From the NCBI GenBank assembly GCA_003250495.1, contig QKGH01000325.1:1-32898 (forward strand): a stretch of DNA of 32,898 nt, written 5' to 3'. A model generated the notes under the pieces. It was not told the origin of the DNA. It did no database searches and worked only from the letters and a program-made list of their open reading frames with translations. Shown here piece by piece: positions 1 to 32,898 of this stretch. The first letter of the stretch is position 1, and each line of letters opens with the position of its first letter. The DNA comes from Marinobacterium sp. GTDB lineage: Bacteria > Pseudomonadota > Gammaproteobacteria > Pseudomonadales > Balneatricaceae. The translations under genes and the position numbers were made by a program.

Positions 1-128
1 TAAAACAGCTCGTAGAAGTCGCCCATGCGGTAGAACAGCAGCTGTTCCGGATGCTGCGCCTTGATCTTCAGGTATTGCTGCATCATCGGGGTATGGTTGG
101 CGAGCGAATTGTGCTGGTCGGCGGTCAT
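1..128 (-). CDS. mutS: DNA mismatch repair protein MutS, N-terminal fragment (runs off the left edge)
   Basis: Reverse complement from 128 reads [42 protein letters not shown], the MutS N-terminal motif (MMQQY...[13 protein letters not shown]). Confidence 0.93.
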
Positions 129-240
129 GAGCGTGGCTGTTCTATCTGCTTGGTCGGAATGCTGATGCTGGCGGCGCACTCGTGCCGGCCAGGTTGCGAA
201 GAGTCAACATTCTACGCGAAGATCGCGGGGCTGCGAACGC

Positions 241-290
241 CAAGGTGAACCTAGGTGCGTCAAGGTGCGCTAAGGTGCGCTAAGGTGAAA
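241..290. repeat. Five 10-bp degenerate tandem units (consensus yaAGGTGcgc)
   Basis: caaggtgaac / ctaggtgcgt / caaggtgcgc / taaggtgcgc / taaggtgaaa, read directly. Confidence 0.85.
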
Positions 291-346
291 GTCGCGCAGA
301 AAGTCGCGCAGAAAGTCGCGTGGAAAGTAGCGCAAAAAGTAGCGCG
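287..346. repeat. Five 12-bp tandem units (consensus GAAAGTCGCGCA)
   Basis: gaaagtcgcgca / gaaagtcgcgca / gaaagtcgcgtg / gaaagtagcgca / aaaagtagcgcg, read directly; abuts the 10-bp array. Confidence 0.92.
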
Positions 347-384
347 GGAGCTTGGAAAACCGGTTAGGGACAGGGGGGGAGCCG

Positions 385-840
385 ATGGGCGAGAGGCATT
401 TGGAACAACTGGCCGCGCGGGTGGGGCGCGAGTTACTGCAGCGGCAGCGGGTGATGGTGACGGCGGAATCCTGTACCGGGGGCTGGGTGGCCCAGGCGGT
501 CACTGCGATCGCCGGCAGTTCGGCCTGGTTCGATTGCGGTTTCGTCACCTATTCCAATGCCGCCAAACAGCGGCACGGTGCCGTCAGTGAGGCCACGGTG
601 ATCGAGATGGCCGAAGGCGCGTTGCGCCAGAGCGGCGCCGACATCGCGGTCTCGATCAGCGGCGTGGCTGGACCGGCCGGCGGTAGCGATGAGAAGCCGG
701 TCGGCACGGTGTGGTTCGCCTGGGCGGTTCGGGGCGGTACGACGGTGAGCTGCCTCAGCCTGTTTCAGGGCGATCGCGAAGCGGTGCGGCGACAGGCGGT
801 GGAGCAGGCGCTCGACGGGGTTATCGCCTACCTGGTTTAA
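385..840 (+). CDS. pncC: Nicotinamide-nucleotide amidase / stand-alone CinA C-terminal domain protein
   Basis: MGERHLEQLAARVG...TAESCTGGWVAQAVTAIAGSSAWFDCGFVTYSNAAKQ...SGVAGPAGGSDEKPVGTVWFAW matches the CinA/PncC family; purine-rich RBS aggggggga before ATG 385; just upstream of recA as in many gammaproteobacteria. Confidence 0.9.
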   Translation: MGERHLEQLAARVGRELLQRQRVMVTAESCTGGWVAQAVTAIAGSSAWFDCGFVTYSNAAKQRHGAVSEATVIEMAEGALRQSGADIAVSISGVAGPAGGSDEKPVGTVWFAWAVRGGTTVSCLSLFQGDREAVRRQAVEQALDGVIAYLV

Positions 841-886
841 CAGGCCCGGGCCGGCGACGGATTTCGAACGGCTTAATCCAAGTGAC

Positions 887-916
887 TTGCATTCCCGGAA
901 CGATCTGGAATAATAC
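887..916 (+). promoter_or_regulatory. Putative recA sigma70 promoter (TTGCAT - 18 nt - TAATAC)
   Basis: -35-like at 887-892, -10-like at 911-916, overlapping the LexA box. Confidence 0.55.
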
Positions 917-933
917 TGTTCAGTTATACAGTA
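914..933 (+). promoter_or_regulatory. LexA (SOS) box upstream of recA
   Basis: TACTGTTCAGTTATACAGTA: CTGT-N8-ACAG core with TA flanks, close to the gammaproteobacterial consensus. Confidence 0.93.
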
Positions 934-1033
934 TTTGATCCTGTCCGGGCGTCGGCGATCTCACCGCGGTGGGTGTGGATAAGGGCCGAGACTATCACAG
1001 AACGATCACGACTAAAGGTTTAAGGGCTGAGAG

Positions 1034-2083
1034 ATGGACGAGAACAGAAAGAAAGCGCTTGATGCGGCACTGTCGCAGATTGAACGTCAGTTCGGCAAGG
1101 GGGCGGTCATGCGTATGGGCGACCAGCCGCGCGAGGCGATCCCGGCTGTTTCGACTGGCTCTCTGGGGCTGGATATCGCGCTGGGGATCGGCGGTCTGCC
1201 CTTCGGTCGTGTGGTGGAGATCTACGGTCCGGAGTCATCCGGTAAGACCACGCTGACGCTGCAGGTGATCGCGGAAGCGCAGAAGCAGGGCAAGACCTGC
1301 GCATTCGTCGACGCCGAGCATGCGCTGGATCCGATCTATGCCGAAAAACTCGGCGTCGATGTGGACTCGCTGCTGGTGTCCCAGCCCGATACCGGGGAGC
1401 AGGCGCTGGAGATCACCGATATGCTGGTGCGCTCCGGTGCGGTCGATGTGATCATCGTCGACTCGGTGGCGGCACTGGTGCCGAAGGCGGAGATCGAGGG
1501 CGAGATGGGCGATTCCCATGTCGGTCTGCAGGCCCGGTTGATGTCCCAGGCGCTGCGTAAACTGACCGGTAGCGTCAAGCAGGCCAACTGCCTGCTGGTG
1601 TTCATCAACCAGATCCGCATGAAGATCGGGGTCATGTTCGGTAACCCCGAGACGACCACCGGCGGTAATGCGCTGAAGTTTTATGCCTCTGTGCGCCTGG
1701 ATATCCGCCGTACCGGTGCCGTGAAGCAGGGCGATGAGGTGATCGGTAACGAAACCCGCGTCAAGGTCGTGAAAAACAAGGTATCGCCGCCGTTCCGCCA
1801 GGCCGATTTCCAGATCCTCTATGGCGCCGGGATCTACCATATGGGTGAGGTGATCGATCTCGGGGTGCAGCAGAAGCTGATCGATAAGTCCGGCGCCTGG
1901 TACGCCTATAATGGCGACAAGATCGGCCAGGGTAAGGCGAATGCGGCCAAGTATCTCGAGGAGCATCCGGAGATCGCAGAGGAGGTCGAAGCGGCGATTC
2001 GAGAGCAACTGCTGAACGTTCCCAAGGCGAAGGAAGCGGCCGTCGCCAACGACGCCGATAAGAATGCCGAGCTTGAGTTCTAA
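1034..2083 (+). CDS. recA: Recombinase RecA
   Basis: 349 aa; [13 protein letters not shown] Walker [31 protein letters not shown] start. Confidence 0.99.
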
Positions 2084-2103
2084 GCACTATACTTGGTGAG
2101 TTG

Positions 2104-2126
2104 AAAAGGCCCTTAACGGGCCTTTT
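2104..2126 (+). terminator. Rho-independent terminator between recA and recX
   Basis: aaaaggccc-ttaac-gggcctttt followed by ctcg. Confidence 0.8.
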
Positions 2127-2152
2127 CTCGTTCTGGTTCTGAAGGTGGGAAG

Positions 2153-2659
2153 ATGATGCGGGGACGGGAGCGTGCTGCCGCGGCACTGGAAAACGAACGT
2201 GAGATCCTGAATGCCGCGGTGGAGTTGCTGGCGCGGCGTGAGTATTCGGGGCAGGAGTTGAGGCGTAAGCTGGGCGGCCGGGTAGACGATCCCCAGTTAC
2301 TGGAGACGGTCCTGGAGCGGCTCGCGGAACAGGGTCTGCAGAGCGATCTGCGCTGCGCTACGATGCTGGCGCGGCAGCGGGTTGCACAGGGCTACGGCGA
2401 ATACCGGGTCAAGTACGATCTGCAGCAGAAGGGGATAGCGTCCGATCTGATTCAGCAGGCGCTGGAGGCACTGGAGGTGGACTGGTTTGCCCTGGCACGT
2501 GGCTATGCGTGCAAGAGGTTCGGTGCCACGCCGGCGGTGGATTTCAAGGAGCGTAGCCGCCGTGCCCGGCATCTGCAGGGGCGCGGCTTCTCCTACGATG
2601 AGCTGAATTACGCGTTGGACTGTGCGCAGGAACGCGACGCGCTGGATGCGGATGAGTAA
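2153..2659 (+). CDS. recX: Regulatory protein RecX
   Basis: 168 aa, immediately downstream of recA; AVELLARREYSGQELRRKLGGR...VLERLAEQGLQSDLRCATMLARQRVAQGYG... typical RecX. Confidence 0.93.
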   Translation: MMRGRERAAAALENEREILNAAVELLARREYSGQELRRKLGGRVDDPQLLETVLERLAEQGLQSDLRCATMLARQRVAQGYGEYRVKYDLQQKGIASDLIQQALEALEVDWFALARGYACKRFGATPAVDFKERSRRARHLQGRGFSYDELNYALDCAQERDALDADE

Positions 2660-2805
2660 GGCTTGCAGTGCAATATGTCTGCAAAGTTCCGCCCGCCGTA
2701 AAAACATTCGAACAAAATTTACACACGTTATATACTACTCCGCCATTTTTTCGCGGTAATTTGGCGTGGTCTTTGCGCTGCAGCTGCCGGCCGATGCGGG
2801 TCGAT

Positions 2806-2824
2806 GAGCCCTCTTCGAGGGCTC
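2806..2824 (+). other. Hairpin in the alaS 5' leader
   Basis: gagccct-cttcg-agggctc, perfect 7-bp stem, with no downstream T-run. Confidence 0.5.
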
Positions 2825-2903
2825 CGGAAACAACCGATACTGACGGCGGGCGATAGCGGCGGAACCAGCAGCTAAACAGGTAACCAGGAAACGGTTGATT
2901 GAA

Positions 2904-5507
2904 ATGAAATACATGACGAGTGCCGAGATTCGCCAGGCTTTTCTGGACTATTTCAAAGCTCAGGGACACGAGATCGTGCCCTCCAGTCCGCTGGTACCGG
3001 GCAATGACGCCACGCTGCTGTTTACCAACGCCGGTATGGTGCAGTTCAAGGATGTTTTCCTGGGAACCGACAAGCGCAGCTACAGCCGCGCGACCACGGC
3101 GCAGCGCTGCGTCCGTGCGGGCGGTAAGCACAACGACCTGGAAAACGTCGGATATACCGCGCGTCATCACACCTTCTTCGAAATGCTGGGCAACTTCAGC
3201 TTCGGCGACTACTTCAAGCGCGATGCGATCCGATTCGCCTGGACCTTCCTGACCGAAGTACTTGGGCTGCCGAAGGAACGCCTGTGGGTCACCGTGCATC
3301 ACAGCGATGACGAGGCGGAAAAGATCTGGAAAGAGGAGATCGGCGCCGATCCGGAACGCTTCTCCAAGCTCGATGAAGACAACTTCTGGGCCATGGGCGA
3401 TACCGGCCCCTGCGGTCCCTGCTCCGAGATCTTCTTCGACCATGGAGCGGATGTGGCCGGCGGTCCTCCGGGCAGCCCGGACGAAGATGGCGATCGCTAT
3501 ATCGAGATCTGGAACATCGTTTTCATGCAGTACAACCGTTCCGCCGATGGCGAGATGACGCCGCTGGCGCGCCCCTCCATCGATACCGGGATGGGGCTGG
3601 AGCGGATCGCCGCGGTGATGCAGGGCGTTCATAGCAACTACGAGATCGACCTGTTCCAGAACCTGCTCAACGCCGCGGCTCAACTGCTGGGCGTACAGGA
3701 TACGACGATCAAGTCACTGCGCGTGATCGCCGACCATATCCGCTCCTGCGCCTTCCTGATCACCGATGGCGTACTGCCTTCCAACGAGGGGCGCGGCTAT
3801 GTGCTGCGGCGTATCATGCGCCGTGCCATCCGTCACGGTAACAAGCTCGGAGCCCATGAGCCGTTCTTCCACAAGCTGGTGGCGCCGTTGGTCAAGGAGA
3901 TGGGTAATGCCTATCCGGAGCTGGTGGCGGCCCAGGAGCAGGTGGAACGTGTGCTGTTGAAAGAGGAGCAGCAGTTCGCCAGGACGCTGGAAAACGGCAT
4001 GGCGCTGCTCGAGCAGGCGATCGCCGAGCTGGAGGGCAAGGTGCTGTCCGGTGAGACCGTGTTCCGTCTGTATGACACCTACGGCTTCCCGGTGGACCTG
4101 ACCGCCGATGTGGCGCGCGAACATGGCTTGAGCCTGGATATGGATGGCTTCGAGGCGGAGATGGAGCAGCAGCGTCAGCGCGCCCGTGCCTCCGGCCAGT
4201 TCTCCGTCGACTACAACGACCGTATCCAGATCGACAGCGTGACCCGTTTCACCGGCTACGAAGCGCTGGAAGATAGCGCAGTTGTCGTGGCCCTGTTCCG
4301 GGAAGGGGAGAGCGTCGGCCAGCTGTCGGCCGGCGAGTCGGGCATCGTGGTGCTGGAGAATACGGCCTTCTACGCCGAGTCCGGCGGTCAGGTGGGCGAC
4401 AGCGGTACCCTGCGCTGGGATCGCGGCCAGTTCGCGGTGAGCGACTGTAGCAAAGAGGGCAAGGCGCATCTGCACCAGGGCGCCGTCGTTGAAGGCGTGC
4501 TCAGCGTCGGCGACCGGGTGGCGACGGAGGTCAATAAGGCTCAGCGCCAGGCTACCGCACTGAACCACTCGGCTACGCACCTGTTGCACGAGGCGTTGCG
4601 CCAGGTACTGGGCGAGCATGTACAGCAGAAGGGCTCGCTGGTGAACGCCGAACGTCTGCGTTTCGACTTCTCCCATTTCGAGGCGCTGACGGCACCGGAG
4701 CTGCAGCAGGTCGAAGATCTGGTCAACGAGCAGATCCGCCTCAACAGCGTAGTGCAGACCGAGATCTTGCCGATCGACGAAGCCAAGGCGAAAGGGGCCG
4801 CGGCGCTGTTCGGCGAAAAGTATGATTCCGTCGTCCGTGTACTGACCATGGGCGATGGCTTCTCCATCGAGCTGTGCGGCGGCACCCACGCCAGCCGTAC
4901 CGGCGATATCGGCCTGCTGAAGATCATCTCCGAGAGCGGCATCGCCGCCGGGGTGCGCCGTATCGAAGCGGTGACCGGTGCCGGCGCGCTGCGCTGGTTC
5001 CGCGACAGCGAAACGGTGATCGGTGATGCGGCGGCGTTGGTCAAAGGCTCGCGCGACTCGCTGATCGACAAGGTGCGCGGTCTCAATGAGCGCAACCGCC
5101 AGCTGGAGAAAGAGATCGAACGGCTGGGGCAGAAACTGGCATCGGCCCAGAGCGGCGACCTGCTGAACCAGGTGGTCGAAGTGGCGGGAGTAAAAGTACT
5201 GGCCGCCCAGCTCGACGGTGTCGATCCGAAAGCGCTCAGGGACAGTATCGATCAGCTCAAGAACAAGCTGGGTAGTGGTGTTGTGATCCTGATGACGGCG
5301 CAGGATGACAAGGTCAGCGTGGCGGCCGGTGTCACCAGCGACCTGACCGCCAAGGTTAAGGCCGGGGATCTGGTACGCGAACTGGCGAGCCGTTTGGGCG
5401 GTAAAGGCGGTGGCCGGCCGGATATGGCGCAGGGCGGCGGCAGCGATGTGGCGGCGATGCCGGCGGCGCTGGCGGCAGTGCCGGAGTTGGTCGCAGCGGC
5501 GCTGTAA
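2904..5507 (+). CDS. alaS: Alanyl-tRNA synthetase (start may be 2895, 2904 or 2913)
   Basis: [50 protein letters not shown]...; full-length with C-Ala domain. Confidence 0.98.
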
Positions 5508-5568
5508 CGGCGCCCTCTCTAACAGACAGGCGGGGCCCCGCGACGGCCCCGTGAAGGAAACAGCAGAA

Positions 5569-6804
5569 ATGGCGTTATACGTTCAGAAATATGGTGGTAC
5601 GTCGGTTGGGTCCGTCGAGCGGATCGAGGCCGTTGCGGACAAGGTGAAATCCTTCCGTGCCCAGGGGCACGATATCGTCGTCGTGGTATCGGCGATGAGT
5701 GGCGAAACTAACCGTCTGATCGCGCTGGCAAAGGACATTCAGGAACACCCGGACAGCCGTGAGATGGACGTGCTGATCTCCACCGGGGAGCAGGTCACCA
5801 TCGCGTTGCTGGCGATGGCACTGAAGAAGCGCGGTATCGACGCGCGCTCCTACACCGGTGGCCAGGTCCGTATCCTGACCGACAATGCGCATAGTAAAGC
5901 GCGGATCCAGGATATCGAGACCCAGCGTATCCGCACCGACCTCGATGCGGGCCGGGTAGTGATCGTGGCCGGGTTCCAGGGCGTCGATGCCGATGGCAAT
6001 ATCACCACGCTTGGCCGCGGCGGTTCGGATACCACCGGGGTCGCCCTGGCGGCGGCGCTGAAGGCCGACGAGTGCCAGATCTATACTGATGTGGATGGCG
6101 TCTACACCACCGATCCGCGCGTTGTCGCCAGCGCCTGTCGGCTGGAGAAGATTACATTTGAAGAGATGCTGGAGATGGCCAGTCTCGGATCGAAAGTACT
6201 GCAGATCCGTTCGGTCGAGTTTGCCGGCAAATACAAAGTTCCGCTACGCGTGCTGTCCAGCTTCAAGGATGGCCCGGGCACCCTGATCACGACAGAGGAT
6301 GAAGACACCGTGGAAAAACCGATCATCTCCGGTATAGCGTTCAACCGCGATGAGGCCAAGCTGACCGTTAAGGGCGTACCGGATCTGCCCGGTGTGGCGT
6401 CCCGCATCCTCGGGCCGATCAGCCGTCAGAATATTGAAGTCGATATGATCGTGCAGAACGTGGCCGCGGATAAAACCACCGACTTCACCTTTACCGTGCA
6501 TCGTAACGACTACGACAAGGCTTACCAGATCCTGCAGCAGATCGTTGCCGAGCTGGGTGCGCGCGAGTATGTCGGCAACAAGGAGATCGCCAAGGTTTCC
6601 ATTGTCGGGGTCGGCATGCGTTCCCACGCCGGTGTGGCATCGAAGATGTTCGATACGCTGGCGGCCGAAAACATCAATATCCTGATGATCTCCACCTCTG
6701 AAATCAAAGTTTCAGTGGTTATCGCGGAGAAGTACATGGAGTTGGCCGTGCGCGCCCTTCATGCCGCATTCAACCTGGATAAGGCCGATACCGTCTGCGA
6801 ATAA
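5569..6804 (+). CDS. lysC: Aspartate kinase with ACT domains
   Basis: MALYVQKYGGTSVGSVERIEAVADKV...; ATG 5569 chosen over the upstream ORF extension; alaS-lysC-csrA order is known from pseudomonads. Confidence 0.96.
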   Translation: MALYVQKYGGTSVGSVERIEAVADKVKSFRAQGHDIVVVVSAMSGETNRLIALAKDIQEHPDSREMDVLISTGEQVTIALLAMALKKRGIDARSYTGGQVRILTDNAHSKARIQDIETQRIRTDLDAGRVVIVAGFQGVDADGNITTLGRGGSDTTGVALAAALKADECQIYTDVDGVYTTDPRVVASACRLEKITFEEMLEMASLGSKVLQIRSVEFAGKYKVPLRVLSSFKDGPGTLITTEDEDTVEKPIISGIAFNRDEAKLTVKGVPDLPGVASRILGPISRQNIEVDMIVQNVAADKTTDFTFTVHRNDYDKAYQILQQIVAELGAREYVGNKEIAKVSIVGVGMRSHAGVASKMFDTLAAENINILMISTSEIKVSVVIAEKYMELAVRALHAAFNLDKADTVCE

Positions 6805-6841
6805 CGGCTTTATCCGGTCTGAGCTATAGTGCTAGTGAACT

Positions 6842-6874
6842 GCGCAGTTTTTAACGGCTGCGTAAAAACAGCGC
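6842..6874 (+). other. Long inverted repeat / hairpin in the lysC-csrA intergenic region
   Basis: GCGC-a-GTTTTTA-acggctgcg-TAAAAAC-a-GCGC: 11 pairs with one A.A mismatch. Confidence 0.65.
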
Positions 6875-6987
6875 TTAGGGTGCCTCAGAAGAGAGTTTTG
6901 GGGCGCCTGATAGATGGTTTTTTGATATATTTTATATCTATTAAAATCAGATCAGCACCCCTCAGGACGAAATTAAGGAGATCCAAA

Positions 6988-7176
6988 ATGCTGATTCTTA
7001 CCCGCCGCGTCGGTGAGACCCTGATGGTTGGTGATGATGTCACCATCACGGTATTGGGAGTAAAGGGTAACCAGGTCCGCATCGGCGTCAACGCCCCGAA
7101 AGATGTGTCTGTTCACCGCGAGGAGATCTACCAGCGCATACAGCGCGAAAAAACGGATTCCGAAGGTCAGGAGTAA
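6988..7176 (+). CDS. csrA: Carbon storage regulator CsrA/RsmA
   Basis: [52 protein letters not shown]. Confidence 0.99.
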
Positions 7177-7237
7177 GATTTTCAAATTAGCTCTTTTATT
7201 TTGAAAATCAATCCGGTACTATTCGCGCCGTTGTTGA

Positions 7238-7326
7238 GGTGAGATGGCCGAGTGGCTGAAGGCGCACCCCTGCTAAGGGTGTATACCTCTTGGGTATCGA
7301 GGGTTCGAATCCCTCTCTCACCGCCA
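7238..7326 (+). tRNA. tRNA-Ser (anticodon GCU)
   Basis: ggtgaga...tctcacc acceptor stem, loop CTGCTAA, long variable arm, TTCGAAT, encoded CCA. Confidence 0.97.
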
Positions 7327-7330
7327 TTTA

Positions 7331-7407
7331 GCGCCCGTAGCTCAGCTGGATAGAGTACCTGGCTACGAACCAGGCGGTCGCACGTTCGAATCGTGCCGGG
7401 CGCGCCA
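7331..7407 (+). tRNA. tRNA-Arg (anticodon ACG), copy 1
   Basis: gcgcccg...cgggcgc acceptor, loop CTACGAA, T-stem gcacg/cgtgc, encoded CCA; 77 nt. Confidence 0.98.
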
Positions 7408-7461
7408 TTGATCAACAGCAGCAGTGAATCTGCAGGTTTTAGCTCCAAAGCTTTATGTGTT

Positions 7462-7538
7462 GCGCCCGTAGCTCAGCTGGATAGAGTACCTGGCTACGAA
7501 CCAGGCGGTCAGAGGTTCGAATCCTCTCGGGCGCGCCA
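7462..7538 (+). tRNA. tRNA-Arg (anticodon ACG), copy 2 (variant T-stem)
   Basis: Same as copy 1 except T-stem agagg/cctct; 77 nt, encoded CCA. Confidence 0.98.
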
Positions 7539-7566
7539 TTCCTGACAGTTTTACATTTTTGGCAAA

Positions 7567-7643
7567 GCGCCCGTAGCTCAGCTGGATAGAGTACCTGGCT
7601 ACGAACCAGGCGGTCGCACGTTCGAATCGTGCCGGGCGCGCCA
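7567..7643 (+). tRNA. tRNA-Arg (anticodon ACG), copy 3
   Basis: Identical to copy 1 over 77 nt, encoded CCA. Confidence 0.98.
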
Positions 7644-7652
7644 CTTCCTCGC

Positions 7653-7658
7653 TATAAT
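7653..7658 (+). promoter_or_regulatory. Perfect -10 hexamer TATAAT upstream of thiI
   Basis: TATAAT 10 bp after the last tRNA-Arg; a matching -35 would fall inside the tRNA 3' half. Confidence 0.45.
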
Positions 7659-7699
7659 CCCTGTTCCTGGGTTTTCATGCCTTTCTGTTTAGGCCGATC

Positions 7700-9163
7700 A
7701 TGAAATTCATCATCAAGCTGTTCCCCGAGATCACGATCAAGAGTCGTCCGGTCCGCAAGCGTCTCATCGCCCGTTTACAGACCAACCTGCAGATAATCCT
7801 GGCCCGTATCGAGCCGAGCGTGCGCGTCAGCAGTTTCTGGGACAAGCTGGAGGTGCAGTATCAGGACGGCACGGCTCAGGTCCGGGAGCAACTGGTGGAC
7901 GCCATGGCCTGTACGCCTGGCATCCAGACCTTCCTCGAAGTCGAGCAGTATCCGCTGGGCGATTTCCACGCCGTCTATGAGTTGACGCGGGCGGCCTATG
8001 CCGAGCGTCTGACGGGTAAGACGTTCAAGGTGCGCGTGCGTCGTAGCGGCAAGCATGAGTTCACCTCCATCGAGCTTGAACGCTATGTCGGCGGCGGCCT
8101 GCGTCAACACACCGAGGCGGCCGGCGTCGATGTGCATAACCCGGAGGTCTGGGTCGACCTCGAAGTGCGCGATGAGAGCCTGTTCATCATCACCGCGATC
8201 CATCAGGGGCTTGGCGGGTATCCGCTGGGTACCCAGGAACCGGTGCTGTCGTTGATCTCCGGCGGTTTCGATTCGGTGGTCTCCTCCTGGATGACGATGC
8301 GGCGCGGCTGTAAGACCCACTTCCTGTTTTTTAACCTCGGCGGTTATGCCCACGAGATCGGCGTCAAGCAGGTCGCGCTGCAACTGTGGCGGCGTTATGG
8401 CTCCTCGGCGCGGGTCAAGTTCGTTACGGTGCCGTTCGAAGAGGTGGTCGGCGAGATTCTGCAGAATATCGATCACTCCCACATGGGGGTGGTGCTGAAG
8501 CGGATGATGATGCGTGCGGCGGACAAGGTCGCCGACCGGATGGATATTCCGGCGCTGGTAACCGGCGAAAGCATCGCCCAGGTATCGAGCCAGACCCTGC
8601 CCAATCTGCGCCTGATCGACGCCGCGGCCGAGCATCTGGTGCTGCGTCCGCTGATTACCATGGATAAGCCCGAGATCATCGATCTGACCCGTAAGATCGG
8701 CGCGTTCGAGCTGGCCAGTGCGATGCCGGAGTTTTGCGGGGTGATCTCCGACCGGCCGACGACGGCGGCAAAGCGTGAGCGGGTCGAGCGTGAAGAGCAG
8801 GGGTTCGATTTCGAGGTGCTGGAGCGTGCTGTAGCCGCCGTCGAGATGATCAGCATCGATGAGATAGTGGAAAATCGCAATATCAATTCTGAAATTGAGG
8901 CGCTGACCCGGGTAGAGCCGGGGCAGGTGATCGTCGACATTCGCGCACCGCAGGAGCAGGAGCGTAAGCCGCTCAATCTGCCGGGCGTCGAGATCCTGAA
9001 AATACCCTTCTATAAACTGGAGTCGGCGCTGTCCGAGCTCCCGCAGAATCGGCACTATCTGCTGTATTGCGAGAAGGGCGTGATGAGTCAGATGCACGCC
9101 CAGCACCTGATCGAACAGGGTGCTGACAATATCGGAGTTTATCGTCCCGCCGCTCAGAACTGA
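7700..9163 (+). CDS. thiI: tRNA 4-thiouridine synthase ThiI with C-terminal rhodanese domain
   Basis: MKFIIKLFPEITIKSRPVRKR...SGGFDSVVSSW PP-loop...LLYCEKGVMSQMHAQHL rhodanese Cys. Confidence 0.97.
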   Translation: MKFIIKLFPEITIKSRPVRKRLIARLQTNLQIILARIEPSVRVSSFWDKLEVQYQDGTAQVREQLVDAMACTPGIQTFLEVEQYPLGDFHAVYELTRAAYAERLTGKTFKVRVRRSGKHEFTSIELERYVGGGLRQHTEAAGVDVHNPEVWVDLEVRDESLFIITAIHQGLGGYPLGTQEPVLSLISGGFDSVVSSWMTMRRGCKTHFLFFNLGGYAHEIGVKQVALQLWRRYGSSARVKFVTVPFEEVVGEILQNIDHSHMGVVLKRMMMRAADKVADRMDIPALVTGESIAQVSSQTLPNLRLIDAAAEHLVLRPLITMDKPEIIDLTRKIGAFELASAMPEFCGVISDRPTTAAKRERVEREEQGFDFEVLERAVAAVEMISIDEIVENRNINSEIEALTRVEPGQVIVDIRAPQEQERKPLNLPGVEILKIPFYKLESALSELPQNRHYLLYCEKGVMSQMHAQHLIEQGADNIGVYRPAAQN

Positions 9164-9175
9164 GCGGCGTTTTTG
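9148..9175 (+). terminator. Rho-independent terminator of thiI, overlapping its stop codon
   Basis: cgccgctcag-aa-ctgagcggcg-tttttg. Confidence 0.92.
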
Positions 9176-9237
9176 TATCTTGCCGGGGTAACGTTCTGCC
9201 ACCCCAAAATGCGTCGATTTTTGTAAAAAAACTACAC

Positions 9238-9249
9238 ATTGTCGACAAT
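9238..9249. promoter_or_regulatory. 12-bp perfect palindrome ATTGTCGACAAT upstream of the oad operon (possible operator)
   Basis: Read directly; upstream of a possible -10 (tagaat, 9276-9281). Confidence 0.35.
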
Positions 9250-9351
9250 CTTGCTTTTACCTACCCCCTGTGGGATAGAATAGCGCCACTCGATTACGTT
9301 TGTTTACCTGATCTGTCACAAAGCAGGCGGGAGCGCGTGGTCGATTCATCT

Positions 9352-9413
9352 GTTCACCGTTGTCACTGTGTGTTCTATTACGCAACAGCCTCAGCCAAAA
9401 GCTGCCGGTGAAC
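9352..9413 (+). ncRNA. Candidate structured leader of oadGAB (putative three-way junction)
   Basis: P1 gttcaccg (9352-9359)/cggtgaac (9406-9413); P2 ctgtgtg (9366-9372)/cgcaacag (9381-9388, one bulged A); P3 cagc-caaaa-gctg (9392-9404). Confidence 0.4.
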
Positions 9414-9447
9414 TCAAGGGTTAACTACAGAACAGGAGCGCCCACAG

Positions 9448-9684
9448 ATGGATAATCTGCTCTCGGATGGCCTCAACCTGCTGGTCTTCGGAATGGGGTT
9501 TGTGTTTGTTTTTCTGACACTGCTGGTCGCGGTGACCGGTCTGATGTCGAAGCTGGTGATGAAGTTCGAGCCCGCTCCGGCACCGAAAGCCCCCAAGGTC
9601 CGTCCCGCTGTATCGCCGTCAGCCGCCAATAACGACCAGTTGATCGCTGTGATGACGGCTGCTGTCCATAAGTATCGCTCGTAA
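9448..9684 (+). CDS. oadG: Oxaloacetate decarboxylase gamma subunit
   Basis: 78 aa, one N-terminal TM segment (LLVFGMGFVFVFLTLLVAVTGLMSKLV), Pro/Ala linker; precedes oadA; RBS ggag 9435-9438. Confidence 0.9.
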   Translation: MDNLLSDGLNLLVFGMGFVFVFLTLLVAVTGLMSKLVMKFEPAPAPKAPKVRPAVSPSAANNDQLIAVMTAAVHKYRS

Positions 9685-9726
9685 GAGCGCACAACAACGA
9701 TAACAGAGTGAGATAAGGCCAACCCC

Positions 9727-11508
9727 ATGTCCGACGCAAAGAAAGCACTTGGAATTACCGACGTCGTACTGCGTGATGCGCATCAATCACTGTTTGCCAC
9801 ACGCATGCGACTGGACGATATGCTGCCGATCGCCGAGAAGCTCGATCAGGTAGGCTACTGGTCCCTGGAGAGCTGGGGCGGCGCGACGTTCGACTCCTGC
9901 ATCCGCTACCTGGGCGAAGATCCGTGGCTGCGCATCCGTGAGTTGAAGGCGGCGATGCCCCATACCCGTCAGCAGATGCTGCTGCGCGGTCAGAACCTGC
10001 TCGGCTACCGCCATTACGCCGACGATGTCGTGGAGAAGTTCGTTGAGCGCGCCGCCGAGAGCGGTATCGATGTGTTCCGTATCTTCGACGCGATGAACGA
10101 CCCGCGTAACCTGGAGACCGCGATCAGGGCGGTCAAGGGAACCGGTAAGCACGCCCAGGGCACGATCTCCTACACCACCAGTCCGGTGCACACCGTCGAG
10201 ATGTGGGTCGAGTACGCCAAGACGCTGGAGGATATGGGGGCCGATTCCATCGCGATCAAGGATATGTCCGGTATCCTGACCCCTTACGGTGCGTTCGATC
10301 TGGTGTCCCGCCTGAAGGCGCAGACCGGGCTCGAAGTGCAGTTGCATGCGCATGCGACGGCCGGCCTGTCCGACATGACGATCCTGAAAGCCGTGGAAGC
10401 GGGTATCGACCGCGTCGATACCGCGATCTCCTCGATGTCGATGACCTATGGTCATACCGCAACAGAATCGGTGGTGGCGGCATTGGCCGGCACCGACCGC
10501 GATACCGGGCTGGATCTGAACCGCCTGGAGGAAATCGCGGCCTACTTCCGCGAAGTACGCAAAAAATACGCGAAGTTCGAAGGTTCGCTGCGGGGTACCG
10601 ACTCCCGCATCCTGGTTGCCCAGGTGCCGGGCGGCATGCTGACCAACATGGAAAGCCAGCTGCGTGAGCAGGGCGCGTCCGATAAGTTCGACGAAGTACT
10701 GGCCGAGATTCCGCGTGTCCGCGAAGATCTGGGTTTTATCCCGCTGGTAACGCCGACCTCGCAGATCGTCGGTACCCAGGCGGTGATCAACGTCCTGATG
10801 GGGGAGCGTTACAAAACCATCTCCAAAGAGGTTCAGGGTGTCCTGAAAGGCGAATACGGTGCGGCACCGGCGCCGTTCAACGAAGAGCTGCGCCAGCGCG
10901 TGCTTGCCGGCGACGAGCCGGTGACCTGCCGGCCGGCCGACCTGCTGCAGCCGGAATTGCAGAAACTGGTCGGCGAGCTGAAACAGCTTGCCAGCGAAAA
11001 AGGGATCAGCCTCGAGCAGGGCGAGCGGGAGATCGATGATGTCCTGACCTACGCGCTGTTCCCGCAGATTGGCCTTAAATTCCTGGAAAACCGCGGTAAC
11101 CCCGACGCATTCGAACCCGCCCCGACTCTTGAGGATATAAAAACCATGGCAGCCCCGAAAAAATCCGGTCCGGAAGTTTACACCATCACCGTCAACGGCC
11201 AGAGCTACGTGGTCCAGGTTGCCGAGGGTGGTGATATCACCAATGTGGCGGCTGCGCCGGCAGCTGCCGCAGCCGCTCCGGTGGCTGCCGGTGCCGGTGA
11301 AGAGGTACCGGCGCCGCTGGCTGGTAACATCTGGAAGGTGATGGTCTCTACTGGCCAGGCCGTCCAGGAGGGCGACGTGCTGGTAATCCTCGAAGCGATG
11401 AAGATGGAGACCGAGGTCCGTGCGGCACGCGCCGGCCAGATCGTCTCTGTGGACGTCAAAGAGGGTGACGCCGTTCAGGTGGGCGATTCGCTGGTCACGC
11501 TGGCCTGA
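9727..11508 (+). CDS. oadA: Oxaloacetate decarboxylase alpha subunit (biotin-carrying)
   Basis: [19 protein letters not shown] carboxyltransferase domain, Ala-rich linker, C-terminal biotinyl motif EAMKMETEV. Confidence 0.97.
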
Positions 11509-11529
11509 CAGAATAGGGTGGTTTGAGTA

Positions 11530-12849
11530 ATGGATAAGCTACTCGATCTTTGGCACGCGTCGGGGCTGTACAACGTCACGTCCGGTCAGCTGTTGATGAT
11601 GGCGATCGGTCTGCTGTTGCTGTACCTGGCGATTCGGAAGAACTTCGAGCCGCTGCTGCTGGTGCCGATCGGCTTCGGTGGCATCCTCGCCAACATCCCG
11701 GAAGCGGGGTTGGCGTTGTCGGCGGTCGAAAACGCGGTCCACTTCGCCAAGCCGGAGGTGCTCAGTGCACTGGCCGGCGTGCTGGGGACCGCGCCTGAGC
11801 CCGAAGCGCTGCTGCACGCCTATCATGTCTCCGCGCCCACCGTGCACGCGGCAGCGGCGGGTGTGGCGGCGGATGCCGGCTACAACAATGGCATGATGTA
11901 CAATTTTTACCTCGTGGCCATCGCCTCCGGTGCGGCACCGCTGGTGATCTTCATGGGGGTCGGCGCGATGACCGACTTCGGTCCGCTGCTGGCCAACCCG
12001 AAGACGCTGTTCCTCGGCGCCGCAGCCCAGTTCGGTATCTTCGCGACGATCCTCGGTGCGGTCGCGCTGTCGATGAGTGGCCTGATGGACTTCAGCATCC
12101 AGGATGCTGCGGCTATCGGCATCATCGGTGGGGCTGACGGTCCGACGGCAATCTACGTGGCCAGCCTGCTGGCGCCGCAGTTGTTGGGGGCCATCGCCGT
12201 GGCAGCCTACTCCTACATGGCGCTGGTTCCGCTGATCCAGCCGCCGATCATGCGTCTGCAGCCGCCGATCATGCGTCTGCTGACGACCGAGGCCGAGCGC
12301 AAGATCAAGATGCATCAGTTGCGTCACGTGTCGAAGACCGAGAAGATCTTCTTCCCGATCCTGTTGCTGATCCTGGTGGCGTTGCTGCTGCCGGATGCTG
12401 CACCGCTGCTCGGGATGTTCTGCTTCGGTAACCTGATGCGCGAATGTGGCGTGGTGGATCGTCTGAGCGATACGGCGCAGAACGCGTTGATCAATATTGT
12501 GACGATCTTCCTCGGTCTGTCGGTGGGTTCCAAGCTCAGTGCGGACAAGTTCCTCGACGTACAGACGCTGGGTATCCTGCTGCTGGGGGTTATCGCTTTC
12601 GGTATCGGTACGGCGGCCGGCGTGTTGATGGCCAAGTTGATGAACAAGCTGTCGGGCGGCGACTCCATCAACCCGCTGATCGGCTCGGCCGGGGTATCGG
12701 CGGTGCCGATGGCGGCCCGTGTCTCCAACAAGATAGGTCTGGAGGCCAACCCGCAGAATTTCCTGCTGATGCATGCCATGGGACCGAACGTCGCAGGCGT
12801 TATCGGCTCTGCCGTGGCGGCAGGGGTCATGATCAAGTTCGTTGGCTGA
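11530..12849 (+). CDS. oadB: Oxaloacetate decarboxylase beta subunit (Na+ pump)
   Basis: [13 protein letters not shown] motif, [47 protein letters not shown]. Confidence 0.97.
12238..12279 (+). repeat. Perfect 21-bp in-frame tandem duplication in oadB (QPPIMRL x2)
   Basis: cagccgccgatcatgcgtctg at 12238-12258 and again at 12259-12279, identical. Confidence 0.98.
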
Positions 12850-12864
12850 GGTCGGCGATAGATC

Positions 12865-12895
12865 AAAAAAGGGCTGCTGATGCAGCCCTTTTTTT
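12865..12895 (+). terminator. Rho-independent terminator of oadGAB
   Basis: aaaaaagggctgc-tgat-gcagccctttttttg. Confidence 0.95.
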
Positions 12896-12911
12896 GTCTG
12901 TTTGTCGACGA

Positions 12912-13850
12912 TCAGTTATCCGGCGTGGAGGCGGCGGCCAGCACTTCGATATGGGCCAGAACGCTGAAGGCCAGCGAGATGGGGTTATAACCCCCTTCGA
13001 GCACGGAGACGACGCGCCCCTGGCACAGCGCATCGGCGGCCGCCACTATCTGCTCCGTTACCCAGCGATAGTCCTCCTCTTCCAGATTCAGATCGCCCAT
13101 CGGGTCCTCTTTATGAGCATCGAAGCCGGCTGAGATGAAGATGATGTCAGGCTCGTGACGATAGAGCGCCGGTAGCCACTGCTGTTCTACCGCGGTGCGG
13201 AAGTCGCTCGGTGGACTGAACGCCTTCAGTGGACAGTTGACGATATTGGGGCGATTGATCTCCGAGTAACGTTCCGGGTAGTAGGGGTGCTGGAAGGTCG
13301 AACAGACCAGGACCTCCGGACGATCTTTGAAGATATCCACAGTGCCGTTGCAGTGGTGCACATCGAAGTCGAGGATGGCGACGCGCTGGATGCGGGAGTC
13401 CTGCAGGGCATGGCAGGCGGCGATGGCGACGTTGTTGTAGAAACAGAATCCCATTGCGGCCTTGAATTCGGCATGGTGTCCCGGGGGACGTACCGCGACG
13501 AATGCGTTGTGCGCGGCGCCGCTGAGCACGCGCTCGGTGGCCAGGATCGAGCCCCCCGCCGCGAGATCTGCCGCGTGCAGCGAGTCGGGGCAGAGCGCGG
13601 TGTCCTCGTCGGTATAGACCACCCCTTCGCTGGGCAATTTCATCTGCAGCCGGGTTTGATGCAGGTCGGCGTGTGCAAGTCGAATCTGTTCGGGCGTCGC
13701 CGGGACCGCGTCGAGCTGGTCGAGCAACTGCATCAGGCCGCTGCGTTCAAGCACTCGCCGGATCGCGTGCAAACGGACCGGGCTTTCCGGGTGTTCGGGA
13801 CCCAGATTGTGAAGATTGCAGTCCTGATGACTGATATAGGCGGTTGTCAT
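12912..13850 (-). CDS. Histone deacetylase-family (AcuC/APAH-like) Zn-dependent deacetylase
   Basis: VRPPGHHAEFKAAMGFCFYNNVAIAA, ILDFDVHHCNGT, SAGFDAHKEDPMG, LEGGYN motifs. Confidence 0.93.
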   Translation of the reverse strand: MTTAYISHQDCNLHNLGPEHPESPVRLHAIRRVLERSGLMQLLDQLDAVPATPEQIRLAHADLHQTRLQMKLPSEGVVYTDEDTALCPDSLHAADLAAGGSILATERVLSGAAHNAFVAVRPPGHHAEFKAAMGFCFYNNVAIAACHALQDSRIQRVAILDFDVHHCNGTVDIFKDRPEVLVCSTFQHPYYPERYSEINRPNIVNCPLKAFSPPSDFRTAVEQQWLPALYRHEPDIIFISAGFDAHKEDPMGDLNLEEEDYRWVTEQIVAAADALCQGRVVSVLEGGYNPISLAFSVLAHIEVLAAASTPDN

Positions 13851-13991
13851 TGTTCTGTTTTACTCCCATCTCGTCCCATTCTAGGGGAAATGCCGGCCCT
13901 GTCCTCTTAGGCGTTGGTCTAGTTTTGATCCAGGTCAGTGCTTGCCATCCGTCAGCGGGTTACTCTTACATCACAGCATAGAACTGTCTTT

Positions 13992-14030
13992 AGCACCGAG
14001 CGTTTTCACCCGACGCCGGTGCTTTTTCTT
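13992..14030 (+). terminator. Orphan Rho-independent terminator (+ strand)
   Basis: agcaccg-(a)-gcgt-tttcacccg-acgc-cggtgct-ttttctt; no + strand CDS upstream until oadB, which has its own terminator. Confidence 0.75.
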
Positions 14031-14068
14031 GCCTGCTCCCCGCCTTTCTCCGTTCGATCAACTCTCGG

Positions 14069-14074
14069 TATACT
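14069..14074 (+). promoter_or_regulatory. Possible -10 hexamer TATACT for the receiver-TPR gene
   Basis: tatact about 70 nt upstream of GTG 14146; -35 poorly matched. Confidence 0.3.
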
Positions 14075-14145
14075 GCATCCTGGACCTGGGCGAAGGTACG
14101 TGGAACGCGCGACGGTCTGTGGTGTAATCATAAGGATAACCGGAA

Positions 14146-15768
14146 GTGGCGGGGCAGTTGGCAGCGTCTAAAGTCAATTACGCGGATAAAAGCGTTCTGC
14201 TGGTCGATAGCAGCGGCAACATGCGCTCGACCATTTTTTATATGCTGCGCGAACTTGGCGTACAGAACCTGCGGGCGGTGACGGTCAGCGAAAGGGTGCT
14301 GGAGATGATCCGGGATGAGTCCTTCGACATCATCCTGCTCGGGCACAACAGCAGCGATGCGGTGACCGGCATGCGCCTGCTGGAGGAGGCCCGCTACCGC
14401 GGCTACATCCGTCCAACGGCGGGCTGGATTTTCATGACCTCCGATGCCTCCCAGGAGGTTGTGCTCCATGCCATCGATTCTCGGCCCGACGGCCTGCTGA
14501 CCAAACCCTTCACCATCGATGAGCTGAAGCTGAGGCTGGATCAACTGATTCGCCGCAAACAGACCCTGTATCCGATAGAGCAGGCGATCGAGATAGGGGA
14601 TCTGCCGTCGGCAGTGGAGGATTGTGCCGCCATTCCCCGCGGCGATCCCTGTTATGAGCAGGCGCAGCGCCTGCGGGCGCAGTGCCTGATGGAGCTGGGG
14701 CGGGTGCAGCAGGCTTACGACGAACTCGAAAAGCACTACTGGCAGGGCGAGGACAAGGACACCGCGGTGCTGATGGCTCAGGCGTTGTACCGGCTGAAGC
14801 GGCTGGAGGAGGCCGAAGAGCTGTTGGTCGAGCTGGTCGAGCGTTATCCGTTGTTGATCGCCGCCTACGACCTGCTGGCCAAAGTGCATGAAAGCCGCGG
14901 CAACCTGTTCGAGGCTCGGGAAGCGTTGCAGCAGGCGGCGGCAAAGTCGCCGCTCGGGATCCCCCGCCAGATGGAGCTGGGGCGGGTTGCGACCCAGACC
15001 GAGGCGCTCGACGTGGCGGAAAATGCCTATCGGCGCTCCATCGTGTTGGGGCGCAGCAGTTGCTATCGCTCCCCGGAGCCCTATCTGCGGTTGGCCAATA
15101 TCCGCCGTTTGGAGCTGAAAAGCAGCGATGAACGGAAACAGGTGACACTGCGCAACGAGCTGGACAGTCTGCTGAACAATGCCGAGTTTAATTTCCCGCG
15201 CGATATGCAGTTGCGGGTTCGCAGCGCGTTGCTGCGCAGCCAGACCTGCCGCGATCTGGGCGAACTCGACGAGTCCAATCGCCTCTATCGCGAGGCGGAT
15301 CAGCGCAACCGTGAGTTGGATCATCCGCTGAACCTGGAGCGCGAGGAGCTGCTGTTGTCGGGAGACAAGGTCCCGCTGGTCGAGCCAGAGCCGCCGCTGC
15401 CGAAGCGGGAGGAGGCGCGGTTTGCAAAAAGGGATCAGGCGATGGCGGCGAAGGTCAATCGCCTGGGTATCAAGCATTACATGGCGGCAAAATACTCCCA
15501 GGCCATGCGCTATTTCGGTTTGGCGATAGAGTATGACCCGGGTTGTGCCGCGGCGTTATTGAATCTTGCACAACTCTATCTGGAGAGTGCCCGTGACACC
15601 GAGTTCAAACGCGACGAGCGCTTGAAAATGGTGGACCGCTATCTGCATCTGACCGGACGTCTCGAGCTCAATGAAGCGGCGGCGGGGCGTTTGTCGCTGT
15701 TGCGGTCATTGCGGAATCGTCCGTTGCCGGAGCTCGATAAGGGGGCGCTGGCGATGCTGCTGCGCTAA
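14146..15768 (+). CDS. Receiver (degenerate)-TPR protein
   Basis: N-terminal CheY-like fold (SVLLVDSSGNMRSTIFYMLRELG...MTSDASQEVV...LLTKPFTIDEL) followed by TPR-like helices; GTG start. Confidence 0.85.
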   Translation: MAGQLAASKVNYADKSVLLVDSSGNMRSTIFYMLRELGVQNLRAVTVSERVLEMIRDESFDIILLGHNSSDAVTGMRLLEEARYRGYIRPTAGWIFMTSDASQEVVLHAIDSRPDGLLTKPFTIDELKLRLDQLIRRKQTLYPIEQAIEIGDLPSAVEDCAAIPRGDPCYEQAQRLRAQCLMELGRVQQAYDELEKHYWQGEDKDTAVLMAQALYRLKRLEEAEELLVELVERYPLLIAAYDLLAKVHESRGNLFEAREALQQAAAKSPLGIPRQMELGRVATQTEALDVAENAYRRSIVLGRSSCYRSPEPYLRLANIRRLELKSSDERKQVTLRNELDSLLNNAEFNFPRDMQLRVRSALLRSQTCRDLGELDESNRLYREADQRNRELDHPLNLEREELLLSGDKVPLVEPEPPLPKREEARFAKRDQAMAAKVNRLGIKHYMAAKYSQAMRYFGLAIEYDPGCAAALLNLAQLYLESARDTEFKRDERLKMVDRYLHLTGRLELNEAAAGRLSLLRSLRNRPLPELDKGALAMLLR

Positions 15769-15774
15769 GGCGGA

Positions 15775-15850
15775 TGGCCTCCCCACAGGGACTCGAACCC
15801 CGATCTGGCCCTTAGGAGGGGCCCGTTCTATCCGGTTGAACTATAGGGAG
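15775..15850 (-). tRNA. tRNA-Arg (anticodon CCU)
   Basis: Minus strand ctccctaTAGTTC...CCCCTCCTAAGGGG...cggggttcgagtccctgtggggagGCCA; acceptor ctccctaxtggggag pairs, encoded CCA. Confidence 0.95.
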
Positions 15851-15859
15851 ACGGCGCGC

Positions 15860-15865
15860 ATTGTA
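15860..15865 (-). promoter_or_regulatory. Putative tRNA-Arg(CCU) -10 element with GC-rich discriminator
   Basis: Minus strand TACAAT-gcgcgccg just before the tRNA 5' end; weak -35. Confidence 0.45.
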
Positions 15866-15902
15866 AAGGCAAAGTGGGTGCAGGACCAGCGTTGTATCGG
15901 GA

Positions 15903-16400
15903 TCAGGCTTTGCCCAGCCGGCTCTGGCTCGCGCCACTGCTGCGGTTTCCGCCGCGGCCATAGAGATCCTGCTGGGAGCCCTTCCCCTGCAGCAGGCTCA
16001 GCAGTCGGTCGGTATTCTCTTTGCTGCGATGAACCAGCTGATGGTTGATCAGGCTTGAGTGTTGGCAGCGCTCCAGCGCCTCGCTCAATGCCTGCCAATC
16101 GTTTGCCAGGGTGCGGGCGGGTTCTGTCGGAAGTGTGTCTAGCAGTGCCGTCCACCCCTCCGCCGAGGCATTTACCCCGCAGGCCGCGAGGGCTTGCTGG
16201 CGGGCGGCAAAATTCTGCTCGATCTTGGGCAGCAGCTGGTTTTTATCGGCGGTTGCCTGCTGGATCTGTTCGAGATTTCGAGCTTCCAGTGCCGCGCGTT
16301 CGTTGAGGAGCAGGGATTCCAGCGCACACAACAGATCCGTACCCTCGACAATCAGGTTGCGCAGGGCGGTCAGGGCGCGTACGTCGGGCATCGGCATCAA
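15903..16400 (-). CDS. flgN: Flagellar chaperone FlgN
   Basis: 165 aa helical protein overlapping the flgM stop by 4 bp (16397-16400); LLNERAALEARNLEQIQQATADKNQLLPKIE typical FlgN. Confidence 0.85.
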   Translation of the reverse strand: MMPMPDVRALTALRNLIVEGTDLLCALESLLLNERAALEARNLEQIQQATADKNQLLPKIEQNFAARQQALAACGVNASAEGWTALLDTLPTEPARTLANDWQALSEALERCQHSSLINHQLVHRSKENTDRLLSLLQGKGSQQDLYGRGGNRSSGASQSRLGKA

Positions 16401-16714
16401 CCGAAGAGCTTGTCGAACTGCAGCATGCGACCGGCAACGCGCTGGGCGTCGACCTGGTACTCACCGCTTTCGATCGCTTTCTTCAGTTCTGCAACGCGGT
16501 CGCTGTCGACTTCCGGTTGAGTGTCCAACTGTGCCTGGGCGTTTTGCAGCGCCTGGGCGGTGGCGCTGATCTTGACGGTATCTTCGGACGCTGGGTTGGC
16601 CGATGGCGTGACAGCGCCTGCGCGCCCCTGCGACGGGGTGCCGTTCTGCTGTTCGTTGACCCGGCTGCGCGCACTCGCATGAGTGGAGCCGAGGCCCGGG
16701 ATATCCATTGCCAT
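16397..16714 (-). CDS. flgM: Anti-sigma28 factor FlgM
   Basis: C-terminal DRVAELKKAIESGEYQVDAQRVAGRMLQFDKLF signature. Confidence 0.95.
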   Translation of the reverse strand: MAMDIPGLGSTHASARSRVNEQQNGTPSQGRAGAVTPSANPASEDTVKISATAQALQNAQAQLDTQPEVDSDRVAELKKAIESGEYQVDAQRVAGRMLQFDKLFG

Positions 16715-16746
16715 CTTACATTACCTCTTGCTGGTCTCAGCTAAGG

Positions 16747-16773
16747 GTGTCGGCCGGGGTGAGGAAAACTTTA
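16747..16773 (-). promoter_or_regulatory. Sigma28 (FliA) promoter upstream of flgM
   Basis: Minus strand TAAAGTTT-N11-GCCGACAC; consensus TAAAGTTT-N11-GCCGATAA. Confidence 0.85.
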
Positions 16774-16780
16774 GCGCTGT

Positions 16781-16798
16781 CGCCAGAATTTTCTGGCG
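16781..16798. repeat. 18-bp perfect inverted repeat upstream of the flgM promoter
   Basis: cgccagaa-tt-ttctggcg. Confidence 0.9.
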
Positions 16799-16931
16799 GG
16801 GCTGCATGCACCGGATGGACGCATTGGCCGCCGGGCTCCAGGGCGCCTGGCCAACGCCGTCAATGCGGGTACCGACGTCAGTATAATCAGGAACGGGGAA
16901 GGGGGAAACCCAGGCTGGCGGCTAGCGTCAT

Positions 16932-17642
16932 TCAGGGCACGGAGACCACGCCGGCGGCGCTGACGGTGCCGCTGATTTCGCGTCCCGAACGCTCGTTACG
17001 GACACCGATGCGCTGTCCCAGGCGACCGTCTTCCAGTGCGATGCCGAAGGCCCGAATCAACAGGCCGTTGCCCCGTACCTCGATGGTCACACGATCGCCT
17101 TTGAGCACGGCCAGGGCCTCCTGCAATTGATGGGGGGAGAGGATCTCGCCCAGGCCGATGTCGGTTCTGGCGTTGAGACCGACCACGTCCTGCATCCGGG
17201 TGAAATAGCCGCCATCGAGTCGTACCACGTCCTGCTCGCTGAGGCCAAGGGATGATGCGGCGATCTTGCTGTTACGCCGGATCGGTGCGCGGGCGGTGAC
17301 GACGGTCATGAACTGCTGCACCCGGGCCGTCAGGAACAGGCTCCAGCTGCGGGGTGATTGGCAACTGGCTTTGGCCGTGACCCGGTCGCCGGTGGCGAAC
17401 GGGAGTTCTATCTGCAGGGGGTGGTTGCAGGGCGCGAGCGAAAGCGCGCTGTTGACCGGGTTTACGGTTACCTCGACCCGACTCTCTGGTACTCTTTCTT
17501 GGTAAGCCCGTTGTATGGCAACCGAAACCTGTTGTTCGATAGATGCCTCCGCGCTGGTTGCAGCGGCGGCTTGCGGGGGGAGCAGGGCTGTTAAAACAGT
17601 GGCGAACAGCAGACAAACTGTTGTTAAATTGGAAAAGTTCAC
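16932..17642 (-). CDS. flgA: Flagellar P-ring assembly protein FlgA (start uncertain: GTG 17642 or ATG 17687)
   Basis: Signal peptide, then SAEASIEQQVSVAIQRAYQE...GDRVTIEVRGNGLLIRAFGIALEDGRLGQRIGVRNERSGREISGTVSAAGVV SAF-like C-terminus. Confidence 0.92.
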   Translation of the reverse strand: MNFSNLTTVCLLFATVLTALLPPQAAAATSAEASIEQQVSVAIQRAYQERVPESRVEVTVNPVNSALSLAPCNHPLQIELPFATGDRVTAKASCQSPRSWSLFLTARVQQFMTVVTARAPIRRNSKIAASSLGLSEQDVVRLDGGYFTRMQDVVGLNARTDIGLGEILSPHQLQEALAVLKGDRVTIEVRGNGLLIRAFGIALEDGRLGQRIGVRNERSGREISGTVSAAGVVSVP

Positions 17643-17710
17643 GCCTAAGTCCTGGAACCGCAGGGCTTTAATGGTACGACATCGCACCGGCCTCGGAGTT
17701 TGAAACGATC

Positions 17711-18649
17711 ATGTCAGGGATACTGGATAGTGTAAACCTGCGTACCCAGATGGTGGGGCAGAACAGGCTTGAACTGCTGCTGTTCGGTCTGGAAACCAGT
17801 CAACGCTATGGCATCAACGTTTTTAAGGTCCGTGAGGTGCTGCAGTGTCCCGAACTGACTGAGGTCCCGCGGCAGACTACGGCGATCAAGGGCATGGCAC
17901 ATATCCGCGGGGAAACCATCCCGGTGCTGGATCTGTCCGAAGCGATCGGCCGTCGTCCCATCCCCGAAGAGGAACAGCGCAAGGCGTTCCTGATCGTGGC
18001 CGAGTACAATCGCCGCACGCTGGCGTTCCTGGTGCGCAAGGTCGATCGTATTCTGAATACCCAGTGGGATCAGATCATGCCGCCGCCGGCGGAGATCGGT
18101 TCGGAGAACTACCTGACGGCCGTCTTCGAGTACGAGGGCAAGCTGATCGAGATCTTGGATGTCGAGCAGATTCTGGCCGATCTGTACCCCATGCCCACCG
18201 ACGTCAGCGACGAGGTCGCCAACAAGGATGTGAGACAGCGGGCGCAGCAGTATCATGTCCTGATCGTCGACGACTCCGCCGTCGCCCGTAACCAGATGCA
18301 GCGCAGCCTGGAGAGTCTGGGGGTTAAAGTCACGGCGGCGAACAACGGTCGTCAAGCCTGGGAACTGCTGAAGGGGATGGCGGACAAGGGGGTCGATGTG
18401 GAGCAGCTGTTCCTGATGGTCATCTCCGATATCGAGATGCCCGAGATGGACGGCTACACGCTGACGGCGATGATTCGCGAGGACAATCGGATGCAGAAGA
18501 TGCATATCGTGTTGCACACCTCCCTGAGTGGCGGCTTCAACGTCTCCATGGTCAAGAAAGTGGGTGCTGACGGTTTCCTGGCCAAGTTCAATCCCAACGA
18601 TCTGGCGGCAGTCGTCGTCAACAGAATCAATCAGCAGCGCGCCAACTGA
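17711..18649 (+). CDS. cheV: Chemotaxis protein CheV (CheW-like plus receiver)
   Basis: N-terminal CheW-like domain (NVFKVREVLQCPELTEVPRQ...IRGETIPVLDLSEAIG), C-terminal receiver VLIVDDSAVARNQM...ISDIEMPEMDGYTL. Confidence 0.95.
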   Translation: MSGILDSVNLRTQMVGQNRLELLLFGLETSQRYGINVFKVREVLQCPELTEVPRQTTAIKGMAHIRGETIPVLDLSEAIGRRPIPEEEQRKAFLIVAEYNRRTLAFLVRKVDRILNTQWDQIMPPPAEIGSENYLTAVFEYEGKLIEILDVEQILADLYPMPTDVSDEVANKDVRQRAQQYHVLIVDDSAVARNQMQRSLESLGVKVTAANNGRQAWELLKGMADKGVDVEQLFLMVISDIEMPEMDGYTLTAMIREDNRMQKMHIVLHTSLSGGFNVSMVKKVGADGFLAKFNPNDLAAVVVNRINQQRAN

Positions 18650-18657
18650 CAACGGAT

Positions 18658-19503
18658 GTGCCAGTGAATCGAAGCTTCAGGGTGGGTGCTGACGAGTTCC
18701 GTCAGTTCAGTGTATTTCTAGAACAGAGCTGCGGTATCTTGCTCGCCGAGCACAAGCAGTACCTGGTTCAGAGCCGTCTCGGCAAGATCATGCAAACCGA
18801 AGGCTGTGCCTCGCTGAGCGAGCTGATCGACCGCTTGAGGGGGCCGGGTGCGGGGGCGCTGAAGGAAAGCGTCATCAACGCGATGACGACCAATGAAACG
18901 CTGTGGTTCAGGGATGTCCATCCGTACGATATCCTGGCCAACCGGCTGTTGCCGGAGCTGCAGTCCACGCGCCGGTTCCAAAAGCTGAGGATCTGGTCGG
19001 CCGCCTGTTCGACGGGGCAGGAGCCCTATTCGATCAGCATGATCATCGATGAGTACAAGTGTACCAATCCCGGGGCTTTCAGCACCGGAGAAGAGATCGT
19101 CGCGACCGATATCTCCACCGCGGTGTTACAGCAGGCGCAGTGTGCCGAATATGAGTTGCTGGCCATTGGGCGGGGATTGTCGCAGCAGCGTTTGAAACGC
19201 TATTTCACCTCCGATCAGAGCGGTAGCTGGAAGGTGCGGGCCGATATTCGCGACCGGGTCCGGTTCCAGAGTTTTAACCTGTTGGGTCAGTATGCCGTCT
19301 TGGGGCAGTTCGACATCATCTTCTGCCGCAATGTGCTGATCTATTTCTCCTCCGATGTGAAGACCGAAATCCTGCGCAAAATGCACCGGCAGTTACGCCC
19401 CGGCGGATACCTGTTGCTGGGGGCCTCGGAATCACTGTCCGGGCTGTCCGACCTCTATCGCATGATCCACTGCCGCCCGGGCATCATCTACCAGGCGATC
19501 TGA
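18658..19503 (+). CDS. cheR: Chemotaxis protein methyltransferase CheR
   Basis: INAMTTNETLWFRD, IWSAACSTGQEPYSISM, DIIFCRNVLIYFS, GGYLLLGASESL; GTG start. Confidence 0.96.
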   Translation: MPVNRSFRVGADEFRQFSVFLEQSCGILLAEHKQYLVQSRLGKIMQTEGCASLSELIDRLRGPGAGALKESVINAMTTNETLWFRDVHPYDILANRLLPELQSTRRFQKLRIWSAACSTGQEPYSISMIIDEYKCTNPGAFSTGEEIVATDISTAVLQQAQCAEYELLAIGRGLSQQRLKRYFTSDQSGSWKVRADIRDRVRFQSFNLLGQYAVLGQFDIIFCRNVLIYFSSDVKTEILRKMHRQLRPGGYLLLGASESLSGLSDLYRMIHCRPGIIYQAI

Positions 19504-19601
19504 CGTCGCCGCCTCCCGGCAAGGCGGCACTGGCCTTGCCGCCCGTGCCGGAAAAACCTTGCCGCTCGGCCCGCTCGAAAACCGTATTTTTCATTGCCCG
19601 C

Positions 19602-19621
19602 GCCCGTGGTTTCGGGCTTTT
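19602..19621 (+). terminator. Possible terminator downstream of cheR
   Basis: gcccg-tggttt-cgggc-tttt. Confidence 0.4.
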
Positions 19622-19628
19622 GCTGCAT

Positions 19629-19644
19629 TGGCATATGCATTGCT
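19629..19644 (+). promoter_or_regulatory. Sigma54 promoter upstream of flgB
   Basis: TGGCATATGCATTGCT: GG-N10-GC, matches TGGCAC-N5-TTGCW; 33 bp before flgB ATG. Confidence 0.85.
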
Positions 19645-19676
19645 TTATTCCGGTTGGAGTAAAGGGAGAGTGATGC

Positions 19677-20075
19677 ATGGCGATCAATTTCGATTCGGCA
19701 CTGGGGTTACATGAAGACGCGTTGTTGCTGCGTGCGCGCCGGGCCGAAGTGCTGGCGAACAATATAGCCAACGCCGATACGCCGAACTTCCAGGCCCGCG
19801 ATATCGACTTCAATGCGATTCTCCGGGGGGAGAGCGAGCGGATGAGCATGGCCCAGGTCACCACGCAGTCCGGCCATATGAGTGACTTCATCGCGCCCGA
19901 CTTTGCCGCCGAGCTGATGTACCGAACCCCGATGCAGCCCTCCGTCGATGGCAATACCGTCGAAGTACAGCAGGAGATGGCGCGCTATACCGATAACGCC
20001 ATCCGCTTCCAAAGCTCCTTTACGTTACTCAACAGCAAGTTCAAGGGCCTGATGGGCGCAATCAAGGGTGAATAA
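19677..20075 (+). CDS. flgB: Flagellar basal-body rod protein FlgB
   Basis: LRARRAEVLANNIANADTPNFQARDIDF. Confidence 0.97.
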   Translation: MAINFDSALGLHEDALLLRARRAEVLANNIANADTPNFQARDIDFNAILRGESERMSMAQVTTQSGHMSDFIAPDFAAELMYRTPMQPSVDGNTVEVQQEMARYTDNAIRFQSSFTLLNSKFKGLMGAIKGE

Positions 20076-20077
20076 CG

Positions 20078-20512
20078 ATGTCGCTGTCTAATGTGTTCAA
20101 CATCGCCGGTTCCGCCATGAATGCCCAGAGCATCCGGCTCAATACCACGGCCAGCAACCTGGCCAACGCCGAGAGCGTCAGCTCCAGCGACGGCGAGACC
20201 TATCGTGCCCGCAAGCCGGTGTTCCAGGTACAGCAGCCGTCAGCGGCTGACTATACCGCCGCCGAGGCGGGCCTGGTTCCCGGCCAGGGGGTGCAGGTTA
20301 CCCAGATCGTGGAAAGCGATGCGCCGCTGCGGATGGCGTACGAACCCAATCATCCGCTGGCGGATGAAAACGGTTACGTCTATTACCCCAATGTGAATGT
20401 GGTGGAGGAGATGGCCGATATGATTTCGGCCTCGCGCTCCTTCCAGATCAACACCGATATTATGAATACTGCCAAGCAGATGCTGCAGCGGACGCTGACG
20501 CTGGGCCAGTAA
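20078..20512 (+). CDS. flgC: Flagellar basal-body rod protein FlgC
   Basis: NVFNIAGSAMNAQSIRLNTTASNLANAESV...YPNVNVVEEMADMISASRSFQINTDIMNTAKQM. Confidence 0.97.
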   Translation: MSLSNVFNIAGSAMNAQSIRLNTTASNLANAESVSSSDGETYRARKPVFQVQQPSAADYTAAEAGLVPGQGVQVTQIVESDAPLRMAYEPNHPLADENGYVYYPNVNVVEEMADMISASRSFQINTDIMNTAKQMLQRTLTLGQ

Positions 20513-20534
20513 GGTGTGAACAGAGGCAGATGCC

Positions 20535-21218
20535 ATGAGTACAGTGGATGGAACGAGCAGTAGCTCGAATATCTATGAGCTGATCAATCAGCAGAATCAG
20601 TCGTCCAGCACCTCTTCGAGCAGTCAGGCGGCTGAAGACAGCGAAATGTTCATGAAGCTGATGATCGCGCAGCTACAGAATCAGGACCCGACCAATCCGG
20701 CGGATACCACCGATTTCATGCAGCAGATCTCCAGCATGAGCATGGTGGAAAGTATCAATAACCTGGTCAGCAACATCGATGACCTCGGCAGCTCGCTGCT
20801 CAGCGGTCAGGCGGCATTGCAGGCGTCGTCGATGGTGGGGCGCAGCGTGTTTGTCGAGTCCGATATCGCGCAGGTGACGGAGGTGGGCGGTCGCGTCGAC
20901 GGTTTGGTCTCGCTGGAGAACAGCGCCAGTGACGTGCGTATCTCTATCTACGACGGTGCTGGCAACCTGATTGACCGCAGCAATATGGGGAACGTGGAGG
21001 CGGGGGATCACAACTTCAGTTGGGTCGCCAATGAGGACCTTCCGGTGGGGAACTACCGCATAGTCGCCGAGCAGTTGGTTGGCGACGAATACGAACAGAT
21101 ACCGGCTTACATGGGGTTCACGGTCAACAGCGTGACCCTGGGCCAGAACGGCATTGGCATGACCATTAACACCAGCGCCGGCTCGGTGAGCATGGATGAA
21201 GTGAAACAGATCGGTTGA
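20535..21218 (+). CDS. flgD: Flagellar hook capping protein FlgD
   Basis: MFMKLMIAQLQNQDPTNPADTTDFMQQISSMSMVE. Confidence 0.96.
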   Translation: MSTVDGTSSSSNIYELINQQNQSSSTSSSSQAAEDSEMFMKLMIAQLQNQDPTNPADTTDFMQQISSMSMVESINNLVSNIDDLGSSLLSGQAALQASSMVGRSVFVESDIAQVTEVGGRVDGLVSLENSASDVRISIYDGAGNLIDRSNMGNVEAGDHNFSWVANEDLPVGNYRIVAEQLVGDEYEQIPAYMGFTVNSVTLGQNGIGMTINTSAGSVSMDEVKQIG

Positions 21219-21232
21219 ACGGGGATTAGAAC

Positions 21233-23209
21233 ATGGCAGGTTTCAGCACAGCGGTAACGGGCCTGAAAGCATCGTCGACGATGCTGGATGTGGCCGGTAA
21301 CAACATTGCCAACTCGAGCACCACCGGCTTCAAAGCGTCGCGGACCGAGTTCGGCGACATCTACGCGACCGCCGTAGTGGGCGCGGGCTCATCCAACATC
21401 GCCGGCTCGGGTGTCACGGTGACCGATATCGCTCAGGACTTCAGCGCCGGGACCATCGAGTTCACCAATAACAACCTGGACCTGGCGATCAACGGTTCGG
21501 GCTTCTTCCAGCTGGACGATGGCCAGGGCAGCGTGACCTACACCCGCGCCGGGGCGTTCGAGCTGGACAAAAACGGCTATATCGTGTCGAAGACCGGCAA
21601 ATATCTGCAGGGGTACGGCCTGGACGAGGATGGTAACCGCTTGCCGATCGGCAACCTGGCGGTGACCCAGAAGGAGAGCCCGCCAAAGGCGACCGAGAGT
21701 ATCGACCTGTCCTTCAACATCGACTCGCGCGAAGATCCGACCGAGTTGCTGACACCCTATGACAAGGACGAGCCGGCCTCCTTTACCTACACCACGACGG
21801 TGCGCAGCTACGACAGCCTCGGCAATGAGCATACGATCAAGTTCAATTTCGTCGAGCAGCGGCCGCAGAAAGAGGTGCACCGTCTCGCCTATGACGGCAC
21901 GTCGACGTTCACCCTTTCGGGGGTGTCAATCGATGCAACCGCATTCGATCCCACGGCGGCTGACAGCCGCGATGCGGCACCGGATGGCGCACAGCGGATC
22001 GGCGCAGATGCGCTGGCGGCGTTGCAGGATACCGATCCGCGTATTTTCGATGTGGAGTATGATGACGCGGATGGCCAGCTACGGGTGATCTTCAAATCCG
22101 ATTCCACCGAATATGGGGAGCTGTCGTCGTCGTTGGAGTATGTACCCAGCACCTCTACCACCCAGGCGGTGTCCTGGACGGCGAGTAACGAGCAGCAGTA
22201 TTTCGCGCTGACCGACACGCTGACCGGCGCGGCGGCAAACATCTCGATTGCCGGTGTACCGATTCAGATCGATCCGGGCACCGATACGTTGACCGCGGAA
22301 GATATCGCGAATGCGATCATCGCCAAGCGCTCGACGATCATTCAGGCGAACCCGGATATCGAGAACATCAGTTACGACGCGAACGTCGGTAGCAATGGCT
22401 CGCTGGTAGTCACCTATAAATCCGATGCGGGCGATGTTTCCGACCGGGTATTGGCGCTGAGCCAGGATTCGACGGTGTTTACCGGAACCGCGGATGCGAC
22501 GACGGGGATTATTGCGCCGGATGCCAAGATCGATGGCGATAACTCCTATCAGGGGGTTTACCGTGCCTACTCCTACTTGAACAACGAGGAGGCGCTGGAC
22601 ATGGGTAAAGCCAAGGATCCCGGCGAGGCGTCGGGTACCGAGGTCGGACCGGTGATCATCAAGTTCGATCCCTCCAACGGCCTATTGGTATCGGTAAACG
22701 GCAAGGAGGTCACGCCCGGAGCTCCGGTGCCCAAACTGACTATTTACGGCGCCGACCCGGCCGATCCGGATACTGAAATCACGCTGGATCTCGAAGGTTC
22801 TACCCAGTTCGCCTCGGCCTCCATCGTCAAAAGCCAGTTGCAGGACGGCTACACGAAAGGCGATCTGATCGGCGTCACCTTCTCGAGCACGGGGGAGATG
22901 GTGGCATCCTTCAGTAACGGCCAGAACCAGTCGCTGGGCGTCGTGGCGGTTGCCACGTTCGAGAACCAGTCCGGCCTGCAGCCCAGTGGCGATACGGAAT
23001 GGAGTGCGACGCTGACGTCGGGCGATGCAATCCTCAACCCGCCGGGAACCGGTTTGAACGGTACGCTGCGTTCCGCGGCGCTGGAATCCTCCAACGTCGA
23101 TCTGTCGGCGGAGTTGGTGAAACTGATCGAGGGGCAGCGTAACTTCCAGGCGAACTCCAAGACGCTTGAAACCCTGAATACCGTGACCCAGACCATCCTG
23201 CAGATCTGA
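21233..23209 (+). CDS. flgE: Flagellar hook protein FlgE (enlarged central region)
   Basis: MAGFSTAVTGLKASSTMLDVAGNNIANSSTTGFKASRTEF start and ELVKLIEGQRNFQANSKTLETLNTVTQTILQI end; 658 aa. Confidence 0.96.
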   Translation: MAGFSTAVTGLKASSTMLDVAGNNIANSSTTGFKASRTEFGDIYATAVVGAGSSNIAGSGVTVTDIAQDFSAGTIEFTNNNLDLAINGSGFFQLDDGQGSVTYTRAGAFELDKNGYIVSKTGKYLQGYGLDEDGNRLPIGNLAVTQKESPPKATESIDLSFNIDSREDPTELLTPYDKDEPASFTYTTTVRSYDSLGNEHTIKFNFVEQRPQKEVHRLAYDGTSTFTLSGVSIDATAFDPTAADSRDAAPDGAQRIGADALAALQDTDPRIFDVEYDDADGQLRVIFKSDSTEYGELSSSLEYVPSTSTTQAVSWTASNEQQYFALTDTLTGAAANISIAGVPIQIDPGTDTLTAEDIANAIIAKRSTIIQANPDIENISYDANVGSNGSLVVTYKSDAGDVSDRVLALSQDSTVFTGTADATTGIIAPDAKIDGDNSYQGVYRAYSYLNNEEALDMGKAKDPGEASGTEVGPVIIKFDPSNGLLVSVNGKEVTPGAPVPKLTIYGADPADPDTEITLDLEGSTQFASASIVKSQLQDGYTKGDLIGVTFSSTGEMVASFSNGQNQSLGVVAVATFENQSGLQPSGDTEWSATLTSGDAILNPPGTGLNGTLRSAALESSNVDLSAELVKLIEGQRNFQANSKTLETLNTVTQTILQI

Positions 23210-23225
23210 TACCTCGCTGTTGGCG

Positions 23226-23249
23226 CTCTCCGGCCGTGCGGCCGGGGAG
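23226..23249 (+). other. GC-rich hairpin between flgE and flgF
   Basis: ctctccggccg-tg-cggccggggag (includes G-U); no T-run. Confidence 0.55.
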
Positions 23250-23287
23250 GGCTCCCTTCTCTCCGGTAATGCTGTCCCGTCTTTAGC

Positions 23288-23303
23288 TGGCATATCCCTT
23301 GCT
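23288..23303 (+). promoter_or_regulatory. Sigma54 promoter upstream of flgF
   Basis: TGGCATATCCCTTGCT: GG-N10-GC with TTGCT -12 element; 53 bp before flgF ATG. Confidence 0.83.
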
Positions 23304-23355
23304 ACTTTCCCGGTAGGCCGTATCGAGCGGCAAAGATTTACCTGTTGGAGCGGAT

Positions 23356-24099
23356 ATGGACAAAGTGTTGTACGTCGCCATGACCGGGGCGCGCCAGAAC
23401 ATGGTTGCGCAACAGGCCCATGCCAACAACCTTGCGAACGCCACCACCACCGGTTTCAAGGCCGACCTGGAGCAGGCCCGCGCCATGCGGGTGTTGGGCG
23501 ACGGCTACGCCTCCCGCGTGTATGCGATGAGCGAGCGTCCGGGGACCGATACCAGTGCCGGGACGTTGATCCAGACCGGGCGCGAGCTGGACGTGGCCAT
23601 CGATGGCGATGGCTGGATCGCGGTGCGCGCGCCGGATGGCGGTGAGGCCTATACCCGTGCCGGAGAGCTGCAGATCAATGCCGCCAACCAACTGGTAACA
23701 GGCAGCGGTTTGCCGGTCATCGGTAACGGCGGTATCCCGATCACGATACCGGAAGCGCAGAAGGTGGAGATCGGCGATGACGGCACCATCACCATCCGCC
23801 CGGCCGGAGAGAATGCGGTCGAGGTCGCCGTGATCGATCAGCTCAAGCTGGTACGGCCGCAGCCGGGCTCCTTCTACAAGGGGGCGGATGGCTTGATGCA
23901 CAACGATGGCGGTGTGCCGCTGGTCCAGGACCTCAACGTGCAACTGCGTTCGGGCTATCTGGAGTCCAGCAATGTCAACGCGGTTTCCGAGTTGACCTCG
24001 GTGATCGGCCTGGCACGGCAGTTCGAGATCCAGGTCAAGATGATGAAAACGGCAGAAGAAAATTCGAGTGCCGCTGCACAGATACTGCAGCTGAGCTGA
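23356..24099 (+). CDS. flgF: Flagellar basal-body rod protein FlgF
   Basis: MDKVLYVAMTGARQNMVAQQAHANNLANATTTGFKADLEQ. Confidence 0.96.
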   Translation: MDKVLYVAMTGARQNMVAQQAHANNLANATTTGFKADLEQARAMRVLGDGYASRVYAMSERPGTDTSAGTLIQTGRELDVAIDGDGWIAVRAPDGGEAYTRAGELQINAANQLVTGSGLPVIGNGGIPITIPEAQKVEIGDDGTITIRPAGENAVEVAVIDQLKLVRPQPGSFYKGADGLMHNDGGVPLVQDLNVQLRSGYLESSNVNAVSELTSVIGLARQFEIQVKMMKTAEENSSAAAQILQLS

Positions 24100-24117
24100 T
24101 AGCGGGGGAACAGAGAG

Positions 24118-24903
24118 ATGCAAGGCGCACTTCACGTCGCAAAAACTGGGTTGAGTGCCCAGGACACCAACCTCAAGGTGATCTCGAACAACCTGGCTAA
24201 CGTCAGTACGGTCGGCTTCAAGAAGGATCGTGCCGTCTTCGAGGATCTGCTGTACCAGATTCAGCGCCAGCCGGGGGCGAACTCGGCCGCCGACTCCCAA
24301 CTGCCGTCCGGCCTGCAACTGGGTAACGGTGTGCGTACGGTCGGCACGCAGAAGCTGTTCCAGGAGGGCGAGTTCCAGGTAACCGGCGAATCCTTCGATG
24401 TGGCGATCAACGGCCGCGGCTTCCTGCAGGTACAGCTGCCGAATGGCGATATCGGCTATACCCGTAACGGCCAGCTGCATCTCGATAGCGAAGGGCGCCT
24501 GGTCACGGCGGAGGGGTATCCGCTGGAGCCGGAGATCACCCTGCCCGGCGAAGTGCTGACGATGTCGATCGGCAACGACGGCACGGTCGAAGTGGTCGTG
24601 GCCGGCGATGCGACACCGCAGGAGATCGGCCAGCTGGAGGTGGCCAACTTCGTCAATCCCCAGGGGTTGCAGGCGATCGGCCAGAACCTGTTCCTGGAAA
24701 CGGCCGCCAGTGGGGCGCCCCAGGTCGAGGTGCCGGGGGAAAACGGCACCGGTATCCTGCAACAGGGGATGCTGGAGGGCTCCAACGTGAATGCGGTGGA
24801 GGAGCTGGTCAACATGATCACGACCCAGCGTGCCTACGAGATCAACTCCAAGGTGATCTCGACGGCGGATCAGATGCTCTCCTACGTGAACCAGCAACTC
24901 TAA
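24118..24903 (+). CDS. flgG: Flagellar basal-body rod protein FlgG
   Basis: ALHVAKTGLSAQDTNLKVISNNLANVSTVGFKKDRAVFEDLLYQ...NMITTQRAYEINSKVISTADQM. Confidence 0.98.
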   Translation: MQGALHVAKTGLSAQDTNLKVISNNLANVSTVGFKKDRAVFEDLLYQIQRQPGANSAADSQLPSGLQLGNGVRTVGTQKLFQEGEFQVTGESFDVAINGRGFLQVQLPNGDIGYTRNGQLHLDSEGRLVTAEGYPLEPEITLPGEVLTMSIGNDGTVEVVVAGDATPQEIGQLEVANFVNPQGLQAIGQNLFLETAASGAPQVEVPGENGTGILQQGMLEGSNVNAVEELVNMITTQRAYEINSKVISTADQMLSYVNQQL

Positions 24904-24929
24904 CGATAACCTGATCCGGGATAGATAAG

Positions 24930-25604
24930 ATGCGCATTGCAGGTTTGCTCGTCGGGCTGACAACGCTACTGCTGGCGGGGTGTGTCAATACGCCGCCGAA
25001 ACCCGATAACCCCTACTATGCGCCGGTGACGCCCGCGCCCCAGCCGGTCGCGCAGCCGGCCACGGGGTCGATCTACAACGCGGCGACGGCGATGAACATC
25101 TATGGCGACGGCCGGGCATACCGGGTGGGCGACATCATCACCATCGAGTTGCAGGAGAACACCCAGTCGTCGAAGAGCGCCTCGACGACGGTCGATAAGA
25201 CCAACGACACCAATGTGTCGGCCGGCACCGCGTTCGGACGCGAGGTCGCGCTGTTCGGTAATCCGCTGAGTGCCTCGCTCAGCAGTGACAACGCCTTCGA
25301 CAGCGAAGGCACCTCGGATATGAGCAACAGCCTGAATGGCAACATCACGGTGACCGTGCACGAGGTGCGGCCAAATGGGACCCTGTTGGTGAGAGGCGAG
25401 AAATGGCTGACCCTGAACCAGGGCGACGAGTACCTGCGGATCAGCGGCATCGTGCGGCCACAGGATATCGACGAGAGCAACACCGTGGTCTCCACCAAGT
25501 TGGCTGATGCGCGCATCAGCTATAGCGGTACCGGGGCGGTACATGAATCCAACGTCATGGGCTGGCTGGCACGTTTCTTTATCAGCCCGCTGTGGCCGTT
25601 CTGA
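24930..25604 (+). CDS. flgH: Flagellar L-ring lipoprotein FlgH
   Basis: Lipobox LLLAGC; YRVGDIITIELQENTQSSKSA; GWLARFFISPLWPF C-terminus. Confidence 0.97.
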   Translation: MRIAGLLVGLTTLLLAGCVNTPPKPDNPYYAPVTPAPQPVAQPATGSIYNAATAMNIYGDGRAYRVGDIITIELQENTQSSKSASTTVDKTNDTNVSAGTAFGREVALFGNPLSASLSSDNAFDSEGTSDMSNSLNGNITVTVHEVRPNGTLLVRGEKWLTLNQGDEYLRISGIVRPQDIDESNTVVSTKLADARISYSGTGAVHESNVMGWLARFFISPLWPF

Positions 25605-25622
25605 TTGCGGAGGTTGTTGGGG

Positions 25623-26711
25623 ATGAAAGCGCTATTGATCTTACTGGTTGGCCTGCTGGCGCTGCCGGCCCAGGCAGAGCGGATCAAGGATATTGCCAGC
25701 GTGATGGGGGTGCGTAGCAACCAACTGGTCGGTTACGGGCTGGTGGTCGGTCTCGATGGGACCGGCGACAAAACCAATTTTACCTCCACCACCTTTCGTA
25801 ACATGTTGAATAACTTCGGCGTTGCGGTTCCGCCCGACGTTAACCCCAAGTCGAAGAACATCGCCGCGGTGGCGATCCATGCGGAACTGCCGCCCTTTGC
25901 CAAACCGGGGCAGACGATCGATATCACCGTTTCCGCGCTCGGCGATGCCAAGAGCCTGCGCGGCGGCAGCCTGTTGATGGCCCCGCTGAAAGGGGCCGAT
26001 GGGCAGGTTTATGCCGTTGCGCAGGGTAATCTGGTGGTTTCGGGGTTCGGGGTTGAGGGGAGCGACGGCTCGCGCCTGTCGCTCAATGTGCCGAGTGTCG
26101 GCCGTATTCCCAATGGGGCGACGGTGGAACGGACGGTGCCGAACGGCTTCTCGCAGGGCGACGCCCTGGTGCTGAACCTGAACCATTCCGACTTCACCAC
26201 CGCCCGCCGCGTCGCCGAACAGATCAATGGGCTGCTCGGCCCCGATACCGCGCGGGCGCTGGATGCGACCTCGATCCAGGTCCGGGCTCCGCGCGATGCA
26301 TCGCAGCGGGTCTCCTTCCTCTCCGTGCTGGAGAACCTGAACGTCGACCCGGGACAGGAGGTCGCGAAGGTCATCATCAACTCCCGCACCGGTACCATCA
26401 TTATCGGCGAGAACGTGAGGGTATCGCCGGTGGCGATTACCCATGGCGGGTTGACCGTGGCGATCACCGAGAACATCGATGTCAATCAGCCGGATACCCC
26501 CCTGGCCGGCGGCCAGACCGTGATTACGCCGCGTACCGGTATTCAGGTGGATCAGGGCTCGGGGCATATGTTCGAGTTCCGCCCCGGCACCTCGCTGAGC
26601 GAGATAGTCGATGCGGTCAACCGTGTCGGTGCCGCACCGGGTGATCTGATGGCGATACTGGAAGCGTTGAAACAGGCCGGCGCACTGCGTGCCGAACTGG
26701 TGGTGATCTGA
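25623..26711 (+). CDS. flgI: Flagellar P-ring protein FlgI
   Basis: [46 protein letters not shown] 25623 preceded by ggagg. Confidence 0.97.
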
Positions 26712-27790
26712 TGGCGACGAACGGCATCACCGGTAAGGACGCCGCGCTCTATAGCGACTTTGCCGGTCTCGGGCAACTGAAGGCGCAGGCTAAACAGGAC
26801 GGCCAGGCGGCGTTGCGGGAGGTCGCCCAGCAGTTCGAGCAGATCTTCATGAATATGATGCTGCAGTCGATGCGGGCGTCGACGGAGAGTTTCGGTGCCG
26901 ACAACCCGTTCAACTCCAGCGAGGTGGAGTTTTTCCAGGGCATGCTGGATCAGCAGCTGACGCTGGAGCTGTCGCAGAACGGTGGGATGGGGTTGGCCGA
27001 TATCATCGTGCGTCAGCTCGGCGGCAGCGATACCAGCGCCGAGACCCTCCGCCAGGCGCTGCAACTGCCGGCGGATGGCGACGCGGTCAATGAGCGTCTC
27101 AACGGTGGCGAAACGCTGAACCAGGCGCTGTTGAACCTGGCCTCGCGCCGGGTGGCGAGCAGTTCGCTGCAGACGGTCAATGCGATCAGTGAGCGCCTGG
27201 CGTCGGCGGATAGCGCAGAGGAGGTCGATAGCGCCGATGCGGTGGCGGAGCCGCCGCCGGCAGTCGATGGCGGCGAGCGTCTGAGCTTCGACTCGCCCGA
27301 GCAGTTCGTGGCGCAGCTGTTGCCGCTGGCCGAGCAGGCGGCACGGCAACTCGGGGTCGACCCGCGGGTACTGGTCGCGCAGGCGGCGCTGGAAACCGGC
27401 TGGGGGCGTTCGATTATCCGTCGTGGCGACGGTAGCAGCAGTAACAACCTGTTCAACATCAAGGCCGGCAGTCAGTGGAGTGGGGAGCGGGTCGGTGTCC
27501 AGACTCTGGAGTTCCGCAACGGTCTGCCGCAGCCGGAGCAGGCGCAGTTTCGCGCCTACGATTCGCTGCAACAGAGCTTCGACGACTACGTGCAGCTGAT
27601 CAGCAGCCAGCCGCGTTACCAGGCTGCATTGCAACAGGCGGATGATCCGGCCGCGTATCTGCAGGCGCTGCAGGAAGCCGGTTATGCCAGCGACCCCGAG
27701 TATGCCGAGAAGATAGGGCGGATATTCCAGGGCGGGGCTCTGTCCGGCGCAACGCTGGCGGCACTGGCCGGGGCTGCTCAAGATAGTTGA
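26711..27790 (+). CDS. flgJ: Flagellar rod assembly protein / muramidase FlgJ
   Basis: N-terminal rod-cap domain (QQFEQIFMNMMLQSMRAS) plus C-terminal glucosaminidase domain (AQAALETGWGRSI...NNLFNIKAGSQW). Confidence 0.96.
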   Translation: MATNGITGKDAALYSDFAGLGQLKAQAKQDGQAALREVAQQFEQIFMNMMLQSMRASTESFGADNPFNSSEVEFFQGMLDQQLTLELSQNGGMGLADIIVRQLGGSDTSAETLRQALQLPADGDAVNERLNGGETLNQALLNLASRRVASSSLQTVNAISERLASADSAEEVDSADAVAEPPPAVDGGERLSFDSPEQFVAQLLPLAEQAARQLGVDPRVLVAQAALETGWGRSIIRRGDGSSSNNLFNIKAGSQWSGERVGVQTLEFRNGLPQPEQAQFRAYDSLQQSFDDYVQLISSQPRYQAALQQADDPAAYLQALQEAGYASDPEYAEKIGRIFQGGALSGATLAALAGAAQDS

Positions 27791-27848
27791 GCCGCGGTCG
27801 ATACAAAAATGAGTGGGCTCGCGCCAGGCGGGTCACGGAGGGAAGGTC

Positions 27849-29861
27849 ATGAGTTACGGTCTGTTGAACCTGGGGACCCAGGCGCTGACATCCAACAGGA
27901 CAGCATTGACGGTCGTGGGGCAGAACATCTCCAACGTCAATACTGACGGCTACAGCCGGCAGCGGGCGGAGTTCGCCTCGCGGGAGAATATCGGCGGCGT
28001 CGAGGTCTATGACATCTCCCGCATCGCCGATGAGTTCCTGAACCGCCAGATCCGTACCGATACCTCCTCCTATAGCAGCGCCGATATCTTCCAGACCTTC
28101 GCCAACGAGCTGGACAACCTGCTGGCGTCCGAGGCGACCAGCATCTCGTCGGCGATGGATGACTATTTCAGTGCCCTGCAGGCGTCGGTGGACGATCCCA
28201 CCAGCCTGCCCAACCGGGAGCTGTTCCTGGCCGAGGCCGAAGCGCTGACGCTGAGATTCAACGATCTGGATGCGAACCTGGAGCGCCAGGGGGAGAGCAT
28301 CAACGGTCGTCTGGACAGTGCGGTCGCGCAGATCAATGCCATTGCCCGGAATATCGCCGAGCTGAACGACAAGCTGCGCATCGCCTCGGCGGCGGGTAGC
28401 GAGGTCAACGAGCTGCTGGATAAACGCGATGCGCAACTGGATGCCTTGGCGGAGTACGTCAACTTCACCACGGTCGAGACCGGCAACACGGGCGAAGTCG
28501 ATGTGTTCATCGGCAAAGGCGAGCCGCTGGTCGTCGGCCGGGATAGCAACGAACTGGTGACCACCCTCGATCCGGTCGACTCCAGCAAGCTGAATGTTTC
28601 GCTGAGGGTGGGCAACAACCTTAGCGAGATCAGCGGCGAGATCAGCGGTGGGGAGATCGGCGGGCTGCTGGACTACCGCAACACTATACTCGATACCGCA
28701 CGCGACCAGCTCGGTGTGATCGCGCTGGCTTTCGCCGATACCATGAACCAGCAGCATATGAAGGGGATGGATCTGGACGATGAGCTCGGCGGCCTGCTGT
28801 TCACCGACATCAACAGTGCAACGGCGGTGAGCAACCGGGTGCTCAGCGACAGCAATAACCTGGTCGACGTCAACGCGCGGATGGTGATCGAGGATACCAG
28901 CGCACTGAAGGCCAGCGAGTACAAGCTGGTGTTTAACTCTTCCAACAGCTTTACCCTGGTCCGGGAGTCCGACGGTACGCGTTGGGACTCTGCATCGCTG
29001 GTCGCCTCCGGCGCCGCCAGTTTCGGTACCGATGGCAACCTGACCCTGAGCGTGGATGGTTTCCGCCTGACCATGGATCCCGCGACGCCAAGCTTTGGCG
29101 CGGGCGACCAGTTCATCCTCCGGCCCGCGCGGACCGCGGCCGCGGATATCGCGGTGGTCCTGAGCGAGCCGCGCGATCTTGCGCTGGCGGCGCCGGTCGT
29201 TATCGAGGCGGACAGCGATAACCAGGGTAGCGGCAAGGCCAGTGTCAGCGTCACCAGCCGTGCGCTGCTCGACGCCGCCGTGGATCAGCAGGCGCTGGTG
29301 CCGCCGCTCAGTATCGAATTCAGTGAAAATAGCGCCGGGGAGCTGGTGTACCGGGTATACGATGTAACCGATCCGCAGAACCCGGTGGAGATCGATAACG
29401 ATGGCGATGCCGCCACGCCAATCCCGGCCTACCCGTTTGTCGCCGGGGAGGCGCTGGAGCTGCCGCAGGATTACGGGTATGAGATCGTGATCCGGAACAC
29501 GCCTGCGGCCGGCGATCGCTTTACGGTCGACTACAACGTCGGTGGTGTATCGGATAACCGCAACGCGTTGGCGATGTCCGACCTGCAGTTCGATCGCACC
29601 ACCGTCGATAACGCGTCCTACCAGGACCGTTATGGCCAGATGATCGAGAAGGTGGGCACCCAGACGGCCGTTGCGCAGATCAACGCGCAGGCCAGCAAGT
29701 CGGTACTCGATGCCAATCTACAGGCACGCTCCAGCCTGAGTGGCGTCAATCTGGATGAGGAGGCCGCTAAACTGATCCAGTTTCAGCAGGCCTATACGGC
29801 ATCAGCCCAGTTGATCAAGGCATCGCAGACGATTTTCGATGCCTTGATCGCAGCGGTATAA
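27849..29861 (+). CDS. flgK: Flagellar hook-associated protein 1 FlgK
   Basis: MSYGLLNLGTQALTSNRTALTVVGQNISNVNTDGYSRQRAEF; ATG 27849 preferred over 27813. Confidence 0.96.
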   Translation: MSYGLLNLGTQALTSNRTALTVVGQNISNVNTDGYSRQRAEFASRENIGGVEVYDISRIADEFLNRQIRTDTSSYSSADIFQTFANELDNLLASEATSISSAMDDYFSALQASVDDPTSLPNRELFLAEAEALTLRFNDLDANLERQGESINGRLDSAVAQINAIARNIAELNDKLRIASAAGSEVNELLDKRDAQLDALAEYVNFTTVETGNTGEVDVFIGKGEPLVVGRDSNELVTTLDPVDSSKLNVSLRVGNNLSEISGEISGGEIGGLLDYRNTILDTARDQLGVIALAFADTMNQQHMKGMDLDDELGGLLFTDINSATAVSNRVLSDSNNLVDVNARMVIEDTSALKASEYKLVFNSSNSFTLVRESDGTRWDSASLVASGAASFGTDGNLTLSVDGFRLTMDPATPSFGAGDQFILRPARTAAADIAVVLSEPRDLALAAPVVIEADSDNQGSGKASVSVTSRALLDAAVDQQALVPPLSIEFSENSAGELVYRVYDVTDPQNPVEIDNDGDAATPIPAYPFVAGEALELPQDYGYEIVIRNTPAAGDRFTVDYNVGGVSDNRNALAMSDLQFDRTTVDNASYQDRYGQMIEKVGTQTAVAQINAQASKSVLDANLQARSSLSGVNLDEEAAKLIQFQQAYTASAQLIKASQTIFDALIAAV

Positions 29862-29883
29862 GCAGTAACAAGGAGTTGAGCGC

Positions 29884-31125
29884 ATGCGTATCTCAACGAA
29901 CCAGGTTTTTCTGAACAATATTGACAACCTGAGCACGGCCAACAGTCAGCTATTCAAGACCCAGCAGCAGATCTCCACGGGCAAGCAGGTGTTGCAGCCC
30001 TCCGACGATCCGCTGGCGTCGGCGCAGATCATTAAGCTTAAGAAAGAGCTGGCGCGTACCGATCAGTTCCAGGGCAACATCGATGTGTCGAACCGGCGCC
30101 TGGCGCTGGAGGAGACGACGCTAAACCAGATGTTTACCGGCACCGTGCGCCTGAAGGAGCTGACTATTGAAGCGGGTAATGGCGCGCTGGGCACTTCGGA
30201 TCAAGCCGCAATTGCTGCCGAGGTGGAGCAGATCCTGGACCAGATGCTGGGTCTGATGAATACCAAGGATGTGCAGGGCGAGTACATCTTCTCCGGCTTT
30301 AAGGGCAATACCCGGACCTACGAGTATGATGAGGCCACACAGCGCTATGTGTATCAGGGCGACAGTGGTGCGCGTTATATCCAGGTTGGACCGGACAACC
30401 GGATCGCGTCCACCGACTCCGGATATCAGCTGTTCGAACAGGTGGCGGGCGTCGTGGTGCCCCAGGTCAGCGATGCCGCCGGTACACTGCAGTCGGTTTA
30501 TGTGACGGATTTTGAAGGGTTCAGCCAACTTCAAGGCGACTATACGTTGACCCTCGCCACCGATGCGGCAGGGGTAACGACACTGAACCTAACCGACAGC
30601 GATGGGCAGCCGGTCTACTCGGACGACGATCCGCCCGTGCTGCTAACCGGGTTGGAGGTCGGCAGCGGCGATCGTATCGCGTTCGGCGGTCTGGAAACCG
30701 TGATTGGCACGGTGCCCGCGAATGGTACCAGTGCCAGTGCTACGATTGGTGCTACTACCGAGCGGGGAAATATTCTCAATGTGGCGTTGGAGCTGCGTAA
30801 CGGTCTCAATAACGTCGATTACAGTACTGCGGATGGTAAGGCGGCGCTCGACCAGCTACTGGCCAAGACGTTAACCGCGCTGGAGGGGGTTCAGGACAGC
30901 AATATCCGGGCTCGAGGTTCGCTTGGGGCCAGGATGAATGCGCTCGATCAGCAGTCATCGGTGAACGAGGATTACCAGTTATTCACACAGGAAACCCTCT
31001 CTTCGTTTGAAGACCTGGACTACAACGAGGCATTGAGTCGTTTCGCCCTGCAGCAGAACGTGTTGCAGGCCGCTTATTCCAGCTTCAGCCAGATCAGCGG
31101 ACTGAGCCTGTTCAACTATATCTGA
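29884..31125 (+). CDS. flgL: Flagellar hook-associated protein 3 FlgL
   Basis: MRISTNQVFLNNIDNLSTANSQLFKTQQQISTGKQVLQPSDDPLASAQI. Confidence 0.96.
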   Translation: MRISTNQVFLNNIDNLSTANSQLFKTQQQISTGKQVLQPSDDPLASAQIIKLKKELARTDQFQGNIDVSNRRLALEETTLNQMFTGTVRLKELTIEAGNGALGTSDQAAIAAEVEQILDQMLGLMNTKDVQGEYIFSGFKGNTRTYEYDEATQRYVYQGDSGARYIQVGPDNRIASTDSGYQLFEQVAGVVVPQVSDAAGTLQSVYVTDFEGFSQLQGDYTLTLATDAAGVTTLNLTDSDGQPVYSDDDPPVLLTGLEVGSGDRIAFGGLETVIGTVPANGTSASATIGATTERGNILNVALELRNGLNNVDYSTADGKAALDQLLAKTLTALEGVQDSNIRARGSLGARMNALDQQSSVNEDYQLFTQETLSSFEDLDYNEALSRFALQQNVLQAAYSSFSQISGLSLFNYI

Positions 31126-31130
31126 GGATT

Positions 31131-31149
31131 GGCGCTGGATTTTAGCGCC
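31131..31149. other. Hairpin in the convergent flgL/fliT-like intergenic region
   Basis: ggcgct-ggatttt-agcgcc. Confidence 0.45.
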
Positions 31150-31164
31150 GCGGTTGGCGTCGAT

Positions 31165-31187
31165 TCGGGGATTATTTAAGTCCCCGA
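31165..31187. other. Hairpin overlapping the 3' end of the fliT-like gene
   Basis: tcgggga-ttatttaag-tccccga. Confidence 0.45.
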
Positions 31188-31507
31188 TAGACGTCAATGC
31201 CGGTATGAGTGCGCTGCTGCTGTGTGAACGCCTTGGCGAGCGCATCACGGCGTTCCGTAAATGCCTGGCACAATTCGGCATTCATCACGCGCAGCTGTTC
31301 CAGTATCGCCCCCGTCGCTTTTAAATCACCCGCCTGTGTCAGGTCGATATCGGTCAGCAGGGCGTTCCAGCGCTGCATGGCGGTTTCCGCCGCTATCTCT
31401 TCATTCAGCGGGGCGCGGGCCAGCGCCATCAGTTCGTCGAAACAGGCGGTCGCGGCGGTTAGCCGCGACGACAGCGATAAGGCGGGGGAGAGGGGGGTAT
31501 CAGACAT
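31172..31507 (-). CDS. FliT-like flagellar chaperone (tentative)
   Basis: 111-aa helical protein directly downstream of fliS on the same strand; call rests mainly on position. Confidence 0.55.
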   Translation of the reverse strand: MSDTPLSPALSLSSRLTAATACFDELMALARAPLNEEIAAETAMQRWNALLTDIDLTQAGDLKATGAILEQLRVMNAELCQAFTERRDALAKAFTQQQRTHTGIDVYRGLK

Positions 31508-31513
31508 GACGTT

Positions 31514-31918
31514 TCAGGGACGGCTCGGGTTACGCTGATCTTCGGGGATTGCATCCCAACCCTCTTTAATCTCGATGATCAGATTGCCAACTTCGTTAAG
31601 TTTATCGAGCGAGTTGTGGATATTGGCCTCCGTCAGTGAGCGGATCATATAGTCATAGAGACGCTCCAGGTTTCCAGCTACCTCATTCTCCTCAGTGCCC
31701 TGCAAGGAGCCCTGCAGTTCGCCGATAATGGCGATGCTCTTGCTGATGGCGGTACCTTTGCTACTGGGGTCCTGGCGCTCTACGGCACCCTTGGCGATCG
31801 CGATCTGGCGCAGGGCACCCTCGAACAGCATACTGACCAGTCGATGGGGACTGGCGTTTTCCACCTCGGAGGCAATGTTGATCTGCTGATAGGCCTTGCT
31901 GCCCTGAATGAAACTCAT
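31514..31918 (-). CDS. fliS: Flagellar secretion chaperone FliS
   Basis: AYQQINIASEVENASPHRLVSMLFEGALRQIAIAKGA...LYDYMIRSLTEANIHNSLDKLNEV. Confidence 0.96.
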   Translation of the reverse strand: MSFIQGSKAYQQINIASEVENASPHRLVSMLFEGALRQIAIAKGAVERQDPSSKGTAISKSIAIIGELQGSLQGTEENEVAGNLERLYDYMIRSLTEANIHNSLDKLNEVGNLIIEIKEGWDAIPEDQRNPSRP

Positions 31919-31945
31919 GATTACAGATATCCTTACTAGAAACCG

Positions 31946-32898
31946 TTAGTCGTTGTTGCTGTTACCGATATTGGCAATGCTGGCCAACTGCTGGGTCAGG
32001 TAGTCGCCGGTGGAGTTGAGTTGGGCGATCATGGCATCCATCGCGTTATATTGTGCCAACAGGCGGGCTTCCAGCTTATCCAGCCTGAGGCTCAGGGCTT
32101 CGCGTTGGTCGGTGATGTCATCTATCTGGCTGTTGATGGAGTCGGTCCGGCTGGCAAAGGTACCGCCACTTTTTAGATAGGTCTGCAGAAAACTGTCTAA
32201 CCGCGTGGCCAGTCCCGTATCCTTATCGCTAAAGAAGCCGGTGACCTGTTCAAAATTGTTATTCAGCGCGTCGGACAGCTTGCTGCTGTCAATGGCGAGC
32301 TGACCATCACGCTGGGTGGTGATGCCGAGCTGGGTCAGGCTACTGATGCCGCCATCGCCGCTGATGCTGGAGAGCGCACTACGCAACTGGTTCTGTATCG
32401 TGCGGGTCATTGCGTCACCCAGCAGCGTGCCTGCTGTCCCCGTATCGGCATCATAGCTGGTCTGCTGAGCGATCAGGCTTTGCAGGGCGTTATAGGAGTC
32501 GACAAAGCTCTCGATCGTGGATTTGACGTCAGAGGTATTGGTGCTGACCGTCAGGGTTACCGGAGAGTTGGCTTCGCTAACCGCGTTCAACGTAATCGTA
32601 GCGCCGGGGATGACACCGGCGATGGTATTACTGGCCGAGGTCAGGGCCTGCCCCTCCAGGGTATAGCTGGCGTCGGCTGCGGCGGTGACCTGGTCGTAAT
32701 TGGCATCGTCACCGTCCAGTGCGCTGTCGGCATTGCCGGTATAGGTGTAATCGAATATCGAAAGATCGCCACTACTGCTGGTGCTGCTGATCGAGGTGAT
32801 ACGGCCATCGGCGCCGGTTTCGTCGCTGGTGAGAACCAGGCGCGAGCCCGTTGGCAGGTTCAGGATGGTGGCGGTCATGCCAAAGTTATCGCTGGCAT
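31946..32898 (-). CDS. fliD: Flagellar filament cap protein FliD (C-terminal part; 5' end beyond the window)
   Basis: GVIPGATITLNAVSEANSPVTLTVSTNTSDVKSTIESFVDSYNALQSLI...LDKLEARLLAQYNAMDAMIAQLNSTGDYLTQQL. Confidence 0.95.
   Translation of the reverse strand, partial: ASDNFGMTATILNLPTGSRLVLTSDETGADGRITSISSTSSSGDLSIFDYTYTGNADSALDGDDANYDQVTAAADASYTLEGQALTSASNTIAGVIPGATITLNAVSEANSPVTLTVSTNTSDVKSTIESFVDSYNALQSLIAQQTSYDADTGTAGTLLGDAMTRTIQNQLRSALSSISGDGGISSLTQLGITTQRDGQLAIDSSKLSDALNNNFEQVTGFFSDKDTGLATRLDSFLQTYLKSGGTFASRTDSINSQIDDITDQREALSLRLDKLEARLLAQYNAMDAMIAQLNSTGDYLTQQLASIANIGNSNND

Follow-up and report, generated by a model that had tools for sequence, protein, structure and literature searches.

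The leader of oadGAB in this Marinobacterium genome carries a structured RNA that is genuine, lineage-restricted and previously uncatalogued. In the 32,898-nt stretch of contig QKGH01000325.1 that we analysed (the window), three helices (P1, P2 and P3) form a three-way junction directly before oadG, and we have very little doubt that this conserved junction structure is real. Two properties mark it as a structured cis-regulatory leader RNA: it stands before a single gene family, always placed and oriented alike, and the covariation in its aligned sequences points to a structure that neither phylogeny nor coding explains. Its function, as modelled from two further pairings that flank the junction (P0 and P4), is probably the riboswitch-like control of oadGAB translation within this lineage.

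Gene context and transcript start

The window encodes all three subunits of a Na+-pumping oxaloacetate decarboxylase on the forward strand: the 78-aa gamma subunit OadG (9448-9684, Pfam OAD_gamma 1.4e-21), the alpha subunit OadA with its biotin domain (9727-11508, Pfam PYC_OADA, HMGL-like and Biotin_lipoyl), and the beta subunit OadB (11530-12849, Pfam OAD_beta 3.3e-155). oadG starts with ATG (9448-9450) behind a Shine-Dalgarno (SD) GGAG at 9435-9438, assigned by sequence. Downstream, a gene for a histone-deacetylase-domain protein (12915-13850, minus strand) converges with oadB. Upstream, a gene-free gap of about 280 nt separates oadG from thiI (7700-9163, Pfam ThiI), a terminator-like intrinsic hairpin spans 9148-9169, and four tRNA genes are clustered at 7238-7640 ahead of thiI.

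The top hexamer pair in 9169-9440 is TTGCTT and TAGAAT at a 19-nt spacing (9251-9281, forward strand), a candidate sigma-70 promoter of oadGAB that a strict-spacing consensus scan missed and looser scoring picked up. Both hexamers are kept in all aligned members of the genus Marinobacterium. Transcription would then start near 9289, upstream of the junction element, and the leader would be roughly 160 nt long. The earlier note had treated a start downstream of 9350 as incompatible with a leader element here; since the conserved promoter puts the start near 9289, sequence evidence speaks for a transcript that includes the element. A stable hairpin (CGAUUACG...CGUGGUCG) can also form within 9289-9343, 5' of the element, and is not kept in the genus alignment.

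Amphritea and Neptuniibacter have a TTGCCT-N17-TTTAAT promoter close to the element, so their transcripts probably start approximately 20 nt 5' of it. An inverted repeat (for example CCTGAAATCTGCATTTCAGG) lies between TTGCCT and TTTAAT in the oadG promoters of Amphritea, Neptuniibacter and Pontibacterium (L072, L101, L106 and relatives). Such a repeat between the -35 and -10 hexamers is a possible operator, and oadGAB transcription may therefore be regulated as well.

A covarying junction in four genera

P1 closes the junction by pairing GTTCACCG (9352-9359) with CGGTGAAC (9406-9413); it encloses P2 (9366-9388), a hairpin variable in sequence and length that forms in every case, and P3 (CAGC-CAAAA-GCTG, 9392-9404), whose pentaloop at 9396-9400 is conserved as CAMAA. 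All lie on the forward strand, and the three-way junction proposed in the earlier note was found segment by segment as described there. For the junction by itself (9349-9416) the folding energy is -21.9 kcal/mol (z = -3.2), a stability that none of 200 shuffles reached; the full leader is less exceptional in stability (z = -2.3, 3 of 200 shuffles).

Searching relatives at the DNA level recovered the region from genomes of the same genus, full-length in some, and the aligned leaders share a common junction. We then used a covariance model made from 13 sequences and spanning 9343-9422, from CAUC to GGGUU only, with the SD and start codon excluded. This model matched 35 of 117 genomes of the family, with one match each. 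In all 30 matches that were fetched, oadG begins about 26 nt downstream, and four further matches were confirmed directly. The genuine element is thereby present as a single copy in 34 genomes of four genera, directly 5' of oadG in all 34; the carriers are two Marinobacterium groups (1 and 6), Amphritea and Neptuniibacter, which we take to be Nitrincolaceae-type marine gammaproteobacteria. The 35th match (G083, E=0.005), the lone match in a fifth genus, was rejected as chance, the fetched stretch containing neither oadG nor oadA. Candidate second copies in carrier genomes were weak (E 0.3-10) and were likewise set aside as chance, the recurring ones falling at the start of a ribosomal-protein gene that is presumably L19-like and stands beside what we take to be trmD-like and rimM-like genes.

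Outside the family, searches of the order (392 genomes) and the class (369 genomes) under stricter filters found no element, and the oadG leaders there bear no apparent relation to it. By eye, the junction is absent from the oadG leaders of Neptunomonas, Oceanospirillum, Halomonas, Methylophaga and Osedax symbionts, and from those of M. nitratireducens, M. rhizophilum, M. profundum and M. sedimentorum. Several leaders look like intermediates: M. jannaschii (L095) has CAUC and P1 with an altered P3, Marinobacterium sp. N1E34 (L115) has P1-P3 with CAMAA and without CAUC, Pontibacterium and a related MAG (L101 and L104) have P1 and P2 only, and one Amphritea sp. (L126) has an altered P3 loop and a P1 of 10 bp.

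Absence of the stems from close relatives, or of covariation from homologues, had been named in the earlier note as grounds for abandoning the junction. We found that P1-P3 recur in close and more distant relatives, with strong covariation in the four genera. In P1, 98% of the pairs are canonical, and the oadA tree gives 20 double compensatory changes that arose independently, versus 0-3 in shifted registers (P1 was read off at fixed anchor positions, skipping a single bulged U in Amphritea). The same tree gives three double compensatory changes for P3 and one for P4. On the first alignment, the covariation score of the three helices was 0.458 versus 0.277 in shuffled alignments, and slid registers reached at most 0.17. 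For the whole structure over 38 matches, in an alignment that was fitted to the structure and includes one doubtful row (L114), the score was 0.500 versus 0.245 +/- 0.017 in shuffles, with slid registers at most 0.18.

Conservation of sequence is distributed differently from conservation of pairing. Between-genus identity is 0.90 for CAUC, 0.86 for the P3 loop and 0.96 for the SD region GGAGCACCC, compared to 0.40 at fourfold-degenerate oadA sites and 0.42 for the four bases before CAUC; the P1 arms (0.45-0.52) and P2 (0.27) are far less constrained. The P3 loop reads CAAAA or CACAA in 33 of 34 sequences, and CAU is kept in 33 of the 34 that were aligned. This contrast in identity singles out CAUC, the P3 pentaloop, GGGU and the SD region as the fixed elements outside the P1-P3 helices.

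Predicted pairing at the oadG start site

Two of these fixed elements have predicted partners at the start of oadG. In P0, CAUC (9347-9350) pairs with GATG (9447-9450) across the start codon; in the window this core can be extended to nine pairs, joining 9345-9353 to the start codon-containing strand ACAGATGGA (9444-9452), with 9352-9353 shared with P1. In P4, GGGT (9418-9421) pairs with GCCC (9440-9443) directly past the SD. All four strands are on the forward strand. RNAalifold, run separately for Marinobacterium group 1, Marinobacterium group 6 and Amphritea, returned the same P0-P1-P2-P3-P4 fold each time.

P0 dominates the predicted ensembles of most homologues. The window's AUG has an unpaired probability of 0.00 in the predicted ensemble, rising to 0.93 when CAUC is blocked, and the group averages for the start codon rise from 0.00-0.13 to 0.52-0.78 under the same block. 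Other folds are preferred in L063 (group 6) and L057, the pairing is shifted in L070, and in four Neptuniibacter (L090, L093, L094 and L122) CAU is predicted to pair with an AUG just 3' of P1 over P0. P0 has no possible covariation because GAUG is fixed by coding need, and CAUC could be conserved for a reason other than P0.

The P4 core pairs in nearly all homologues as GGGU/ACCC, GGGU/AUCC or GGAU/AUCC, the readings of L057, L070 and L071 being of doubtful register; GGAU/AUCC in L126 is a compensatory change. In Amphritea and most Neptuniibacter, P4 is lengthened by UUC/GAG over the SD itself. In four relatives that lack the junction (L064, L075, L101 and L104), the sequences flanking the SD can still pair, as GGAU/AUCC or as GGGUUUC/GAGCAUCC. 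P4 may therefore predate the junction.

In prediction, then, P0 and P4 give the leader an expression platform able to hide the start site, as a translational riboswitch would have. The earlier note had proposed a riboswitch-like leader; a conserved junction beside an occluded ribosome-binding site is indeed what we find, with CAUC/GATG and GGGT/GCCC as the sequestering pairs in place of those it had suggested. We propose that the junction, composed of the closing P1, the variable spacer P2, and P3 with its CAMAA loop, probably serves as the sensor or recognition domain, directly flanked by its platform in the form of CAUC 5' of P1 and GGGU 3' of P1. In the default state, P0 and P4 would both be formed, likely occluding the oadG start and blocking initiation. 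A signal that acts at CAUC, at the junction or at the P3 loop would release the start codon, turning the gene ON; a signal that stabilised the junction together with P0 would have the opposite effect and turn it OFF. A CAU/AUGGG extension of P1 that rivals P0 and P4 can form in Amphritea and Neptuniibacter; it would leave the start codon accessible and makes an appealing candidate for the ON state. It is absent from Marinobacterium and therefore supports no general claim about the ON state.

Competing readings and related RNAs

We compared the leader with known RNA families and found no counterpart. Across the 4227 families of Rfam 15, none matches the window's leader (9250-9480), whether at gathering score or at E<=10, in agreement with the earlier note, which had recognised no known class. 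No family matched at 11 homologue loci, and three homologue leaders gave only sub-threshold noise (E 2.8-8.1), mostly from eukaryotic families. The element is undescribed in the literature searched (open-licence papers only), and no paper searched reports how the oxaloacetate decarboxylase pump is controlled in these marine bacteria.

That the junction is an ion or small-molecule aptamer, with P0 and P4 as its translational platform, is a narrower form of our preferred explanation and a serious contender at somewhat under an even chance, the ligand then being most likely Na+ or a metabolite connected with oxaloacetate or biotin. A complex covarying junction sits directly at the ribosome-binding site, and precedents exist at related genes. 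The Na+-I riboswitch (the DUF1646 motif, RF03071 'Sodium') can precede oxaloacetate decarboxylase genes (PMC9337991), the nhaA-I Li+ riboswitch is occasionally found before oadG (PMC9646797), both controlling oad genes in other bacteria, and orphan motifs precede nqrA, the gene of another Na+ pump (PMC11109978). However, conservation outside the helices is limited to CAMAA and CAUC, and the linkers vary; apart from CAMAA, few unpaired nucleotides are conserved, a thin set for a small-molecule aptamer; the distribution is narrow and confined to one gene; and neither of the known Na+ and Li+ riboswitches matched. RF03071 matched nothing within 9250-9480 at E<=10 and had no hit above the cut-off in 17 related genomes, and the covariance model of nhaA-I (RF03057) had no match at the element. 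Na+-I resembles the oadG element in being a leader RNA that places a Na+-linked pump under riboswitch control (PMC9337991), but its described form has two substructures of extended base pairing, P1 and P2, whereas the oadG element is built as a three-way junction whose P3 loop is CAMAA; nhaA-I resembles Na+-I in architecture and differs accordingly. That the leader senses a small ligand, and so is a riboswitch in the strict sense, we put forward tentatively. Na+ would be the most natural ligand, a guess from gene context only, and with a single gene context the ligand cannot be triangulated. The fullest version, a new riboswitch class in which the CAMAA-P3 junction senses Na+ or an oxaloacetate-node metabolite and frees the CAUC-held start codon to turn oadGAB ON, is conceivable and somewhat doubtful.

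Recognition by a protein offers another reading of the same conservation, and a rather unlikely one. A protein binding the P3 hairpin through its CAMAA loop, together with the junction, would repress or activate oadG translation as in ribosomal-protein and other autogenous leaders. Within the junction, conservation peaks in one hairpin loop carried by a G-C stem, whereas P2 drifts freely, and a restricted lineage with a single target is typical of protein-recognised leaders. There is, however, no candidate protein, and P0 and P4 explain CAUC and GGGU without one.

A passive damper or thermosensor, in which P0 and P4 set a low, temperature- or ribosome-dependent rate of initiation and the junction is a mere spacer, we judge unlikely. 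Occlusion of the start site is predicted from P0 and P4 alone, and P4-like pairing survives in junction-less relatives; yet a mere spacer leaves the conservation of the P3 loop and the three-way junction unexplained over a divergence that leaves silent sites 0.40 identical.

The mechanism originally suggested in the earlier note, in which the P1 5' arm alternates between P1 and SD-proximal gaacagg with assistance from the P2 loop, is very improbable. The segments involved (TCTGTTC 9349-9355, GAACAGG 9430-9436, TGTTCT 9371-9376, AGAACA 9429-9434 and the SD GGAG) lie as that note described, and the 7-bp complementarity of the arm to gaacagg is real in the window at -8.6 kcal/mol. The pairing is not conserved, however, and has an ensemble probability of 0.00 in all homologues but two (0.01 and 0.25). 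Mutually exclusive pairing of the arm also fails in comparison, since in group 1, to which the window belongs, and in Neptuniibacter a leader's own arm does no better than arms swapped across genera. P2 is unconserved in sequence, so pairing of its loop with agaaca cannot be a general mechanism. Attenuation through a leader peptide is scarcely credible: an ORF of 24 codons is present in the window (GTG at 9337, preceded by GGGAG), but its reading frame is not kept among homologues, both the CAUC-to-P3-loop and the P3-loop-to-ATG spacings vary by non-multiples of three, and the double compensatory changes indicate an RNA rather than a peptide.

We therefore return to a structured leader that is predicted to act like a translational leader switch and lies outside the Rfam families, RF03071 and RF03057 included. 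In kind and scale its nearest match appears to be the nqrA motif of Marinomonas and the nqrA-II motif of Pasteurellaceae, which are likewise rare, lineage-restricted orphan leaders that immediately precede the gene of a Na+ pump; nqrA-II is found in five genera of one family (PMC11109978). By description nqrA-II differs in having four stem-loops, P1-P4, and in its gene, while the oadG element has no Rfam match, lies before oadG and not nqrA, and is carried by Marinobacterium, Amphritea and Neptuniibacter and not by Pasteurellaceae. The dauA motif of Streptomyces is also a three-stem junction beside an occluded ribosome-binding site and a proposed translational switch (PMC11109978), but its SD lies inside the junction, whereas the SD and start codon of the oadG element lie in the separate helices P4 and P0 outside P1-P3, and its gene and phylum are unrelated.

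RNA sensors have repeatedly been placed before sodium pumps, as the Na+ and Li+ riboswitches and the nqrA orphan motifs illustrate, and the oadG element is a further structured leader at a Na+-pump gene, one that neither Rfam nor any of the papers searched includes. At about 110 nt it is a small and testable design, and its natural variants are ready-made compensatory mutants. A ligand, if found, would make it either an independently evolved sodium sensor or the reader of a signal for oxaloacetate decarboxylation.
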